Below, in pieces: positions 1 through 64,000 of a DNA stretch of 64,000 nucleotides (position 1 is its first letter; each line of letters starts with the position of its first letter). Source of the DNA: Mariprofundaceae bacterium (lineage in GTDB: Bacteria > Pseudomonadota > Zetaproteobacteria > Mariprofundales > Mariprofundaceae); contig JAUZRG010000068.1 in assembly GCA_030950585.1 (NCBI GenBank), forward strand, positions 1 through 64,000. Direction: 5' to 3'. The notes beneath the pieces were generated by a model that had not been told where the DNA came from, searched no databases, and saw only the letters and a list, made by a program, of their open reading frames with translations. The translations under genes and the position numbers were made by a program.

Positions 1-215
1 GTGCCTAAGCTACTGGATATCAAATTGGGCAAGCTACCAAAGGTTATGACCTGAGGTGGAGGGGCATTGGTAACTTGAGTTATTGCATTGGATTTCTTGC
101 TGGCACCAGCACTATTGGTAGCTGTCAGTTGGTAATAATAGGTGGTGTTTGAAATCAAGCCGGTCACATTGGTTGCAGTACCGTTTATTTGGGCAGGATT
201 GAAGTCTGTGGCACT
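1..215 (-). pseudogene. Fibronectin type III-like protein fragment
   Basis: Read on the minus strand this stretch stays open to the window edge and encodes a fibronectin type III-like segment, with the hallmark run TYYYQLTATNSAGASKKSN followed by a proline-rich linker (NAPPP). Such modules are normally tandem units of secreted or surface proteins. The 5' part is missing because the frame runs straight into the inverted repeat of the neighbouring insertion sequence and then meets a stop codon. No start codon is visible, so this is the 3' remainder of a gene broken by the element or by a deletion next to it. What lies beyond the left edge is unknown. Confidence 0.6.
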
Positions 216-1343
216 GGGCTTCAGTCATTCCATCAAGATTAACTGAACAATATTTTCCCAGCTGATATTTGACCTTTTAAGCTATTCTAAGAGTCAGGAT
301 ATTTTCAAGAGACAGTGCTCCCTTAATGATGCCCATTGCCACTGCTGGAACTTCCCGTGTTGTCCAATGAACACGAGAAAAATTATGGATAATTTGATGC
401 ACGTCTAAAGTTCGTTGCAATGCAGTTTTATTTTTTGCATAGGTATTCGTCCGCCTTCTAAAAGCACTGTTCCTACGACGTAACGCAGCATTTTGTGCTT
501 CAAGGCGATTCGCTTGAATGTCTGATGATTGAAGGTTTTGAACAGTGTCAGGGTGTTCACGTTTAGGTGCTTCATATTTGGGTCGCTTACGACCAGGTTT
601 TGATCCCTGTGAACCTTTGTTCTTGAGTCTCAATTTGACTCCTTCAGGCAGAGTTTTAGGTGGCCTTCCCCGTTTCCCATTGCGCAATTGTTCTGCGCAT
701 AAATCAAACAATGTATTGCCATAGCGTCGCTCACCATCAGAGAGAAAAGTGAGGTCTTGGCTACGCTCAATGTAGGAAACCATTGTTTCCATCACTGACT
801 GAAACATCTCCTGATTCCTTTGACCACAACGTTGTTCGACAATAAATCGACTTGACCTTTCCATGATAACAGCCGTTCCAGCCTTCTGAGTGACTAGCTC
901 CTATTCGCTTATTAACAATGGTGTAAAGCTCATCGCCCTCAAAAGTTAAGCTGATAAATTGATGGCACATGGCGTAAAGCATTAAGGGTTTCTTTTGTTT
1001 AGAAAACTTCGTTTCCCATGTTGACACTGTTCCTTTATGGATACCAAAAATACGTCTCGTGGCTCGTAAACCCAAACCCTCACTCCGTACACGAATAACA
1101 CCTGCAACCTTGCTCAATGGGCTGTTCAGCTGCGCCATCGGAGTATCCTTTGTTTCGGAGAAGATGTTTTTGCAGCTTAAGCACTTATAAAGATAGCGAA
1201 TACCATTGTGTTTCGTCGTATAAACTTTGTGTGTTTTAAGATTGGAGCCTAAGCAGTATGGGCAACTTACTTGTTGGGAAGATGACATGGCCACACTCTA
1301 ACAAAAATGACCCTGTCGAGAATACTGGGAATCGCTGAAGCCC
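216..1343 (-). mobile_element. IS1-like insertion sequence (defective)
   Basis: The element encloses the broken transposase. Its ends carry matching terminal inverted repeats. The left end reads inward GGGCTTCAGTCATTCC from 216, and the right end, read inward from 1343 on the minus strand, is GGGCTTCAGCGATTCC, two mismatches in 16. The three bases outside (ACT at 213-215, its complement AGT at 1344-1346) extend the symmetry, so the exact boundary is uncertain by about 3 bp. No 8-9 bp target duplication is visible. The left flank is a fibronectin-like gene and the right flank is an IS66 transposase. Confidence 0.7.
277..1288 (-). pseudogene. IS1-family transposase, frameshifted
   Basis: Two minus-strand frames together make one transposase of about 335 residues. 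The N-terminal part (1288 to about 880) has a zinc-ribbon with CPYC and CLSC pairs and a helix-turn-helix region (RATRRIFGIHKGTVSTW), then the first catalytic acidic stretch (GDELYT). The C-terminal part (about 870 to 277) carries a second acidic motif (SDGERRYG) and the conserved VPAVAMGII region. The frames join near 876-880, where one extra base separates GW from TAVIMERS. The join requires skipping a base and has no slippery run, unlike the -1 shift of IS1, so it looks like a mutation. ATG at 1288 is preferred over the in-frame GTG at 1294. Confidence 0.75.
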
Positions 1344-1346
1344 AGT

Positions 1347-2401
1347 ACCGACATTTCTCTACTTCACTATTCCTTTTAAGCAGTAAACTAGACATATATT
1401 TTGCCCACTCTTTCTTATGTTTTTTCTCAATATACTGAAGCTCTCTTAAATGGAGGACATTGCATAAAGCATGTTGACAGCGATTGTATCTGAAGTATGA
1501 TTTCCAGTGATCATGTATCGCTACACCTGAAAAACGAGGAAGAACGCCAGCATGATTCATGGCTTCGATACCTCATCTTGCATGGACTTGGTAATAAGTC
1601 GAAAATTTATTTGAAGCAGCATGTAACCAATGAAGCTTACCTTTTACACGCAAGCCTGATTCATCTAAATGGATAACATCTGCTTTCGTTAACAGCTCTT
1701 TTGTTGCTTCAGTCGAGGGTGAAATATGATTGTTTAAAGACTCAGATGCTTTGAGGATCGTTGCCTCATAGATCCTATGTTTCAACAAATCTTCAAAAAT
1801 TTACGATGTACGCTTAGTTGATTGTGTAATGCTGATTTGAAAAGTAGCATGCCCATGTTTTAATCCCATTCCCATATTGTGTTGGCTGGGTGACATGAGC
1901 AGGAAATTGGCCACGATTTTCATGCTTACACTGTGGACATGTTTTTATTTCTGCCTTGAATGATGTGATTTCTATACGGATTGCTGGAATATCAAAAACC
2001 TGTCGTTCTTCATGGCCAGACACATCTTTGTTCTCTAATCCCGAACCGCAATGTACGCAAGTATTAACCTTTTTGACTTCAATATGATGCGGTGCTTTGG
2101 ATTGTTCGAGCGTCTTACCTTTATGCCCAGGCTGACCACCATTAGTCTTTTGTCCTGACTTTCTCAGACTTTCCGTTCGCTTCTCGTCGTTATTCTTTTT
2201 ACCATAACCATCGCTGGAAGGAGGTTTACTGCTGTTGCTACTATCTTTTTCTAATCGTGCTTGCAGCTCCTGAATCGTTGCCCCTTGCTCTAATAGTTGT
2301 ACAGCTAATTTCTCAACCTCCACGTCAAGCCCCATAATCAACTCAACAACAGCCTCTTCTCCTTGCTCATAGGCAACATGAATATCGTCTCGGGATGTCA
2401 T
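1347..2401 (-). pseudogene. IS66-family transposase, decayed and truncated
   Basis: Three minus-strand pieces follow the order of an IS66 TnpC transposase. The N-terminal piece starts at the ATG at 2401 and has the leucine-rich coiled coil, the DSSNSSKPPSSDG motif and a zinc-binding CVHCGSG/CPQCKH segment. The middle piece contains LLTKADVIHLDESGLRVKG, with a catalytic Asp. The last piece contains GVLPRFSGVAIHDHWKSYF and CQHALCNVLHLREL. A frameshift lies near 1800, and an in-frame TGA near 1570 separates HAR from GIEAMNHAG. The C-terminal third is absent because the reading ends at the inverted repeat of the IS1-like element. No companion tnpA/tnpB genes are present, so the copy is non-functional. 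Confidence 0.85.
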
Positions 2402-2627
2402 GCAAAATTTCATCTTGCAAACTATGACTCTAAAAGACTCTGTTGAGAAGGTGTTTGGCCTAGAAATAGCAATTCTCAATGACTTTAAAGCTTGAGTAGT
2501 ATTTCAGTTCGTTGCTATTTTTACCCCAATCTAGCGAAAAAATGGTGCTAAGAAGGCTCCTCACATAAAAAAAGGCGTAAATTATTCATAATGAGAATTA
2601 CTAGCCTAGAAGGGCTGAGTAGTTACG

Positions 2628-5306
2628 TTAATTTTTTAGTAAACCTTTCATCTCAGGTACACATGAGCCGCAGCCTGTGCCAGCCAAGGTACAGGCTTTG
2701 AGTTTCTCAAGTGAATTAGCTCCATTTTTGATCGCAGACTTCAGATCCAATTCACCCACATTGTTGCAAGCGCAAATGATTTTACCTTTGGTATCTTGTT
2801 TTTCCACAGGGCCACCTGGCGCAAGCAAGTAGGGGCGTAACTCACCCACGTCACGACCTTCCAGCATGAGCTTGCGCAGCCACTTCGCTTCTTGGATGTC
2901 ACCACCGATCCAGCGCACGGCCACCAAGCGTCCATCATGCAGCCATGCTTTGCGATTAATGCCTTGTTTGCGTTCTGAATAGCTTAATGTTTCAAAGCTT
3001 TGGCCTTGCTCCAAGAGTTGATCAAGGCGTTTGTATTGCTTGGTTTGTAAAGGCTTGGTGCAAGCCAGTTCAATGGCTGTGACGGGGTGATCACTGCCCG
3101 CACATGCGACCACGCCATAGGTATAACCCTGAATCATTTCTCGCCCCAAGCTCAGCTTTGCACCAGCCATCAGCATCATGCCACACCATGCAGGTTTAAA
3201 GCATTCAAGGTTCACGGCTGTATGCTTAAATTCAGGTTGTTTAGAAATAGGGTCAACGGCGATCATGGTCAGGTGATTGACTTGGCCTTTTTTGGCGGAC
3301 ATCTCTCCCCAATGCATGGGTAAAAAAACCAGACCCTGACGAATATCATCGGAAATTTTTGCAGGGGCAATCACCTCACCACGACGAGAGCTGATGCGAA
3401 CCAATTGTTCTTCTTTAATCTTGTATGCTTTGGCATCATTGGGGTGAATTTGTAGCTGCGGAATAGCATAGTGCTGCATGAGTGCGGGAACATGTGCTGT
3501 CTTGGTCATGGTGTGCCATTGGTCGCGGATGCGTCCTGTGGTGAGTGAAAGGGGGTATTCCTCATCGGTTGCTTCGGCCACTGGGCGATATTTCACGTCA
3601 ATAAAACGGGCTTTTTTATCGGTTGTTTCAAATAGTCCATCGCTATAAAGGCGTTGGGCTTGATTGGGTATTTGGCCTTTGGGAAATGGCCACTGCTGAG
3701 GGCCGTGTTGATCCAAAATGGCATAAGACAAACCTGCAATATCAAGGTCTTTACCTTGGGTTAAGGCGCAGTGCTCGCTAAAGATGTCTTCAGCTTTTTG
3801 ATAAGCAAAAGAATCAGACCAGTCTTTCCCCAATTTTTGGCCTAAAGAGACTGCAAAATCAGTCGTTATTTTCCAATCAGGTCGAGATAAACCTGCGGCA
3901 GGTAAGGCTTGTTGCAAATGGGTAATACAGCGTTCGGAATTGCTGATGGTTCCTTCTTTTTCAGCCCAGCCCGCAGCAGGAAAGAGAACATGTGCAAATT
4001 GAGTGGTATCGGTTGGGTGATAGGCATCAGACACAATCACCAGCTCGGCTTTCTCCAACGCCGCCTTGGTGCGTTTAGCATCGGGAAGCGAAACCATCGG
4101 GTTGGTGCAGGCAATCCATACCGCTTTGACGCTGCCTTTTTCCAGTGCTCCAAATAACTCAGTGGCCGTTAAACCCACTTGATCATGAATGCGCTCAACG
4201 CCCCAATGCTGAGCCACTTCGGCACGGTGTTGCGGGTTGTTGATCTCGCGATGGGCAGCCAGCATATTGGAAAGACCGCCGACTTCACGCCCGCCCATAG
4301 CATTGGCTTGACCTGTTAATGAAAATGGCCCACAACCTGCTTTTCCCACCTGACCCGTGGCCAGATGCAAATGAATTAAGGCGTTGTTTTTATCCACCGC
4401 TGCGGTGGATTGGTTCATGCCTTGGCACCAAAAGGACAAGGTTTTATTCTCTGCGAACCACAAGGCAGCTTGTACGATATCAGCTGCCTTTAAGTCACAA
4501 ATCGTTGCCGCTTTGCGCGGGGTCATGGCTTGTGTGTTTTTCAAGATGCTATCGAAACCTTGTGTGTGTTGCTCAATATAACTTTGATCGATTAAGTCTT
4601 CCCAAACCATCACATTTAACATCGCTTGCAGAAGTGCGACATCCGTACCTGCTTTGAGTGGCAAGTGTAGGTCTGCGATAGAGCAGGTATCGGTGCGCCG
4701 TGGATCTGCAACCACGATTTTTAGGTCGGGATTGGCTTCTTTTGCGGCCTCTAAACGACGAAACACGATGGGATGAGCATAAGCAGGGTTGGCACCGATA
4801 ATAAAAAAGGACTCCGCTAATTCAATGTCTGCATAACATGTGGGCGGCCCATCTGCACCAAAGGCGCGCTTATAAGCAGCCACCGCTGAAGACATGCAAA
4901 GTCGGGAGTTGGTATCAATATTATTACGACCAATAAAACCCTTCATGAGCTTATTAAATGCATAATAATCTTCGGTTAAAAGCTGCCCAGAAACATAAAA
5001 GGCCACGGCACCAGGCCCATGTTCTTTGATAATATCAGCAAACCTCTGCGCGCTATGATCGAGTGCAGTATCCCAATCCACAGGGGCGAAGGCTTGGCTT
5101 AATGAGGTTCGTATTTGAGGCCGTAACAAACGATCATGCGTGCGCACGGTGTGGTGAAGTTCGCGGCCTTTGGAGCAGAGTTTCCCCCTGTTAGTGGGGT
5201 GTTGCTCATTTCCTGAAAGTGAAATAATGCGCTGTCCATCTGTTTCCAAACGAATGCCGCAACCCGTACCACAATAAGAACATGCACTATTAACTGTTTG
5301 AGTCAT
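2628..5306 (-). CDS. nasA: Assimilatory nitrate reductase catalytic subunit
   Basis: This 892-residue molybdopterin oxidoreductase reduces nitrate to nitrite in the cytoplasm for nitrogen assimilation. The N-terminal [4Fe-4S] motif is visible as Cys9, Cys12, Cys16 and Cys44, followed by molybdopterin and Mo-bis-MGD domains typical of NasA/NarB. The last 50 or so residues form a BFD-like [2Fe-2S] domain (CACNN and CTLAGTGCGSC), an extension found in NasA of Klebsiella type that lets it take electrons from a partner. It has no twin-arginine signal, as expected for a cytoplasmic enzyme. It is the third gene after nirB and nirD, 51 bp downstream of nirD. No separate NasB/NasC reductase is encoded in the window. 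Confidence 0.93.
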   Translation of the reverse strand: MTQTVNSACSYCGTGCGIRLETDGQRIISLSGNEQHPTNRGKLCSKGRELHHTVRTHDRLLRPQIRTSLSQAFAPVDWDTALDHSAQRFADIIKEHGPGAVAFYVSGQLLTEDYYAFNKLMKGFIGRNNIDTNSRLCMSSAVAAYKRAFGADGPPTCYADIELAESFFIIGANPAYAHPIVFRRLEAAKEANPDLKIVVADPRRTDTCSIADLHLPLKAGTDVALLQAMLNVMVWEDLIDQSYIEQHTQGFDSILKNTQAMTPRKAATICDLKAADIVQAALWFAENKTLSFWCQGMNQSTAAVDKNNALIHLHLATGQVGKAGCGPFSLTGQANAMGGREVGGLSNMLAAHREINNPQHRAEVAQHWGVERIHDQVGLTATELFGALEKGSVKAVWIACTNPMVSLPDAKRTKAALEKAELVIVSDAYHPTDTTQFAHVLFPAAGWAEKEGTISNSERCITHLQQALPAAGLSRPDWKITTDFAVSLGQKLGKDWSDSFAYQKAEDIFSEHCALTQGKDLDIAGLSYAILDQHGPQQWPFPKGQIPNQAQRLYSDGLFETTDKKARFIDVKYRPVAEATDEEYPLSLTTGRIRDQWHTMTKTAHVPALMQHYAIPQLQIHPNDAKAYKIKEEQLVRISSRRGEVIAPAKISDDIRQGLVFLPMHWGEMSAKKGQVNHLTMIAVDPISKQPEFKHTAVNLECFKPAWCGMMLMAGAKLSLGREMIQGYTYGVVACAGSDHPVTAIELACTKPLQTKQYKRLDQLLEQGQSFETLSYSERKQGINRKAWLHDGRLVAVRWIGGDIQEAKWLRKLMLEGRDVGELRPYLLAPGGPVEKQDTKGKIICACNNVGELDLKSAIKNGANSLEKLKACTLAGTGCGSCVPEMKGLLKN

Positions 5307-5357
5307 GCCAACCCCTTTGTATTATTTAACCATTGTGACGCATCGCGCCTCATGTGA

Positions 5358-5666
5358 TCAGAAGTCTAAAAAGACCACGCCGTTTTCAATTTTTGTTGGG
5401 TACGTTTTCACACAACCTTTATCGGGTGCTGCCACTTGCCCATCTTCCAAATGAATACGCCAGTTGTGCAAGGGGCATAAAATATCATCACCTGAAATAA
5501 TGCCCTCAGCAAGCGGACCATGCTTATGAGGACAGCGATTTTCAACAGCTTTCACACGGTCACCAGTTAAGCGAAAGACTGCAATCATGACATCACCAGC
5601 TTTGACGGTACGTGCTTGCGCAGGTGGTATTTCATCCAGTTGACACACTTTAATCCAGTTGCTCAT
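5358..5666 (-). CDS. nirD: Nitrite reductase small subunit (Rieske-type NirD)
   Basis: This 102-residue protein is the small subunit of NAD(P)H-dependent assimilatory nitrite reductase. It has an intact Rieske [2Fe-2S] motif, Cys45-Pro-His47 and Cys64-Pro-Leu-His67, whereas the E. coli-type NirD has lost these ligands. Its ATG overlaps the TGA stop of nirB by 4 bp (ATGA), which indicates translational coupling and a stoichiometric complex. A dioxygenase ferredoxin is the main alternative reading, but position between nirB and nasA makes NirD the clear choice. Confidence 0.93.
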   Translation of the reverse strand: MSNWIKVCQLDEIPPAQARTVKAGDVMIAVFRLTGDRVKAVENRCPHKHGPLAEGIISGDDILCPLHNWRIHLEDGQVAAPDKGCVKTYPTKIENGVVFLDF

Positions 5667-8122
5667 GATAGTTCTACCTCGATAGGAATAACGATTTGCT
5701 TATATTCTGAAAATTGTTGATAACCTTTTTCTGCATCTGCAACACGCTCAGCCCAAGGGTCTGTATCTTGTTGTGCCACATACAAGTGCAGCCGTGCGAC
5801 AAGGGCTTTGCGATTGTTTAGATCATCAACCACGATTGCTTTGATGCTCTCCAAACCCACCCGTTTCTGCCAAGGTGCGGAACGCTCATTATGGCGGCCA
5901 GTTTCACGGTAATGTTGTAAATATGCTTTGGTGATTTCTTCTACTTCTTGAGTCGTGTGAACAATGCATAGTAATTCAGTGGCCACAACATGCACACCAC
6001 CGTTGCCGCCTGTGCTGATTTCCCAGCCACCTTCAACACCGACAATGCCCACATCTTTGATGGTTGCTTCAGCACAGTTTCGAGGGCAACCCGATACCGC
6101 TAATTTCACTTTTGCAGGGAACCAAATACGATCAAGTTCTTTTTCTAAGTGAATGCCCAGAGAGGTTGAATCCTGTGTGCCAAAACGACACCAATTAGAA
6201 CCCACACAAGTTTTCACCGTTCGCAAAGCTTTGCCATAAGCATAACCACAGTTCATGCCCAAGTCTTTCCACATGGGGGCAAGATCTTCTTTTTTCACAC
6301 CTAACAAATCAATGCGTTGACCCCCTGTTATTTTCACAGTGGGCACATTGTATTTTTTGGCAACAGTGGCAATTTTCATCAATTCATCGGGTGTGGTTTC
6401 CCCACCATAAATACGAGGGATGACAGAGAAGGTGCCATCTTTTTGAATGTTGGCATGCATCTTTTCGTTGGCAATGCGACTGCTGCGATCATCTTGTGAA
6501 TCTTCGGGCCACATCATGCCAATATAATAGTTGATGGCTGGGCGACAGACCTGACAACCTTCACCCTTCCAACCAAGTACGCTCATAATTTCGCGCACCA
6601 AGGTGAGTTTCTTGGTTTTAATTTGTTCTTTCACTTGCTCATGGTTTAAATCAGTACAAGCACAAATAGGATCATGCTCGGATTCCACAAAGGCCGTCCC
6701 TAAAGTGGAAGCAAGAAGTTGATCTACTAAGCCAGCACAGCCACCACAAGAGCCTGCGGCCTTGGTGCAAGCCGTGATTTCTTTGCGTGTGGTTAAGCCA
6801 CCTTTAACAATAGAATCCACAACATCTTTTTTGGTCACACCATTACAGCCACATACCACGGTGTCATCGGCCATTTCTGCGGCAAGATCAATGCCTGAAT
6901 GGCCTGAATCTCCTAAACCTGATGCTGAAAACAACATGGTCGAGCGTTGCTCAGAGACATCTTTGCCATCTTGCATCCATTGGAAGAAAGTAGGGCCATC
7001 GGCAGTGTCGCCAAACATGACCAAGCCTTTTATCTTATCATCCTCAAGAATAATTTTTTTGTATACGCCACCGACTTTATCCATCAATTCAATCATGTCG
7101 ACACCGGGGGTGCCCATAAAGTCACCTGCCGAAAACACATCCACACCAGAGATCTTTAATTTGGTTGAAACAACAGAACCTTCATAAGCTTTAAGTCCCT
7201 GACCTGTGATCATATGCGCCAGTACTTTGGCTTGTTCAAAGAGTGGGGCGACCAAACCATAGGCAATGCCCCGATGTTCTGCACATTCACCTACTGTATA
7301 AATAGAGGAGTCTGTGACTGTTTGCATGTAGTCATTGACCACAATGCCTCGATTGCAAAATAAGCCACAATCTTTTGCCAATGCCATATTGGGGCGAATA
7401 CCCACAGCCATAATCAATAAATCACAATCAAGGTTGGAGCCGTCTTTAAACTTTAAGCCTGTCACACGTTTTTCACCGAGCACTTCGGTGGTTAGCGTTG
7501 AGGTTTTGAATAGCATGCCTTGTTTTTCTAAGTCCGCACGCAACATGTCACCAGCGATACTATCCAACTGCATATTCATCAATGTGGCTTGATCATGGAT
7601 CACCGTTGCTTCCATGCCCAAGTTGAGGAGACCCTTTGCAGCCTCTAGGCCCAATAAGCCACCACCAATCACAGCTGCTTTTTTATATTTCTTGGCTGCT
7701 TCCACCATTGCATCGCAATCATCAATATCACGAAAGGCCATCACACCTTCTTTGTCATGGCCGGGAATAGGAATGATAAAAGGGTTGGAGCCTGTTGCGA
7801 TAATCAGGTTATCGTATTTGGCCTTAGTACCATCTTCAGCAATGACTTGTTTATAACCACGTTGAATCTCTTTAATGCGTTTGCCTAAATGAAGCGTGAT
7901 ATGATTGTCTGTATACCATTGTTCTTCATTCAGAATAATATCTTCAACGGTGGTATCTCCAGCAAGTACTGGCGATAACATAATACGATTGTAATTGGGG
8001 TATCTCTCTGCACCAAAGATGGTAATATCAAACATATCGGGGTTGGCTTTGAGGATTTCTTCGATCGCACGCACACCAGCCATGCCATTACCAATCATCA
8101 CCAGTTTCTTTTTATCGTTCAT
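5663..8122 (-). CDS. nirB: Nitrite reductase [NAD(P)H] large subunit
   Basis: This 819-residue enzyme carries out the six-electron reduction of nitrite to ammonium. The order of domains is an FAD/NAD(P)-binding pyridine-nucleotide oxidoreductase module (GNGMAGVRAIEEI near the start and a second GGGLLGLEAAKGL dinucleotide fold near residue 155), two BFD-like [2Fe-2S] segments (CGCNGVTK near 420 and CACTDLNHE near 490), and a sulfite/nitrite reductase half with siroheme-[4Fe-4S] ligands CVGSNWC near 640 and CPRNC near 680. Length and domain order are standard. It heads the nirB-nirD-nasA transcript. A consensus sigma-54 promoter lies about 45-60 bp upstream of its ATG, so expression should answer to nitrogen limitation through an NtrC-type activator (inference). 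Confidence 0.95.
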   Translation of the reverse strand: MNDKKKLVMIGNGMAGVRAIEEILKANPDMFDITIFGAERYPNYNRIMLSPVLAGDTTVEDIILNEEQWYTDNHITLHLGKRIKEIQRGYKQVIAEDGTKAKYDNLIIATGSNPFIIPIPGHDKEGVMAFRDIDDCDAMVEAAKKYKKAAVIGGGLLGLEAAKGLLNLGMEATVIHDQATLMNMQLDSIAGDMLRADLEKQGMLFKTSTLTTEVLGEKRVTGLKFKDGSNLDCDLLIMAVGIRPNMALAKDCGLFCNRGIVVNDYMQTVTDSSIYTVGECAEHRGIAYGLVAPLFEQAKVLAHMITGQGLKAYEGSVVSTKLKISGVDVFSAGDFMGTPGVDMIELMDKVGGVYKKIILEDDKIKGLVMFGDTADGPTFFQWMQDGKDVSEQRSTMLFSASGLGDSGHSGIDLAAEMADDTVVCGCNGVTKKDVVDSIVKGGLTTRKEITACTKAAGSCGGCAGLVDQLLASTLGTAFVESEHDPICACTDLNHEQVKEQIKTKKLTLVREIMSVLGWKGEGCQVCRPAINYYIGMMWPEDSQDDRSSRIANEKMHANIQKDGTFSVIPRIYGGETTPDELMKIATVAKKYNVPTVKITGGQRIDLLGVKKEDLAPMWKDLGMNCGYAYGKALRTVKTCVGSNWCRFGTQDSTSLGIHLEKELDRIWFPAKVKLAVSGCPRNCAEATIKDVGIVGVEGGWEISTGGNGGVHVVATELLCIVHTTQEVEEITKAYLQHYRETGRHNERSAPWQKRVGLESIKAIVVDDLNNRKALVARLHLYVAQQDTDPWAERVADAEKGYQQFSEYKQIVIPIEVELS

Positions 8123-8164
8123 ATCAACCTCGTGGGATCATCATTCTTTTTTACTTAAACACTA

Positions 8165-8181
8165 AGCAATTGTCGTGCCAA
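8165..8181 (-). promoter_or_regulatory. Sigma-54 promoter for nirB-nirD-nasA
   Basis: On the minus strand the sequence TTGGCACGACAATTGCT matches the sigma-54 consensus YTGGCACGRNNNTTGCW at every defined position, with GG and GC separated by exactly 10 bp. The predicted transcription start lies near 8155, giving a leader of roughly 30 bases before the nirB ATG at 8122. Confidence 0.85.
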
Positions 8182-8183
8182 AA

Positions 8184-8277
8184 GTAATTTGGCTGCATTA
8201 CAGCTAAAAAAGACATGGATGGCGTGTTAATGCCTAATAAATAAACACCATACGCCTAATAAATAAGCATTTAGATG
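8184..8277. promoter_or_regulatory. Candidate activator-binding region between nirB and transporter
   Basis: The spacer between the two sigma-54 promoters contains a 5-8-5 inverted repeat (GTAAT at 8184-8188, ATTAC at 8197-8201), a direct repeat GCCTAATAAATAARCA at 8232-8247 and 8254-8269 spaced 22 bp apart (two helical turns), and a short dyad GCATTTAGATGC at 8266-8277. None matches a full NtrC site (TGCACC-N5-GGTGCA). The spacing and placement suggest sites for an enhancer-binding or accessory regulator. Function is inferred from position only. Confidence 0.4.
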
Positions 8278-8320
8278 CAGAGGGACTTCTGAAAAGTCAG
8301 CTTTTAAACGATTGTGAGTT

Positions 8321-8337
8321 TTGGCATACCTCTTGCT
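8321..8337 (+). promoter_or_regulatory. Sigma-54 promoter for the nitrate/nitrite transporter
   Basis: TTGGCATACCTCTTGCT on the plus strand carries the -24 GG and -12 GC dinucleotides with the required 10-bp spacing and matches TTGGCA and TTGCT exactly. It departs from the -24 block consensus at CG (here TA). The predicted start is near 8348, about 50 bases before the transporter ATG. Confidence 0.75.
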
Positions 8338-8364
8338 AAATAAGAGGCATAACCAAAACACATC

Positions 8365-8384
8365 AAACCTCAATACAGAGGTTT
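8365..8384 (+). promoter_or_regulatory. Leader hairpin before transporter ribosome binding site
   Basis: AAACCTC AATACA GAGGTTT forms a perfect 7-bp stem with a 6-base loop in the untranslated leader, ending 2 bases before the AGGAG ribosome binding site at 8386-8390. It could modulate translation or act as a binding site for an RNA-binding protein. The loop (A at position 1, A at position 4) does not fit the A1/G4 pattern of ANTAR targets, so NasT-type antitermination is not supported. Confidence 0.35.
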
Positions 8385-8398
8385 TAGGAGTACAAATC

Positions 8399-9898
8399 AT
8401 GTCTGCAATGGGTGTTGATCAAAATAAAATCAACCTATTTTCCTTTACGGGGAAAATGAAAATTTTACATATGTCTTGGCTGGCATTTTTTATTAGCTTT
8501 ATGGTCTGGTTCAACTTTGCACCGCTGATGGCATCTATTCGTGAAACATTTGGCTTATCCGATCAAGAAGTCAAATTACTGCTGATCTTAAATGTTGCGC
8601 TGACTATTCCTGCTAGAATTATTATCGGTATGCTGGTCGATAAGTATGGGCCAAAAATAACCTTTTCCGTTCTACTCGCATTATCCAGTGTGTTTTGTTT
8701 CTTATTTGCTTTTGCTGAAACTTATGCTGAATTAGCAACCTACCGCTTTTTGCTTGGCTTTGTAGGTGCTGGCTTTGTGATTGGTATTCGCTTGGTCTCT
8801 GAATGGTTCCCTGCTAAACAAGTGGGTACGGCAGAAGGTATTTATGGGGGTTGGGGTAACTTTGGTTCAGCTGCTGCTGCGATGACCTTACCTGTGCTTG
8901 CGCTTTGGATCGGTGGGGATGATGGCTGGAGATGGGCTGTGGCTTCAACCGGTGTCTTGGCTTTGGTTTTTTCATTGGTGTTTTTCTTTTCGGTGAGCAA
9001 CAACCCAAAAGGAACAACCTACTTTCGACCTAAAAATTTAGGTGCGATGGAAGTCTCAAGCAAAGGCGATTTTTATTTATATTGTGCCATGACTGCACCG
9101 TTGTATCTCGCACTGGGTGTTTTGGCTTGGAAAATATCACCTGCTAACTTGAATATTTTCTCAAGTTCAATCACGTATAGTATTTATGCGGCATTGCTTG
9201 GATTATATGTTTATCAAGTGTCACAAATTTTTCGTATCAACAAAGCATTGTTTGCTGTGGATGCTAAGCCTGTGCCAGATATTCATAGTTATAAGTTCAA
9301 ACAAGTCGCAGCTTTAAACTTATCTTATATGATCACCTTTGGTTCTGAGTTGGCGGTTATTTCCATGCTGCCCTTATTTTTCTTTGATACTTTTAGAGAG
9401 ACGGCTGATTTATCTGTTGCACAAGCGGCCTTGATTGCCTCAATCTTTGCAGGCTTAAATTTGATCATGCGTCCAGCGGGTGGTTATTTTAGTGATAAAT
9501 ATGGCCGCAAGAAAATATTAAGTATCACACTTGGTGGTTTGGCGGTGGGTTATTTCTTGATGGGTCAAGTGGATGCCACTTGGTCTATTCCTGCTGCGAT
9601 TGTTGTGATGGTGATTGCTGCATTATTCGTGAATGCGGGTAATGGTGCTGTGTATGCTGTGGTACCTTTGGTCAAACGTCGTCTCACAGGTCAAGTTGCA
9701 GGCACGACGGGTGCGTTTGGGAATGTGGGTGCTGTGACTTTCTTGACGGTACTTTCTTTTGTCTCGCCTCAAATATTTTTCATCACGATTGGCTCGGCTG
9801 CATTGGTGGTCTTTTTGCTGGTGATGTTCTTGCTTGAAGAGCCTAAAGGTTATATGTATGAAGAAAATGAAGATGGCACGATTGAAAAGATTGGGTAA
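8399..9898 (+). CDS. Nitrate/nitrite transporter, MFS NNP family
   Basis: This 499-residue major facilitator protein should import nitrate (and possibly nitrite) for the assimilatory enzymes encoded divergently. It shows about 12 hydrophobic segments, the NNP-family glycine-rich signature (GFVGAGFVIGIRLVSEWFP, in the first half) and a related repeat in the second half (NAGNGAVYAVVPLVKRR). Membrane-embedded arginines expected for nitrate binding are seen in PARIIIGMLVDKYG near residue 73 and in LIMRPAGGYFSDKYG. An in-frame ATG exists at 8321, but it lies inside the sigma-54 promoter and has no ribosome binding site. The ATG at 8399 has AGGAG 8 bases upstream and is chosen. It is NarK/NasA-like, and the exact symbol is not assigned. 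Confidence 0.9.
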   Translation: MSAMGVDQNKINLFSFTGKMKILHMSWLAFFISFMVWFNFAPLMASIRETFGLSDQEVKLLLILNVALTIPARIIIGMLVDKYGPKITFSVLLALSSVFCFLFAFAETYAELATYRFLLGFVGAGFVIGIRLVSEWFPAKQVGTAEGIYGGWGNFGSAAAAMTLPVLALWIGGDDGWRWAVASTGVLALVFSLVFFFSVSNNPKGTTYFRPKNLGAMEVSSKGDFYLYCAMTAPLYLALGVLAWKISPANLNIFSSSITYSIYAALLGLYVYQVSQIFRINKALFAVDAKPVPDIHSYKFKQVAALNLSYMITFGSELAVISMLPLFFFDTFRETADLSVAQAALIASIFAGLNLIMRPAGGYFSDKYGRKKILSITLGGLAVGYFLMGQVDATWSIPAAIVVMVIAALFVNAGNGAVYAVVPLVKRRLTGQVAGTTGAFGNVGAVTFLTVLSFVSPQIFFITIGSAALVVFLLVMFLLEEPKGYMYEENEDGTIEKIG

Positions 9899-9982
9899 CT
9901 ACTCAGCCATACAAAAAAACAAAAAGTTTCTTTAATGTGTTTTTAAAAAGGAGTCTTTCCTTTAAAAACAATGACTTATTAT

Positions 9983-10124
9983 GGATAAGTGTAACTTCTC
10001 ATAAAGTGCAGGTAAGGAACAGAGTCTGAAAAATATAAAGTCTTTATGTTTTATAGACTTACATTTTTTATGTCGGCTATGATCATGCCATTTACCTACA
10101 CTTTATGAGAAGTTACGGATAAGT
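9983..10124. mobile_element. Miniature inverted-repeat element with 8-bp duplication
   Basis: A 126-bp element (9991-10116) is bounded by 25-bp inverted repeats (9991-10015 and 10092-10116) that differ at one base, starting GTAACTTCTCATAAAGTG. It is flanked on both sides by the 8-bp direct repeat GGATAAGT (9983-9990 and 10117-10124), a target-site duplication. The interior has no reading frame and contains a smaller hairpin (TAAAGTC/GACTTA region). This is the signature of a non-autonomous miniature transposable element. An 8-bp duplication is known in IS1595, IS1 and ISL3 families, and the family was not determined. Confidence 0.8.
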
Positions 10125-10152
10125 AGTTACAAAATAACATACCAAGAAAGCG

Positions 10153-10344
10153 TTACTCCATTTGATCTTGCTTCTTTTTTTCAATATCAGCGATTTGTGC
10201 TTTGAGTGCTTTTGCTTTCTGAAGAGCTTGTAGTTGTTTGTCGATCATGACTTTTCCTGGATTGTTATCTTGGCTTTGGCTATCACAGCCTGAAATGCCG
10301 AGAAGGCAAATGATGAAGAAGATATGGCTTATTTTAAAGATCAT
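10153..10344 (-). CDS. Small lipoprotein with helical tail
   Basis: A 63-residue protein with a hydrophobic signal segment (MIFKISHIFFIICLLG) and a lipobox ending ISGC, so it is probably lipid-anchored after cleavage before Cys20. The mature part is about 44 residues of charged, Lys/Gln-rich sequence likely to form a helix or coiled coil (LQALQKAKALKAQIADIEKK). Its ATG lies 11 bases inside the 3' end of the upstream aminotransferase gene, so it is co-transcribed and perhaps translationally coupled. A longer in-frame start exists at 10407 but would remove the signal peptide from the N-terminus. I do not recognise the family. Confidence 0.6.
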   Translation of the reverse strand: MIFKISHIFFIICLLGISGCDSQSQDNNPGKVMIDKQLQALQKAKALKAQIADIEKKKQDQME

Positions 10345-11539
10345 GGTTGGACATCCTTGGTTGAGAGTAGACTTTGTGTGCTGCTGAGAGTGCGACACCT
10401 CGGTCAATAGGTGCGTTCATCCGACTGAAAACATCCTCTAGCGCGGCTAAGCATTTGAGAACATTTTCTTGGCGACAAGCATAGCCCATCAAACCAATGC
10501 GCCAAACTTTAGCTGCCATTGACTCTAAACCAGCACCAATTTCTAAGCTATAGTCTTGTAGTAAGGCTTGGCGTAGTGCGTTGTCATCCACACCTTTAGG
10601 AATGCAAACAGCGTTGAGTTGGGCTAAACGCTCACCTTCTGGAACGACAAAGTTTAAGCCCATCGCTTCTAAACCAGAGCGCAAAGCGTGGTGATGGTGT
10701 GCATGCCGTGCCCATGCTTTTTCTAGGCTTTCCTTTTGAAGGATAAGTAAGGCTTCGTGTAGTGCGTAAAGTGAATTGACAGGTGCGGTATGATGATAAG
10801 CGCGTTTGTTCTCACTTCCCCAGTAAGCCATAATGAGATTTAAATCGAGGAACCAGCTTTGTACTTTTGTTTTTCGGTGTTTAATTTTTTGTTGTGCAGC
10901 TTCTGAAAAGCTGACCGGGGATAAGCCCGGTGTGCAGGATAAACATTTTTGTGTACCTGCATAAACAGCATCAATGCCCCATGCATCGACATAGAGTTTT
11001 GAACCGCCCAATGAAGTCACAGCATCGACGATAGTCAGGCAATCATATGATTTGGCTAAGGCGACCAGTGTTTTGGCATCAGATAAAACACCTGTGGAGG
11101 TTTCTGCATGAACAAAGGCCACAATCTTGGCTTGTGGATTGACTTTGAGGCTTTCTTCTAACTGATTGGCATCAATGGCGCGACCCCATGTGCTTTGCAC
11201 CATGATAGCAACGCCGCCACAACGCTCCACATTTTCTTTCATCCGACCACCAAATACACCATTTTGGCATATGATGATGTGATCACCTGTTTCAATCAGG
11301 TTGGCAAAACAGCATTCCATGCCAGCTGAACCGGGAGCTGATAGGGGTATGGTTAAGGTGTTTTTTGTTTGAAAAGCATATTGAAGCATGGTTTTTATTT
11401 CATCCATCAAGGAGATGAAAAGTGGGTCTAAATGTCCAATCGTTGGGCGGCTCATAGCTGCTAAAACACGCGGCTCAACATCAGAAGGACCAGGCCCCAT
11501 GAGGGTCCGTTGTGGTGGGTAAAAAGAAGAAATAGTCAT
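10334..11539 (-). CDS. Class V aminotransferase, alanine-glyoxylate/serine-pyruvate type
   Basis: A 401-residue PLP enzyme of the alanine-glyoxylate aminotransferase family. The N-terminal motif LMGPGPSDVEPRVL and the lysine motif YAGTQKCLSCTPG (Schiff-base Lys) are characteristic and close to eukaryotic AGXT. Likely reactions are alanine or serine plus glyoxylate to pyruvate or hydroxypyruvate plus glycine. The start is set at the ATG at 11539, giving MTISSFYPPQRTL. The frame continues 20 residues further upstream to 11599 but with poor family fit. A second, more distant class V enzyme is encoded at 39509-40669, so the two probably have separate roles in glyoxylate disposal and serine synthesis (inference). 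Confidence 0.82.
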   Translation of the reverse strand: MTISSFYPPQRTLMGPGPSDVEPRVLAAMSRPTIGHLDPLFISLMDEIKTMLQYAFQTKNTLTIPLSAPGSAGMECCFANLIETGDHIIICQNGVFGGRMKENVERCGGVAIMVQSTWGRAIDANQLEESLKVNPQAKIVAFVHAETSTGVLSDAKTLVALAKSYDCLTIVDAVTSLGGSKLYVDAWGIDAVYAGTQKCLSCTPGLSPVSFSEAAQQKIKHRKTKVQSWFLDLNLIMAYWGSENKRAYHHTAPVNSLYALHEALLILQKESLEKAWARHAHHHHALRSGLEAMGLNFVVPEGERLAQLNAVCIPKGVDDNALRQALLQDYSLEIGAGLESMAAKVWRIGLMGYACRQENVLKCLAALEDVFSRMNAPIDRGVALSAAHKVYSQPRMSNHDL

Positions 11540-11621
11540 AGGTTTCCAAAATAAAAAAGTTGGTTTGTGGTTGGTTTTCTTCTGGGTATAAATGATCAAG
11601 CGTATCGCGTTGTAAGGGTTA

Positions 11622-12311
11622 TTAATCCAGTTTCATGCGTAATGTCTCTAAAGAAATAATATCGACAGCGATTTCACCGCGTTTCTTTTCAGCAATCAAA
11701 ACTTTTTTATTTTTAAGTGAGCTAATAGCGCGTGAAATGGTTTCACGGCTTGTTGAAAGTTGGTCAGCAATGATTTGGTGCGTGGGTATCTTAATGACGC
11801 ATAAGCCTGTTTTGTTTTGTATGCCAGCATCTTTACAGCGGTCTAATAAGTAAACATAAAGACGATGAGGTACATCCATCGTGCTGATGCGTTCTAATAC
11901 TTGGCTGGTACGACGCAAGCGGCTAACAATTTCATTCATGATTTTTAGCATGATATGAGAGTTTTCAAGCATTAACTTTTGAAAGTCTGCACGGCGAATC
12001 ATCGCTAATTCAGTGGATTCTAAGGTGCTGACGGTGGCCGAACGTGGTTGTTCATCAAGCAAAGAAAGTTCACCAAACATTTCACCTTGTTCAAGTATAG
12101 ATAAAATGACTTCACGACCATCTTTGGTGTAATAGGAGACTTTAACGGAGCCTTTTAGAATAATGAAAAGTCGATCACCCTTTTCGCCTTCTTCAACAAT
12201 TAAAGTTTGCTTGGGTTCTCTTTTTATTTTAAGAATAGCTGCAATAGATTGGAGTTCGTGTAGGTTAAGCTCAGAGAAAAGAGATGCTTGTTGTAAAATA
12301 TTTATCAGCAT
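11622..12311 (-). CDS. Crp/Fnr-family transcriptional regulator
   Basis: A 229-residue regulator with an N-terminal cyclic-nucleotide-binding beta barrel (EGEKGDRLFIILKGSVKV, GEMFGELSLLDEQPRSAT, with the phosphate-binding GELSLLDEQPRSA cassette), a dimerisation helix and a C-terminal winged helix with recognition segment TSRETISRAISSLKNK. No N-terminal cysteine cluster is present, so it is not an oxygen-sensing Fnr. The conserved GE...RSA motif makes cAMP or c-di-GMP-type nucleotide binding plausible. An upstream in-frame extension to 12419 runs antisense through the tRNA-Leu gene and is an artefact, so the ATG at 12311 is used. It lies 82 bp upstream of, and in the same direction as, the aminotransferase. 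Confidence 0.88.
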   Translation of the reverse strand: MLINILQQASLFSELNLHELQSIAAILKIKREPKQTLIVEEGEKGDRLFIILKGSVKVSYYTKDGREVILSILEQGEMFGELSLLDEQPRSATVSTLESTELAMIRRADFQKLMLENSHIMLKIMNEIVSRLRRTSQVLERISTMDVPHRLYVYLLDRCKDAGIQNKTGLCVIKIPTHQIIADQLSTSRETISRAISSLKNKKVLIAEKKRGEIAVDIISLETLRMKLD

Positions 12312-12338
12312 CAATAACCACCTATATTCTATAGTTTG

Positions 12339-12425
12339 TGGTACCGGGAGCGGGACTCGAACCCGCACAGTCGTAAAACCGAGGGATTTTAAGTCCCTTG
12401 CGTCTACCAATTCCGCCATCCCGGC
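12339..12425 (-). tRNA. tRNA-Leu (UAA)
   Basis: The minus strand reads GCCGGGATGGCGGAATTGG at the 5' end, has an anticodon stem AGGGA/TCCCT enclosing the loop CTTAAAA (anticodon UAA), a long class II variable arm, the T arm GCGGG-TTCGAGT-CCCGC and an acceptor strand TCCCGGT followed by an encoded A-CCA. The length of 87 bases including CCA fits tRNA-Leu. Confidence 0.96.
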
Positions 12426-12467
12426 TTTTTAAAACTTATAGCGCTGAGGCCGAAGTCTACGAAGAAA

Positions 12468-12705
12468 AAAAAAGGATGCAAGCAATTAAAATGAAGGTCG
12501 TAGAACACGTGTCGTATTAATCGTTTAAATCATTGGTTTTTTTGGGTTTTGTTTGTATGGTGGGAATGTTTGCAAGTGTCATTGTGATGGTTGTAATCTT
12601 TTTTAAAAAAAGGATGATCAATCCTTTGTTGCATCCTTTTTTGAACATTATGGGTGAATGTTCTGTTAAATAAAAGACTTGTGAAATTCACTTTAAAAAA
12701 GGATT
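12468..12705. promoter_or_regulatory. Upstream region of porin with repeated AAAAAAGGAT motif
   Basis: The 342-bp gap between the tRNA gene and the porin start contains the motif AAAAAAGGAT four times: at about 12468-12478, 12606-12616, inverted at 12632-12642, and at 12695-12705. The two middle copies form an 11-bp inverted repeat (AAAAAAGGATG/CATCCTTTTTT) with a 15-base spacer, which could be an operator or a terminator. No protein-coding frame is seen. Regulation of the porin is inferred from position alone. Confidence 0.35.
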
Positions 12706-12767
12706 GTTCGTTACTTGAATTTGATAAAGACTTTTTATTTTAGATGAAGGGAAGGAGCAAAGTCCGT

Positions 12768-13940
12768 ATGTTAAAGAAAATGTTATGGGTGGCATCGTTG
12801 TTATGGGTGCCAACACTGGGGATGGCTAGTGATTTTGAATATGAACTAGGTACGACCATTATTGCACAGTCACCTAATAAAGCAAAAGCGTTGATGGATA
12901 AGAGTGCAACAGCAAGTGTTGATGTACTTGTGGATTGGTCTTTTGGTACTGCTGGAACCTTGCATGCGTATGTAGAAGCTTCCACACAGGCAGATATTAC
13001 CGCCAATACCTTGGTGGCTGGTTCCAATATGGATGCGGGAACTGCCTTGAATAAAAAAGGTAAAGGTCGTGTGCAAATCTCAGAATTGTTCTATTCGTAT
13101 AACTTTGCAGATGATGATGCTGGACCAACGCTTTCAGCAGGTGTAATCTTGTTGCAAGGCTTTGCCGATGAAACTGAAATCTCAAATGCTGAGCAAACAC
13201 ACTTTATTGCTGCGCCGCTTGTGAATAACTCAAGCATTCCTTTTCCTGATTATACCCCTGCCATTGTGTTGTCTTCGGATGATAAGGATGTGGCATGGCG
13301 TGTGATGGTCGCCAATGCTTATGGTTTGGCAGATAATGCTAATATGGATTATGCTGATTTGTTTAAGTTCTCAAATGGTGCAGGCACGCCAAGTAAAGGC
13401 TTGTTTTCTTTGGCTCAAATGAGGTTATCACTGGATGATGATACGAGCATTGCCATCGGTGCATGGGTGAGTACAAAAGAGTTAGCCCGTCACACAGGTG
13501 CGGGAACCAAACAAGGTGCAGTCGGTTCTTATATTAATGTTGATAGTGTGATTACAGAAAGCATTTTATGGTCAGGTCGTTTGGGTTATACCAGTTCTAA
13601 AGAAACCATGGAAGTCGTTTCCTTTGCTTCTGTTGCGTTTAATTACCAATATAATGATGAATTTACGGTTGGTTTGGGAACTGCATACCACGGTTTATCA
13701 AATGAATTTCGCAATACCTTTGTGGCTCCAAATGTTGGTGCAAACCCCATTGTGCTTGAACTGTATGCCAGCTGGCAGATCACGGACTGGGTTTCTGTGA
13801 TGCCTGATATTCAATACTGGCGTAATCCTAATAACTTATCAGCGTCTGCTGTGGGTACAGTTTCTAAAAGTGCGGTGGTTTATGGGCTACGCTTGCAGTT
13901 CGGTTATATACCTAAGACTCATGTTATTGATGAGAGTTAA
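12768..13940 (+). CDS. Outer-membrane porin-like protein
   Basis: A 390-residue secreted protein with a clear signal peptide (MLKKMLWVASLLWVPTLGMAS). The rest is rich in alternating aromatic/polar strands, with repeated patterns such as VSFASVAFNYQYNDEFTVGLGTAYHGL and a C-terminal stretch QIQYWRNPNN-like (DIQYWRNPNNL) and YGLRLQFGY, as in OprB-type carbohydrate-selective or related beta-barrel porins. The ATG at 12768 has GGAAGGAG about 12 bases upstream. The in-frame ATG at 12744 has no ribosome binding site. The gene is monocistronic and ends 30 bp before a strong terminator. The substrate is unknown, and family assignment beyond outer-membrane beta barrel is tentative. Confidence 0.72.
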   Translation: MLKKMLWVASLLWVPTLGMASDFEYELGTTIIAQSPNKAKALMDKSATASVDVLVDWSFGTAGTLHAYVEASTQADITANTLVAGSNMDAGTALNKKGKGRVQISELFYSYNFADDDAGPTLSAGVILLQGFADETEISNAEQTHFIAAPLVNNSSIPFPDYTPAIVLSSDDKDVAWRVMVANAYGLADNANMDYADLFKFSNGAGTPSKGLFSLAQMRLSLDDDTSIAIGAWVSTKELARHTGAGTKQGAVGSYINVDSVITESILWSGRLGYTSSKETMEVVSFASVAFNYQYNDEFTVGLGTAYHGLSNEFRNTFVAPNVGANPIVLELYASWQITDWVSVMPDIQYWRNPNNLSASAVGTVSKSAVVYGLRLQFGYIPKTHVIDES

Positions 13941-13969
13941 AGGCTATTCTTGCATAAAAGTATAACATT

Positions 13970-14000
13970 AAAGGGTGAAGCATTGCTTCACCCTTTTTTT
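13970..14000 (+). terminator. Rho-independent terminator after porin gene
   Basis: AAAGGGTGAAGC ATT GCTTCACCCTTTTTTT is an inverted repeat with an 8-9 bp GC-containing stem followed by seven T residues on the plus strand. It also has an A-run on the other side, so it may serve the convergent gene at 13999-15612 as well. Confidence 0.9.
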
Positions 14001-15612
14001 ATGGCTGAATGTTGTTACTGTGCCAAAACTCAGACTGATAAGAGATGCCTGCGGCTGCTTCTGAATCAATGCCTTGAATGCGCTTGTGAATGAGCGTTAA
14101 ACTGTATGGTGCATATAAAAAAACCATAGGCGCATCTTGGTAGATCTCTTTTTGCATGAGGTCATACCATTGTTTTCGTTCTTTTAAATCAAAGGTTTTG
14201 GTGGCTTGTGTTAAGGCTTCATCAACCACTTTGTTTTGATAACTAAGAAAGTTGAATTGTCTTTCGTCCATTTGGGATGAATGCCAAATGGAAAATTGAT
14301 CAGGTTCAGGAGACATGCTCCAGCCTAAGATGACAGCTTCAAATTTGCGTTTATTAATGAAGTTTGCAATGAATGCAGACCATTCGACCAAACGTATTTT
14401 TACATGAATACCGATTTTTTTTAAGCGATACTGGATAATAGTTGCAGTGTCGGAGCGTGGTTTATTGCCGTTATTGGTTAAAATGGTGAAACTAAAATCC
14501 TGACCATCCTTATCTAAGAACCCATCATGATCATGATCTTTCCACCCAGCTTCTGCCAATAACTTTTTGGCCAACTCAGGTTGGTAAGATCGTGGTTTTA
14601 ATTGTTGATTGACCCAGTAGGTTCCTGGTTTGTATGGCGTGGCAATCACTTTTCCTTGCCCAAGCAAGACCCCTTGGACTATTTCTTTGCGGTTGATGGC
14701 GTAGGTAATGGCTTGACGGACTTTTTTATCTTTGAATAAAGGGTGGGTAAGGTTAAAGCCCATATAAGTATAGTTAAATCCTAATGATTTAAATATTTGA
14801 TAGTCCTCTTGCAGCTTTGGGCGACGAGGTACAATAAAGTCTTGTTGGTGTGGTGTGATGCCCATCATGTCCAAATGACCTGCTGATAGTTCTAAAAACT
14901 GAGTCGCTTGATCAGGTATCACACGTACAATACGGTTAGATAACCAGATATTACCATCAAAGTAATGCGGATTGGCTTGTAGTGTTATTTGTTGTTGTGC
15001 TCTCCATTTCTTCAAAAAATAGGGACCTAATGTTGCTTTCGGATGGCGGCCTAGCGATGTTTTCATGATTTTTTCATGTAAGAAAATATGCTTAGGTAAA
15101 ATGGCTAAACTAGCCCAGCTCGAAAGGGCGGGGGAATAAGGCTCCTTATAGTGGACAATAAAAGTATAGGGATCAGGCGTTTCAAAAGATGTTATTTTCT
15201 CATAATCTGATCTATAAGGGCTTTGCGTATAGGGGTCTTGAATGAGTTTTAAGGTAAATGCACAGTCAGCAGAGCTAAAGGCTTGGCCGTCACTCCATGA
15301 AATATCCTTGCGTAGTTCAAAGCGAATGCTTAAATTGTCGTCGCTAATATGCCAAGCTGTGCTAAGCTTGTTTTTCATATTGAGATTACGATCATACTCT
15401 AATAAGGGTAGATATAAAAAAGAAGAAATAGAATGGCTTGGACTATCGCCAGCCAACATAGGAATTAAGGTGCTGGCATCTGCTATGCTGGCAGAGACTA
15501 AAGTGTCGCCAGGTTGAGGGTTAAATCTCGGCTGTGTCGGTTCTTCACTAGCCAAAGCTGTTGATATATGAATGAATGAAAAGGTGAAAAAGCAAAGAAA
15601 AGATGGATGCAT
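13999..15612 (-). CDS. Extracellular solute-binding protein, peptide ABC transporter family 5
   Basis: A protein of about 537 residues of the SBP_bac_5 (DppA/OppA/NikA) family. Visible family features are the N-terminal signal sequence (MHPSFLCFFTFSFIHISTALA), DTLVSASIADASTLIP, the LRKDISWSDGQAFSSADCAF motif and VRQAITYAINRKEIVQGVL near the middle. It should bind peptides or a similar ligand in the periplasm and deliver it to an ABC permease. No permease or ATPase gene is in the window, so it is an orphan. The frame extends to 15696, but the ATG at 15612 gives a normal signal peptide. Neither start has a clear ribosome binding site. Confidence 0.82.
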   Translation of the reverse strand: MHPSFLCFFTFSFIHISTALASEEPTQPRFNPQPGDTLVSASIADASTLIPMLAGDSPSHSISSFLYLPLLEYDRNLNMKNKLSTAWHISDDNLSIRFELRKDISWSDGQAFSSADCAFTLKLIQDPYTQSPYRSDYEKITSFETPDPYTFIVHYKEPYSPALSSWASLAILPKHIFLHEKIMKTSLGRHPKATLGPYFLKKWRAQQQITLQANPHYFDGNIWLSNRIVRVIPDQATQFLELSAGHLDMMGITPHQQDFIVPRRPKLQEDYQIFKSLGFNYTYMGFNLTHPLFKDKKVRQAITYAINRKEIVQGVLLGQGKVIATPYKPGTYWVNQQLKPRSYQPELAKKLLAEAGWKDHDHDGFLDKDGQDFSFTILTNNGNKPRSDTATIIQYRLKKIGIHVKIRLVEWSAFIANFINKRKFEAVILGWSMSPEPDQFSIWHSSQMDERQFNFLSYQNKVVDEALTQATKTFDLKERKQWYDLMQKEIYQDAPMVFLYAPYSLTLIHKRIQGIDSEAAAGISYQSEFWHSNNIQP

Positions 15613-15731
15613 ATGGGGGGCCTGTGTTAGAGAAGTTAGAAATAAATTTACTTTATAAAATGTCAGTGCAATGATTGCATATGTTACTTTTTGCAACGAT
15701 ATCCTTATGATAGATTCAGGTAAAGCATAGA

Positions 15732-17906
15732 ATGCAACTTAGACAACAGAAACACTTAATCGAATCCGGCATTGTGACATCTGAGCAAATGACAGATGCC
15801 TTAGAATCTGAATTGGGCAGTAAGGGTAAAACTTTACATGCTTTACTACAGGTTTCTAATGTAGATGGAAATGCTGTGATGACGAGTTTGGCACGAATGT
15901 ATAAGGTGCCATTATTGGATATATCAGCCTTTACACCGGGGCAACGTTTATTAAATCTTTGCACAGAGCAGCTGTGTAAGGACTATGATTTATTACCCAT
16001 TGATGAAGCAAATGGCTCTATTGTTGTCGCAATGGCGAACCCAATGGACTTTACCGCTGTCGATGCCGTGCATTTCAAGATGGGTCAAAAAGTTAAACCT
16101 ATTTTTGCCCGTCCAGATTTAATCACACGCAAAATTCAAGAACTTTATCATGGTGAAAGTGATTTCAGCGATGCCATGGAACAGCTTGATGATGATGATA
16201 CAGAAAAAGAAGGCACTGAAGATCTTGATCAGCTGAAAAATGATGCCGCTGCATCACCCGTTATTAAAATGGTGAATAGTATCTTTTCACAGGCCATTAA
16301 AATCGGAAGCTCGGATATTCATATTGAAGCTGGCTTGAAGCAAAGTGTGGTTCGCTTACGGGTGGATGGTCGTCTCCGTCCTGCCTTACATTTTCCAACA
16401 AAAGCACATACGTTAATTGTTTCCAGAATTAAGATCATGTCTCAATTGGACATCTCCAATACGAGAACACCGCAAGATGGTCGTAGTGCGGTGAAATTAT
16501 GGGGTAAGAAACTAGATTTACGTGTTTCTACCTTACCTTCGGTACATGGTGAAAAAATTGTTATTCGTATTCTTGATAAAAGTGGTCTGTCGCTAGACCT
16601 CGACTTATTAGGCTTTGAAGAAACCGCATATGCACGGGTTCAGGACTGTATCGCACGTCCTACAGGCGCGGTATTGGTCACAGGGCCAACGGGTAGTGGT
16701 AAAACCACGACGCTTTATTCTTTCTTACATCATATCAATAGTGATGAAACCAATATTGTGACCGTAGAAGATCCTGTTGAGTTCCAAATTAAAGGGATTA
16801 ACCAAGTACAAGTGAATGTCAAAGCAGGCATGACCTTTGCCGCAGCATTGCGTTCGATTTTGCGTCAAGATCCTGATATTGTGATGTTGGGTGAAATTCG
16901 TGATAAAGAAACATCTCATATTGCTGTACATGCCGCACAAACAGGCCATTTGGTGTTATCGACCTTGCATACCAATGATGCGGTGGCCACTGTTTCACGT
17001 TTGGTTGAAATGGGTTTGGAACCGACCACTCTGGCAGCTTCTCTCAACCTCATTGTGGCACAACGTTTATTGCGTCGTCTATGTCCTCACTGTAAAAAAG
17101 AAGCACCTATTACGGATGAGTTGAAAAAACGTTATGATATTCCTGATAATATCGTTTTTTACGCACCTAATGGTTGTAAAAAATGTTTTAACATCGGTTA
17201 TCGTGGACGTATGGGTGCGCACGAAGTTTTATTTATGAATGACCGCTTACGTGAAATGATCAGTAATGAAAGTACGGAAAAAGACTTGGTTCTCGCTGCA
17301 CGTGAAGAAGGCATGTATACCCTTTTTGAAGATGCTATGAATAAGGCTTTGTCAGGTGTTACCAGTTTAGATGAAGTGCTTCATATCGGTGTTGCACCTG
17401 AAGGTTTTAAATTACAGCATCGTTTATCCGACACAGGAAAGTTATTATCTTTAGGCGACAGTAAAAAGAAGAAAGCAAAAGGGAATGTAAAAACCTCTGA
17501 TGGTAAAAAACGTATTTTAGTTGTCGATGACTCAAATAGTATACGTAATCTTGTTAAATTTGTTTTACAGTCCGATGGTTATGAGGTTATGGAAGCCTCA
17601 GATGGTCAAGAAGCATGGAACGCATTACAAGATGTAGTGCCAGATTTAATGATTTCTGACTGTGAAATGCCCAATATGACGGGTCCTGAGTTGGTAGAGC
17701 GTGTTCGCAGCGAAAGTTGTTTTGATACGATGCCGATCATCATGTTAACTTCTTTGCGTGATGAAGAGGATGAGGTTTTAGGTCTTGAATCTGGAGCTGA
17801 TGATTATATCATTAAGCCTGTTGAACCGATGAAGCTACAAGTGAGAGTTCGTAAAGTTTTATCCATGTATGCGCGTATTAGCCATGCCACGGGAGCTCAA
17901 GTATGA
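15732..17906 (+). CDS. PilB/GspE-type assembly ATPase fused to a response-regulator receiver
   Basis: A 724-residue fusion. Residues 1-140 form the N-terminal GspE/PilB (MshEN-like) module. Residues about 170-560 form the secretion ATPase: Walker A GPTGSGKT at 318-325, Asp box and Walker B DIVMLGEIRD at 382-391, the His box TGHLVLSTLHTNDA near 404-417, and a zinc tetracysteine (Cys451, Cys454, Cys482, Cys485). After a Lys-rich linker (577-593), residues 594-715 are a complete receiver domain with acidic pair Asp599-Asp600, phospho-acceptor Asp643, Thr673 and Lys695. It is the first gene of a chemosensory operon and overlaps cheW by 4 bp. The design implies that CheA phosphorylation acts directly on a pilus or secretion motor (inference). 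No pilin, pilC or pilQ gene is in the window. Confidence 0.9.
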   Translation: MQLRQQKHLIESGIVTSEQMTDALESELGSKGKTLHALLQVSNVDGNAVMTSLARMYKVPLLDISAFTPGQRLLNLCTEQLCKDYDLLPIDEANGSIVVAMANPMDFTAVDAVHFKMGQKVKPIFARPDLITRKIQELYHGESDFSDAMEQLDDDDTEKEGTEDLDQLKNDAAASPVIKMVNSIFSQAIKIGSSDIHIEAGLKQSVVRLRVDGRLRPALHFPTKAHTLIVSRIKIMSQLDISNTRTPQDGRSAVKLWGKKLDLRVSTLPSVHGEKIVIRILDKSGLSLDLDLLGFEETAYARVQDCIARPTGAVLVTGPTGSGKTTTLYSFLHHINSDETNIVTVEDPVEFQIKGINQVQVNVKAGMTFAAALRSILRQDPDIVMLGEIRDKETSHIAVHAAQTGHLVLSTLHTNDAVATVSRLVEMGLEPTTLAASLNLIVAQRLLRRLCPHCKKEAPITDELKKRYDIPDNIVFYAPNGCKKCFNIGYRGRMGAHEVLFMNDRLREMISNESTEKDLVLAAREEGMYTLFEDAMNKALSGVTSLDEVLHIGVAPEGFKLQHRLSDTGKLLSLGDSKKKKAKGNVKTSDGKKRILVVDDSNSIRNLVKFVLQSDGYEVMEASDGQEAWNALQDVVPDLMISDCEMPNMTGPELVERVRSESCFDTMPIIMLTSLRDEEDEVLGLESGADDYIIKPVEPMKLQVRVRKVLSMYARISHATGAQV

Positions 17907-18373
17907 AGGATTCAGAAGACACGTATCAAAATTTAGAAGACATTGCAGTACAAGATTTAAATTATGTTGAGTTATTGCATTTCACACTTGGAAAAGAAAA
18001 TATTCTGATTTTAACCAAGGATTTACAGCAGTTGGTTTTGCCTGTTCCTTATACTTATGTTCCAATGGCACCAGATCATATGTTGGGTATGGCCAATGTT
18101 CGAGGGCAAATTATTTGTGTGCTTGATTTGGCCAAAATGTTGGATATTGAAGTTGATGTCAATTCTAATGAGCAAAACCACTGTATTATTTTAAACTACC
18201 AACGTATGCATATTGGTTTGGTTGTTGGTGTTGTGAAAGGCATTTATCGCATTTTAGAAGAAGACTATGCCGCAGCAAAAAGAAAGAAAGGGGAGCATAG
18301 TGCAATGAAAGGTTCTTTAGATTATAACGGTCTTGAATGTCAGGTATTAGAAATTTCACGTTTATTAAAATAA
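17903..18373 (+). CDS. CheW-like coupling protein
   Basis: A 156-residue CheW-domain protein. The fold is indicated by TYVPMAPDHMLGMANVRGQIICVLDLAKML, the canonical region where CheW/PilI proteins have GxxxxRGxxxxxxDL, and by HIGLVVGVVKGIYRI. It should link the neighbouring receptor and kinase at the membrane, in the PilI position of a Pil-Chp type system. The start overlaps the end of the ATPase-REC gene by 4 bp (ATGA), so the two are translationally coupled. The first 20 residues are acidic and not part of the domain. Confidence 0.85.
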   Translation: MKDSEDTYQNLEDIAVQDLNYVELLHFTLGKENILILTKDLQQLVLPVPYTYVPMAPDHMLGMANVRGQIICVLDLAKMLDIEVDVNSNEQNHCIILNYQRMHIGLVVGVVKGIYRILEEDYAAAKRKKGEHSAMKGSLDYNGLECQVLEISRLLK

Positions 18374-18408
18374 TAATTTGAATTGATGTCTATTAGGGAG
18401 TAAAAGAT

Positions 18409-19848
18409 ATGGAAGTGACAAGTTTAAGTAGTCATAATAGAAAAAGTAATATTATCTCAACGTTTTTGTTTGTCTTATTGGTGGCCGTTGCTGGTGGTGT
18501 GTTCTTACAAGCAGGGAAATCTATCAAAGATTTGGAAACGGCATACCGTGAACAAATTGGCCTAGAACGGTTTAGAGCATCGTTAGGTGATGTTTTGTCA
18601 CCATTAAACGACTTAAGTTTAACGGGTGAAGCTAAGTATGCCACAAAACTTGATACCATTGCAGAAACGTTTGTTGCTTTGTATGCTGAAGTGTCAGCAT
18701 CTATTAGTTTGGAAGATACGGATAATGTCGCATTGCAAGAAGCTTTTGACTTAATGCAAGAGGTGATGGTTATTTCCGCTGAAATTTCAACTGGAAAAAT
18801 TCCAACATCACAAGCAAAAAACGTGGTAACCGTTGCGCAGAATTTAGTATATGCTGCTCAAACAAAAGTGAATGAGGTAACCAATAATTTAGAGTCTCGT
18901 TTGGAAGTCCGTACCGAAAAACAAAGAGATATTTTTAAATTATACTTAATAGGCTTAGGTCTATTTATGTTTGTTGTTTTGTTATTACCGAGTGTTTTAC
19001 GTTCAAGATCCTTTGGAATCGTTTCAAGATCTATTTCCAACATTGCAACCAATGTGGATGAAGCTTCTACTGAAATTTTAACAGCGGTAGATAAACAAGC
19101 AGTGGATGCGAATATTCAGGCTAACTCTGTGATGAAAGTAACGCAAGATTTAGAAGATATGTCTAAAAACGCAAAAAATATCGCGAAAACATCCATGGCT
19201 GTGGATCGGATTGCATCGGCAACCTTAACATCTGCCAATGATGGTGTGAATGCGGTGACGGAAGCGATTCATTATATGGGTAGGATTCGTGATGAAGTGA
19301 ACTTGATTGCTTCTAAGGTGACTTACGCGGGTGAAAAAGCTGAGCAAATTCTTGATTCTATTGGTTCGATTAAAGAAATTGCGGATGAGACCCATCTACT
19401 GGCTTTGAATGCATCGATTGAGTCTGCTGCTGCGGGCGAATTTGGTAAACGGTTTGCTGTGGTGGCCAGTGAAGTACGTAGGCTTTCAGAGCGTGCGCGT
19501 GAATTTACAGAAGAAATTCAATTGGTTGTGGATGAAGTGCATACTTCCACAAGAGAATCAGTTGAAGTGACGCAGGAAGGTCTGCGAGAAGTGGCGCAAG
19601 GCGTGGAAATTGCCCAGCGTGCGAATACAGCCTTGATTAAGATGCAGGAAATGTCTAAGAAAACCTCGCAAGCTATTCGTGCTATTACCTTGTCAACCAA
19701 ACGCCAAGATGCTACATCTCAAGAGTTCTTGGATACGATGCGTCATATTTCTGAGTTATTACAAGGTACTGCGGTGCAAATGCAGAAATCGCGTGATGCC
19801 TCTCATCGCTTGAGCGATGTATCTAAAGAACTACATAAAGTTGTATAA
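18409..19848 (+). CDS. Methyl-accepting chemotaxis protein-like receptor (PilJ-like, no HAMP)
   Basis: A 479-residue receptor. A first membrane helix (about residues 15-33), a helical extracytoplasmic region of about 150 residues, and a second membrane helix (about 184-203) lead straight into a long coiled-coil signalling domain. The hairpin tip is recognisable as [20 protein letters not shown] followed by [15 protein letters not shown]. No HAMP domain is visible between membrane and coiled coil. The tip departs from the canonical [20 protein letters not shown] at several positions, including Ala-Ala for Ala-Arg. It sits between cheW and cheA with spacers of 35 and 14 bp. No CheR or CheB is encoded nearby, so adaptation by methylation is uncertain. 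Confidence 0.87.
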
Positions 19849-19862
19849 CGGAGTAAGCGCGC

Positions 19863-22376
19863 ATGGCTGATTTTGACTTTTCTAGTTTTATTGCTGCTTT
19901 CTTTGATGAAGCACGAGATATTTTATCAGCAATTGATACCAGTCTCGTTCAGTTTGAAGAGGGTGTTTTAGATGACGAAGGCTTAATTAGCTTACGGCGT
20001 AATGCGCATACGATTAAAGGCTCGGCTTTGATGCTAGGTATTACTGATATTGGTAATGCTGGGCATCTTTTTGAAGATATTATGGAAGACTTGATTAAAA
20101 ATGAGAGTCATCGTACAGAAGACATGATTCAGTTTTTGTTTGAATTAAGAGATACCTTAGAAGTGCGTTTGGGCGATATTGATGGGAAAAATCCTATTGA
20201 TGTGGATCAATTACATGCTTCTTATGCTATCGCAATGAAGCAAACAGAAACCCCAAAACCAGCACCTCAGATAATAGAAAAAGATGAGGTGAAGGCAGAA
20301 GTTAAAGCTGATGTTAAGTTAGACGTTGTTGACGAAGTTAATGCGATTGCTGATAGTATAAATATTGAGGATTTTTCATTTAGTCAGCCAGAAGATGATG
20401 ATGCTATTATCATGGATGATATGGATGATTCAACCTTTTCTTTGATTGATGATGACGAACTTAAAGCGCTGGATAAAGAAATTGAGCGTTTTGAAACGGT
20501 AACGCCTACCCCATCGCAGGGCGCTACAGAGTCGATAGAAGATGCAGATTTCTTTGATCATGACCCAAAAGACAACCCGTTTAGACCCCATTTAGATAAT
20601 ATTGAAATGAAGGCAACTCAGCAAAAAAGCTCAGGTCATTTTTTGCGTATTGATTCACAGCGTTTGGAAGATTTATCCAACCATATTATTGAAATGAGTG
20701 CAGAAAAAACACATGTAGTGAAAATGGAAAGTGATTTTCGCCAAATTTTTCAAGATATGCGCCATCTACATAGTGCTTGGCGGCGTTTTCACTCTCAAAT
20801 GAAGGTTTTATCTGTCACAGAGCAAGAAAAGGGTATGAGTTTATTTGATAAGGCTATCGCTAGTCAGTTGGATCAATCTAAATTCTTCTTAAATAATTTT
20901 CAAGATAATATTCAAAAACGTGATATCATTGAAAAAGAGCTTCGAGATCAAGTATTAGGTCTCATGTTACGTCCACTAGATAGTATCTTCTCCACCTTTC
21001 CTCGTGCTGTACGTGATACGGCTAAACGTGCGAAGAAAAAAGTGAAGTTAATTATTAGTGGTGAATTTGTGGAGCTTGACCAAGGTGTGTCTGAGCAGCT
21101 AGTCGAAGTCTTTGTGCATTTAATTAATAATTCTATTGCCCATGGTTTTGAAACACCAGAGGAAAGAGCGCGTGTCGGTAAAATTGAAACAGGTCAGTTA
21201 ACGATTCATGCACAACAATTGGGTAACGAAGTTAAAGTTCGTGTGATTGATGATGGTCGAGGTATTGACCCTCATTTTGTGAAAAAAATAGCAGTAGAGC
21301 GAGGGGTTACGACCCAATATGAAGCTGATAAAATGGATACAGCAGAAGCGCTTGAGTTAATTTTTAGGCCAGGATTTTCAACCCGTGATAATGTGGATTC
21401 ATTATCAGGTCGTGGTATTGGTATGAATGTGGTTCAAGATACATTGCGTAAATTAACGGGCAATATACGTATTCAAAGTACGATTGGTCAGGGAACAGTG
21501 TTTGAAGTTTCTTTGCCTGTAAGTATTGCGGTACAACACGCACTTATTTTTCGTATTGGCATGCAACGTTTTGGTTTATTAGCGCATATGGTGGAGCAGG
21601 TCGTGCTTTATGATGAACATGCCAACAAGTCAGAAGGTCACCATCAGTATGAATATCAGGATACTAAAGTTCCTTTAGTGGATTTACGTCAAATTTTTCT
21701 TAATACCAGTGACGAAGAATATGTTTCTGCTGAGCCAACCATTATTATTGCCAAACACATTGAAGGTTATGTTGGTATTATTGTGGATGAGTTGCTAGAA
21801 GATACAGAGGTGGTGGTTCGAGATTTGGATCCATACCTTAAGCGTTATCAGGCACCAGGACTTATTGGCAATACGATCATTGATGATAGTAGTGTTTTGA
21901 TGCTTATTGATCCTTATGGCATTAAGGAAATGGGACGTACTGCACCAGATCAAGATTTATCATATGAAGTCGATGAAACGACTAATATTCTTGATTTAAA
22001 AATACTATTGGTAGATGACTCTCTTATTGCACGTTCTATTGAATCATCACTTTTAGAATCGATGGGTTTTGATGTTGATACGGCCATTGATGGCATGGAT
22101 GCTTTGGATAAAATGAGTAGACGGAAATACGATGTGTTGATTACGGATTTAGAAATGCCACGTTTAGATGGTTTTGGCTTGGTTAGGCGGGTTAGAGGTA
22201 ATGCTGAGCTAAATGATTTACCTATTATGGTGATTTCAACTCGTGAGAGTAAAGAAGATCGTATTAAGTGCCTGAAAGATGGTGCAAATGCTTATATGAT
22301 TAAACAACAATTAAAACCAGAAGCGTTGATGGAAAAGATTACAGAAATGGTAGAGGCAACACAAAAAGCATCTTAA
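19863..22376 (+). CDS. CheA-type hybrid histidine kinase (Hpt-HATPase-CheW-REC)
   Basis: An 837-residue kinase of the ChpA/CheA class. The N-terminal Hpt domain carries phospho-acceptor His49 in NAHTIKGSALMLG. It is followed by an acidic, low-complexity linker (about 130-260), a dimerisation region, and an HATPase core with N box HLINNSIAHGFETPEERA near 419-436, DDGRGIDP and GRGIGMNVV. A CheW-like regulatory domain then leads to a C-terminal receiver with LLVDDS near 716 and phospho-acceptor Asp762 (LITDLEMPRLDG). There is a single Hpt, unlike the many in Pseudomonas ChpA. The likely targets are its own receiver, the receiver fused to the assembly ATPase, and the free receiver at 24488-24886. 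Confidence 0.92.
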   Translation: MADFDFSSFIAAFFDEARDILSAIDTSLVQFEEGVLDDEGLISLRRNAHTIKGSALMLGITDIGNAGHLFEDIMEDLIKNESHRTEDMIQFLFELRDTLEVRLGDIDGKNPIDVDQLHASYAIAMKQTETPKPAPQIIEKDEVKAEVKADVKLDVVDEVNAIADSINIEDFSFSQPEDDDAIIMDDMDDSTFSLIDDDELKALDKEIERFETVTPTPSQGATESIEDADFFDHDPKDNPFRPHLDNIEMKATQQKSSGHFLRIDSQRLEDLSNHIIEMSAEKTHVVKMESDFRQIFQDMRHLHSAWRRFHSQMKVLSVTEQEKGMSLFDKAIASQLDQSKFFLNNFQDNIQKRDIIEKELRDQVLGLMLRPLDSIFSTFPRAVRDTAKRAKKKVKLIISGEFVELDQGVSEQLVEVFVHLINNSIAHGFETPEERARVGKIETGQLTIHAQQLGNEVKVRVIDDGRGIDPHFVKKIAVERGVTTQYEADKMDTAEALELIFRPGFSTRDNVDSLSGRGIGMNVVQDTLRKLTGNIRIQSTIGQGTVFEVSLPVSIAVQHALIFRIGMQRFGLLAHMVEQVVLYDEHANKSEGHHQYEYQDTKVPLVDLRQIFLNTSDEEYVSAEPTIIIAKHIEGYVGIIVDELLEDTEVVVRDLDPYLKRYQAPGLIGNTIIDDSSVLMLIDPYGIKEMGRTAPDQDLSYEVDETTNILDLKILLVDDSLIARSIESSLLESMGFDVDTAIDGMDALDKMSRRKYDVLITDLEMPRLDGFGLVRRVRGNAELNDLPIMVISTRESKEDRIKCLKDGANAYMIKQQLKPEALMEKITEMVEATQKAS

Positions 22377-22409
22377 TGTTTTATGATATAGTGTTGAAGG
22401 TTGGTAGGG

Positions 22410-23150
22410 TTGTTTAGATTTTTTTTAGTATGTTCTTTATGTTTGTTATTGGGGTGTCATCAAGCGTTGGTCACCCCTTTTTCTGAGAGTCGCCTACAAG
22501 TTGCGCGCGCACATCAAGCTGGTTTAAAACAGATTCAGACAGAGTTGAGCACCTCAACCTTAAAAGGGTTGAAGGCAGCAAAACCTGATGTTCAATCAGT
22601 GCAATGGATGACGTTTGATAAACTCAAGCAAGGTGCTTTAAGTGCAGGTGTACAACGCTTGGATATGACAGCAAAGGTTTTTCAGTTCTCTTTTGGTAAA
22701 AGTTGGTACAAAGCATTTCGTTTGCCGCAAATGAGTAATCCTTATAAATTGGTGCTTTATAGTTATGCTAAAAATGGCATGGGTGCAGGTAGTATTTTTT
22801 ATCCTACATTGGTTTTTGTTGACCATGCTTTTCAGATTACCCGTGTGCTCACACCCCAAATGAATGATAATGATTCTATGTTGATGAAATTAACAGGGGA
22901 AATCATGTTGAAAGGGATGGATCATTCACAAGAGGCTTATGTGATTGTGGCAACGAGTGATGCTTTATTGCAAGCTTCCACATCAATGTTATCAATGGCT
23001 TCGGTGGGTTTTGGTGATATTGAAGACCCATATGCTGAGACAGGTATACCCAAAATGCAGTATGTGGTGCACAAGCGTGCGCATTCCCCAGTGGGATCTA
23101 TGCGAGTCTTTTGGAAGAACATAGAGAAAGACACACCTGCATTAGAGTAA
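22410..23150 (+). CDS. Lipoprotein of chemosensory operon, possibly MalM-like
   Basis: About 246 residues with a signal peptide and lipobox (LCLLLGCHQA), so probably anchored in a membrane and facing the periplasm. The start is a TTG. The second in-frame TTG at 22410 has GAAGG at good distance and is preferred to the TTG at 22401. The central part (YKLVLYSYAKNGMGAGSIFYPTLVFVD) and the end (HSPVGSMRVF) recall the MalM family of periplasmic maltose-operon proteins, a weak similarity judged by eye. It follows cheA by 33 bp and probably belongs to the same transcript. Function is unknown. A periplasmic partner of the receptor or of the surface appendage is possible. Confidence 0.65.
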   Translation: MFRFFLVCSLCLLLGCHQALVTPFSESRLQVARAHQAGLKQIQTELSTSTLKGLKAAKPDVQSVQWMTFDKLKQGALSAGVQRLDMTAKVFQFSFGKSWYKAFRLPQMSNPYKLVLYSYAKNGMGAGSIFYPTLVFVDHAFQITRVLTPQMNDNDSMLMKLTGEIMLKGMDHSQEAYVIVATSDALLQASTSMLSMASVGFGDIEDPYAETGIPKMQYVVHKRAHSPVGSMRVFWKNIEKDTPALE

Positions 23151-23170
23151 AGCAAGGTTTTATCTAAAAG

Positions 23171-23845
23171 ATGTTCACGATTGCAATTATTATCCCTGTT
23201 TTAAACGAAGCTGCTTATATTAAAAAATATGGTGGCTTGTTTGCATGCCTTGATGCTGAGGTTTTGTTTGTGGATGGTGGATCGCAAGATGAGACTGGCA
23301 CATGGCTAAAAAAGCATCATTTGGATGTGATTCATAGTCACTTAGGAAGAGCCGCGCAAATGAATCAAGGTGCAGCACAGTTTAATGCTGATATTTTTGT
23401 TTTTCTTCATGCCGATACTGAGTTTAAGGCTCAGCACCTGCAAGCCATTCAACAAGTCATGTTGGATGAAACCATATACTCTGGCCGTTTTGATATTTGT
23501 TTGTCAGGTCAACATAGGATGCTACGGATGGTTGAATTTATGATCAACTGGCGGTCTCGCTTGACGCGCATTTCCACAGGTGATCAGGTCATGTTTATGC
23601 GTCGTTCTGTTTTTGAAGAACTTGGTGGTTTTCCGATGCTGCCTTTGATGGAAGATATTGCTTTGAGTCGCCTTTTAAAAAGAAAAGGAAAGGTTGCCTG
23701 TTTAAGAGAAAAAGTGATGACTTCAAGCCGTCGCTGGGAAGAGAAAGGTATTTTATCCACTATTTTTCTGATGTGGAGTCTCAGGTTTTTATTTTTTATA
23801 GGTGTCCCTGCTAAGAAATTACATCAGTTCTATATGTCAAAATAA
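23171..23845 (+). CDS. Family 2 glycosyltransferase (TIGR04283 type)
   Basis: A 224-residue GT-A fold glycosyltransferase. It has the N-terminal IIPVLNEAAYIKKY, the nucleotide-sugar-binding VLFVDGGSQDETGTWL with VDGGS, the metal-binding FLHADTEF and the C-terminal GGFPMLPLMEDIALSRLLKR. Proteins of this size and pattern belong to the TIGR04283 group, which commonly sits next to a DUF2064/TIGR04282 partner, as here (the next gene starts within its stop codon). The acceptor is unknown. The pair's place at the end of a pilus/chemosensory operon hints at modification of a surface component, which is inference only. Confidence 0.8.
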   Translation: MFTIAIIIPVLNEAAYIKKYGGLFACLDAEVLFVDGGSQDETGTWLKKHHLDVIHSHLGRAAQMNQGAAQFNADIFVFLHADTEFKAQHLQAIQQVMLDETIYSGRFDICLSGQHRMLRMVEFMINWRSRLTRISTGDQVMFMRRSVFEELGGFPMLPLMEDIALSRLLKRKGKVACLREKVMTSSRRWEEKGILSTIFLMWSLRFLFFIGVPAKKLHQFYMSK

Positions 23846-24480
23846 TGATTCGTCCTATTATTTTATGTAAAGCCCCTGTTGTTGCTAAAGTCAAAACACG
23901 TTTAACCCCTCAATTAACAGATCAGCAGGCATGTGAAGTTCATCGTTTGATGGCATCATATTTCATTCATAAGGTCAGTGCTTATTACCCTCAAGCATGG
24001 TTAGCAGTGGATGATTTATCACATCCTTTTTTTCAACAGTTTCATTTAAAATTGGTCGCACAAGGCTTTGGTTGTTTAGGGGATAAAATACAGCGGTTAA
24101 TGCATCAAAATATTCAATCGGGTATGCAAGCAAGTTTGTTTTTAGGCACAGATAGTCCACATTTATCGACTGCGCGTTTAAAGGCAGCGCATCTTGTTTT
24201 ACAAAATAAGGATGTGGTTGTGGCACCTGTAGAAGATGGTGGTTATCAAATGATTGCGGTGAAAGGTGATCAACCTGCGTTGTTTCATGGTATCAGCTGG
24301 GGCTCGGATCAGGTGATGGCACAAAGTTTAGAAAGGATCGTTGAGCTTGGTTTATCAGTCAATATATTAAGCACAAGTTTTGATGTGGATCGGTTTGAAG
24401 ATTTAATACGCTTGCTGCAACGAAGTCATTCCTTTAAGTTTTGGTCACATCATACAGGTGTGATCAGTAAATTATGTTAG
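23845..24480 (+). CDS. DUF2064/TIGR04282 glycosyltransferase-like protein
   Basis: A 211-residue protein of the DUF2064 (TIGR04282) family, related to nucleotidyltransferase-type GT-A enzymes. Diagnostic pieces are the N-terminal ILCKAPVVAKVKTRL, with the lysine/arginine-rich nucleotide-binding loop, FLGTDSPHLSTARL with GTDSP, and APVEDGGYQMIAV. The ATG overlaps the stop of the preceding glycosyltransferase (TAATG), implying coupled translation and joint function. Biochemical activity of the family is poorly defined. Confidence 0.8.
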   Translation: MIRPIILCKAPVVAKVKTRLTPQLTDQQACEVHRLMASYFIHKVSAYYPQAWLAVDDLSHPFFQQFHLKLVAQGFGCLGDKIQRLMHQNIQSGMQASLFLGTDSPHLSTARLKAAHLVLQNKDVVVAPVEDGGYQMIAVKGDQPALFHGISWGSDQVMAQSLERIVELGLSVNILSTSFDVDRFEDLIRLLQRSHSFKFWSHHTGVISKLC

Positions 24481-24487
24481 GTTAGCT

Positions 24488-24886
24488 ATGATAAATAAAC
24501 AAATGATGATTGTTGATGATAATGATATGTTGCGTATTGTCATGAGGCGCATGGTTTTATTGTGGGCTAAAAATAATGATATTGACTTGGATTTGATGTT
24601 ATTTGAAAATGGCAAAGGAGCTTTTGAATATTTAAAGACCAATCCTTTACCTGACTGTATCCTATTAGACGTGCGTATGCCTGAAATGACAGGGCCAGAA
24701 TTTTTACAAAATAGTTTAGACATCGGTAAAAAGTGCGATGCCATTACGATTATCATTACGGGTTATGCTGAAGATATTGAAGCCTATTTTGGCAACAATG
24801 CCAACAGCATTAATCATTTAAGAAAACCGTTTAAGGTTACCGCTTTGCATGAGAAACTGAGTGAGGTTATGCAGGCAGCGGAATGA
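24488..24886 (+). CDS. Single-domain response regulator
   Basis: A 132-residue stand-alone receiver domain. It has the acidic pocket (MMIVDDND, Asp10-Asp11), phospho-acceptor Asp61 in LLDVRMPEMTGP, Thr/Ser switch position in ITGYAED and Lys in LRKPFKV. There is no output domain, so it would act by protein contact, like CheY or PilG/PilH. It starts 7 bp after the glycosyltransferase gene and ends convergently, overlapping the 3' end of clpA by 20 bp. It is likely a phosphate sink or second output of the upstream CheA (inference). Confidence 0.87.
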   Translation: MINKQMMIVDDNDMLRIVMRRMVLLWAKNNDIDLDLMLFENGKGAFEYLKTNPLPDCILLDVRMPEMTGPEFLQNSLDIGKKCDAITIIITGYAEDIEAYFGNNANSINHLRKPFKVTALHEKLSEVMQAAE

Positions 24887-27143
24887 ACTTTTGGGCGTGC
24901 TCTTCAGTGCTAACATAAAAATGAAGATCTTCATCCAGCATTTCAAAGAAAATATTGCCACCTTTCTTTAAAGAACCAAAGAGTAATTCATCGGCGAGTG
25001 GTCGTTTGATTTTTTCTTGAATTAAACGAGCCATTGGGCGTGCGCCCATTTGTTTATCAAATCCTTTCTTCGCTAAAAATTCGCATGCTTCGTCATTGAT
25101 ATGTAAGCAGACATTTTTTTCTAGTAATTGAACTTTCAGTTCATTCATGAACTTATCGACAACAAGACGAATGTGTTGGGGATCAAGGTCTGCAAAGCAA
25201 ATAGTTTTATCTAGGCGATTGCGAAATTCAGGTGAAAAGACCAAAGATAACGCATCTTTATAGCGATTTTCAGAGAGTTGTTCGTTAAAGCCAATGCTGT
25301 TTTTTTGCATATCAAAAGCGCCTGCATTGGTGGTCATGATCACAATGACATGCTGAAACCATGCAACACGACCATTATTATCGGTTAACTTCCCGTGATC
25401 CATGACTTGTAAAAGAATATTGAATATATCTTTATGGGCTTTTTCGATTTCATCAAGAAGCAAAACGGCATAAGGTTCTTGGTTGATCGCTTCGGTGAGC
25501 AAGCCACCTTGTTCAAAGCCCACATAACCTGGAGGCGCACCAATTAAACGAGATATAGCATGGCTTTCCATGTATTCCGACATATCAAAACGAATCACTT
25601 TTAATTGTAATTCTTTTGCCAGTTGACGTGCCAGTTCTGTTTTTCCCACCCCTGTTGACCCAGCAAATAAGAAGCTTCCGATGGGTTTATCTGCACGGTT
25701 TAAGCCTGAGCGTGCAAGCTTGATGCACGAGGCTAATTGGTTGATAGCATGATCTTGACCAAAAATTTTATGTTTAAGCTTAGCTTCTAACTGTGATAAT
25801 TGTTGCGTATCATTGGCTGATACCCGTGTGGTGGGAATACGCGCAATGCGAGAGACGACTTGTTCAATATCATGCACGGAAATTTTGTTTTTAGGGCGTG
25901 ATAATAGGTGAACGGCTGCACCTGCTTCATCTAAAATATCTAAGGCCGAATCTGGTAGGTGGCGATCATGAATATAACGGGTTGCCAGTTCCGCAGCAGC
26001 TTGAATGGCACGTTGGGAGTAACTAATTTGATGGTGAGATTCTAAGCGAGATTGCAGGCCATGTAAGATGCGCACAGTGTCATGCATATTGGGTTCTGAA
26101 ACATCCACTTTTTGAAAGCGTCGGGATAAGGCATGGTCTTTTTCAAAGACTTGTCGATATTCTTGATAGGTAGTGGCTCCGATGCAGTGAATTTCGCCAT
26201 TTGCCAACACAGGTTTAAGCATATTTGCAGCATCCATAGCACCTGAGTTCACTGCGCCAGCACCGATCATGGTATGAATTTCATCCACAAATAAAATTGA
26301 CTTTCCTTTTTTCTTTAATTCTTTAAGGAGTTCTTGAATGCGAGCTTCAAAGTCGCCGCGGTATTTACTGCCAGCAAGTAAGGCGGTCATATCTAGGGAA
26401 TAAAGGGTGTGATTTTGCATGATGTCAGGTACATCATCATCAATGAGACGCAATGCCAAGCCTTCTGCAATAGCTGTTTTCCCGACACCCGGTTCACCAA
26501 CCAGTAAGGGGTTATTCTTTCTGCGACGGCACAAGACTTGTAAGCAGCGGGTAAGCTCATCATGGCGACCGATTAAGGGGTCAATATTTCCTTTGCGCGC
26601 ACGCTGGTTAAGGTTCACGCAAAAGCGGCCGATAGCAGAGCTTTTTTTCTGAGCTTCTTCAGGTTGTGCTTGTTGTTGTGACGATTCTTCTTGTTTGGAC
26701 TCGTTTTCATCATTAACAAAGCCATGTGAAATATAGCGTTTCACCATGAGTTGGGAGACACCTTCTTCTTGTAAGAAAAAAGCTGCATGGGAATCACGTT
26801 CGCCAAATATTTCAATTAGTAGGTGGGAGCCATATACCTTTTCTCTTTCAGCGTTTTGCATTTGGATGATGGCATTTTGCAAAACACGTTGTAAGACGGT
26901 ACTGGCGGTGGTCTCTCCCGCATGATTTTCGGGGAGAACAGGCACATGTTTACGAATAAATTTTTCTAGTTTTTGACGAAGTTTAGACACATTTCCATTG
27001 GTGCAAACCATCAAGACTTCACCTGCGGATGGATCGTCAATCAGGTTGAGTAATAAGTGCTCTAGGGTGACAAACTCATAGCGTTGTAGGTGAGCATTGC
27101 GAAACATTTTGTTGAGCGTCTGTTCTAATTCTTCGCTAATCAC
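24867..27143 (-). CDS. clpA: ATP-dependent Clp protease ATP-binding subunit ClpA
   Basis: A 758-residue AAA+ unfoldase that feeds substrates to ClpP. It has an N-terminal Clp repeat domain, a first ATPase module with Walker [14 protein letters not shown], and a second with [14 protein letters not shown] and the ClpA/B signature around [16 protein letters not shown]. The C-terminal IGF-like ClpP-docking loop is represented by NSIGFNEQ. Length equals E. coli ClpA. It overlaps the upstream clpS by 8 bp, the conserved arrangement for N-end rule adaptor and unfoldase. aat, which makes N-end rule substrates, is at 51179-51823. clpP is not in the window. Confidence 0.96.
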
Positions 27144-27465
27144 GATCTTTCTCCATGATGCATTTTAGAGGATGCTGGTGCTTTTGACTGTAATGATTGA
27201 CTTGTTGTACTTTTTGATCGGCAACTTCGTAGCTGTACACCCCACAGGTGGCTTGACCTTGGTGATGAATTTGCAGCATGAGCTGTATGGATTCGTCTTC
27301 TGTTTTATGGAAGAGCTGTTTAAGGACATCAACCACAAAGTCCATCGGCGTAAAATCATCGTTGAGCAAAAGGATGCGATACATTGAGGGCGGCTGAATT
27401 TTTGTATCTTGTGCCAAATCTGGTTTGGCGACAGACGACTGAGGAGGGAGAGAGATAATATTCAA
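27136..27465 (-). CDS. clpS: ATP-dependent Clp protease adaptor ClpS
   Basis: A 109-residue N-recognin. The conserved core MYRILLLNDDFTPMDFVVDVL (with the Asn-Asp-Asp that binds the substrate alpha-amino group) and the C-terminal HPLKCIMEKD are intact. The N-terminal tail of about 25 residues is unstructured, as in other ClpS. It delivers proteins with destabilising N-terminal residues to ClpA, whose gene overlaps it downstream. Confidence 0.95.
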   Translation of the reverse strand: MNIISLPPQSSVAKPDLAQDTKIQPPSMYRILLLNDDFTPMDFVVDVLKQLFHKTEDESIQLMLQIHHQGQATCGVYSYEVADQKVQQVNHYSQKHQHPLKCIMEKDRD

Positions 27466-27480
27466 TCGTCTGCCTATTTT

Positions 27481-27798
27481 TTATTGGTGTTCGGTAATAA
27501 AATCTAAAATTTGTGCTTTTTTCAGTGCACCGACTTTCGTACCTTGCACATTACCATCTTTGAATAACATGAGGGTAGGAATACTACGGATAAGGTACTT
27601 CATTTGTGTGTTTGGGCTGTCGTCAACATTTAGTTTAGCAATGGTGATGTCCGCATTCTCAGAAGCCAATTCTTCTAAAGTTGGGGCAATCGCTTTACAA
27701 GGGCCACACCAAGGTGCCCAAAAGTCAACCAGAACAAGTCCATCGGCCTTCAGTACAGAATTTTCAAAGTTTTCATCGTTTACATTGATGATGCTCAT
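27481..27798 (-). CDS. trxA: Thioredoxin
   Basis: A 105-residue thioredoxin with active site WCGPC in DFWAPWCGPCKAI, the cis-proline IPTL loop and normal length. The start at 27798 (MSIINVNDENFENS) has GGAG 7-8 bases upstream. The frame continues to 27858, but those 20 extra residues lack family similarity. It lies 15 bp upstream of clpS and in the same direction, so it may share its transcript. It reduces disulfides in cytoplasmic proteins. Confidence 0.95.
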   Translation of the reverse strand: MSIINVNDENFENSVLKADGLVLVDFWAPWCGPCKAIAPTLEELASENADITIAKLNVDDSPNTQMKYLIRSIPTLMLFKDGNVQGTKVGALKKAQILDFITEHQ

Positions 27799-27951
27799 GT
27801 TTTCTCCATATGTTCTTTCTAATGACACACTTCTTTTCATCCGTGTGTTTTCTAGCAAAGCCGAACCATGACAAAAAAATTGATTCAGGGGTAGTCATAG
27901 GATTAAATGGGCTGACTTTTTAATCATGATGATGCCTTTTGATGGATCGTC

Positions 27952-29091
27952 ATGAAGGAGATGGCGTTGCTTGAATCAATGATCAAGACATCGATTGAAT
28001 CGAACCAAGGGATGATTTCATTTCAGTCCTTTATGGAAAAAGCATTGTATGCTTCAGGCTTAGGTTATTATGAGTCATCAAGGGTTTTTGGTGCCCAAGG
28101 TGACTTTATAACAGCTTCTGATATGGGGTTTTGGTTAGCAAGAGCTTTAAGTGATTATTTGGCGTGGAGTTGGCAACAGCTGGGTCAGCCACAAGCTTGG
28201 TCTGTATTAGAGCAAGGGGGGGGGAAGGGACAGCTACTTTGCCAAGTGCAGCAAATGTTAGCGCAAAAAGAAGTCATTCAGCCTGAATATATTGCAGTTG
28301 AACGCAGTCAATACCTGCGTCAAGAGCAGATAAGTCTTTATCAAGCTCATGGTTTAACGGTTCAGCAATTCGCTGCTTTAGAAGATGTGCCAAAACAAGC
28401 TTGTTGTGTGGTGTTTTGTAATGAATTACTAGATGCTTTTCCTGCTGCATCATTTCAATATCAGGATGGACAGTTTTATGAGATGGGTGTGTCGTCCAGC
28501 CAAGATAAACTGCATTGGCAACGTGCTTCAGAACCTTTAAAAGCAAAACCTGAGATTGATGAAAACTATATAGCTGCTTGGCCAGACACGTATCAAAGCG
28601 AATGGAATCCAAGCATGAAGCCTTGGCTAAAGCAATTAAGTGATGTTTTTCAACAAGGTTTTATTTTGTGCATTGATTATGGTTATACGCAAGCTGAGTA
28701 TTACCGACCACAACGCCAGCAAGGAACTTTATTGGCGCACTATAAACATCAAACCAACGAAGATTTTTTTCAGCATATTGGTCAGCAAGATTTAACAACC
28801 CATCTCGATTTCTCTGCGTTATCTCGATATGCCCAACAACAAGATCTCTCCGTGATTAGCTTTTTATCGCAATCAGCATGGTTGGCACAAAGCCCTTCTG
28901 TACAAGTCAGGGTTGGCGAAATTGTAAACGCTACAACAGAAAATGAAATTCAAGAAAAAGCGCATTTACAGCGTTTGGTACATCCTTTTCAAATGGGTGA
29001 AGTGTTTAAAGTATGTGTGTTGGCAAAAAACAATGATGCTGAGACCCCTGAGTATCTGCAACAATTTCAAGCCATAGGAAAATTAGCATGA
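27952..29091 (+). CDS. MidA/NDUFAF7-family SAM-dependent methyltransferase
   Basis: A 379-residue protein of the DUF185 family, homologous to mitochondrial MidA/NDUFAF7, which methylates an arginine in a complex I subunit. The family shows as ISFQSFMEKALYASGLGYYE near the start, GDFITASDMGFWLA, the SAM-binding LEQGGGKGQLL and FCNELLDAFPAA. ATG at 27952 is used. An ATG at 27961 is also possible, and neither has a well-placed ribosome binding site. It ends overlapping the next gene by 4 bp (ATGA). The bacterial substrate is not established. Confidence 0.85.
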   Translation: MKEMALLESMIKTSIESNQGMISFQSFMEKALYASGLGYYESSRVFGAQGDFITASDMGFWLARALSDYLAWSWQQLGQPQAWSVLEQGGGKGQLLCQVQQMLAQKEVIQPEYIAVERSQYLRQEQISLYQAHGLTVQQFAALEDVPKQACCVVFCNELLDAFPAASFQYQDGQFYEMGVSSSQDKLHWQRASEPLKAKPEIDENYIAAWPDTYQSEWNPSMKPWLKQLSDVFQQGFILCIDYGYTQAEYYRPQRQQGTLLAHYKHQTNEDFFQHIGQQDLTTHLDFSALSRYAQQQDLSVISFLSQSAWLAQSPSVQVRVGEIVNATTENEIQEKAHLQRLVHPFQMGEVFKVCVLAKNNDAETPEYLQQFQAIGKLA

Positions 29092-30296
29092 GTCGTGTGC
29101 GCGTTGATAAAATTTTAGTGGGTGGTGAAGCACTGGCCCACGGTGATGATGGCAGTGTCTTGGTAAGCAATGGTGTCCCTGAGGATATACTCGATATTGG
29201 CACTCTCCAAAAAAGAAGAGGGATGGCGCGGGCAGAGTTAAGCGCCGTTGTGCAAGCCTCAGCATCTCGTGTGCCTGCACCTTGCTTGCATGCCCAGCAG
29301 TGTGGTGGTTGTGCCTTGCAGTTTTTAGACCCCAGTCAACATGCAGATTTGAAGTCAAAGTGGGTAAAAGATGCCTTCCAAGCTTCTTGGCATGCAAGCA
29401 CGCAATGGTTGCCCGCTGTGGACTTGCCAGCATTTGCGCGGCGACGACGCATTCGTTTTTGGCATCAAGCGGGAAAATTGGGTTTACGCCGTCGTGCCAG
29501 TCATGATCTGATTGCCTTGGAGCATTGTTTGATCTGTGAACCAAGCATGGATGCCTTCAGGTTATGGTTGCAAGCACAGTTAGAAAAAGATGTTCAGTCG
29601 ATTCAAATGTGTCTATTATCCGATGGTATGCATGTGATTTTAGAAAGTCATCGTCCGCAACAAGCCTGTGATATTGTATGGCCTGAGCATGTGCAAGCAT
29701 GGTGGCGATGCGATAATAAAACGACCCCTTTATCTGAAAAAGTGACACCCCTGCATGATGATGTGGATGGTTTGAAAATTCGCGTTGGACCTGACGACTT
29801 TATTCAAAATGATGCGCAAGGAAACCAAGTTTTAGTGTCACAATTAAAAGCATGGAGTGACGGCGCATCGTTTATTGTGGATTTATTTAGTGGTGTAGGT
29901 AATTTATCGTTACCGCTTGCGCGTACAGCGAGGGTGCTTGGTGCTGAGATGAATGTTGCCAGTGTGCGTGCAGCACAATCCAATGCCAAACGTTTAAAAT
30001 TATCCGCCGAATACCGTGTTTTGAATTTATTTAGCCAATTTAATGTCACTGATTTTGCTGGTGCGGATGTCTTGATTCTTGACCCACCACGGCGTGGCGC
30101 AAAAGAAATTTGTAAAAAATTAGGTTATTTAATGCCTAAAAAGATCATTATGGTGTCTTGTGACATTGCTTCGGGTGCCAGAGATGGTAAAATGATAGAA
30201 GAAGCTGGCTACCGTTTGTCAGCATTAAAAGTGTTAGACTTGTTTTCTTATGCAGGGCATGTGGAAGCCCTCAGCTTATGGGAACGGGCGGCCTAA
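29088..30296 (+). CDS. TrmA/RlmD-family (uracil-5-)-methyltransferase
   Basis: A 402-residue RNA m5U methyltransferase. An N-terminal TRAM-like segment (VDKILVGGEALAHGDDGSVL) is followed by a cysteine cluster (CLHAQQCGGC plus a later CLIC), which in RlmD binds [4Fe-4S]. The C-terminal Rossmann methyltransferase has DLFSGVGNLSLPLA and the LILDPPRRGA motif, with the catalytic Cys in MVSCDIASGARD. This fits 23S rRNA U747/U1939 methyltransferases or TrmA relatives, and the exact target cannot be fixed from sequence. It is translationally coupled to the midA-like gene before it. Confidence 0.85.
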   Translation: MSRVRVDKILVGGEALAHGDDGSVLVSNGVPEDILDIGTLQKRRGMARAELSAVVQASASRVPAPCLHAQQCGGCALQFLDPSQHADLKSKWVKDAFQASWHASTQWLPAVDLPAFARRRRIRFWHQAGKLGLRRRASHDLIALEHCLICEPSMDAFRLWLQAQLEKDVQSIQMCLLSDGMHVILESHRPQQACDIVWPEHVQAWWRCDNKTTPLSEKVTPLHDDVDGLKIRVGPDDFIQNDAQGNQVLVSQLKAWSDGASFIVDLFSGVGNLSLPLARTARVLGAEMNVASVRAAQSNAKRLKLSAEYRVLNLFSQFNVTDFAGADVLILDPPRRGAKEICKKLGYLMPKKIIMVSCDIASGARDGKMIEEAGYRLSALKVLDLFSYAGHVEALSLWERAA

Positions 30297-30307
30297 GGGA
30301 GAGAACA

Positions 30308-30805
30308 ATGCGGACATTGATATTAACTCGGCACGCTGAAGCCAATTGGGGACAGGCAGGTATGGCTGATTTTGATCGACCGTTGAACGCGCAAGGTTTG
30401 CAAGATGCGGCTTTGATGAGTGATCAGTTGGCAAGTTCAGATGTGAATGTGCAAAAAATCATGAGCAGTACTGCCAAGCGTGCGCATAGCACAACAAGCT
30501 ATTTCGCCAAGGCTTTGGGCATCAGTACCGAGCAAATCAATTATCAAAAAGACCTTTATTTAGCATCGCCGACGATGTTATTGAAAAAAATAAGCCTGTG
30601 CTCAGACCAGATATCACAGCTTATGGTTGTTTCTCATAATCCCGGTCTTTCTGAACTGATTGAAATATTAACGCACCGCTACATGCATGATTTGCCTGCA
30701 TGTGCGGTGATGGCTATTCGTTTTGATTTAGAACATTGGGCTGATATTGTCACAGGGCAGGGCGAGGTGATTTATGATGAATACCCTAAGAAAACACATC
30801 GTTAA
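30308..30805 (+). CDS. sixA: Phosphohistidine phosphatase SixA
   Basis: A 165-residue histidine phosphatase with catalytic RHA motif in LILTRHAEANWG, the RPLNAQGLQDA segment and the second histidine in VVSHNPGLSELIE. It removes phosphate from phosphohistidine, classically on Hpt domains or the NPr protein. The ATG at 30308 has a GGGAGAGA ribosome binding site. The frame runs back 30 bases into the preceding gene without similarity. A CheA-type Hpt kinase encoded in the same window is a conceivable but untested target. Confidence 0.88.
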   Translation: MRTLILTRHAEANWGQAGMADFDRPLNAQGLQDAALMSDQLASSDVNVQKIMSSTAKRAHSTTSYFAKALGISTEQINYQKDLYLASPTMLLKKISLCSDQISQLMVVSHNPGLSELIEILTHRYMHDLPACAVMAIRFDLEHWADIVTGQGEVIYDEYPKKTHR

Positions 30806-32131
30806 TCATTCATGACCTTGTTGCATCAAGGTAGCTAAAACCGATGCGCCCTTGGCGATTTGTTGAGATGAACTAAATTCTTCAGGTGCGTGACTCTTAC
30901 CTTTGAGGCAAGGGATGAAAATCATGGCAACAGGCACATTCTTTAGTCTGCTTTGCTGTTGTTGGGCGACCAAGGCGGCATCGTGCCATGCACCACTGGC
31001 TAAGCTGCGGTGACGATAGCCAAAGGCATCACAAATATGTTGGCTTTGTTGTTGTAATTGCGCATCAAGCTTGGGAACCCCTGTGCTTTGGCTGATGGTT
31101 TGAATGTTTGCTTGCACTACAAATGTGGCAGCGGTCTTTTTGATGAAAGCCTTGGCTTCCTCAAGGTAGCGTTGACGCAGTTGATCATCACAACTACGTA
31201 CTTCAAATGAAAAATAGGCATAACCACTCACCTTAGAGATGGCATGTTGGGCAGTGGCTTGTTTTTGGGCATTGTGTTCCGCATGGTTATTGATATGACC
31301 GATGGTTTGCACAAGATCAAGTTGGGGTGTTTTGCTTTGGTATTCTTTTAATAGTTGGTCTAAACCAACCAAAATATAGGCTAGGGCAAGGTGACTATCT
31401 TTGCGATACTTTGTACCCATCGGCGTTGCGCCAGAATGATCAAATTCACCTTCTAGGCTAACCCAGAAACGTGCAGAAGCACGAATACCTGAAACAATCC
31501 CAATATCCACACCTTCTTTTTCTAAAACGATACCTTGTTCAATATGAAGTTCGATATGGGCTAAGATGTGATCAAGTTCGTGTTGGTTGATGCTTGCTTT
31601 GCCTGCTTGAATAGTATGCGGTTGTGCATCTTGTGCCAACATTGCCTGTGCAAGACTTTGGCCATCATAACTCGCTTCTAAGTGGGATGCGGATAATTGA
31701 CCAAATGCCGCATAAGCACCAATCGAGGTGATGCCAAAGCTAGCCGATTCCTCACCGCGCCAAACACGCAAACGCAGGCCATGCGCGCGCTTGAGGTCTT
31801 TGCATGCGATGATAGCCACCAAGCCAGCCACCACGCCAGCAAGGCCATCAAAGTTTCCACCTTGACTGACAGTGTCCACATGAGAACCACATTCAACCCA
31901 ATCAGCATGATCTTGCTTGGTTTCAACGCATAAATTACCAATCGCATCCCAGCGTGTGGTTAAACCTGCTTGCATGGCTTGCTGTTCAATATACTGCATG
32001 GCCGCCGTTTCCTCATCGGAATAGGCGGCACGACTAAAACCATCTTGAGGTTGATCACCTAAGCCGCCGATGCGGTTGAGCACCGCATAGTGTGTATCAA
32101 TGGTTTGAGCTGAAATGGTTATTTTTTGCAT
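30806..32131 (-). CDS. M20-family amidohydrolase (allantoate/N-carbamoyl-amino-acid hydrolase type)
   Basis: A 441-residue zinc-dependent hydrolase of the AllC/HyuC/AmaB group. Metal-binding motifs are GSHVDTVSQGGNFDG (His/Asp), GEESASFG (Glu-Glu), HIELHIEQG (His) and the C-terminal GAWHDAALVA. Substrates in the family are allantoate, ureidoglycolate, beta-ureidopropionate or N-carbamoyl-L-amino acids, and the choice cannot be made here. The gene is convergent with sixA and directly abuts it, and no purine or hydantoin pathway genes are nearby. Confidence 0.85.
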   Translation of the reverse strand: MQKITISAQTIDTHYAVLNRIGGLGDQPQDGFSRAAYSDEETAAMQYIEQQAMQAGLTTRWDAIGNLCVETKQDHADWVECGSHVDTVSQGGNFDGLAGVVAGLVAIIACKDLKRAHGLRLRVWRGEESASFGITSIGAYAAFGQLSASHLEASYDGQSLAQAMLAQDAQPHTIQAGKASINQHELDHILAHIELHIEQGIVLEKEGVDIGIVSGIRASARFWVSLEGEFDHSGATPMGTKYRKDSHLALAYILVGLDQLLKEYQSKTPQLDLVQTIGHINNHAEHNAQKQATAQHAISKVSGYAYFSFEVRSCDDQLRQRYLEEAKAFIKKTAATFVVQANIQTISQSTGVPKLDAQLQQQSQHICDAFGYRHRSLASGAWHDAALVAQQQQSRLKNVPVAMIFIPCLKGKSHAPEEFSSSQQIAKGASVLATLMQQGHE

Positions 32132-32199
32132 ATGAGCCTATTTAAACATTTAATATTTTGTGTCTGAATAAAAATCACTTTATGCATGAATAGGATAAA

Positions 32200-32222
32200 A
32201 AGACAATGGGTTTAACCCATGC
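32200..32222 (-). terminator. Probable terminator of the 32249-32797 gene
   Basis: The inverted repeat ATGGGTT/AACCCAT around 32205-32219 is followed on the minus strand by TGTCTTTTTA. The stem is short (7 bp), so the call is moderate. Confidence 0.5.
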
Positions 32223-32248
32223 GCTTCAATCGGTGTCGATGTAGGGCG

Positions 32249-32797
32249 TTAAAACCCAAACCCGATACCCATCAAACCTTTAGCATGAACTGTATTGGAT
32301 CTAAATAACCCGAGGTTTATATTGCAGAATAAAAACATAAAGTTAGCTGTAATGCCGTGATAATGATTGGCTGAAAATTGCCCTATGTCATTATCAACAA
32401 TTAAGTAAGTGTAAGCGATGCTATTCGCAACGATAAAAAAACCATGATGATAACCAACATCAATTCTTTTTCCATTTTGTCCATATCGACCTTCGATATA
32501 TGATCCTTGATAGCTTCCCAAGGTAAATGGGCCATGATATTTATCATTTCTTGAAGTAAAGTAAGCCAAACCTAAAGCAACGGATGCATTGAGAGCATTA
32601 TCATAATTTAAGCTTATTTTAGGTATGTACTCTGATAAGTAAGGTGTTTTTTCTAAAGGTTCAATTTCCTGTTCAACTTCATCCGCATACAACATCGAAG
32701 AAAATAAAAAGATGAGTAACGTGAAGTAGATGGGGGCTAGGCACAAGGTTTGCGCACTGGCTTTAGACAATCCTTTCGGAATACTATGTTGTTTCAT
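32249..32797 (-). CDS. Putative outer-membrane/envelope protein, unknown
   Basis: A 182-residue protein with an N-terminal hydrophobic export segment (IYFTLLIFLFSSMLYA) after a polar start. The mature part, DEVEQEIEPLEKTPYLSEY and then short amphipathic strands with many Gly, Tyr and His (ALGLAYFTSRN, YIEGRYGQNG, IDVGYHHGF, LMGIGFGF ending in Phe), resembles a small beta barrel. No family is recognised. The ribosome binding site GAGG lies 6-7 bases before the ATG. It follows the membrane protein gene at 32834-33592 by 36 bp on the same strand, so the two may be an operon. Confidence 0.6.
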   Translation of the reverse strand: MKQHSIPKGLSKASAQTLCLAPIYFTLLIFLFSSMLYADEVEQEIEPLEKTPYLSEYIPKISLNYDNALNASVALGLAYFTSRNDKYHGPFTLGSYQGSYIEGRYGQNGKRIDVGYHHGFFIVANSIAYTYLIVDNDIGQFSANHYHGITANFMFLFCNINLGLFRSNTVHAKGLMGIGFGF

Positions 32798-32833
32798 AAC
32801 CGCCTCTTTATCATGAAGAATTGATGTGACGTA

Positions 32834-33592
32834 TTAGGCTGGCGTTGATTTAATTAATTTGATCAACGTACGCATACCTTGCAAGATCTCCTTATCTTCT
32901 GTCAGTTTTTCTATGGAGCGACCAAACTCATGCATCACAGTGTCCACTTTATCCTGATAATCACGGTTCTGACTTTTAATTAAAGCATATAAGGTTTCAA
33001 TCTTGCTGTTTATTTTTTGCAAAGATACTTTGTTTTCATCGTTGGTATTATCGAGATAATCTTTATTTTCTTTCATTAAAGATTCCAGTTCTTTGATGCG
33101 TTGGGAAAAATTAACGGCATCCTCTCTGGGAACTTTGCAATGACGACGCAATTTAGAAAGACGGTTTTTTTGATGGTTATGAAAAGCCAGTATAGGGCGA
33201 AACGAGGTTGATAAGAGAAAGAAAGCAGCGAAATAATAACCAATCTGACCATCTGAAAAATAGGTGATGGTCGCGATAATGGCAGCGGCCATGATATGTA
33301 GACTAATCGCAAAGGGTAATAATTTGCGCACCATGCTTTGTGTGTACTGAAGATCATCGTCAGGAATCGTGATCTCTTTACGCATACTTTCACGTTGCTC
33401 AGCAAGTAAGTTGCGCGCTTCAAAATATAAATCCCAAGGTAACTTCAAAATAAGCAGTAAGCCCGTTAGTGCGATAGCACCCATGCTAATATTGAGTAAG
33501 CTTTGACCATCAATCCAACCTAAATAAATAATCAATATTGCAACGATGATCGTAAAAAAAACATAAGGTATGATCTTGGGAAAAAATGGCAT
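32834..33592 (-). CDS. Membrane protein with C-terminal coiled coil, unknown
   Basis: A 252-residue protein. Two hydrophobic helices near the N-terminus (about 5-25 and 35-52) and two more near 93-113 and 118-135 suggest four membrane spans. The remaining 110 residues are charged and heptad-rich (RIKELESLMKENKDYLDN, VSLQKINSKIETLYALI), a likely cytoplasmic coiled coil. The ribosome binding site AGAGG is in good position. No family recognised. Its downstream partner is a small envelope protein. Confidence 0.6.
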   Translation of the reverse strand: MPFFPKIIPYVFFTIIVAILIIYLGWIDGQSLLNISMGAIALTGLLLILKLPWDLYFEARNLLAEQRESMRKEITIPDDDLQYTQSMVRKLLPFAISLHIMAAAIIATITYFSDGQIGYYFAAFFLLSTSFRPILAFHNHQKNRLSKLRRHCKVPREDAVNFSQRIKELESLMKENKDYLDNTNDENKVSLQKINSKIETLYALIKSQNRDYQDKVDTVMHEFGRSIEKLTEDKEILQGMRTLIKLIKSTPA

Positions 33593-34049
33593 GGCAGCAC
33601 CTCTTTGTCATTCATATCTAGGTGCAAAAGGATAAGAGGATGTGTTGATACTGCTTACTCGATCATCTAACAACATGAGATGATATGTTTGAACCCGATA
33701 TGATGAAAATCTAAGGGTGAACGGTGTGCTTGTCATGTGATGTACCTTTCGTTTAAAAAGGTGATACCTGAGGTTTTACATCGTGCAACGATGCTTTCTT
33801 TTGTTCTGTTGATGACTACTTGACGTGATAGGGGCTTAATCATTTTTTCATAAAAATCAAGTTGATTACAAGTTTTTTAGGTGTTGCTCAACTTATAAAG
33901 TCGTGCCAGTCTCATGCAATTAGAAATCGTGACCGATAAGGATGCCGATCTCAACAAAGAACCCGTTTTAGGAGATATATTTTATGCGGGGGCAACTGGG
34001 TGCGTTGCGATGTATCAAGGCTTAGTGGGCTTGCAAGCGCAGACGGCCT
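33593..34049. other. Non-coding stretch upstream of IS110 remnant
   Basis: No convincing gene. It contains a short palindrome AATCAAGTTGATT near 33847-33859 and, from about 33985, a stretch (AGATGCVAMYQGLVGLQAQTA in one plus frame) that may be a badly decayed piece of the same IS110-type transposase that follows. Confidence 0.4.
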
Positions 34050-34388
34050 AATTCACATACCCGTTTCCACGAATCTGGAAACAAGTCTGTGCACCCTAGA
34101 ATGAGCAAGGCGGGTAACAAGCGGTTGCGTCGCATTCTTTGGCAATGCACCATTGTAGCCATGCGCTATAACCCTATTATTAAGGCACATTATGAAAAGA
34201 AGTTGGCAGCAGGGAAAAAGAAAATGGTGGCTCTTGGACACTGCATGAACAAGCTAATTCACATCATTTGGGCAGTGCTAACATACCATGAAAACTTTGA
34301 TTTCAACGGTGGAATACGCCTGAAAAAAGTAAGAAAAAATGGGGTGTTATTATTTTTAGTTGACAAAAGTTATAAAGATAGTATCTGA
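34050..34388 (+). pseudogene. IS110-family transposase C-terminal remnant
   Basis: The plus-strand frame reads a run typical of the transposase_20 domain of IS110/IS116/IS902 enzymes: SVHPRMSKAGNKRLRRILWQ, then IVAMRYNPIIKAHYEKKLAAG and MVALGHCMNKLIHIIWAVL. Only about 85 residues of the roughly 330-residue family are recognisable. The N-terminal DEDD catalytic domain is missing, and an upstream stop interrupts the frame. A hairpin (GTTTCCA CGAATC TGGAAAC) lies at 34061-34080. No start codon is meaningful, so this is a dead fragment. Confidence 0.75.
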
Positions 34389-34440
34389 TCCTAATTCTCT
34401 AATATCACGACGTTCACTAAAGCGGAGGAACGATAAAACT

Positions 34441-34632
34441 TTAGCTGTTTTTTTGTTTTTCTACTCGTTTTTCTGCTCGTTTCTTTACTTTTTCTCCTTC
34501 TTTTCTAATTGTACCTATTTTTTTATCTGATCTAGTATCACGTCCATCAGAATTTCTAATTGTTCCAGGTGGAAATCCATGTTTTTTCTCATGACTGCCT
34601 ACTGTTTGGTCACTTCTATCTTTTCTTGCCAT
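34441..34632 (-). CDS. Small basic protein, unknown
   Basis: A 63-residue, highly charged ORF (many Lys, Arg, Glu, Asp, no hydrophobic core), with PPGTIRNSDGRDTRSDKK in the centre and a Lys-rich tail. The ATG has a good ribosome binding site, AGGAG about 9 bases upstream. Low complexity suggests an intrinsically disordered, perhaps nucleic-acid-binding protein. It stands alone in an otherwise gene-poor region next to a transposase remnant. It could be a chance ORF. Confidence 0.45.
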   Translation of the reverse strand: MARKDRSDQTVGSHEKKHGFPPGTIRNSDGRDTRSDKKIGTIRKEGEKVKKRAEKRVEKQKNS

Positions 34633-35124
34633 AATATTAATCTCCTACTCTCTTTAAAAAATTATGATTATGAGGTTCAGATACTTTCTTCAGAACTCTT
34701 GTTAACTAAAATCATTGCCAGTAGATTCAAAATGTTTTCATATATTTCCGCAAGACTTCACACAAGTAATCTACATACCCTGTAGTTACAATACTTCATA
34801 TCATAAGTGCTTATTCTGAACAAAATACCCCCAAAGAACAAGGTAAAAGAAAACTCTTTAAGAACCAGCTACGCGCTTCTAAATTCAGTATGTAAAAAGA
34901 GCTTATACTTAGGGCTGCAATAGTTCCCACATTCCACGTGGTAATGCATCTTTAGACGCTCCTGCATCGAGTAAATACTAAGCATCTAAACTAAAAAACA
35001 GGGTCTACGATTCTATTATGCATAGTGGCAGGTGATTCAGGCTTTCATAACTTTATGTTGAAACGGGCAGAGCTTGATCTTGTTCTTAATGGGTCATATT
35101 CCAAACCCAACCTTTAGCAAAAAA
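34633..35124. other. Gene-poor spacer
   Basis: About 490 bp without a supported gene, RNA or clear repeat. The short plus-strand frame over 34579-34785 lacks a ribosome binding site and protein-like composition. Base composition is AT-rich compared with neighbours, as expected for decayed DNA. Confidence 0.5.
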
Positions 35125-35583
35125 CTAAGAAGACACCTCAATCTGTCGCATCGCCTCATATATCACCACTGCACAAGCATTGGATAAATTCAGAGAACGT
35201 ACAGGTGCATTGTCTCGCATGGGGATTTTAATACCTTGGATGTCTTCTAAGATGTTGGCGGGTAGGCCGCGTGTTTCTGGGCCTAAGACAAGGGCATCGC
35301 CATCTTCAAATTGGGTTTGCCAAATGGATTGGCTGGCTTTGGTGCTTAATGCCCAAAAGCGTTGATCTTGGGGAAAACTGGCTTTGAGGGCTTCCCAATT
35401 GTCGTGTTCACTTAGTTGAAGGTGTTGCCAATAGTCTAAACCAGCACGGCGAACTTGTTTGGCATCAATGGAAAATCCGAGTGGATGCACAAGGTGTAGG
35501 TGATGATCGGTGCAGGCACATAAGCGGGCAATATTGCCTGTGTTGGGCGGGATTTCGGGTTCAAAAAGAATAATATGTAGCAT
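35125..35583 (-). CDS. trmL: tRNA (cytidine(34)-2'-O)-methyltransferase
   Basis: A 152-residue SPOUT methyltransferase that modifies the wobble base of tRNA-Leu isoacceptors. Family motifs are the N-terminal ILFEPEIPPNTGNIARLCA, HPLGFSID with AGLDYW, the knot region LVLGPETRGLP and the C-terminal VRSLNLSNACAVVIYEA. Length matches TrmL (YibK). It lies 68 bp downstream of purA on the same strand. Confidence 0.94.
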   Translation of the reverse strand: MLHIILFEPEIPPNTGNIARLCACTDHHLHLVHPLGFSIDAKQVRRAGLDYWQHLQLSEHDNWEALKASFPQDQRFWALSTKASQSIWQTQFEDGDALVLGPETRGLPANILEDIQGIKIPMRDNAPVRSLNLSNACAVVIYEAMRQIEVSS

Positions 35584-35651
35584 ATGAGTGGTTGTGTTAT
35601 CCTAAAGTGAGTTGGTGCTTCCCCGCTTGGCAAGGGAAACACCGTGGATCT

Positions 35652-36938
35652 TTATTTAAGTGTGTCAGATAACCACATGACATGATCACGATCAGGGCCA
35701 GTCGAAAGCATGACCACTGGGCAGTCACAAATCTGGCTAATGGCATCAAGCAAGGCTTGTGCTTCTTTGGGTAGATCATCGGGTGAGGTTAGACCATAGG
35801 TGGAACCTTCCCAGCCTGCAAAGGATTGATATATTGCTTTGCTGTCGTTCATGTCTTGTGCCAATGCCGGCACATGGTTCAATGTCTCACCATTAAGCTC
35901 ATAAGATGTACATAGCTTGATTTCTTTTAAGCCATCTAAAACATCAAGCTTGGTGATGATTAAGCCTGTTAAACCATTGACTTGTACCGCATGACGAACA
36001 GCGACTGCATCAAACCAACCTGTGCGACGCGCACGGCCAGTCGTGGCACCGAACTCATGGCCTTTCTCTGCCAAGAATGTGCCTGTTTCATCAAATAGCT
36101 CAGTGGGAAAAGGGCCGCTACCAACGCGCGTACAATAAGCTTTGGCAATACCAACGATTTCAGTGGCAGAAAGCGCACCAACACCCAAACCAGCCATAGC
36201 AGAACCTGCCACTGTATTGGATGAAGTCACAAAAGGATAAGTGCCGTGATCGGTATCAAGCATCAAACCTTGCGCACCTTCATAAAGTAGGCGTTGGCCT
36301 TGTTGTTCAGCAGCATGCAATAGGGCTGAGACATTGGCACTAAAAGGCAATACACGGTCGCGTAGTAAGGCGAGGCTTGCTTGCACATCAGCCATATCGA
36401 CTTCAGGTGCTTTGTAGTATTCACGCAACATGAAATTGTAATACTCTAGGTTATTTGTGAGGCGTTCTTCGATGTTCTTAGCTGATAAATCTGCCAAACG
36501 AATACCACGACGTGCTGCTTTATCTTCATAAGTGGGGCCAATGCCACAACCGGTGGTACCAATTTTGGCTTTGCCTTTGCTTTGTTCGCGCGCTTTGTCC
36601 AAAGCAATATGGTAAGGCATAATCAAGTGGGTGCGTTCAGAGATAAACAATTGCCCTTCAATATCAAAACCAGCTTGAGTGAGGCTATCCATTTCCTCAA
36701 CAATACCCTGTGCTTCAAGAATCGTGCCGTTGCCAATGAAACATTTGACACCTGCATGTAAAATACCTGAAGGGATATGATGTAATACTATTTTCTTTCC
36801 ACCGACAACAAGGGTATGACCTGCATTAGGGCCACCTTGAAAACGTGCAACGATGTTCATATGTGGTGCGATAACATCGACAATTTTTCCTTTGCCTTCA
36901 TCACCCCATTGGATGCCTACCGCAACAATATTTGTCAT
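35652..36938 (-). CDS. purA: Adenylosuccinate synthetase
   Basis: A 428-residue enzyme joining IMP and aspartate with GTP in AMP synthesis. It shows GIQWGDEGKGKIVDV (P-loop-like GDEGKGK with catalytic Asp), NAGHTLVVGGKK, the switch region GIGPTYEDKAARRGIR and GVGALSATEIVGIAKAYCTRVG. Its ATG overlaps the stop of hisZ by 4 bp. The hisZ-purA order is a common proteobacterial arrangement. Confidence 0.96.
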   Translation of the reverse strand: MTNIVAVGIQWGDEGKGKIVDVIAPHMNIVARFQGGPNAGHTLVVGGKKIVLHHIPSGILHAGVKCFIGNGTILEAQGIVEEMDSLTQAGFDIEGQLFISERTHLIMPYHIALDKAREQSKGKAKIGTTGCGIGPTYEDKAARRGIRLADLSAKNIEERLTNNLEYYNFMLREYYKAPEVDMADVQASLALLRDRVLPFSANVSALLHAAEQQGQRLLYEGAQGLMLDTDHGTYPFVTSSNTVAGSAMAGLGVGALSATEIVGIAKAYCTRVGSGPFPTELFDETGTFLAEKGHEFGATTGRARRTGWFDAVAVRHAVQVNGLTGLIITKLDVLDGLKEIKLCTSYELNGETLNHVPALAQDMNDSKAIYQSFAGWEGSTYGLTSPDDLPKEAQALLDAISQICDCPVVMLSTGPDRDHVMWLSDTLK

Positions 36939-37924
36939 GATTTCTCCTTAATTATGGCGTTTAACCAGCGCCAGAGGTCAAATGAGAAGCCTGTTGCAGG
37001 CATGTCTCGACCATGTTTTTTCATCATCGCGTCATAACGTCCGCCATGAAGTAATGCTTGAGAAGAACCTTGTGCATAACCAGAGAAAACCATGCCTGTG
37101 TGATACAGAAAGCGAGGGGTCACTGCTGCATCAGGTTGAATAGAAAGACCTTGAGGTAAGGTCGGTTCTATTGTTTGAATCAGTTTTTGTAAGTCCGAGG
37201 CCGCATGTTGAAAAGCTTCGTCGAACTGATTTTCATAGTGCTTAACCCAAGCCAAGTCGGCTTGACCTGAAGCCATTTCCAAGAGTGCTTGCTGTTGCAA
37301 ACTAGATAGTTTCGTTTGCACCAAAGCCTCTTGCATATCTTCTGGTGAACGACGGTTTAACAAGCGTAACCAGTTTTCAGTGCTTATGCTGGTTTGGCTA
37401 TTTTGAATCAAGCTTTGCAGCAATTGCATATGACCAATTTGAATGACGGGTTGATCAAAGCCTGCATGGTGCATGCTGAGGGCTGCCAGTTGAATGACTT
37501 CAATATCTGCATCTAAGCTGGGTATGCCAAGTAACTCGACTCCTGTTTGCCATTGTTGACGGGAACCAGTGCAGGTATCAGGACGCGCAAGGATGACTTG
37601 CCCTGAATAACAAAGACGCAAGATGTCTTGATCGCATAGGCGTGTGGCTGCAATGCGGGCAATTTGTGGTGTAATGTCAGGGCGTAAAGCCATGAGTCCA
37701 GCACCAGCGGGATCGGAAAGAACAAGGGTTTGATCACTTAAAAAGTGACCTGCGCCAAGTTGAAGCGATTCAGGACGTTCCAACATGGGCGGAATCACTT
37801 CCTGATAATCATGTTGGTGTAATAAATCGAGTAGTTTCCATTGAAGGTCGCGTAGCGATCTGGCGCGGTGACCAAAAGCATCCGCTAACCCTGGCAAGGG
37901 TTTACATTCGGGTAATTCAAGCAT
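36935..37924 (-). CDS. hisZ: ATP phosphoribosyltransferase regulatory subunit
   Basis: A 329-residue paralogue of histidyl-tRNA synthetase lacking the anticodon-binding domain. It retains class II synthetase motifs in altered form (LMALRPDITPQIARIAATRL as motif 2, a C-terminal YAQGSSQALLHGGRYDAMM as motif 3). HisZ forms a hetero-octamer with the short form of HisG and gives it histidine feedback sensitivity. hisG is not in this window. The start overlaps the end of serA by 8 bp and its stop overlaps purA. Confidence 0.93.
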   Translation of the reverse strand: MLELPECKPLPGLADAFGHRARSLRDLQWKLLDLLHQHDYQEVIPPMLERPESLQLGAGHFLSDQTLVLSDPAGAGLMALRPDITPQIARIAATRLCDQDILRLCYSGQVILARPDTCTGSRQQWQTGVELLGIPSLDADIEVIQLAALSMHHAGFDQPVIQIGHMQLLQSLIQNSQTSISTENWLRLLNRRSPEDMQEALVQTKLSSLQQQALLEMASGQADLAWVKHYENQFDEAFQHAASDLQKLIQTIEPTLPQGLSIQPDAAVTPRFLYHTGMVFSGYAQGSSQALLHGGRYDAMMKKHGRDMPATGFSFDLWRWLNAIIKEKS

Positions 37925-39506
37925 GTGTTAAACCTATATAACGAACAGAGATCATATTGGCCAAGCCACGCAGGGCTTGAAAAATGTCTTCTGAGGGAAT
38001 GCTATCGACGGTGACCAGTGCAATAGCTCTTTCTTTTGTGGTACTACGACCAAGGCGAAAGTCACCAATATTGATTTGGTCGCTAGCTAAGATAGCACCA
38101 ATATCGGCGACCACACCCGGTCTATCTTTGTTTTCAAGGAGCAATATATGACCTTGAGGTTGAATCTCAATCTCACAATGATCAATAGAAACCAAGCGAG
38201 GTTTGATGCCATCAAAGACCGTCCCCGATACCGTTCTTTCACCACTATCTGCGATTAACTTAATTTGAATCACATTGCTAAAATGATCTGAACGATCACG
38301 CGCAACTTCTTCTATATGAATGCCTTTTTCTTTGGCACGAGAACAAGCATTGAATGCGTTTACATCGTCCATACCACCTGACAATAAGCCTTGCAAAATC
38401 GCATTGCGTAAGACGGTACGGTTGAGTTTTCTGACATGACCTTCAAAACACAACTGAACCTGTGAAAATCCAGGCTCAATGGATTGAGAGATAAAAGATC
38501 CGAGTTGTTGGCAAAGTTGTGTGTAGGGCTCAATTTCTTGGCGTTCATGATCACTCATTGATGGCATGTTGATTCCATTACTCACAGCATTGCTGAGCAA
38601 AAATTGAGACATCTGTTGGGCAACTTGCATGGCTACATTTTCTTGAGCTTCATCCGAACAAGCACCGATATGTGGTGTAAAACTCATGTTTTCAAGTTCA
38701 AACAAGCGATTGTTCTTGGCTGGTTCTGAACTATAAACATCCAAAGCACCCGCACGTAAATGACCTGAGGCCACAGCCTCATAAAGAGCATCTTCGTCAA
38801 CGATGCCGCCACGCGCACAATTGACTAAAATAGAGCCTTGTTTCATGGCGGCGATCATTTTGGCATCAATGAGGTGGCGTGTGGCATCCAGTAAAGGCAC
38901 ATGAATGGTCAAGACATCAGCGAGACGGCAAAGTTCTTCAACTGTGGCAACCTTGGTGACACCAAGCGATTGTGCTCTTTCATCGCTAATAAAAGGATCG
39001 TATACATACACATGCATGTGCAGACCTTTTAAACGATCACAGACAATGGCACCAATATTACCAGCGCCAATGACACCTGCCTTTTTTGCGGTTAATTCCA
39101 TGCCCATAAAACGTGACTTTTCCCATTTTCCAGCTTTGGTTGAGCTGCTGGCTTGAGGAATTTGGCGTGCTGCTGCTAAAATGTGGGCAATAGCAAGTTC
39201 GGCTGTGGTGATGGTATTACCAAAAGGAGTATTCATGACAAGAATACCGCGTTCGGAGCAGCGATGAACATCAATATTATCCACGCCAATGCCTGCACGA
39301 CCGATGACTTTTACACGCGTCGCAGCTTCTAAAAGTTCTGCCTTTAATTGAGTGGTAGAACGAACAGCAATGCCATCATACAAATGAGCAATAGCGCACT
39401 GCTCTTTGACTGATAGGCCCGGTTTATAATCAACATCAATGCCTTCTTGCTCAAAAATAGCCAAGGCACGTTGGGACATTTTATCTGCGATCCATACTTT
39501 AGGCAT
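37917..39506 (-). CDS. serA: D-3-phosphoglycerate dehydrogenase
   Basis: A 529-residue long-type SerA, the first step of phosphorylated serine synthesis. N-terminal substrate domain and NAD fold (VIGRAGIGVDNIDVH, GVIGAGNIGAIVCDRL), catalytic HIP/ARGGIVDEDAL region and FTPHIGA with active His are present. An ASB-like domain (about 320-450) and a C-terminal ACT domain (HILLLENKDRPGVVADIGAIL) follow and would confer serine sensitivity. It begins 2 bp after the preceding class V aminotransferase gene, so the two are co-expressed as consecutive enzymes. Confidence 0.95.
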   Translation of the reverse strand: MPKVWIADKMSQRALAIFEQEGIDVDYKPGLSVKEQCAIAHLYDGIAVRSTTQLKAELLEAATRVKVIGRAGIGVDNIDVHRCSERGILVMNTPFGNTITTAELAIAHILAAARQIPQASSSTKAGKWEKSRFMGMELTAKKAGVIGAGNIGAIVCDRLKGLHMHVYVYDPFISDERAQSLGVTKVATVEELCRLADVLTIHVPLLDATRHLIDAKMIAAMKQGSILVNCARGGIVDEDALYEAVASGHLRAGALDVYSSEPAKNNRLFELENMSFTPHIGACSDEAQENVAMQVAQQMSQFLLSNAVSNGINMPSMSDHERQEIEPYTQLCQQLGSFISQSIEPGFSQVQLCFEGHVRKLNRTVLRNAILQGLLSGGMDDVNAFNACSRAKEKGIHIEEVARDRSDHFSNVIQIKLIADSGERTVSGTVFDGIKPRLVSIDHCEIEIQPQGHILLLENKDRPGVVADIGAILASDQINIGDFRLGRSTTKERAIALVTVDSIPSEDIFQALRGLANMISVRYIGLTHA

Positions 39507-39508
39507 GA

Positions 39509-40669
39509 CTAACTCTGAGCAGGAAAGCGATTGACGAGAACTTGTTGCGCAGCAGCAACACCAGCACCCATAGAAAAATTATGACCAAAACGATTCAAGG
39601 CAATTTCAATGGCACTCATGGCTGTGACAATGTCAAAGACATCGTAGTAGCCAAGGTGAGCAATACGCAAGATCTTACCTTTGAGGTCATCTTGACCACC
39701 TGCAAAAGTCACACCCATGTCATCACGTAGGTATTTCACAAAGGCAGCACCATCAACACCTTCAGGCACATAAGCACCTGTGGCCGATGTGGCGGGTGCA
39801 GAAGAAATTAATTTCATTCCTAAAGCCTGCACACCTGCGCGCGTGGCTTCTGCCAACAAGGTATGGCGGGCAAACATCGCTTCCAAGCCTTCATCGAGCA
39901 TCATGGTCAAGACTTCGTTCAGGCCAATAATCAATGAAACAGCGGGTGTCCATGCTGTGGTGTCTTTGCCAGATTTTTGGTTTTTCTGTTCGGTACTAAG
40001 ATCAAAATAGAATTTTTTAGTGGTTGAGCGTGAGACTTGATCCCATGCCTTATCGGAAAGGGAAATCACGGCTAATCCTGGTGGTAGCATCAATGCTTTT
40101 TGTGAGCCTGAAATGACCACATCCAAGCCCCAATCATCCATTGGCATGTCGATGACACCCAATGCGGTGATGGCATCCACCACGATAGTACAATCATCAT
40201 ATTGGGCGGTGAGTTGGGCAATTTCACGTACAGGGTGTTCGGTGGTTGTGCTGGTATCACTGGCTTGCAGCAATACGCCTTTGGCTTCTGGATTGGCTTT
40301 TAAAGCCGCTTCAACGCTTGCAACTGGAATGGCTTGACCCCAATCCACAGTTAACTCAACAACATTGAGACCATACTCACGACCGATTTTTCCCCAGCGT
40401 TCACCAAACTTACCACCGTTGACGGTAATAATGGTGTCACCTTCGGAATAAAGATTTAAAATCGCTGCTTCCATCGCTCCAGTGCCACTAGAGGCTAGGG
40501 TTAAAACATCATTTTTGGTTTGAAATAATGTTTCAAGCATGCCTTTGGTTTCAGCAAAAATGGCTGAAAATTGCGGTGTTCGATGGTGAATCATCGGTTG
40601 AGCCATACGTAGTAAAACATTTTCAGGGACCGCAGTGGGGCCAGGGGATAAAAGATATTTTTTAAGCAT
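39509..40669 (-). CDS. Class V aminotransferase, probable phosphoserine/serine-glyoxylate type
   Basis: A 386-residue PLP aminotransferase. N-terminal LLSPGPTAVPENVLLRMAQ, HHRTPQFSAIF, and the Schiff-base lysine in VISGSQKALMLPPG place it with alanine-glyoxylate/serine-pyruvate aminotransferases. Head-to-tail linkage with serA argues that it does the SerC step, transamination of 3-phosphohydroxypyruvate, or a serine-glyoxylate reaction. This substitution is known in several archaea and bacteria but is inference here. The start at 40669 has a GGAG site. The frame extends to 40726 without similarity. It heads the serA-hisZ-purA-trmL run. Confidence 0.85.
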   Translation of the reverse strand: MLKKYLLSPGPTAVPENVLLRMAQPMIHHRTPQFSAIFAETKGMLETLFQTKNDVLTLASSGTGAMEAAILNLYSEGDTIITVNGGKFGERWGKIGREYGLNVVELTVDWGQAIPVASVEAALKANPEAKGVLLQASDTSTTTEHPVREIAQLTAQYDDCTIVVDAITALGVIDMPMDDWGLDVVISGSQKALMLPPGLAVISLSDKAWDQVSRSTTKKFYFDLSTEQKNQKSGKDTTAWTPAVSLIIGLNEVLTMMLDEGLEAMFARHTLLAEATRAGVQALGMKLISSAPATSATGAYVPEGVDGAAFVKYLRDDMGVTFAGGQDDLKGKILRIAHLGYYDVFDIVTAMSAIEIALNRFGHNFSMGAGVAAAQQVLVNRFPAQS

Positions 40670-41070
40670 AACTAAAGATCTCCGATGATTATCTAAGTGA
40701 GGTAAGTGGGCGCAAGGGTTACACATACTTCGCTTAGATGAATATTGTAATTCGGTGGCGGAGTATAGGACAACCGTTGAAAGAATAAAGCTAGTTATGA
40801 TTTCTAGGTAAAAAATTAACAGTCGTGCGCATGGGTCTTTTGTCTGTTTTGAGGCGTTTTTGGATTGTTTTAGTCACGGTAATTTGGTTTAATTTTTTCT
40901 TCACTTCTCCCTAGTCACGGGTTCTTGTTCTTTAAGCGATGTGCATTAAGGTGATCCTTATTGATGTTACGTTTTTTATTGGTATTGTTTCAATGTTTGA
41001 AGCATATCTATTTTGATGAAAGTCAAAACAAAAGTTTTCTTATAAACATGTAGATAAAGGATCATCAGTA
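40670..41070. other. Divergent intergenic region
   Basis: About 400 bp between the aminotransferase operon (minus) and the CHASE kinase gene (plus). It must contain promoters for both, but I see no strong sigma-70 or sigma-54 match, no riboswitch-like structure and no gene. Confidence 0.5.
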
Positions 41071-42969
41071 ATGATGGAAAAAAAAGGTCATCAAGTTAAA
41101 AGTTTTAGCCACATAATAGTTGCCTGTGTCTTAATTAGTGGCTTGTTGATTACAGTCTTTAGTGCTCATGAAGCACAGATGTATTCTGAAAAGATGATGA
41201 TGAAAGCCGTGGATAGTTTAGCCGATCGTTATGTTTCTCTGATTCATGCTAATATCATCCGAACCAGTGAGGAATTGGAAAGCACGGGTGCTTTCATGAA
41301 TGATGATATGGAAGAACACGGTAGTGATGTGATCGGAGGTCTTGAAGATTTTCAGCATTTTACCCGCCACTTAATGGTGAGTAACCCTTCAGTACGCACG
41401 ATGGAGTGGATACCTTCAGTTTTACATGATCGTCGCCAATGGTATGAAAAAAACATGAAAATCGGCTCTTTCAAACATGGTTTTCATTTTATAGAGAAGA
41501 ATAAAGAAGGGCAAATGGTTACTGCATATGAGCGGGCACAATATTTTCCTGTATATTATATTGAACCGATGCTTAAGAATATGCAAAATCATGGCTTTGA
41601 TCTAGGTTCCAATAACTTATATTACCAAGTGATTAAGAACTCCATAAATTCAGGTTTACCAGCGGTATCTCAGGTGTTAAGCGAAGCGTCAGCGAAGGGA
41701 AAGGTTATCTTATACTTTAACCCTGTTTATGATGAGCAGCATGAGATTATTCTGTTGGGTTTTGCCTTGGCAGTCGTGGATGTTACAGTATTGATTGAAA
41801 GCAGCCTGAAAGAAGTTTCTAAGCAAGATTTAGGTTTTAACATTTATGATCAAGAAGATAGTCGCAATTTATCTAATTTAACCGTTAAGGTATATGATCA
41901 AGTCGAGTCTAAAGCAACTCTGTTATATGAGCAAGGCACGCAGCCTCGTTCGGATACGTTTTTAAGTTATAAAATGATTCATGCCGAAGACCGTGTTTGG
42001 CCAGCCGTCTTTTGGCCAACAGAGGATTTTTTAAAACAACATGAATCTTGGCTTTATGAAAGTATTTTGTTTTTTGGGGTGTTGTTGAGCCTGCTCTTAT
42101 CCATGTACTTACATTTGTTACAAAGTCGAAACATGAATATTCAGCTTCAGGTTGAAGAGCAAACAGTTGCTCTTACCCAGAGTAGCCAAGCTTTATTGGA
42201 AAATATTAATCAGCGTATTTTTGCAGAACAGGAAATCCGTGAGTTAAATGCTGATTTAGAAGATCGGGTGCAAAAACGCACCGTGGCATTGGCGGCCAGC
42301 AACCAAGAGTTGGAAGCTTTTTGTTATTCAGTCTCGCATGATTTGCGTGCGCCTTTGCGTAGTATCAGCGGGTTTTCTCAAATTTTATTAGAAGATTATT
42401 TAAGCAGTCTTGATGAGGATGGACAAGATTATTTACAGCGTGTGGATCATGCGGCGAAACAAATGGGTGCCTTGATTGATGATTTATTAAGATTGTCACG
42501 CATTAATCGTGATGAAATCGTTTATACCCAAGTAGATCTAACCGAATTAACCTATCGAAAGCTTGAGTTACTATCGGAGATGCAACGCGATCGTCAAATT
42601 GAGTTTAACATTCAAGAGGGCATGATTGTATCGGGTGATAAGAATTTATTGAAACTGCTGATTCAAAATCTATTGGAAAATGCAATGAAGTACACAAGTA
42701 AAGAAGAGCATGCGTGCATTGAATTTAGCTCGAAAGACATAGAAGGTGAGCAAGTGTTTTATGTGCGGGATAATGGTGTGGGCTTTGATATGGCTTATGT
42801 AGATAAGTTATTTCAGCCATTTCAAAGGTTGCATTCTGTGAAAGATTTTCCTGGTTCAGGGGTGGGCTTAGCCACTGTGCAGCGTGTGATTCAAAGGCAT
42901 AGTGGACGTATTTGGGCTGATTCAAGCGTAAATGCAGGTACCGTGTTTTATTTTGTTTTGAATGATTAA
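41071..42969 (+). CDS. CHASE-domain sensor histidine kinase
   Basis: A 632-residue membrane kinase. First membrane helix at about residues 17-36, a periplasmic CHASE sensor (around 70-290, with VRTMEWIPSVLHDRRQW), a second helix near 330-350 (ILFFGVLLSLLLSMYLHLL), a coiled coil (350-410), then HisKA with phospho-acceptor His423 in SVSHDLRAPLRSISGF, and an HATPase domain with N box LLIQNLLENAMKYTS, DNGVGF and GVGLATVQRV. CHASE domains sense small molecules, and the ligand is unknown. A receiver gene follows 24 bp downstream and is the probable partner, as in cyanobacterial Cph1-Rcp1-like pairs. RBS AAAGGA precedes the ATG. Confidence 0.92.
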   Translation: MMEKKGHQVKSFSHIIVACVLISGLLITVFSAHEAQMYSEKMMMKAVDSLADRYVSLIHANIIRTSEELESTGAFMNDDMEEHGSDVIGGLEDFQHFTRHLMVSNPSVRTMEWIPSVLHDRRQWYEKNMKIGSFKHGFHFIEKNKEGQMVTAYERAQYFPVYYIEPMLKNMQNHGFDLGSNNLYYQVIKNSINSGLPAVSQVLSEASAKGKVILYFNPVYDEQHEIILLGFALAVVDVTVLIESSLKEVSKQDLGFNIYDQEDSRNLSNLTVKVYDQVESKATLLYEQGTQPRSDTFLSYKMIHAEDRVWPAVFWPTEDFLKQHESWLYESILFFGVLLSLLLSMYLHLLQSRNMNIQLQVEEQTVALTQSSQALLENINQRIFAEQEIRELNADLEDRVQKRTVALAASNQELEAFCYSVSHDLRAPLRSISGFSQILLEDYLSSLDEDGQDYLQRVDHAAKQMGALIDDLLRLSRINRDEIVYTQVDLTELTYRKLELLSEMQRDRQIEFNIQEGMIVSGDKNLLKLLIQNLLENAMKYTSKEEHACIEFSSKDIEGEQVFYVRDNGVGFDMAYVDKLFQPFQRLHSVKDFPGSGVGLATVQRVIQRHSGRIWADSSVNAGTVFYFVLND

Positions 42970-42993
42970 AAATGAACTTTTAGGATGTGTTTT

Positions 42994-43446
42994 ATGATAA
43001 AAAAAATCATTTTACTGGTGGAAGATAATCCAGATGATGAAGTCCTCACTATGCGTGTGTTGAAAAAACATAACATGTGGAATGAGGTGGTTATCACGCG
43101 CGATGGCGCCGAAGCGCTGGATTACCTGTTTGGCAATGGTGATTTTTCTGGTCGAGATATGGATCAGAAACCTGAAGTTATTTTATTAGATTTGCAGCTT
43201 CCAAAAGTGAGTGGTTTAGAGGTCTTGCATCAGATTCGTGCAGACGAACGCACCAAGTATATTCCTGTTGTGGTTTTCACCTCTTCAAGTGAAGAGCGAG
43301 ATATGATGGAAAGTTATCATTTAGGAGCCAATAGTTATGTGCGTAAGCCGGTTAACTTTGAACAGTTTGTATCCGCTGTTGAGCAAATAGGCATGTATTG
43401 GATGTTGCTAAATGAAATGTCAAAGCCCATTGCTAAAGACTGTTAA
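42994..43446 (+). CDS. Rcp1-like single-domain response regulator
   Basis: A 150-residue receiver of the Rcp1 type: [18 protein letters not shown] at the N-terminus, phospho-acceptor Asp in [29 protein letters not shown] with the switch Thr/Ser and VRKPVNF with the conserved Lys. Its ATG at 42994 has AGGA at 8-9 bases, and the in-frame ATG at 42985 is less well placed. It is probably phosphorylated by the CHASE kinase upstream. Confidence 0.9.
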
Positions 43447-43447
43447 G

Positions 43448-44936
43448 TTGCATCAAGCTATCCATGTTTTATTGGTGGAGGATAATCATGAAGATGCTAT
43501 GCTGCTGTTGTGGCAGTTAAAACATGGTGGTCTTGTGGTTGACTCGTATGCTTGTGTTGAAACAGCGTTGTAAATGCAAGAGTTATTGCATGAAAGGGCT
43601 TGGGATTTGATCTTGTCAGATCATCATTTTCCGACATTTAGCGCGCCACAAGCATTGGGTATTTTACATGAGCAAGGGCTAGATATTCCTTTTATTATTG
43701 TCTCGGGAAGCATGCAGACATCCGTCGTGGTTTCTTGTTTAAAAGCAGGCGCGCATGATTTTATCATCAAAGGTGAGTGGCTACGCTTGGTTCCAGCCGT
43801 AAATCGATAGTTGAGTGAAGCTAAAAATAGACAACGCAGCCGTCAAACAGAAGCACAACTTCGTAAACTATCGTATGTGATAGAACAATCACCTCATATC
43901 ATTACCATTGTAGATCGCCAGCTTGAGGTTGAATATGTGAATGAGATGTATACAAAACGGACAGGTTTCTTGGTTTCTGAGGCGATTGCCAAGCCGTTGC
44001 GTTTTATCTTGCATGGGGAACAAAATGCAGCTTGGTATGAGCGTGTTTGGGCAAAGGTTCAGCAAGGTGAAGTTTGGCAAGGCTTACATGTTAACCAACG
44101 CAAGGATGCTTCTTTTTTCCCAGAAGAGATGATCATTTTTCCCATGCGCATAGATCAAGAAGACATCACCCACTTTGTGATCATTCAACAAGCGCAAAAG
44201 ATGGAGTCTGTGGGAACCTTGGTCGGCGGCATCGCCCATGATTTTAATAATATGCTTACAGGTATCCTGGGAAATATCTATTTGGCACGTTCTTGCATAG
44301 AAGAGAAGCCTGCGCAGATGTCAGAAGCCATTCTTTACTTAGATGATTATGCTGCCAATATGATTGATCAACTGATGCGCTTTGCACGCAAGACAGATGT
44401 GGATATTCGCCCCTTTTGTTTTAACTTTTTTCTTAAAGAAGCCATGAAATTGGCAAGAGTTAGTGTTCCTGAAGATATTGAACTATCATTTTCAGTGTGT
44501 CGAGAGTCTTTGCATATCACAGGTGACTCAACACAGTTACAGCAAATGTTGATGAATTTATTAAACAATGCCCGTGATGCCTTGCAAGCTCAGGAAAAAC
44601 CTAAGATATCCGTTGATTTAAGTTACTTTCAAGCTGATAAATGTTTTCAGAAAAAACACCCAAATGTTAGTAGTAGATGTGGCTGCCAATGGTCAAGAGG
44701 CGATGTTAAGCTACCAACTGAACCGTGATTCTATTCAATTGGTATTACTTGATTTGGTGATGCCTGATATGGGTGGTCAGGCTGTGGCCAACCTGCTGAG
44801 GGATATAAACCCTGAGCTGGCGATTTTGTATTGTACAGGGTATGAGTACCACGATGTATTGGCACATGATGTGGTCAAAAAACCATTCTCAGTATCGCGC
44901 TTGAGTTGTGCTATTCGTCAACAATTGGAACCTTGA
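43448..44936 (+). pseudogene. Decayed REC-PAS-histidine kinase-REC signalling gene
   Basis: One plus frame from the TTG at 43448 gives a receiver (HVLLVEDNHEDAMLLLWQL, SGSMQTSVVVSCLKAGAHDFI), a PAS domain (YVIEQSPHIITIVDRQLEV), and a kinase dimerisation segment (MESVGTLVGGIAHDFNNMLTG with His) with the start of an HATPase (MLMNLLNNARDAL). The frame is cut by an in-frame TAA at 43571-43573 and a TAG at 43808-43810. After about 44640 the ATP-binding G boxes and the start of a second receiver are missing, and the remainder (VAANGQEAMLSYQL, LLDLVMPDMGG, VKKPFS) continues in another frame. The 3' end overlaps the deaminase gene by 19 bp. It follows the receiver gene and belonged to the same signalling cluster. 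Confidence 0.85.
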
Positions 44937-45532
44937 AAAGGTTCGGATCGTCCATTGTAAATGAGCCCATTTTTTCTTGCGTAGTATTGCAAAACAGCCA
45001 CCGCTTCATCTCGGCAGATATCACATTTCACGCCAATACCTTGTTGGCGTAAGCTATCTTGCCACGGTTGAACTTTATGGCCTTCATCAAAGCCAATAGC
45101 ACGCGCATCGGCATCGCGGGCACCACAAATCAATTGCTGGATGCCAGACCAAGCGAGTGCAGCCATGCACATCGCACAAGGCTCGGTGCTGCTCACAAGC
45201 TCAAAACTTTGTTGTGCATTTGTACCCAAATAAAAGTGTTGGCGATGTTGTTGTGCAATCGTGATGGCAACCATTTCTGCATGGGCTAAAGAAGCATGAC
45301 TTGGAACCACTAAATTGACTCCGGGTGCAATGAGTTGATGGGTGTTGGCATCAAAGACAGCGGCTGCAAATGGCCCCCCTGTTTGATGTTTCACATTTAA
45401 ACGAGAAAGTTCAATGACCAATCGCATGCGTTCTTGCAGGTGTGGATAGATACGGTCATGCCTAAAAGGAAAGGCTTGTAACCACTGTGGTAATGAAATT
45501 TGAATGTCGGGAAAAACTTGGCTGTTAGGCAT
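44918..45532 (-). CDS. Nucleoside/nucleobase deaminase (CMP/dCMP deaminase fold)
   Basis: A 204-residue zinc deaminase with HAEM (His ligand and catalytic Glu in ASLAHAEMVAI) and PCAMC (Cys ligands in STEPCAMCMAAL). The fold resembles guanine deaminase GuaD or TadA-like enzymes, but an N-terminal extension of about 35 residues and additional C-terminal Cys pair (KCDIC) distinguish it from TadA. Likely substrate is a free base or nucleoside such as guanine or cytosine. Its first base is shared with the stop codon of the gene upstream at 45532, so the two are coupled. Confidence 0.83.
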   Translation of the reverse strand: MPNSQVFPDIQISLPQWLQAFPFRHDRIYPHLQERMRLVIELSRLNVKHQTGGPFAAAVFDANTHQLIAPGVNLVVPSHASLAHAEMVAITIAQQHRQHFYLGTNAQQSFELVSSTEPCAMCMAALAWSGIQQLICGARDADARAIGFDEGHKVQPWQDSLRQQGIGVKCDICRDEAVAVLQYYARKNGLIYNGRSEPFQGSNC

Positions 45533-46383
45533 TATGCTCTTGCTTTTTTGATGATCTTTTTCTCTCGGCGTTGGCTACGCCATGCACACCATATCATTTT
45601 AATGGGCAATGTTGCGGTGTGTTTTTCAAAAGGGTTGAGACATATGCGCTGCCAATGCTGTTGATAAAGGGATGTCATGCTTAGCAGTGGTGTGAGTTTG
45701 GCGCGGTGTTGGTTTGGGATTTCATTTACAGCTTGTTGGCATAGGTCTTGAATGCGTTGCTGGTAATCTTTAAAAAGCTTCTCGGTGTTGTTATTGAGCG
45801 TGGCATTGAAAAACTGTGTGTCGTTGATATGAAAACGAATACGGTCTTCTTGAGGCAATAGAAGACGTTTGCGTATTAAATCAAGAGGCAGTTGGTTTAA
45901 GCTATGCATGTATTGCCAAGCCAGTGCTAGGGGGGCAAGGAATGTTGTGGTGTGATCATGTGGGTAGGCATTGAGGTGTAAAAGGCACTGTTGTAGGGGC
46001 AGCATGTGTTGTTGGCTAGAGGCTTGAAAATCCGCAGTGTTTAAAATGGGTTTTGGAAAGATGTCCATATGACAGCCTTTTAAAAGTGGCTGTAATATGT
46101 TTTTGAAGGTTGCTTTGTCTTGCACGACATGTTGCAACTCAAGGGTGATCGGGTGGCGTGATTTTTGTTGTGCAAAACGGCTTAGTTCTTCATGCCAAAA
46201 ACTCAATCTTTGTTGAGAGACATGGGTTTCAGAGGTGTTTTGAGTGATACTTGTGATGTCGTGGTATAAACTCAATGTTGCCATATGTGCACGACGTTTT
46301 TTTTCTGGAAGTGTGAATAACGCGTAGAAAAAATAAGGGTAGGAAGTGCGAATAAGGTCTTCGCAATAACGGTTAGAATTCAA
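45532..46383 (-). CDS. Squalene/phytoene synthase-like protein with degenerate motifs
   Basis: A 283-residue all-helical isoprenoid-synthase-fold protein: SYPYFFYALFTLPEKKRRAH is the typical N-terminal helix pair of phytoene/squalene synthases and of NDUFAF6. The first Asp-rich DxxxD motif appears only as LYHDITSITQ, and the second is not recognisable, so prenyl-transfer activity is doubtful. It might be an HpnC/HpnD-like enzyme that has diverged or a non-enzymatic NDUFAF6-like protein. The N-terminus is chosen at the ATG at 46383. The gene is divergent from thiO and coupled to the deaminase gene downstream. Confidence 0.6.
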   Translation of the reverse strand: MNSNRYCEDLIRTSYPYFFYALFTLPEKKRRAHMATLSLYHDITSITQNTSETHVSQQRLSFWHEELSRFAQQKSRHPITLELQHVVQDKATFKNILQPLLKGCHMDIFPKPILNTADFQASSQQHMLPLQQCLLHLNAYPHDHTTTFLAPLALAWQYMHSLNQLPLDLIRKRLLLPQEDRIRFHINDTQFFNATLNNNTEKLFKDYQQRIQDLCQQAVNEIPNQHRAKLTPLLSMTSLYQQHWQRICLNPFEKHTATLPIKMIWCAWRSQRREKKIIKKARA

Positions 46384-46496
46384 TGTTGGTATCCGTGTGG
46401 TGTATAGTCATAAGGGGCATAGTAAGGACTTTCGCTTATTTTTGACAATGAATTTGTAGTATGTTTCGCATGTTTAAACTTATAGGGGGTAGACAA

Positions 46497-47657
46497 ATGA
46501 CTGTGGCAAAGCAGAAAGTATTGATTGTTGGCGGCGGTGTGATTGGCTGTATGACAGCATGGTTTTTGCACCGTTTGGGTGCTGAGCCGATAATTGTGGA
46601 ACGGGGTCGTGTTGGCCAAGAGGCTTCATGGGCAGGTGCGGGTATTCTGTGCCCGATTCAACCTTGGTTATATCCCGATAGTTTTACACGGTTGATTGAA
46701 CATAGTTTAAACATGTTTGAAACGGTACAGGCGGACATTGAAAACCTTAGCGGCATATCAACGCAATGGCTAAAAAGTGGCCTGTTAATACCTTCTTTTG
46801 GTGATGATGAGGATGTCTCTAAAGCAATGGCATGGTCAAAGAAATTTGATTGGTCTTTTCAGCACCTGAATGCAGAAGAAGCACAACAGGATACGCCTTT
46901 ATTATCCAAAAATGTGCAAGATGCTTTGTTGTGGCCTGATATTGCACAGGTGAGAAACCCCCGTTTGCTGCAAGCTTTGCAACAGATCATGAAGCAGTTA
47001 TCTATTCCTCAATTGGAAAACAGTGAAGTTGACACATTGCTGACAAAAAATAACAAGGTTTCAGGTGTGGCCTTAAAAGGTGGCGAACGTCTTGATGCCG
47101 ATGCTGTGCTGTTGGCAGCGGGAAGTTGGAGTGGTGATTTGGCAAAACAGTGGGGCATTCGTCTTGATGTGCAACCCGTGAAAGGTCAGATCGCATTATT
47201 AAAAACCAAACCCAAGCGTTTGACTCGTATCGTGAAACATCATTCCGCTTATTTTGTGCCGCGCTCTGATGGGCGTATTTTGGTGGGTGCAAGTATGGAG
47301 TTGGCGGGCTTTGAACGTGGCACCACAACACATGAGATTGAAAAGTTATTACAAGCGGTTGAGTATTTAATGCCTGATCTCAAAGATGCTGAGATAGAAC
47401 ATCAATGGATGGGGTTTCGCCCCGGTAGCCCTGATGGCATGCCGTATTTAGGTCCTGTGAAAAGTGTGAGTGGTTTGTGGGTGTCGTCGGGACATTATCG
47501 CAATGGGGTGGCTTTGGCTCCTCTGAGTGCAGATTTGATGAGCCGTTGGATTGTGGGTGAGAAGCCTTGTTTGAGCGATATTGATCTAAATCACTTCGCT
47601 ATTGAGCGTCAAACGCATGATTTGAGCGTGGGTTATCCATGCATAGATCGTGTTTAA
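46497..47657 (+). CDS. thiO: Glycine oxidase ThiO
   Basis: A 386-residue FAD-dependent oxidase with the N-terminal dinucleotide fold VLIVGGGVIGCMTAWFLHRLG, the GQEASWAGAGIL signature of ThiO/DAO enzymes, VKGQIALL and the C-terminal WMGFRPGSPDGMPYLGPV with SSGHYRNGVALAP. It oxidises glycine to dehydroglycine for the thiazole of thiamine, or acts on other D-amino acids or sarcosine. The start at 46497 has an AGGGGG site. No other thiamine genes or TPP riboswitch are visible nearby. Confidence 0.87.
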   Translation: MTVAKQKVLIVGGGVIGCMTAWFLHRLGAEPIIVERGRVGQEASWAGAGILCPIQPWLYPDSFTRLIEHSLNMFETVQADIENLSGISTQWLKSGLLIPSFGDDEDVSKAMAWSKKFDWSFQHLNAEEAQQDTPLLSKNVQDALLWPDIAQVRNPRLLQALQQIMKQLSIPQLENSEVDTLLTKNNKVSGVALKGGERLDADAVLLAAGSWSGDLAKQWGIRLDVQPVKGQIALLKTKPKRLTRIVKHHSAYFVPRSDGRILVGASMELAGFERGTTTHEIEKLLQAVEYLMPDLKDAEIEHQWMGFRPGSPDGMPYLGPVKSVSGLWVSSGHYRNGVALAPLSADLMSRWIVGEKPCLSDIDLNHFAIERQTHDLSVGYPCIDRV

Positions 47658-47697
47658 CTTGAGGGAATGCTATAATAGGTTATGTTTGGCAGTTCTG

Positions 47698-47865
47698 CTA
47701 GAAGGCTGTCCGATAATGAAGATCGTAGCGAGGGAAAGTGAGATTGAGTTGGATTTTCGCTCCATTTGAGGCGAATAGCAGGGACTATTTAACGATAATA
47801 GGGTGGAAATACGGCCAATATCCGCTTTTACGCAGTAGGTTTGTCATTATCGGACAGCCTCCTAG
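47698..47865. mobile_element. 160-bp miniature element of IS5 type with CTAG duplication
   Basis: The element at 47702-47861 ends in inverted repeats whose inner 17 bp are identical (AGGCTGTCCGATAATGA at 47703-47719 and its complement at 47844-47860), with one outermost mismatch. CTAG is found immediately outside on both sides (47698-47701 and 47862-47865), a 4-bp target duplication of the YTAR type used by IS5-group elements. No coding capacity. It lies between thiO and the lytic transglycosylase gene and may carry part of that gene's promoter. Confidence 0.8.
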
Positions 47866-47899
47866 GTTTATGGTGAGCTTTACAAAGGAGTTGATACAC

Positions 47900-48541
47900 G
47901 TGAAACGTATCATGATACATGTTTTTTTTAGTTTTGTTATGTTATGTGGGTTATTGAGTCTGCATGCTCAAGCACAGGTTTATAAATATATTGATAACCA
48001 TGGAAAGGTTTATGTGACCAATCAGTTGATGGGTAAGGGTTATCACTTGGTCAGTTCAACGCGTTTAAGTGCAGGTCGTTTACAAACGACTGCCGCTATC
48101 GCATCTAAAAAAGGTGGCTTTAATGTTGAAACATTTAGAGCCAATGTGATGCGCTATTCTCCCACCATTGACCGCATGGCCAAATGGCTAAAATTAGATG
48201 CTTCTTTATTACATGCCATTGTGTATGTTGAGTCTTCTTATAATGCCAAAGCATTATCTCGCTCAGGCGCGCAAGGTCTGATGCAATTGATGCCTGCAAC
48301 GGCAAAGCGGTTTGGCGTGCATGATTCATGGAATCCTGAAGAAAATGTGCGGGGTGGCGCGCTTTATTTAAGTTATTTGCTTGATTTGTTTGACTATGAT
48401 TTAACACTGGCTATTGCTGCTTATAATGCAGGTGAAGGTGCGGTGAAACGTCATGGTTCTAAAATACCGCCTTACCCTGAAACCCAGCGTTATGTGAAAA
48501 AGGTGTTAAAGCGTTATCAATATTTGCGTCGTTTGGGTTGA
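47900..48541 (+). CDS. Lytic transglycosylase, SLT domain with DUF4124
   Basis: A 213-residue secreted muramidase. The signal peptide (VKRIMIHVFFSFVMLCGLLSLHAQA) is followed by a short DUF4124-type domain (QVYKYIDNHGKVYVTNQL) and a C-terminal soluble-lytic-transglycosylase domain with catalytic Glu in AIVYVESSYNAKALS, GAQGLMQLMPATAKRFG, and AYNAGEGAVKRHG. The start is GTG at 47900, with AAAGGAG 9 bases upstream. A longer reading frame would run into the miniature element at 47702-47861 and is rejected. It should cleave peptidoglycan glycan strands in the periplasm. Confidence 0.9.
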   Translation: MKRIMIHVFFSFVMLCGLLSLHAQAQVYKYIDNHGKVYVTNQLMGKGYHLVSSTRLSAGRLQTTAAIASKKGGFNVETFRANVMRYSPTIDRMAKWLKLDASLLHAIVYVESSYNAKALSRSGAQGLMQLMPATAKRFGVHDSWNPEENVRGGALYLSYLLDLFDYDLTLAIAAYNAGEGAVKRHGSKIPPYPETQRYVKKVLKRYQYLRRLG

Positions 48542-48558
48542 TTCAACTTATAGCCAAC

Positions 48559-49149
48559 TTAGCGTAAGCTGAGAATGGCAATTGAAGCATTTGCGCCTGC
48601 ATGTAGACCCACAGCCACCCAGATGTTTTTGCTTTGTTCGTAAGCAAGTGCAAAAATAAGCCCGCCAATGAATTGGGGGGATAACCATGTCCCGTGCATG
48701 AGTGCAAATAAACTGGCACTTAAAAAGATAGCCATAGCTGTTGGCATGACTGTTTGTAAAAAGCGATAAAGCAAAGCGCGAAAAAACAATTCTTCAAAGA
48801 TTGGTCCGACAAGGATGAACAGGCTTAAGCCAAGTATGCCTTGAGCAAAAAATGGCAGTTCGTTGCTAAGCTTGGGCCATAATAACACACAACCAAGTCC
48901 TATCACCCCGCATATGAAGGCATATGTGATAAACACGGACAAAGCTTTTTTTTGTGGTAATTCTAAACCAAACCATTGCAACTGACGGCAGTGATAAAGC
49001 CAAAAAAAAATGCATACTGATTGCGCACAACGTAACCACAGTAGGTTGTTTCTTTGCTGAACATCCATCAAAAACTCTAGGCTTAAAACCATAAAAACGG
49101 CAATGATAAACACATGACTTCTTGGTGTTGGCGTTGGCTGATCTTTCAT
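48559..49149 (-). CDS. CPBP glutamic intramembrane protease (possible sorting protease)
   Basis: A 196-residue polytopic membrane protein with about six hydrophobic segments. The three motifs of the CPBP/ABI (Rce1-like) family are intact: Glu119-Glu120 with Arg124 in FEELFFRALLY, His152 in FALMHG and His183 in GLHAGAN. Short single-domain CPBP proteins of this size include the myxosortase and MrtJ groups, which process C-terminal sorting signals. Its gene is divergent from, and only 175 bp away from, a secreted metalloprotease gene whose product ends in just such a signal, so they are likely enzyme and substrate (inference). The alternative is a CAAX-like immunity protease without a dedicated partner. 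Confidence 0.85.
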   Translation of the reverse strand: MKDQPTPTPRSHVFIIAVFMVLSLEFLMDVQQRNNLLWLRCAQSVCIFFWLYHCRQLQWFGLELPQKKALSVFITYAFICGVIGLGCVLLWPKLSNELPFFAQGILGLSLFILVGPIFEELFFRALLYRFLQTVMPTAMAIFLSASLFALMHGTWLSPQFIGGLIFALAYEQSKNIWVAVGLHAGANASIAILSLR

Positions 49150-49324
49150 GAATCTTGATGCTATCCTTTTTTAATCGAGATGTTGCGTTTCATGTGATTC
49201 AGAGCACTTAGAGTGCTTATTTTTTATAAAATTGTGCGGTGAATCACTTGCTATTAAAATGAATAACCCTACATTTCTTAACCATATTCACTGGGGAGTG
49301 AAATAAAGAATATGGATTATAATA

Positions 49325-51136
49325 ATGATGATAACGATCAAGGTTGCCTTACGTCAGACAAGTAAAGTATTATTAACAGCTGCTATTTTATGCAGCCCTC
49401 TACAGCTAACACATGCTGTGGAGCAAAACACTGAAACGAAAATAAGCCGTTTTTTCGAGCATATAGAAAGCTCGAAAGAGCAGCATGATCATACGAAGTT
49501 TCACTCAACACACAAAGGCACAAAACATCGATGTGATGTGACTGCGATGAGTATCAAGGCGCGTATGCATTGGCAGCGAGTGAGTCCAGGGACGCAATCT
49601 AGCTTAACATCGTGGGTGACACGTCCGACTTCTGGACTTGGTTCGGGTGCTTATAAAAATACGGCATCGATGTATGATAGCACGCATTTTCGTATTCATT
49701 ATATCAATAAAACCTTGTTTCCAAATGATGAGGATGCAGCACTGTTTATGGTGGTGAAAAATATTAGTGCGTCTTTTGAAAAAGCATGGGAGACCACGCA
49801 CACCACATTAGGTTATGATGTACCGCCTTCTGATGCTGCTTTGATCAGCAATGGCGGTAATGGGCTTTATGATGTGTATTTGAAGAACCTAGGGCCACTT
49901 GGTTTATTGGGCTATACCACCAGTGATCATTTGGGTACCAGTGATCCAACACGTCCAAACGGAACTTATAGCTATATTATGATGGATAATGATTTTTCAT
50001 ATGCAGAGTATGGTTATCTTGACCCAACGATTTTACTTCAAGTGACTGCTGCACATGAGTACTTTCATGCTGTGCAATTTGGTTATGATCCTAGTGAGCA
50101 AGTGGCATTAGCAGAACAGTCTTCGACATGGATGGAAGATAAAGTTTATCCGAACCTACACGATAACTTTAACTATATTGGTGAAGTTTATGTGGATGGC
50201 AATGGCAATGGTCAATTTGATGCGATGGAATCATTTACAGATCGTAACTTAGATGGCCAGCGCAATGGCGGTAGTCAAAACACACCTGAATTTTCTCTGG
50301 ATGCCTTTGATCCTGTTGGCGATATTCAATATGGTCGTTTTCTTTGGGCACGTTACCTGACCGAAAGGTTTGGCGATCAAATTTTATTGGATATTTGGAA
50401 CCAGGCTGCATTGGTCGCAGGTGATAATAGTTTTGCAGCCACTCAAAATGCCTTGCTTGCGCGTGCATCCTCACTTCAGCAAGCTTATCAAGATTATGCT
50501 GTTTGGGCTTATAGGGTAGAGAACTTTTTATATGGTGTTAACTACCCACGTGTATGGGTGGAAAAAACATTTTTATCTTCGATCGTCAATGTGAGTTCCA
50601 GTACTTTGCCTTCGTTGCAACGTACACAAGCCTTACAAAGTCATTTATCGAGTTTGTATATTCAGGTTTATCAACCAGCAGGTGATTATTTATTTGTTGC
50701 TTCAGGTGGCCAATCTGGCTTAAGTGCGGTGACGGAAGATAGTGCTGGGGTGATTCGGGTGCAAGATGTACCCATCACAGCCAATCAAGGGACTTGGGTC
50801 ACACCAGTAAACTGTGTGCGTGTTGTTTTTGTGATTTCAAATGTCAGTGATATCAATGATGATATGGTTTGGGCATTAAATAGTAGTCAACGTGGTACTG
50901 CGGCTGTGGCAACATTGAGTACGAAAAATGTGACTGTGGTTGCTGCTCCTGCGGTGCCCATAGCAGTGCCAACCGTTGCCAACACGGTGGCTGCAACGCA
51001 ACAAGATATTGCAGCAGCAAAGAAAAGTGCAGGTTGTTTATTGCCTGACAAAACATCTTCTTGGCCTGTAAGCTATGTTGTTTTACTTCTCATGATGGGT
51101 TTAGTGGCATTTTATCGCCACTTTAAATTCAAATAA
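49325..51136 (+). CDS. Secreted metalloprotease, MXAN_6640-like, with C-terminal sorting signal
   Basis: A 603-residue exported protein. Signal peptide (VLLTAAILCSPLQLTHA), then a zinc-protease domain with HExxH (His244-Glu245-Tyr-Phe-His248 in AAHEYFHAVQF) and a nearby acidic STWMEDKVYPNL. An Asp/Asn-rich stretch follows (DGNGNGQFDAMESFTDRN), which may bind calcium. The C-terminus has an Ala/Val/Pro spacer, then Cys571 in SAGCLLPD, a hydrophobic span (VVLLLMMGLVAFY) and a basic tail (RHFKFK), a tripartite anchor like JDVT-CTERM or MYXO-CTERM proteins. The adjacent intramembrane protease gene supports processing at this tail. Architecture resembles the MXAN_6640 family, recalled from memory and not searched. 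Confidence 0.8.
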   Translation: MMITIKVALRQTSKVLLTAAILCSPLQLTHAVEQNTETKISRFFEHIESSKEQHDHTKFHSTHKGTKHRCDVTAMSIKARMHWQRVSPGTQSSLTSWVTRPTSGLGSGAYKNTASMYDSTHFRIHYINKTLFPNDEDAALFMVVKNISASFEKAWETTHTTLGYDVPPSDAALISNGGNGLYDVYLKNLGPLGLLGYTTSDHLGTSDPTRPNGTYSYIMMDNDFSYAEYGYLDPTILLQVTAAHEYFHAVQFGYDPSEQVALAEQSSTWMEDKVYPNLHDNFNYIGEVYVDGNGNGQFDAMESFTDRNLDGQRNGGSQNTPEFSLDAFDPVGDIQYGRFLWARYLTERFGDQILLDIWNQAALVAGDNSFAATQNALLARASSLQQAYQDYAVWAYRVENFLYGVNYPRVWVEKTFLSSIVNVSSSTLPSLQRTQALQSHLSSLYIQVYQPAGDYLFVASGGQSGLSAVTEDSAGVIRVQDVPITANQGTWVTPVNCVRVVFVISNVSDINDDMVWALNSSQRGTAAVATLSTKNVTVVAAPAVPIAVPTVANTVAATQQDIAAAKKSAGCLLPDKTSSWPVSYVVLLLMMGLVAFYRHFKFK

Positions 51137-51147
51137 ATGAAGACCTT

Positions 51148-51180
51148 GCAGGGTTTGAAAAACATTCAAACCCTGCTTTT
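51148..51180. terminator. Bidirectional terminator between metalloprotease and aat
   Basis: GCAGGGTTTGAA AAACA TTCAAACCCTGC is a perfect 12-bp stem with a 5-base loop, followed by TTTT on the plus strand. It lies in the 42-bp gap between two convergent genes and could serve both. Confidence 0.85.
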
Positions 51181-51823
51181 ATGCCGTGGCTTTGGCCAAA
51201 AGTTCTAGGTAAGATGACCTTGATATTTCTTTTGCACCAAGACTTGCCAAATGACTGGTATGCATTTGACAGTCAATGAAGTGACCATGCTCTGATTTGA
51301 CACGTTCAACTAAATGAAAAAGCGCTATTTTGGAGGCATCAATGCGCGTATGAAACATGGATTCAGCAAACCAAGCCTTGCCAATGTGTAAGCCATAAAC
51401 ACCGCCACATAGTTGACCTTCTTCCCATATCTCAATCGAAAAACCATGACCACGTTCAAACATGGTGCAATAAGCATCCACCATATCGGAGATAATCCAT
51501 GTGCTGTCTTGATCTTTGCGTGGTTGGGCGCAAGCAAGCATCACTTCACGAAAAGCTTGATCGTGACTCATTTGCAACTTTTTTTGTTTGATGCGACGGC
51601 TTAAGCGTTTGGATGTGTGAAAGTCATCGGGAAATAAAATCATGCGTGGGTCAGGTGACCACCAAATGATAGGGTTTTTATCATCATACCAAGGAAAAAT
51701 ACCTTGCTGGTAGGCTTGCAATAAGGCTTCTTCACATAGTGAGCCACCAAAGGCAAGCAGGCCATCTGCACTGGCTTCTTCAGGCGGTGGAAAATTAAAA
51801 ATTTCGGGGCTTATCTTACCCAT
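51179..51823 (-). CDS. aat: Leucyl/phenylalanyl-tRNA-protein transferase
   Basis: A 214-residue enzyme that adds Leu or Phe from tRNA to proteins with N-terminal Lys/Arg, creating N-end rule degrons for ClpS-ClpA. Conserved motifs are FPPPEEASADGLLAFGG, GIFPWYDDKNPIIWWSPDPR and GGVYGLHIGKAWFAESMF. ClpS and ClpA are encoded at 24867-27465. Length is close to the family norm of about 230. Confidence 0.95.
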   Translation of the reverse strand: MGKISPEIFNFPPPEEASADGLLAFGGSLCEEALLQAYQQGIFPWYDDKNPIIWWSPDPRMILFPDDFHTSKRLSRRIKQKKLQMSHDQAFREVMLACAQPRKDQDSTWIISDMVDAYCTMFERGHGFSIEIWEEGQLCGGVYGLHIGKAWFAESMFHTRIDASKIALFHLVERVKSEHGHFIDCQMHTSHLASLGAKEISRSSYLELLAKATA

Positions 51824-51984
51824 TGTTTTGTCTTGATAGTATCCATACCTTGCACACTCTTTCTGGCTTAGTTCTTTTTCTTCTCACCCCATACTCTCCC
51901 TGTGTTTGCGATTCCTCTCAATGAAATGAAACACGACGATCACGTAAACTAGCCAAGGTTTAAGAAATTTCCTAGTTTGGCCTC

Positions 51985-52743
51985 ATGCCTAAAATAAAGA
52001 CGATTGAAGAAATTAATTTAATGCGCCCTGCTTGTCGCTTGGCTGCCAATACGCTTGTGATGATAGAACCCTTTATCAAAGCAGGGGTAAGCACAGAATA
52101 CCTCAATACATTATGCCATGATTATATTGTGGGTCACGATGCTTATCCTTCCCCTTTAAACTACCATGGTTTTCCCAAGTCGGTATGCACATCAGTGAAT
52201 CATGTGATTTGTCATGGTATTCCCAGTGACAAGAAATTAAAAAATGGTGATATTATCAATGTAGACGTGACCGTTTATTTAAATGGCTTTCATGGTGATA
52301 CCAGTAAAACCTTTTATGTGGGAGAACCAAAGGTTCGTGCTAAAAAGGTGACGGAAGTCGCACGCAAAGCCTTGCAAGTTGGTATTGATAGGGTGCGCCC
52401 TTTGGCTACTTTGGGTGATATTGGTCATGCCATTCAGTCTTATGTTGAATCTGAGAAATGTTCGGTTGTGCGTGATTATTGTGGGCATGGTATCGGGCGT
52501 GAGTTTCATGAAGCACCGCATGTTGTTCATTATGGCACGGCGGGTGAAGGTATGGTCTTACCTATCGGCTTGGTCTTTACCATTGAACCTATGGTGAACT
52601 TGGGCAGTTATAAAACCAAGACTTTGAAAGATGGTTGGACGGTGGTGACACGAGATAAAAGCTTATCAGCGCAGTTTGAGCATACGATGGTTGTGACTGA
52701 AACAGGTGTGGAAGTTTTAACCCTTCCTGATGGCAAGTATTGA
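51985..52743 (+). CDS. map: Methionine aminopeptidase type I
   Basis: A 252-residue enzyme removing N-terminal methionine. Metal ligands are visible in NVDVTVYLNGFHGDTSKTF (two Asp), GHGIGREFHEAPHVVHYG (His), FTIEPM (Glu) and AQFEHTMVVTETG (Glu). CHGIP with the substrate-contacting His is present. No obvious Shine-Dalgarno sequence precedes the ATG. It stands alone with 161 bp upstream to aat (divergent) and a transposable element just downstream. Confidence 0.94.
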   Translation: MPKIKTIEEINLMRPACRLAANTLVMIEPFIKAGVSTEYLNTLCHDYIVGHDAYPSPLNYHGFPKSVCTSVNHVICHGIPSDKKLKNGDIINVDVTVYLNGFHGDTSKTFYVGEPKVRAKKVTEVARKALQVGIDRVRPLATLGDIGHAIQSYVESEKCSVVRDYCGHGIGREFHEAPHVVHYGTAGEGMVLPIGLVFTIEPMVNLGSYKTKTLKDGWTVVTRDKSLSAQFEHTMVVTETGVEVLTLPDGKY

Positions 52744-52763
52744 GTCGTCAAGGTAAGCAGATG

Positions 52764-53020
52764 CCACTATTTATACCCATCCCACTTCAAGATTCAGAGC
52801 AAGGCACAAGGTGTAGAGAATGGCTAGTCCTTTTCAAGCCTTGTAACGCAGTGCTGATTTTCCTCCTAAACTCCCGTAGGGCAAGCCGAGAAGCATCCAT
52901 ATTCTTCGTTACAAAAGCTTGGCTTAGACCGACTAACACTGCGCTTTTAAGCCTCGAACATGAACGCTTCTCGACTTGCTGAAATCCTGCCTCTTGAGGT
53001 GGGATGGGTATAAAACCACT
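52764..53020. mobile_element. 247-bp inverted-repeat element inserted at the start of rraA
   Basis: Inverted repeats at 52770-52792 and 52992-53014 (TTTATACCCATCCCAC then YTCAAGA) match over 23 bp with one difference. The 5-bp direct repeat CCACT flanks them at 52764-52768 and 53016-53020, consistent with a target duplication if one extra A at each end is part of the element. The interior has further nested inverted repeats (CAAGCCGAGAAGCATCC near 52880-52900 against GAACGCTTCTCGACTTG near 52963-52979), so the RNA would fold strongly. No reading frame of note. This looks like a non-autonomous miniature element. Family is unassigned. Confidence 0.75.
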
Positions 53021-53463
53021 GATTTGTATGATGATTATCTTGAAAACTTACAGGTTGCTTTGCCTATTTTTAAAGACTTCGGCGAGCACCGTCGTTTTTG
53101 TGGGCAGATCGTGACTATTAAAGTTTTTAAAGTCTTCTTTTGCAACGGGTGGGTATGGTAAAGTCTTGGTGGTTGATGCCGCTGCTTCATTGCGCTGTGC
53201 CATCATGGGTGATGTGATGGCCTCTTTGGGTGCCAACAATGGTTGGGCTGGTGATCAATGGTTGCGTGCGTGATTCTGCGGCTATTGCTAAGGTAAGCAT
53301 TGGCGTGAAAGGATTGGCAAGCACACCACGTAAAACAGTGAAAAGACAGCAAGGTGTTGCCGATATAGACGTTTATTTTGCTGACGTGGTGTTTAGACCC
53401 AATGACTATTTGTATGCAGATGAAGATGGCATCGTTTTGTCTCGTTCTTCATTATTGTCTTAA
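53016..53463 (+). pseudogene. RraA-family (RNase E activity regulator) pseudogene
   Basis: Pieces in three plus frames follow the RraA order. TTDLYDDYLENLQVALPIFKD and [12 protein letters not shown] come first. [19 protein letters not shown] and LGANNGWAG come next after a frameshift and a small deletion near 53125. [20 protein letters not shown] and DEDGIVLSRSS follow after a second frameshift near 53240. The N-terminal codons are separated from any start by the element at 52769-53015. RraA-like proteins inhibit RNase E or act as aldolases, and this copy cannot be functional. It ends 2 bp before the convergent sensor gene. Confidence 0.85.
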
Positions 53464-53465
53464 GT

Positions 53466-54824
53466 TTATTGGCTACCTGTTTCGTTTAAAGCCACGCCTG
53501 CCCAAAACACAACACTGTGCTCACAGCTATCTTTGGCTTCGTTTAAAGCCGTGTTGAGGCAGCGAATGGTATCATCAAGATTTCTAGGGTCTTGAAGCGT
53601 GTTTAGCCCGACATGAAAGGGTAGTTTGATATATTTTTCATCCACAAAAAAGTCACTGTCTTCCAGATAGCTTTGAATGCCTTTCAGGCGTGTTGTGGCA
53701 TGTTGTTCATCGTGGTCAGGTAGCAATAAAATGAGTGTTTTTGAGTCCCAACGCGCAAACACTTCTTGCGCTTGCATATGTGTATTCAGGTAAGTGGATA
53801 TTTGAATCGTAAGTTCATCATCAAAACCATCAATGTATTTAAAACGAAGCAGGGCGAGGTTAAAAGGTTTTTCGTCTGTATCATGCTGATTAGCTTCATT
53901 CTTAATGATTTGCATGATGGCACGTTGATTGAGTATGTTTCTCTTAATATGGGTTTGGTCTTGTTGTAACTTCTCTTCTAGTTGTAGGCGTTGTTGTATT
54001 TCATCAGCCAGCTTACTTTCTAAGTCTTGTTTGAGTTCGGCATTTTTACCTTGTTCTGCATTGATATGTTGGGCAAGAATATCAAAAGCAAGGCTAAGGC
54101 GGTCAAGTTCATCACCATCATTTCTTTCAATAAGTTCATAAAGTGGTTTTTGAGTAATGGCACTAAAAAGAGAAAGTAAGCGATCCATGCGACGTGTGAA
54201 GTGACGTGATAAAAAGTGACTGAGGATGAATGCAATGATGATGGCAATGATGGAGGATATTAAAGCGCTCTTTTGTAATTTCTGAAATTTCTGATTTACT
54301 TGCTCAGCATGCATATCAATACCGATCAGCATGGGGTCTTTTCCACCCTTGATTGGTGCATAGCCTGATAAAAAGGTTCCCCACTCATCGGTGTTGGTTT
54401 CTGCGTCTACAGAGGGTTTTTCAAAGCCTTCGAGCATCTCAGGTAGCATTTCGCTATACTCTTGGCCTGGGAAAGCTGGGTTCTCTTCGTCTGAATCAAT
54501 GACAAAATAAATTTTATTATTGGTTTTACGCATGACATAGATAAATGAAATGTCTGAATTTGTTTTTGATAGATCTTGAATGATTTGTCTATTCTTTTTA
54601 AAAACATCGCTTTCTTCTGATTGAGGGTAGCGAATTTGACTTAGTTCTTCGGCATCAAAACTTCTCACGATTAAGGCAGAGCTATTTAATAGGCGCGACT
54701 TTAAACCATCCATGAGGTCCGTTTTAGCACTTTGATAAAAGAAGCCGCCAATAACGCCAACAATAATCAAAATAGTAAAGAAGTGACTTAAGAATAATTT
54801 ACTGCGTGTGGACATGTTTATCAT
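53466..54824 (-). CDS. Membrane sensor with HAMP and degenerate GGDEF-like domain
   Basis: About 452 residues. Membrane helix near the N-terminus (HFFTILIIVGVIGGFFY), an extracytoplasmic PDC/Cache-like sensor of about 150 residues (DISFIYVMRKTNNKIYFVID, MLIGIDM), a second helix (SSIIAIIIAFILSHFL), a HAMP-type linker, a long coiled coil and a C-terminal domain with the size and strand pattern of GGDEF. The catalytic GGDEF loop is replaced: ARWDSKTLILLLPDHD has no Gly-Gly-Asp/Glu-Glu-Phe, so it cannot be an active diguanylate cyclase. It may be a nucleotide-binding or purely structural output. Starts at 54824 or 54815 are likely. The frame beyond runs into a terminator hairpin. Confidence 0.75.
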   Translation of the reverse strand: MINMSTRSKLFLSHFFTILIIVGVIGGFFYQSAKTDLMDGLKSRLLNSSALIVRSFDAEELSQIRYPQSEESDVFKKNRQIIQDLSKTNSDISFIYVMRKTNNKIYFVIDSDEENPAFPGQEYSEMLPEMLEGFEKPSVDAETNTDEWGTFLSGYAPIKGGKDPMLIGIDMHAEQVNQKFQKLQKSALISSIIAIIIAFILSHFLSRHFTRRMDRLLSLFSAITQKPLYELIERNDGDELDRLSLAFDILAQHINAEQGKNAELKQDLESKLADEIQQRLQLEEKLQQDQTHIKRNILNQRAIMQIIKNEANQHDTDEKPFNLALLRFKYIDGFDDELTIQISTYLNTHMQAQEVFARWDSKTLILLLPDHDEQHATTRLKGIQSYLEDSDFFVDEKYIKLPFHVGLNTLQDPRNLDDTIRCLNTALNEAKDSCEHSVVFWAGVALNETGSQ

Positions 54825-54861
54825 GCACGAATGATGCGCCGATTTGAATCTTAAAATCAAG

Positions 54862-54889
54862 CGATGCTTGTCTGAAGCATCGCTTAATC
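54862..54889 (-). terminator. Terminator after hslO
   Basis: AAGCGATGC TTGTCTGAA GCATCGCTT, a 9-bp GC-rich stem, lies 9 bp after the hslO stop on the minus strand and is followed by TGATTTT. It separates hslO from the sensor gene downstream. Confidence 0.75.
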
Positions 54890-54897
54890 AGTTGTGA

Positions 54898-55710
54898 CTA
54901 TTCGTTATTTTGTGATTTCAGTTGATATGTTTTGGCACAATATTGACAAGATAAGGTGACGTTTCCCTCGTCATCTTCTAAGGATGCTAAGGTTTCTTTG
55001 TCTAGCTTCTCTAAGGCATCCAACATCACTTCAGGTTTGCAGTGGCATTGGTAACGATAATCATCCTTGCCCAGTACACGGCACTCAAGGTCTGAGAAAG
55101 CATCCATAATATCGATAGAGCTTTTTTCTTGAAGGCTTGTGTTGCTAATCGAAGCAAGGGCTTGCATGGAGTCAAACCACTGTTTTTCGGAGCATTGAGG
55201 CATGGCTTCAATCATGATTGCGGTGTTTTTATATAATACAAAATCAGCTTGTGTTTGCACCGATTGACGTGTGTAGTGCAATAATGCATCAGCCAAATGA
55301 ATGGCTGGGCAATCCACAGTCGAAACATAAGGTTGGCCGACCCCCGTATCTCGAATGGTGGATAATTTCACTTGTGAGCCAAGGGCAGAAAGATCAGCTT
55401 GTATCAATGGCTGTGTTGTTTTTTTGCTGAGGTAACCACGTACGGCCCCTTGTCGGGACTCACTTGCGACGCGCTGGACATGACTATCTTTGTCTTGGCT
55501 ATCCAGTTGTGTGACTTGTCGAATGCCGCCTTTGCTAATGCTTAATAGCAAAATAGATCCAGCCATAACTTGGGTGAACAATTCACTTTCTAATTCACCA
55601 AGGGAGTGAAGCCTTGTGGCCTCTTCACGAATATTGTTCATTTGAATAATCACACCACGGGTCAGTGTTTTTCTGAGCATGAAGCGAATTAATTGATCGG
55701 GTTGAGCCAT
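54898..55710 (-). CDS. hslO: Redox-regulated chaperone Hsp33
   Basis: A 270-residue holdase activated by oxidative stress. The redox switch has the zinc cysteines C-x-C (CQCKPE) and C-x2-C (CQYCAK) near the C-terminus, and the N-terminal domain shows the HslO pattern RGVIIQMNNIREEATRLH and GSILLLSISKGGIRQV. Length is a little below the 290 of E. coli. The ATG overlaps the 3' end of the upstream HAD gene by 22 bp. Confidence 0.94.
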   Translation of the reverse strand: MAQPDQLIRFMLRKTLTRGVIIQMNNIREEATRLHSLGELESELFTQVMAGSILLLSISKGGIRQVTQLDSQDKDSHVQRVASESRQGAVRGYLSKKTTQPLIQADLSALGSQVKLSTIRDTGVGQPYVSTVDCPAIHLADALLHYTRQSVQTQADFVLYKNTAIMIEAMPQCSEKQWFDSMQALASISNTSLQEKSSIDIMDAFSDLECRVLGKDDYRYQCHCKPEVMLDALEKLDKETLASLEDDEGNVTLSCQYCAKTYQLKSQNNE

Positions 55711-56336
55711 GTGTGAACCTCATTTAAATTATTGAAACAGTGTGTTGCACCAGCTTCTTTGAGCTCTTGTGCATTAAAGTCAGCGCAGATACCAATCGCA
55801 GTACAGCCAGTGTGTTTGGCAACTTGCATATCATTTAAACCATCGCCAATCATGAGGCAGTTTTGTGCTTGTTGTTGAATATGCTGGCAGCCTAACAAAA
55901 GCCCTGTTGGGTCTGGTTTAGATGGGCGGTGAGGCACAGCTCCAATGATATGATCAAAGTAGTGTTGCCAGCCTAAGTGAGACACTTGTTGAACCGCACA
56001 ACTTTCGACTTTGTTGGTGAGTAAAACAACAGGGATATTTTTTTGTTTAAAACCCAATAGAAGTTCTTCTGCACCTTCCAGAATCTGTAGGTGTTTAAGG
56101 TGAACTTTGTCATGGGTGTCATAAAAGATTTGACGTGCTTTCTTTTCGTTTTCTTGCCCAAATATACCTGCAAAACTGGTGTCGTTTTTTCCTGTCATGC
56201 GGCGTATTTTCTCACCGCTATAAAGCTCGTGACCAAAAAAACTCAAAGTTTCTTGCCATGCTAAAATAATCGCTTCAAAAGCATTGATTAAGGTGCCATC
56301 GAAGTCGATAAAAATCCCTTTAGGCGTAGAATTCAT
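55689..56336 (-). CDS. HAD-family phosphatase, phosphoglycolate-phosphatase-like
   Basis: A 215-residue HAD hydrolase. Motif I GIFIDFDGTLINAFEA with nucleophile Asp, motif II VVLLTNK, and motif III/IV with Lys and GDGLNDMQVAKHTG. The alpha-helical cap is of the Gph/PPase class. Phosphoglycolate is the best guess. It overlaps dat upstream by 17 bp and hslO downstream, so all three are in one transcription unit. Confidence 0.85.
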   Translation of the reverse strand: MNSTPKGIFIDFDGTLINAFEAIILAWQETLSFFGHELYSGEKIRRMTGKNDTSFAGIFGQENEKKARQIFYDTHDKVHLKHLQILEGAEELLLGFKQKNIPVVLLTNKVESCAVQQVSHLGWQHYFDHIIGAVPHRPSKPDPTGLLLGCQHIQQQAQNCLMIGDGLNDMQVAKHTGCTAIGICADFNAQELKEAGATHCFNNLNEVHTWLNPIN

Positions 56337-57210
56337 TTAAAACCAACTGACGTATTTGCGTGGTGACTGGACCAGGTTTTCCAGTTCCAACTGAGTTGTC
56401 ATCGACGCTATATACAGGCATGGCTGCATTGGTTGTGCTACTGACAAAACATTCAGTAATGCCATTTTCTTCTAAAGACCAAGGCCTTTCTTCAATAGTC
56501 ATGCCTAGTTTTCTGGCTGATCGAATCACCAAATCACGGGTAATACCACCTAAGATGCGGGAGCCTAATGGGTGTGTTAGCAATATATGAGTTTGTTCTT
56601 TTTTATTGGATTTAAAAATCTCGGCTAAATCTTCAGAGCCTTTGATAGCAAAAATATTGGTGGATGAGCCTTCGAGAACATGTTTTTCTTCATCAACCCA
56701 AAAACATTCATCTGCGCCGCGCGACTGAGCTTCATGTTTACCCATAATGCTTGGCAGAAGTGCAATAGATTTAATATCGCAATGTTTCCAGCGAATATCT
56801 TCAAGTGTGATGGCGCGATAACCCACGGCAAGTTTTTCTTGGCTGACTTCAGGTAGGGGACGCACAGTAATAATTAAACTGGGTTGAATGGTTTCAGGGT
56901 AGGCATGTGTTCGTGGTGCCATGCCTCGCGTGACTTGCACATAAATCATCGCATTGGGAATGCGGTTAAAGCGATATGCGCGTTCAATCAAATTGCGTAT
57001 TTCACAGAGGCTTGCAGGCAGTTCAATGTTTATCTTTTGGCAAGACTGCTCTAGGCGTTGTAGGTGAGCGCCCATCTCAATAAAATTATCTTGATAGCAA
57101 GCAACGACTTCATAGACACCATCGGCAAATTGAAAGCCACGGTCTTCAATATGAATCATTGCATTGTGCAAGGATTGAAACTTACCATTTACATAAGCAA
57201 TTAAATGCAT
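56320..57210 (-). CDS. dat: D-amino acid aminotransferase
   Basis: A 296-residue fold type IV PLP enzyme. The segment HIEDRGFQFADGVYEVVACY near the start, the catalytic Lys in EDIRWKHCDIKSIALL, DECFWVDEEKHVLEGSSTNIF and ITRDLVI are typical of D-alanine transaminase. It interconverts D-alanine and D-glutamate for peptidoglycan. Branched-chain aminotransferase or aminodeoxychorismate lyase are alternatives, but neighbouring dacA, rlpA and mltB favour a wall role. It begins 12 bp after dacA. Confidence 0.88.
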   Translation of the reverse strand: MHLIAYVNGKFQSLHNAMIHIEDRGFQFADGVYEVVACYQDNFIEMGAHLQRLEQSCQKINIELPASLCEIRNLIERAYRFNRIPNAMIYVQVTRGMAPRTHAYPETIQPSLIITVRPLPEVSQEKLAVGYRAITLEDIRWKHCDIKSIALLPSIMGKHEAQSRGADECFWVDEEKHVLEGSSTNIFAIKGSEDLAEIFKSNKKEQTHILLTHPLGSRILGGITRDLVIRSARKLGMTIEERPWSLEENGITECFVSSTTNAAMPVYSVDDNSVGTGKPGPVTTQIRQLVLNEFYA

Positions 57211-57222
57211 TGATAGGGCTCC

Positions 57223-58362
57223 TTATTTTTTCCACCAAATTTGAATGTTCTCTAATTGGCGGCTTGGCCAAGAAGCTAACTTCACCTCTTTGGCTGCCAA
57301 CATGTCCACACTGGCCAAGACTTCTTCATCTTCATGTAGGATAATGGCTTCGATGACACCGATCACTTGATTTTTGGCGATAGGGGCAACCAAAGGTGCA
57401 CTGTAGCGCAAGCGAAAAACCACCTGACTCTGCATGTCTTTGGGCACGGTAATCATGATTTGAGAGCGTGGGCTTAACCAGACCTTTGATTCTGAACCAT
57501 GTTGTACCTCAACTTCACGGCGCAAGTCACGTTGGGTTGGTTTCATGTTGATAAAGTGACGAAAACCATAATTAAGCAATAAGCGTGATTGTTGCTCACG
57601 TGCATGACTTGATTCAGCACCAAAAACAGCCGATACAATGCGTGTGCCATCTTTTTGGGCTGAGCTAACAAGGCAAAATCCAGCTTCTTCGGTATGGCCT
57701 GTTTTGATACCATTCACACGCGGGTCACGCCATAAAAGGCGGTTGCGATTATTTTGTTTTACTTTGTTATAGCTAAATTCTTTTTCAGAAAAAAGTTTGA
57801 ATTTTTCGGGGAAATCATTCCAAAGCGCCACGGCCAAAATGGCCATATCTTGGGCTGAGCTATAATGACCTTTGATGGGAAAGCCTGTTGCATTTTTAAA
57901 GTGAGAGTGTTTCAAACCGAGCTCTTTGGCTTTTTTATTCATGCGGTGCGCAAAGGCTTCTTCTGAACCTGACATATGCTCAGCCAGCGCGATGCAAGCG
58001 TCATTGCCTGAAACGGTCGAAATACCGTGCATGAGTTGATCGACTGTTGGGTGCAAGCGTGGTTCAATAAACATGCGGCTGCCACCAATTTTCCATGCTT
58101 TTTCGCTGACATCCACTTTTTCTTCTGGGTTAATAATTTTGTTTTTGAGAGCTTCAAAAACTAAGTAAAGCGTCATCATTTTTGTCAGACTGGCAGGTGG
58201 TAACTCTTGTTTTTCATTGTATTTGGATAAAGTTTGACCTGAGTCAACATTGATCAAAATCCACGCGCTAGCTTGAATATCGGGTTGTGATGGCCATGAA
58301 GTAGCACTTGCCCATTGCGGGGTAAAGAGAAGTGTGAGTAGGATAAAAAGGTAAAAACGCAT
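57223..58362 (-). CDS. dacA: D-alanyl-D-alanine carboxypeptidase (PBP5/6 type)
   Basis: A 379-residue penicillin-binding protein that trims the terminal D-Ala from peptidoglycan stems. A signal peptide (MRFYLFILLTLLFTPQWASA), the SxxK motif in PPASLTKMMTLY, SxN in VSGNDACIALA, and KTG in VNGIKTGHTEEAG are all present. The C-terminal beta domain (about 290-370) ends in a short amphipathic helix (QLENIQIWWKK) for membrane association. The ATG at 58362 has an AAGGA site, and the longer frame to 58515 overlaps rlpA and is not used. Confidence 0.94.
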   Translation of the reverse strand: MRFYLFILLTLLFTPQWASATSWPSQPDIQASAWILINVDSGQTLSKYNEKQELPPASLTKMMTLYLVFEALKNKIINPEEKVDVSEKAWKIGGSRMFIEPRLHPTVDQLMHGISTVSGNDACIALAEHMSGSEEAFAHRMNKKAKELGLKHSHFKNATGFPIKGHYSSAQDMAILAVALWNDFPEKFKLFSEKEFSYNKVKQNNRNRLLWRDPRVNGIKTGHTEEAGFCLVSSAQKDGTRIVSAVFGAESSHAREQQSRLLLNYGFRHFINMKPTQRDLRREVEVQHGSESKVWLSPRSQIMITVPKDMQSQVVFRLRYSAPLVAPIAKNQVIGVIEAIILHEDEEVLASVDMLAAKEVKLASWPSRQLENIQIWWKK

Positions 58363-58453
58363 TGGTGTGGATTCCTTATGACTAGAGGCTTGTGCTAGAT
58401 ACAACGGCATCACATGTGGGATACCGAAAGCAGCAGGGTTGGGCATGGGGTAT

Positions 58454-59188
58454 TTACTCTTCAAGAAAGTGATATTTTTGTTTATCACTTTTGAGCTTAT
58501 CGAGTGTGTTTTCAAGTTGCTTGCGATTTGGAAAAGGGCCTAAGCGGACTCGGTAAGTTTGTTTTCGTTTGTGTAACTTGCGGTAAAAGTGTAAGTGAAC
58601 AGTGGGGTAACGATCGGCTAGAAACTCTTTGAAATGGCGAGCGAGATTAAGGTCTTGATAGGTTTCAAGTAAAAGGTAAGTTTGTTTTTTAGACCGTTGT
58701 TGATCATTGAAAGGCATTAAAGCCATGCCATCATGGACTTCATTGATACTTTCAATTTTCACTTTGGCTGTGCCTTGGTGAAGAAAGCCTAATTTTTTGG
58801 CTGCGGCATAAGATAAGTCAATGAGACGACCTTTCACAAAAGGACCACGGTCATTGACTCGAACAATAATTTGTCGGCCATTTTCACGGTTCGTCACACG
58901 TAGCATGGTGGGTAAGGGTAAGGTTTTATGTGCAGCTGTGAGGGCATGCATATTATAAATTTCACCGTTGGCTGTTTTATGACCATGAAACTTTTTACCG
59001 TACCACGAAGCAAGGCCATTTTCATGATAGCCTTGTGCTGAGTTCAATGGGACTGAAGTGATACCATGAATGGTGTATTTTTTACCTGTTTTATAATGAG
59101 GTGAGACCTCTTGTGTTGGCATGTTTTGCCCTGAGCGCATGCAGCTACTAAGCAAGATGATCAAGCAGATCATCAGTATTTTTTTCAT
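58454..59188 (-). CDS. rlpA: Septal ring lytic transglycosylase RlpA (lipoprotein with SPOR)
   Basis: A 244-residue lipoprotein: lipobox LLSSC at about residue 16, a RlpA double-psi beta barrel with GLASWYGKKFHGHKTANGEIYNM and RVNDRGPFVKGRLIDLSYAAAKKLG, and a C-terminal SPOR domain (YLLLETYQDLNLARHFKEFL, YRVRLGPFPNRKQ) that binds denuded glycan at division sites. The start overlaps the end of mltB by 4 bp. Confidence 0.93.
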   Translation of the reverse strand: MKKILMICLIILLSSCMRSGQNMPTQEVSPHYKTGKKYTIHGITSVPLNSAQGYHENGLASWYGKKFHGHKTANGEIYNMHALTAAHKTLPLPTMLRVTNRENGRQIIVRVNDRGPFVKGRLIDLSYAAAKKLGFLHQGTAKVKIESINEVHDGMALMPFNDQQRSKKQTYLLLETYQDLNLARHFKEFLADRYPTVHLHFYRKLHKRKQTYRVRLGPFPNRKQLENTLDKLKSDKQKYHFLEE

Positions 59189-60246
59189 GGTTTAAAGCCA
59201 AAAGCTGTGGCAAGTTCAGCGGTTGCCATAGCATAGTTATAAGAGCGGTTCCAACGGGTAATGACATAAAAATTCTTATGGACGATGACATGTTTGATAC
59301 CTTCTTTGGTATCTAGTGTCACCACAGCCACTTGATGCGAGCCTTTCCACGGTGCTGGCAAAGGCGCTAAGCCAGCAGCATAAAGCTCAGATAAAGCATG
59401 CCACTCTTTGGTTTCTTTTGCTTTCATATCTTTAAATAAAGCACGGTTGCTTAATGGAGCTGATAGCACGTAGGCAATGGGAGCGGTTGGATCCCAGTGG
59501 TGTTCATGAAAGTAATTGGCGACACTAAAGATAATATCTTCATGATTATTCCAAACATCTCGGCGACCATCGTTGTTGGCATCCACAGCATAGTGACGGT
59601 AAGAAGATGGGATAAATTGTGTGGTGCCAAAGGCACCAGCATAAGACCCTTTCATAAGGTCAAGGCTTAGGTGTTCTTCATCAACCAGCATAATAAAGTG
59701 GGCTAATTCTTTTGTGAAAAAGACACTGCGGCGTGGAAAACCACTTGCTAAGGTATATAGGCTATCAAGGATTTTATCCTTGCCTTGGCTACGTCCATAA
59801 TGTGTTTCAATACCTAGAATAGCAGTGATGATTTCTTTTTGTACACCATATTTCTTAAAAGCACGCTTAAAGATATCTTGATAGTGATGACTATAGCCTT
59901 TGCCTAATTTTAATAAGCGGTTATTGACGAATAAAGGGCGGTATTTTTTATAAGGCTGGGCTTCGTAGGGGGTGTTCATGCGTCGAATAATACTGGGTTG
60001 AAACTTTGCATCTTGCAAAATTTCGGTTAAGCGGCTTGTACTGAGGTCGACATGTGCTTGCAGTTTCTCAACTAAATCTTGTTTAGATAAGAAAGGTTCC
60101 ACTTTTTTTTCAGCTGCAAAAAGTGGGCTTGCCATGCAGATAAAAGTGAATATCACAGCAATAACGATAAGGCCTTTATGATTTTTTTTCGGGTGTTGTG
60201 TGTGTGTAGGTTGCAAGCCACACCTCCAGTACTGGGTTAACGTCAT
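59185..60246 (-). CDS. mltB: Membrane-bound lytic murein transglycosylase B
   Basis: A 353-residue SLT_2-domain enzyme cleaving glycan strands. The catalytic Glu is in ILGIETHYGRSQGK, followed by GAFGTTQFIPSSYRHYAVDANNDGRRDVW and SVANYFHEHHWDP, all MltB hallmarks. An export segment (GLIVIAVIFTFICMASPLFAA) lies about 30 residues in. ATG at 60246 is used because the longer TTG start at 60279 lies within a terminator-like hairpin. The first residues therefore remain uncertain. Translationally coupled to rlpA. Confidence 0.9.
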   Translation of the reverse strand: MTLTQYWRCGLQPTHTQHPKKNHKGLIVIAVIFTFICMASPLFAAEKKVEPFLSKQDLVEKLQAHVDLSTSRLTEILQDAKFQPSIIRRMNTPYEAQPYKKYRPLFVNNRLLKLGKGYSHHYQDIFKRAFKKYGVQKEIITAILGIETHYGRSQGKDKILDSLYTLASGFPRRSVFFTKELAHFIMLVDEEHLSLDLMKGSYAGAFGTTQFIPSSYRHYAVDANNDGRRDVWNNHEDIIFSVANYFHEHHWDPTAPIAYVLSAPLSNRALFKDMKAKETKEWHALSELYAAGLAPLPAPWKGSHQVAVVTLDTKEGIKHVIVHKNFYVITRWNRSYNYAMATAELATAFGFKP

Positions 60247-60251
60247 AGGTA

Positions 60252-60280
60252 AATAAGGGCGAGTACACGTACTCGCCAAG
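60252..60280 (-). terminator. Terminator-like hairpin after pcm-like gene
   Basis: GGCGAGTAC GT GTACTCGCC (60258-60277) is a perfect 9-bp stem, followed on the minus strand by CTTATTTA. It lies between the isoaspartate-methyltransferase-like gene and mltB. Confidence 0.6.
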
Positions 60281-60285
60281 TTTAA

Positions 60286-60924
60286 TTAAAAAACGAAGCT
60301 TCTTTCGACGTGGACTTCTTCCATCTCTTGGATCAATGTTTCTATGATGTGGGTTTCAAATGTGCCTTGGCTTAGCACCATGCTAATGGCTGGTTCTTTG
60401 CCAATGAAACTAATTATTTTTCCTTGTTCATGTAAATGTTGCTGAATGCTTTCTGGAATGCTTTCTAAGGCGGAGCCGATGACAATCACATCAAACTTTT
60501 GTTTGGATTGAATTGCTGTTAAAGCATTGCCCGTGATCACGGTGGCGTTATCAATACCTTGTTTTTTTAAGTTCTTTTCGGCTAATTTGCTAAGTTCAGG
60601 GTGCAGCTCATATGAAACCACTTCTTTACCCAAAAGGGCAAGCAAGGCGGTAAAGTAACCACTTCCACTACCAATCTCTAAGATGCGCTCTTGGCCTGTG
60701 AGTTGTAGGGATTGTAGAATATGACCTTCTTGCACAGGGCTAAACATTTCTTGGCCACAAGGTAGTGGCACACGGCCTTCCATATAGGTTAAGCTACGCA
60801 CACTCTCAGGTAAAAAATGTTCTCGTTGTGTGGTGGAAAGTAGATCAAGAACTTTAGGATCAAGAATTTTACAGCAGCGTATTTGGCTTTCTAGCATATT
60901 AAAGCGGGCAGTTTCAAAGTCCAT
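60286..60924 (-). CDS. Protein-L-isoaspartate O-methyltransferase-like protein
   Basis: A 212-residue SAM methyltransferase of the Pcm family: NMLESQIRCCKILDPKVLDLL near the N-terminus, the PLPCGQEMFSPVQEGHILQSL region where Pcm binds peptide, and SAM motif ILEIGSGSGYFTALLALLG. Length and motifs match the short Pcm paralogue group that precedes outer-membrane efflux genes in many proteobacteria, although no tolC is here. The ATG at 60924 has a GGAG site 8 bases upstream, and the longer frame to 61056 is unsupported. Confidence 0.85.
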   Translation of the reverse strand: MDFETARFNMLESQIRCCKILDPKVLDLLSTTQREHFLPESVRSLTYMEGRVPLPCGQEMFSPVQEGHILQSLQLTGQERILEIGSGSGYFTALLALLGKEVVSYELHPELSKLAEKNLKKQGIDNATVITGNALTAIQSKQKFDVIVIGSALESIPESIQQHLHEQGKIISFIGKEPAISMVLSQGTFETHIIETLIQEMEEVHVERSFVF

Positions 60925-61223
60925 AGATTGTCTCCTAAGCGTATTGCACCAAATTGACCTGAATGCGTATCGAGGCAGTGAGGCGCGCAAATGATAGTTA
61001 TAGCGTGACTCGTTTTCAATCGTCAGCGACTTTAAATGTTTATATTTTTGAAACATTCATCTTTTGAATATCATTAAAATATGTTGCCATCTTGGGAATG
61101 ATGGATGATTATTCTCTATTATTATTCAAGGTCTATCAAATTATATCATGTGAGCGGATAAGCCGTGTGCTTGTTTGCTTTGGTATATAATTTTGTTTTT
61201 TGGGTTAAAAATAGGATGGTTAA

Positions 61224-62042
61224 ATGCCAAAAGAACCAAGTTTTTTATCACAGCCAGAGCCATGGGATCTTGTTGCTGAAGGTTATGCAACAACGACGAT
61301 GCCGATGTTTCGTCCGTATGCAGAGGTGGCCATTGAAAGTTTAGGTGTCAGCGCGACAGGAAAAGTTTTGGATGTTGCTTGTGGACCTGGAACAGCCACT
61401 TTGCTGTTGGCTAAAAAGGCTTGTGAGGTGCATGCTATTGATTTTTCGGCAGAAATGTTGGCTATTCTCGATGAGAAAATTAAAATTGAAAAACACTTGA
61501 ATATTTACCCACAGTTCGGTGATGGGCAAGCCATGCCATTTAAAGATGAATCGTTTGATGCGGCGGTATCCATGTTTGGCCTGATGTTTTTTCCAGATCG
61601 TTATAAGGGCTTCTCGGAATTATACCGCATCTTAAGAGCGCATGGGCGGATTGCGGTGACGAGTTGGGCTCCTGTGAGTCAATCACCTGCGATGCAAATA
61701 ATGTTTGGCGCTTTGCATGTGATCAACCCTGATTTACCTGAACCAAAAATGGCCATTGATTCATTAGAAAACCCCGAACAATTTGAAAAAGAAATGCAAG
61801 AAGCTGGTTTTCATCAAATTAAGGTTCAACGTGTACGCAAAGAATTTCCTGTCGTCTCCGTGGCTGATTTTTGGTCTGCTATGGTGACAGGAAGCGCACC
61901 CATTCGTATGATGAAACAAGTTATGAGTGCACAGCTTTGGCAGGAAAAAGAGCGTTTGGCCTTGGCTTATTTAGAAAAAGAATTATCGCATGAACCAGAG
62001 GCATTATGCTCTGATGCATGGTTAGGGACAGGTGTTAAGTAA
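61224..62042 (+). CDS. Class I SAM-dependent methyltransferase
   Basis: A 272-residue methyltransferase of the UbiE/Methyltransf_11 type. Motif I VLDVACGPGTATLLLAKKA, the acidic VHAIDFSAEML, then the GDGQAMPFKDESFDAAVSMFG segment are clear. Substrate unknown. Its stop codon shares its last base with the ATG of slyX, so the two are coupled. Confidence 0.85.
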   Translation: MPKEPSFLSQPEPWDLVAEGYATTTMPMFRPYAEVAIESLGVSATGKVLDVACGPGTATLLLAKKACEVHAIDFSAEMLAILDEKIKIEKHLNIYPQFGDGQAMPFKDESFDAAVSMFGLMFFPDRYKGFSELYRILRAHGRIAVTSWAPVSQSPAMQIMFGALHVINPDLPEPKMAIDSLENPEQFEKEMQEAGFHQIKVQRVRKEFPVVSVADFWSAMVTGSAPIRMMKQVMSAQLWQEKERLALAYLEKELSHEPEALCSDAWLGTGVK

Positions 62043-62242
62043 TGGAAGATAGAATCATCGAATTAGAAACAAAGAGTGCTTATCAAGAGCATCTGTTGCA
62101 AGAGCTTAATGATGTGATTATTTCACAACAGCAACAAATAGATGATTTAAAGGCGATGCTGAAAATGTTGCAAAAACAGTTTCAAACGGATCATCAAAAT
62201 ACGCCAGTGACCACAGAACGGGAAGTGCCACCACATTATTAA
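62042..62242 (+). CDS. slyX: SlyX family protein
   Basis: A 66-residue coiled-coil protein: ELETKSAYQEHLLQELNDVI, QQQQIDDLKAML, and the C-terminal PPHY, which is the conserved SlyX ending. Function of the family is not known. It overlaps the methyltransferase gene by one base and ends convergently with the exonuclease gene (4-bp overlap). Confidence 0.9.
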   Translation: MEDRIIELETKSAYQEHLLQELNDVIISQQQQIDDLKAMLKMLQKQFQTDHQNTPVTTEREVPPHY

Positions 62243-63222
62243 AGCTCAGGGGCTAAATACTCTCTTTGTGAATAACGATTTTTAGCCGTGATATCATTGT
62301 GACGTAGCGGTGCAACCTTGCCTTGATAGACATGATCTGAAAGCCACGCTTGTTCCTCTGCTATGTCTGCTTCAGGCACAGCAAGACTCCATACACCCTT
62401 TTTCGTTTTTCCGTATTGATCCTGGTATTCAAAGTCGCTGAGCCAACGGTAGTTGCGTGCCTTTAAATCATCTTTTTTATCAAAGGGGGCTTGGATGGCA
62501 AAAAAACGACGGCTGTTGAGACGTGCATGTTTTAAAAGGCTGTGCATGGCATTGTGCCCTGAACTGGGTAAATGACGGGTCAGAATATGCAGTGTGGCTT
62601 GGGCATCGTTAATCGCACGGTGACCATCAAAGAAAAAACCTAATTTATAGGCGATAAAATCTAGTTTTAGGCTACTAATATTTTCATCTTGCCAAGGTAT
62701 ATCATGAAAAGTACAAGCCCAGTGGGCTTGGTGGATTTCTTTAAATCGTCGCTCTAACACAGACCTATCAAAGGCTGCATTGTGGGCAATGATGAGGTGG
62801 GCTTTGCTTAGCCAAAGGTTTATTTCATCCTCGTTGAGGTGTTGATCTTTAAGCATAGGGTCAGAAATCCCAGTGACTTGCTTGACAATGTCAGAGAGGG
62901 CTTCCTTGGGATCTTCAAAACCAGTGTATTCATGTAGAATCCGATAAATGAGACCTGATTGGGTATCATATTCAAAGGCAATGAAACCAAGCTCAATGAT
63001 TTTATTTGTTTTGACATCTAATCCTGTGGTTTCTGTATCAATGACCAAACCAATGCGTGCATTTTGAGCTTGACCTTGCTGATAAAACATCGGTGTCTTT
63101 AAACGTTGAATGATGCGGTATTGATCGGATTGTTGTAGGTGTTCAATGGCTTGTTGATCGTTGGTAGTTGGCATGATTGCAGCATCATGCCGTGCGTGTG
63201 TATCAAAACAAGTTTTGTGCAT
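62239..63222 (-). CDS. DEDDh 3'-5' exonuclease, DnaQ-like
   Basis: A 327-residue exonuclease with motif I VIDTETTGLDVKT (Asp-Glu), motif II LIIAHNAAFDRSVL (Asp) and motif III HRAINDAQATLHIL (His, Asp). The C-terminal 100 residues after the exonuclease fold (RFFAIQAPFDKKDDLKARNY, VWSLAVPEADIAEEQAWL) form an extra domain seen in a subset of DnaQ-like proteins. This is a free-standing nuclease rather than the Pol III proofreading subunit. A second ATG at 63174 is also a possible start. Confidence 0.88.
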   Translation of the reverse strand: MHKTCFDTHARHDAAIMPTTNDQQAIEHLQQSDQYRIIQRLKTPMFYQQGQAQNARIGLVIDTETTGLDVKTNKIIELGFIAFEYDTQSGLIYRILHEYTGFEDPKEALSDIVKQVTGISDPMLKDQHLNEDEINLWLSKAHLIIAHNAAFDRSVLERRFKEIHQAHWACTFHDIPWQDENISSLKLDFIAYKLGFFFDGHRAINDAQATLHILTRHLPSSGHNAMHSLLKHARLNSRRFFAIQAPFDKKDDLKARNYRWLSDFEYQDQYGKTKKGVWSLAVPEADIAEEQAWLSDHVYQGKVAPLRHNDITAKNRYSQREYLAPEL

Positions 63223-63320
63223 GATAAGCTGATTTTTTTCGCTAATCTTTGATAAGGTTCTTATATACCCTTATACATCTCATGGTATTTTTATCATTAG
63301 ATTGACTGGAGGTTAGCTTT

Positions 63321-63695
63321 ATGGGAAAATAAAATGTCGCCGTGGTTGGTTTAGGAAGAGTAGGATCAGATTTTTTAAGTGCGTTACAAAGTCGTCAGGA
63401 TTTGGGTATTGAAATTGTCTGTGTTTCTGAGCTTGAGAATACAATTGGCAAAAAAAAAGCCGTGAGCGCTGGTATTGGCATCAAAATAACCGATTAAATT
63501 ATCGCAATGGGTCATCATGTTGATATTATTTTTGACCTAACGGGAGAAAAAGAGATCCGCAGGCATTTGCGCGATGAATTGGCGCGCACCAAAAATGAAC
63601 ATACAGTGATTGTACCCGAAAATGTCGCACATGTGATTTGGTCACTCATCACAGATCAATCCTTTGTTGGCATGGGTCGCAACGAAGGCTATTAA
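63321..63695 (+). pseudogene. NAD-binding Rossmann dehydrogenase (homoserine-dehydrogenase-like) with two in-frame stops
   Basis: A good ribosome binding site (GGAGG) precedes ATG at 63321, and one frame runs on for about 125 codons: NVAVVGLGRVGSDFLSALQS is a dinucleotide-binding fold, then HHVDIIFDLTGEKEIRRHLR and HTVIVPENVAHVIWSL. It is broken by TAA at codon 4 (63330-63332) and TAA near 63495-63497, with no frameshift needed to follow the homology. The conserved DIIFDLTG piece is typical of aspartate/homoserine dehydrogenase-like proteins. Its 3' end overlaps the convergent DTW gene by 54 bp. Confidence 0.75.
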
Positions 63696-64000
63696 GCACG
63701 CCTCTAAGCGCATAGCTGGTTGCACCATGTTATGCGCTATCAACACCTCATATGCACACTCTGCTGTGCATAAGCCAAAATCCTTTTGATTGCGTCGAAG
63801 TTTGTAGATGGATTTCTTGTCGCGTTGAATCGCAATCTTAGGGCACGTTTTTAAATAAGGGCTTTGATTATACATCTTTTGCGCCTCTTGCCATGTCCCA
63901 TCTAAAAGAATGAATGCATCCCATGCCTCTAATGGTGTGGTTTTTTTATTTAAAGGCCGACTGTCTGAGTTTGGGTACAATAAACCTATTTTTTGCCGTT
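63642..64000 (-). CDS. DTW-domain protein (tRNA aminocarboxypropyltransferase type), partial
   Basis: The minus frame is open to the right window edge and gives at least 119 residues of a DTW (TapT) protein: GLLYPNSD, LLDGTWQEAQKMYNQSP (the DGTWxEA signature where DTW is named), and YKLRRNQKDFGLCTAECAYEVL. Family members transfer a 3-amino-3-carboxypropyl group from SAM to uridine in tRNA. The N-terminal zinc-binding cysteines lie beyond the window. The apparent start at 63980 is a TTG inside the domain and is not the true start. Confidence 0.82.
   Translation of the reverse strand, partial: RQKIGLLYPNSDSRPLNKKTTPLEAWDAFILLDGTWQEAQKMYNQSPYLKTCPKIAIQRDKKSIYKLRRNQKDFGLCTAECAYEVLIAHNMVQPAMRLEACLIAFVATHANKGLICDE

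Follow-up and report, generated by a model that had tools for sequence, protein, structure and literature searches.

A type IV pilus assembly-type ATPase with a C-terminal receiver domain, encoded in a conserved CheA operon of Mariprofundaceae

How might a chemosensory array act on a pilus motor if its response regulator is part of the motor itself? The question is raised by an operon in a window of 64,000 nucleotides (the whole stretch of DNA that was analysed), where an ATPase of the PilB/GspE type ends in a receiver domain and is followed by genes for CheW, a chemoreceptor and CheA (Table 1). The Zetaproteobacteria are iron-oxidising bacteria, and the present genome, 99% complete, is placed among them, its nearest named relatives being Mariprofundaceae MAGs, M. 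ferrooxydans PV-1 and M. micogutta. Both of these Mariprofundus relatives, which are in culture, have the operon.

Table 1. Genes of the operon and of its immediate surroundings (positions in the window; domain limits in residues).
Feature	Position	Strand	Description
solute-binding protein (SBP_bac_5)	13999..15696	-	divergent orphan, extracellular
pilB-REC	15732..17906	+	MshEN-like 57-142, PilB/GspE AAA+ ATPase 173-550, receiver 595-706
cheW adaptor	17903..18373	+	overlaps pilB-REC stop by 4 bp
chemoreceptor (MCP)	18409..19848	+	MCPsignal match, membrane-anchored, long coiled-coil signalling hairpin
cheA-REC	19863..22376	+	Hpt (His49), HATPase, CheW-like regulatory domain, C-terminal receiver
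lipoprotein (MalM match), TIGR04283 and TIGR04282 glycosyltransferases, stand-alone receiver	22401..24886	+	
stand-alone receiver	24488-24886	+	last gene of the 22401-24886 group

The first gene of the operon is a single unbroken frame of 724 aa, in which profile searches place, each above its curated cut-off, an MshEN match, a T2SSE match (PF00437; E 1e-135, 452 bits against a cut-off of 24.9) and, beyond a linker of about 42 aa, a Response_reg match (E 4e-29). The ATPase has the elements that define the T2SSE family, that is, the domain itself, Walker A (318-325), the Asp and His boxes, Walker B and the zinc tetracysteine (Cys451/454/482/485); the receiver has those expected of a functional one, namely the acidic pair D599 and D600, the phospho-acceptor D643, T673 and K695. 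The initial annotation had described a full ATPase running into a complete receiver, and every residue that it named is confirmed. Across 24 aligned orthologues the ATPase, zinc and phosphorylation residues show no variation (Walker A, Asp box, Walker B, His box and tetracysteine are all invariant), and mean column conservation reaches 0.80 in the ATPase and 0.74 in the receiver, with 0.50-0.62 in the other regions. That the ATPase and the receiver are the best conserved regions argues that both activities would be in use. An origin by sequencing artefact or frameshift is ruled out by this invariance and by the conservation of the fusion across genomes. In an AlphaFold model (pLDDT 77, pTM 0.49) the domains are placed with an unreliable mutual position, and a Foldseek search with the model recovered only PilB/GspE. 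An input of c-di-GMP through the MshEN domain was considered and rejected, since not one of the 24 fused proteins has the motif (RLGxx...), even when it is relaxed; canonical PilBs in the family set are without it as well, so that its absence is not distinctive for the fusion.

Is this protein, then, the pilus extension motor of the cell? The genome contains a canonical, unfused pilB (at C169; 715.3 bits, above the cut-off of the TIGR02538 equivalog), followed by pilC and then by a histidine kinase/NtrC-type regulator pair. The search for a second pilB suggested by the initial annotation thus had a positive outcome: the fusion is not the only pilB nor the sole extension motor, and because an unfused PilB-PilC is present, it is the second assembly-type ATPase of this genome. 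Three PilT/PilU-type ATPases and a gspD-gspE-gspF set are also encoded.

The fused protein falls under the equivalog cut-offs of both canonical PilB (TIGR02538; 607.4 bits against 675.65) and GspE (TIGR02533; 572.9 against 630.25), and for this reason its cognate machine is not certain; its sequence is about equidistant from the two (607 versus 573 bits). These intermediate scores could be read as a sign that it powers a filament system other than the T4a pilus, either the type II secretion system or an orphan set in this genome (G000:C203), in which a divergent platform protein lies between two pilin genes in a cluster without ATPase. We regard such an assignment as very improbable. A gspE of the type II secretion system already stands next to gspD and gspF, and the orphan platform, for which no orthologue turned up among the 78 other genomes searched, cannot explain a conserved family; being private to this genome, it was rejected as the dedicated platform of PilB-REC. 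Since the two strong platform proteins of the genome are the canonical pilC and gspF, and the third is private, it is most likely, judging from gene content, that across the family the fused ATPase lacks a platform of its own and would use the T4a pilus machine.

The genes that follow the fusion are tightly packed (intergenic gaps of -4, 35 and 14 bp), as had been proposed, and open reading frames and domain matches confirm a CheW, a receptor without a HAMP match in profile searches, and a CheA with a receiver. Within its model, the periplasmic domain of the receptor is helical (helices 63-72, 75-96 and 103-127), and the sensor domain gives weak helical-bundle matches alone, without a ligand clue. 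CheA has one Hpt here and two in some relatives. Scans for promoters at the operon gave matches at chance level, and terminator-like matches fell mostly inside genes. The genome encodes no other chemoreceptor, stand-alone CheW or CheA. CheR and CheB (of PilK/ChpB type) are indeed missing from the operon, as noted initially, but not from the genome, whose sole CheR lies on another contig, next to a receiver-less CheB-like methylesterase, in a hybrid-histidine-kinase cluster.

The limits of the unit emerge from eight loci with long flanks, this operon and seven relatives: in 8/8 it comprises exactly pilB-REC, cheW, MCP and cheA, in the same order. The lipoprotein and glycosyltransferase genes, tightly spaced 3' of cheA here, adjoin cheA in none of the seven relatives and were rejected as part of the operon. 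The link to a surface structure that had been drawn from them is consequently not supported: they are local to this genome, and the glycosyltransferase pair scores above the cut-offs of arsenosugar-biosynthesis families (TIGR04283/TIGR04282). On the other side, a LysM lytic transglycosylase gene and a lone family-5 solute-binding gene are commonly found divergent, upstream of the operon. The latter adjoins it in five of the seven relatives, as well as in the more distant genome G041, and is the only one of the pair remaining here; its product is a possible partner of the receptor.

The fusion was detected, complete or cut by contig ends, in 52/74 Mariprofundaceae genomes, to which are added one genome with the end of the fusion at a contig edge and one with a core-deleted form. 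It also occurs in the sister family (G037) and, outside the order, in G041, with 49% identity over the full length and the same operon, there with two cheW and a PilT-like fragment nearby. In about 320 other sampled Pseudomonadota genomes the C-terminal fusion was not found and, N-terminal fusions aside, unfused ATPases score at about 440 bits or less. In the tree, a single fully supported clade unites the fused ATPases and sets them apart from canonical PilB and GspE, a pattern consistent with a fusion that arose once and was later lost or transferred.

Presence of the fusion is closely tied to that of the kinase. Among the 74 genomes of the family, 51 have both the fusion and an orthologous cheA, 16 have neither, three the fusion only and four cheA only (Fisher p = 6e-10, kinship ignored). 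Distance correlations of PilB-REC with CheW (0.84) and CheA (0.72) restate co-inheritance only. A C-terminally fused receiver without linked chemosensory genes is therefore not common, and the expectation that the fusion always accompanies cheW-MCP-cheA holds nearly always, with departures in both directions: G138 and G191 keep the fusion with other sequence behind it and no adjacent che genes, whereas in G012 and G014 the fusion gene is gone, cheW-MCP-cheA is kept and the divergent transglycosylase gene adjoins cheW. Elsewhere the locus is cut by a contig end (G029), the contig ends within 0.6 kb of the fusion (G153), or fragments alone remain (G256).

Because G012 and G014 keep cheW-MCP-cheA without the fusion, CheA would have another use besides it. 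One could go further and take the fused receiver for a phosphate sink resembling PilH, the important output of CheA being another receiver, either the one that CheA itself bears or one of the several single-domain receivers of the genome, such as that encoded downstream of the operon. We consider this quite unlikely, as a sink has no need to be fused to an ATPase with all residues conserved, and the downstream receiver gene does not lie beside the operon in the seven relatives.

A further variant bears on which part of the protein transmits the output. In G011, cheW-MCP-cheA is accompanied by a protein of 503 aa that retains the N-domain and the receiver in frame and has lost the ATPase core. 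This arrangement, together with the canonical PilB in the same genome as the fusion, would suit a protein that acts mainly in regulation or localisation rather than as a motor in its own right, entering or competing with the canonical PilB hexamer or occupying the platform, with phosphorylation switching the interference. An inhibitory precedent exists in EmvR of Xanthomonas oryzae: it binds to PilB, whose ATPase activity is thereby reduced, and Asp15/Asp59/Thr87 are needed for this (PMC11973254). Such a role is unlikely in our judgement: a non-catalytic decoy would not need the Walker A/B, Asp/His box and zinc residues that are invariant in 24 orthologues, and G011, one draft genome in which what is left of the ATPase segment is degenerate, may be decaying.

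The reading that we prefer, to which we give somewhat better than even odds (about 0.55), is that the fused receiver is phosphorylated by CheA, with an effect on how active the second assembly ATPase is or on its recruitment. Indeed, because the fusion is conserved, its residues are invariant and it is nearly always found with cheW-MCP-cheA, direct phosphotransfer from CheA to the motor comes naturally to mind. This much of the short-circuited phosphate route proposed initially can be retained; the term itself was too strong, given that chemosensory genes persist without the fusion in two genomes. According to this model, the dedicated response regulator of a compact chemosensory system would be the C-terminal domain of the second type IV pilus assembly-type ATPase. 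How far His49 of CheA is phosphorylated would be set by the MCP-CheW-CheA array; from there the phosphoryl group would move to D643 in the PilB-linked receiver, and the phospho-receiver would change ATPase activity or recruitment in cis at the ordinary T4a pilus platform. Extension by the accessory motor would in this way track the receptor signal, with the unfused PilB giving basal extension, and the receiver on CheA may serve as an intramolecular sink or as a second output. We infer all of these elements, i.e., the phosphotransfer, the direction of its effect, the pilus served and the stimulus; as EmvR lowers the ATPase rate of the PilB it binds, inhibition by the phospho-receiver would be as plausible as activation.

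FliM, the target of CheY by which flagellar chemotaxis is recognised, was found neither in this 99% complete genome nor in G041. Since the fusion and cheA are also present where FliM is missing, as in these two genomes, the output of CheA need not be flagellar. A more tentative proposal, to which we would give somewhat less than even odds, is that the response regulator has been built permanently into the pilus motor. In this non-flagellated bacterium, the sole chemoreceptor array would then act directly on a second extension motor that can be switched, without any diffusible regulator linking kinase and motor.

No published description of this operon was found in the literature searched, which lay mostly outside subscription journals; what we did not find described is a C-terminal receiver-ATPase fusion inside a conserved CheA operon. 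A receiver and an extension ATPase joined in such a context constitute a single-polypeptide system for measuring phosphorylation, ATPase rate and motor recruitment. Moreover, three kinds of natural variant, in which the receiver lacks an ATPase core, the che genes lack the fusion or the fusion lacks che genes, provide a series for locating the part responsible for the output.

The fusion of a receiver to an ATPase of this type is not unique as such. N-terminal REC-MshEN-T2SSE proteins of some Gammaproteobacteria (L129-L131) also have a receiver covalently joined to a PilB-type ATPase, but at the opposite end, and they fall in a separate clade of the tree. These N-terminal REC-PilB proteins, which differ from the C-terminal fusion, occur with ordinary kinases: at the one annotated locus, the neighbours are multi-PAS HisKA kinases and not CheA/MCP. 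Wang et al. (2016, PMC5013675) list REC and CheA among the domains with which MshEN is associated; as far as it was accessible, their text mentions no chemosensory operon linked to such proteins. c-di-GMP binding is treated there, whereas the fused proteins described here lack even the relaxed motif.

Known pathways in trans resemble the proposed one in different respects. The Hik36-Hik43-Rre6-PilT2 pathway of Synechocystis likewise comprises a CheA-like kinase, a receiver and a pilus ATPase, but Rre6 is a separate protein that contacts PilT2 and not PilB (PMC7656254), while the receiver here is fused, and to a PilB-type ATPase. EmvR shares with our proposal a receiver acting directly on the pilus extension ATPase, and differs in being a stand-alone protein that works in trans and is tied to the ordinary histidine kinase ColS and not to CheA (PMC11973254).

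The closest parallel is the Pil-Chp system (PilG/H/I/J/K-ChpA/B/C) of Pseudomonas aeruginosa, with which this operon has in common MCP, CheW and a CheA bearing Hpt and REC and, as the fusion suggests, an output on the type IV pilus extension ATPase. In Pil-Chp, contact between PilG and PilB is not reported (PMC11656802), and PilG and its phosphorylation are required for the localisation of PilB (PMC12632253). Here, in contrast, the receiver is part of the ATPase; there are one CheW and one Hpt, and no PilG or PilH gene is present, the receivers of the conserved unit being parts of PilB and CheA. Because the cluster contains neither PilG/PilH nor PilK/ChpB, the operon is not a member of Pil-Chp, although it would work like it.

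The fusion gene, pilB-REC, has been lost in two relatives (G014 and G012) in which cheW, the MCP gene and cheA are still present, and the gap that it leaves lies between cheW and a divergent LysM transglycosylase gene. In a third genome, G011, the orthologue has undergone an in-frame loss of the ATPase core; what is left consists of MshEN, the beginning of T2SSE and the whole, undamaged receiver, with cheW-MCP-cheA standing downstream. The G072 fusion is read as two overlapping frames with a break near residue 490, which sets ATPase and receiver apart; this may reflect either a sequencing error or a genuine split.

In some genomes of the Mariprofundus group the receptors have a shortened and divergent signalling-hairpin tip and lack the conserved AAGEFGKRF stretch, and CheA carries two Hpt domains, not one, in some relatives (L043, L044, L146). 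The family-5 solute-binding protein, divergent from the operon in the window and in most relatives too, with no adjacent permease in the window, is a candidate partner of the receptor.

Contig C203 of the window's own genome encodes an orphan pilin-platform-pilin set without its own ATPase, and no orthologue of its T2SSF platform (337 aa) was found among 78 other genomes searched.

Coordinates of the features compared
Feature	Genome	Locus	Positions
Solute-binding protein	G000	window	13999-15696
cheW-MCP-cheA without pilB-REC	G014	L142	6272-8454
cheW-MCP-cheA without pilB-REC	G012	L146	1-1268
Core-less orthologue	G011	L141	1906-3417
Split fusion	G072	L138	3772-5972
Divergent receptor		L046	12748-14190
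Divergent receptor		L147	5473-6909
Divergent receptor		L138	1845-3278
Orphan pilin-platform set	G000	L107	8165-10156
pilB, receiver, pilT, pilC	Nealsonbacteria	L064	3526-7929

Some Gammaproteobacteria have REC-MshEN-T2SSE proteins (L129, L130, L131, L152), at L152 clustered with multi-PAS HisKA kinases; their receiver is N-terminal, and they form a clade distinct from that of the C-terminal fusion. In a Nealsonbacteria (CPR) MAG, pilB is followed by a stand-alone receiver gene, pilT and then pilC, an unfused version of the pilB-REC pairing.

Follow-up and report, generated by a model that had tools for sequence, protein, structure and literature searches.

The window, that is, the whole stretch of 64,000 nucleotides that was analysed (Mariprofundaceae bacterium, contig JAUZRG010000068.1, positions 1 to 64,000), contains a divergent gene pair whose ORFs, strands, lengths, layout and 175-bp gap were all as an earlier sequence-only reading had given them. 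The minus-strand gene (48559..49149) encodes a CPBP (Rce1-like) glutamic intramembrane protease of 196 amino acids, the proposed tail-processing enzyme, and the plus-strand gene (49325..51136) encodes a secreted putative metalloprotease of the MXAN_6640 family with 603 amino acids, the proposed substrate. The CPBP protein scored 67.4 bits on PF02517 (cut-off 22.4 bits) and contains the EExxxR and HxxxN motifs, which places it in this family. Its motifs had been described as intact, and the alignment agreed: E119-E120-xxx-R124 and H183-xxx-N187 were invariant in 19 family members, and H152 sits within a conserved HG segment. In the intergenic region (49150..49324), promoter-like matches occurred at about chance level, and a single terminator-like hairpin was seen at 49202-49218.

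The metalloprotease scored 198.7 bits on NF045524 (MXAN_6640_HExxH, cut-off 140 bits), a family whose name comes from an M. xanthus gene, and it was therefore assigned to this family together with its HExxH motif. The putative signal peptide, as read from the sequence, covers residues 1-31 (MMITIKVALRQTSKVLLTAAILCSPLQLTHA, 49325..49417, plus strand), and the N-termini of the homologues were likewise signal-peptide-like. The zinc-site motif HEYFH (H244-E-Y-F-H248, 50054..50068, plus strand) was invariant in alignments A1 and A7, and the description of the protein as a secreted HExxH metalloprotease was borne out. Its tail reads SAGC571 followed by LLPDKTSSWPVSYVVLLLMMGLVAFYRHFKFK and can be divided, all on the plus strand, into the signature segment A-G-C571-L-L-P (51029..51046), a hydrophobic helix V582-Y597 found by hydropathy scan (51068..51115) and the basic C-terminal tip RHFKFK, read from the sequence (51116..51133).

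This metalloprotease was present in 13 of the 74 genomes of the family, namely the window's own and 12 of the sister genus g8. Every one of the 13 family members whose C-terminus could be read has Cys571, and all 13 tails run from a Gly/Ser-rich stretch through C-[LIVM]-[ST or L] to a hydrophobic helix and usually to basic residues, which means that the tail of Cys, helix and basic tip is real and not a product of chance. In an alignment of 11 near-full-length homologues, which share about 37% identity with the protein of the window, no residue after L531 other than Cys571 was invariant, so this residue is under strong constraint while the surrounding tail drifts. The Cys-x-x-Pro motif, which had been offered as the signature, is peculiar to the window's protein; the proline is not conserved among the relatives, whose motif is [G/S/A]-[G/S/A]-C-[LIVM]-[S/T], and we rejected it as the tail signature. 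Homologues without the Cys tail, which would have counted against a sorting signal, were not seen inside the family. The homologue in genome G041 stops at NGGCLIHLLGGF, and no reading frame there gives a helix, so it was left out of the support. A related-locus search of the genome contigs gave one distant Ignavibacteria homologue and nothing else. This protein (L003, 5983-7623) lacks the Cys tail and its end resembles, by eye, a type IX secretion signal, so that the metalloprotease looks as if it were differently anchored in different lineages. Sequence searches of the PDB with profiles of the CPBP protein and the metalloprotease gave nothing useful.

Then, a first tail profile built from the 13 metalloprotease tails was searched through the 74 family genomes, and the new proteins came almost only from g8. 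These g8 proteins have a signal-peptide-like start, a tail of the form [G/S]n-G-C-[LIVM]-[ST]-x(3-6)-helix-RRK and unrelated bodies, including single-CxxCH tandem families, GH16 beta-glucanase, RCC1 repeats, an RHS/Ig-like protein, a subtilase, choice-of-anchor-U and others; in three proteins the Cys tail comes after a choice-of-anchor-U domain. An enlarged profile was searched through 47 genomes at a threshold of E<=1e-3. All 16 g8 genomes gave tails (about 2-8 each), G265 gave one and the window's genome gave the metalloprotease alone, with zero tails in the other 29 of the 47. The layout of an invariant Cys followed by a transmembrane helix and a basic end was thus found on secreted proteins as a class, and one enzyme with one target, as the sequence-only reading had it, failed as a general rule, since a g8 genome encodes about 2-8 proteins with the tail, whose domains are unrelated. 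On the JDVT-CTERM model (NF033191, cut-off 27 bits), the g8 haem-type tails scored 22-24 bits and the G265 tail scored 33-37 bits, over the cut-off, and on MYXO-CTERM (TIGR03901, cut-off 20 bits) the best relative's tail reached 15.4 bits.

In g8, secreted single-CxxCH proteins occur in tandem, two to four to a cluster and with the Cys tail on nearly all of them, at L121 8143-10085, L122 1922-4085, L127 7525-9327 and L130 15892-16876; these are possible surface haem proteins. A subtilase with a pre-peptidase domain (L138, 7116-9260) ends with GGSGGPC-LSPL-helix-RRRK, and its genome, G017, has the CPBP protein and no metalloprotease.

The window's own tail stands apart from these profiles. When the tail profiles were built without it, it scored next to nothing (from 0.2 bits or less up to 1.1 bits), so what links it to the g8 tails is its position at the end of a homologous protein and not the motif. 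For the same reason, any further tails in the window's genome that diverge in this way would escape the profile, and the search of this genome with profile A5, in which the window tail was found only as a member of the profile, supports a single target only weakly. The window tail had no match to JDVT-CTERM at E<=10, whether the whole protein or the isolated tail was used, and no match to MYXO-CTERM. An architecture scan was also made for a signal-peptide-like start with Cys, helix and basic end and no other long hydrophobic stretch. Over 603 kb (about 24%) of the window's genome, the window included, the sole Cys-tailed protein was the metalloprotease, and no other such tail was found among the ORFs of the window, in agreement with the first reading.

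The CPBP protein belongs to a clade whose members scored 190-314 bits on their own profile, against at most 43 bits for the other CPBPs of these genomes. This clade was found in 18 of the 74 family genomes, namely the window's, 13 of g8, 3 of g9 and G265 (g3; 8% contamination), and also in G038 and G040, which represent another family of the same order. The clade's gene is the sole CPBP gene of G265 and of most g8 genomes, among them G007 with a listed completeness of 100%. The window's genome also encodes a second CPBP-type protein, a short one (L036, G000:C114, 1190-1633), of another CPBP group, which was found in several related genomes. On MrtJ (NF033192) the window's CPBP protein scored 41.5 bits against a cut-off of 75 bits and its orthologues 38.7-46 bits, while unrelated CPBPs scored 46.6-47.2 bits; by these scores unrelated CPBPs are at least as close to MrtJ. 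It scored 19.4 bits on Mrt_core (NF040914, cut-off 100 bits) and 27.5 bits on MrtS (cut-off 130 bits), and MrtX and MrtC gave no match. Membership in an unrelated CPBP clade had been named in advance as an argument against a sorting role, and this is largely what we found, since the protein lies below the curated cut-offs for MrtJ and Mrt_core and unrelated CPBPs score equally on MrtJ. The structure predicted for the CPBP protein alone had a mean pLDDT of 56 and a pTM of 0.33, and no conclusion was drawn from this model.

The distribution of the tails was compared with that of the CPBP clade in 44 family genomes, and the clade was present in 15 of the 18 tail-bearing genomes vs 3 of the 26 tail-less ones (Fisher p 3.6e-6, a value that ignores kinship, in a co-occurrence dominated by the one genus g8). 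The three tail-bearing genomes without the CPBP protein were 56-88% complete. Among 20 fully tested family genomes, tails were found exactly where the CPBP protein and the type II secretin GspD were both present (8/8), and GspD was over its cut-off in 8/8 tail-bearing genomes tested, so the type II secretion system (T2SS) accompanies the tails. Thus, phylogenetic co-occurrence of the tails turned out to be strong for the CPBP clade and likewise for the T2SS secretin, with G038 and G040 as exceptions at the level of the order.

Five CPBP-bearing genomes (G018, G033, G076, G038 and G040) had no detectable tails, so the CPBP protein may have another role. In the g9 genomes G018, G033 and G076 (L029, L031 and L200), the gene lies between priA and uvrA, and no GspD was found over the cut-off; in G038, the CPBP protein and GspD were present and no tail was detected, which breaks the rule at the order level. 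The tail could then be a real Cys-type signal while the adjacent CPBP protein has a different job, such as maturing peptides or toxins or modifying lipoproteins, and the co-occurrence would come from shared ancestry. The retention of the gene in g9 and f3 genomes where no tails were detected, its housekeeping context (priA-uvrA) in tail-less genomes and the position of the protein outside the curated Mrt families all fit such an explanation. But this protein is the sole CPBP in most tail-bearing genomes, the tails coincide exactly with CPBP and GspD in the 20 tested genomes, and of the tail-bearing genomes tested none has an exosortase and only the window's own has a rhombosortase. We therefore regard a different job for the CPBP protein as unlikely.

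By the same absences, exosortase was rejected as the processor of the tails, and rhombosortase, which was absent from the tail-bearing g8 genomes tested and from G265, was rejected as a general one. The rhombosortase of the window's genome lies on contig C210 (L196, G000:C210, 1587-2183; TIGR03902 93.1 bits, over the cut-off), directly downstream of a rhombotarget lipoprotein (708-1580; TIGR04179 318.6 bits), and the two form a second dedicated sorting enzyme-target pair in this genome. It might be supposed that this enzyme also handles the window's tail and that the metalloprotease is a GlyGly-CTERM-like substrate, all the more as the window tail is divergent and has only the general tripartite shape in common with the others. 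However, this rhombosortase follows directly after a target of its own, the metalloprotease has an invariant Cys and no Gly-Gly run, and its Cys-tailed homologues occur in genomes without rhombosortase. The tail accordingly does not belong to the GlyGly-CTERM class, and we give hardly any credence to this explanation.

A further explanation is that the tail is a permanent, uncleaved C-terminal membrane anchor with a palmitoylated or structural Cys, and such an anchor would equally show a helix and a basic tip. Against this, proteins with unrelated domains share the tripartite layout and its invariant Cys, in many cases preceded by a choice-of-anchor domain or a linker rich in Gly and Ser, as is typical for sorting signals that are cleaved. 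The tails were also present only together with CPBP and T2SS, and an uncleaved anchor is very improbable in our judgement.

The CPBP and metalloprotease genes adjoin in the window's genome only. In g8, the CPBP gene is found among ftsE/ftsX/hslV-type genes and DHC-type cytochrome genes and, in the regions read, adjoins no gene for a tail-bearing protein; in g9 and G265 it is flanked by priA and uvrA. A conserved gene pair was thus rejected, and the lack of conservation, which the sequence-only reading had itself listed as counting against its proposal, has to be accepted for the relatives. The chance that two given genes adjoin among about 2,400 is roughly 1/1,000, so the adjacency in the window is suggestive, but it is one case seen in one genome.

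Taking these results together, we consider it fairly likely that the CPBP protease and the metalloprotease are the enzyme and substrate of a Cys-type sorting system, CPBP-processed, T2SS-dependent and similar to JDVT-CTERM and MYXO-CTERM. From the sequences, a link between this enzyme and the tail of its neighbour is probable, and the window tail would be read by the neighbouring CPBP protein. The metalloprotease would cross the inner membrane by means of its N-terminal signal and stay held in this membrane by its C-terminal helix until the CPBP protease cleaves the tail at or near Cys571; lipidation of the Cys and a surface location of the metalloprotease would follow. The original interpretation therefore stands as far as the Cys-type tripartite tail, the CPBP protein as its likely processor and a variant of JDVT-CTERM or MYXO-CTERM are concerned, and falls as far as a dedicated system of one enzyme and one target was meant generally. 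In the window's genome the system may have one target, while one CPBP protein serves several substrates in the relatives, and the dedicated pair would be the local form of a system with many targets per enzyme in the relatives. The feature is real and coherent. Since many proteins of the relatives end in tails of this type, it looks like a known surface-sorting system in a form particular to the lineage. A more far-reaching version, which we put forward only tentatively, is that this is a separate CPBP sorting clade beyond the curated myxosortases, which serves a Cys-tail class peculiar to the lineage, pins families of single-CxxCH haem-type proteins and hydrolases to the outside of g8 cells and so may influence extracellular electron exchange or the degradation of material outside the cells; in the window's genome the system would have been reduced to one enzyme with one target, or taken up in that form.

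In the MYXO-CTERM system, it was shown experimentally that the CPBP protease MrtX cleaves the tails in a Cys-dependent manner and that the proteins reach the surface through the T2SS, while lipidation of the Cys is a proposal and the acyltransferase is not yet identified (PMC11980579). The system described here shares with it the many substrates per CPBP protein, the invariant Cys, the transmembrane helix, the basic tail, the T2SS dependence (PMC11980579) and also an MXAN_6640-type metalloprotease, but the tails reach at most 15.4 of 20 bits, the CPBP protein 19.4 of 100 bits on Mrt_core, and the lineage is not Myxococcota. Two-gene MrtJ/JDVT-CTERM enzyme-target pairs were described in beta- and gammaproteobacteria (PMC11980579), and the window's gene pair resembles these (NF033191/NF033192) in its single CPBP protein, the invariant Cys before the helix, the basic end and the two-gene arrangement; it differs in the score on MrtJ (41.5 of 75 bits) and in the window tail without a JDVT-CTERM match, and the relatives differ in that a genome has several substrates and the genes are not paired. 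GlyGly-CTERM/rhombosortase systems, of which one such pair occurs elsewhere in the window's genome, also have a tripartite tail and T2SS-linked surface anchoring, but their enzyme is a serine rhomboid and their signature is Gly-rich and Cys-free.

If this reading is true, the myxosortase mechanism would reach beyond the curated models to a further CPBP clade and another bacterial lineage, and secreted proteins that are otherwise unannotated, the haem-type ones included, would gain a likely surface localisation. The rule that tails occur with CPBP and T2SS is a clean, testable pattern, and the CPBP-bearing genomes without tails offer a contrast case for what decides the choice of substrate. The missing Cys acyltransferase of such systems could be sought by profiling against these genomes.

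Near the locus, at 47698-47866 of the window, we also observed a repeat of 168-169 bp with terminal inverted repeats (CTAGGAGGCTGTCCGA...TCGGACAGCCTCCTAG). About 0.6 Mb sampled from the same genome contained at least 11 more copies, 93-98% identical (L221, L255, L223, L253, L213, L242, L227, L036, L202, L208 and L224), often at contig ends, and an Rfam search of the repeat gave no match. It is a MITE-like element and may account for the fragmented assembly. The repeat covers the called 5' end of the ORF at 47738, so the true start of this ORF probably lies further in.
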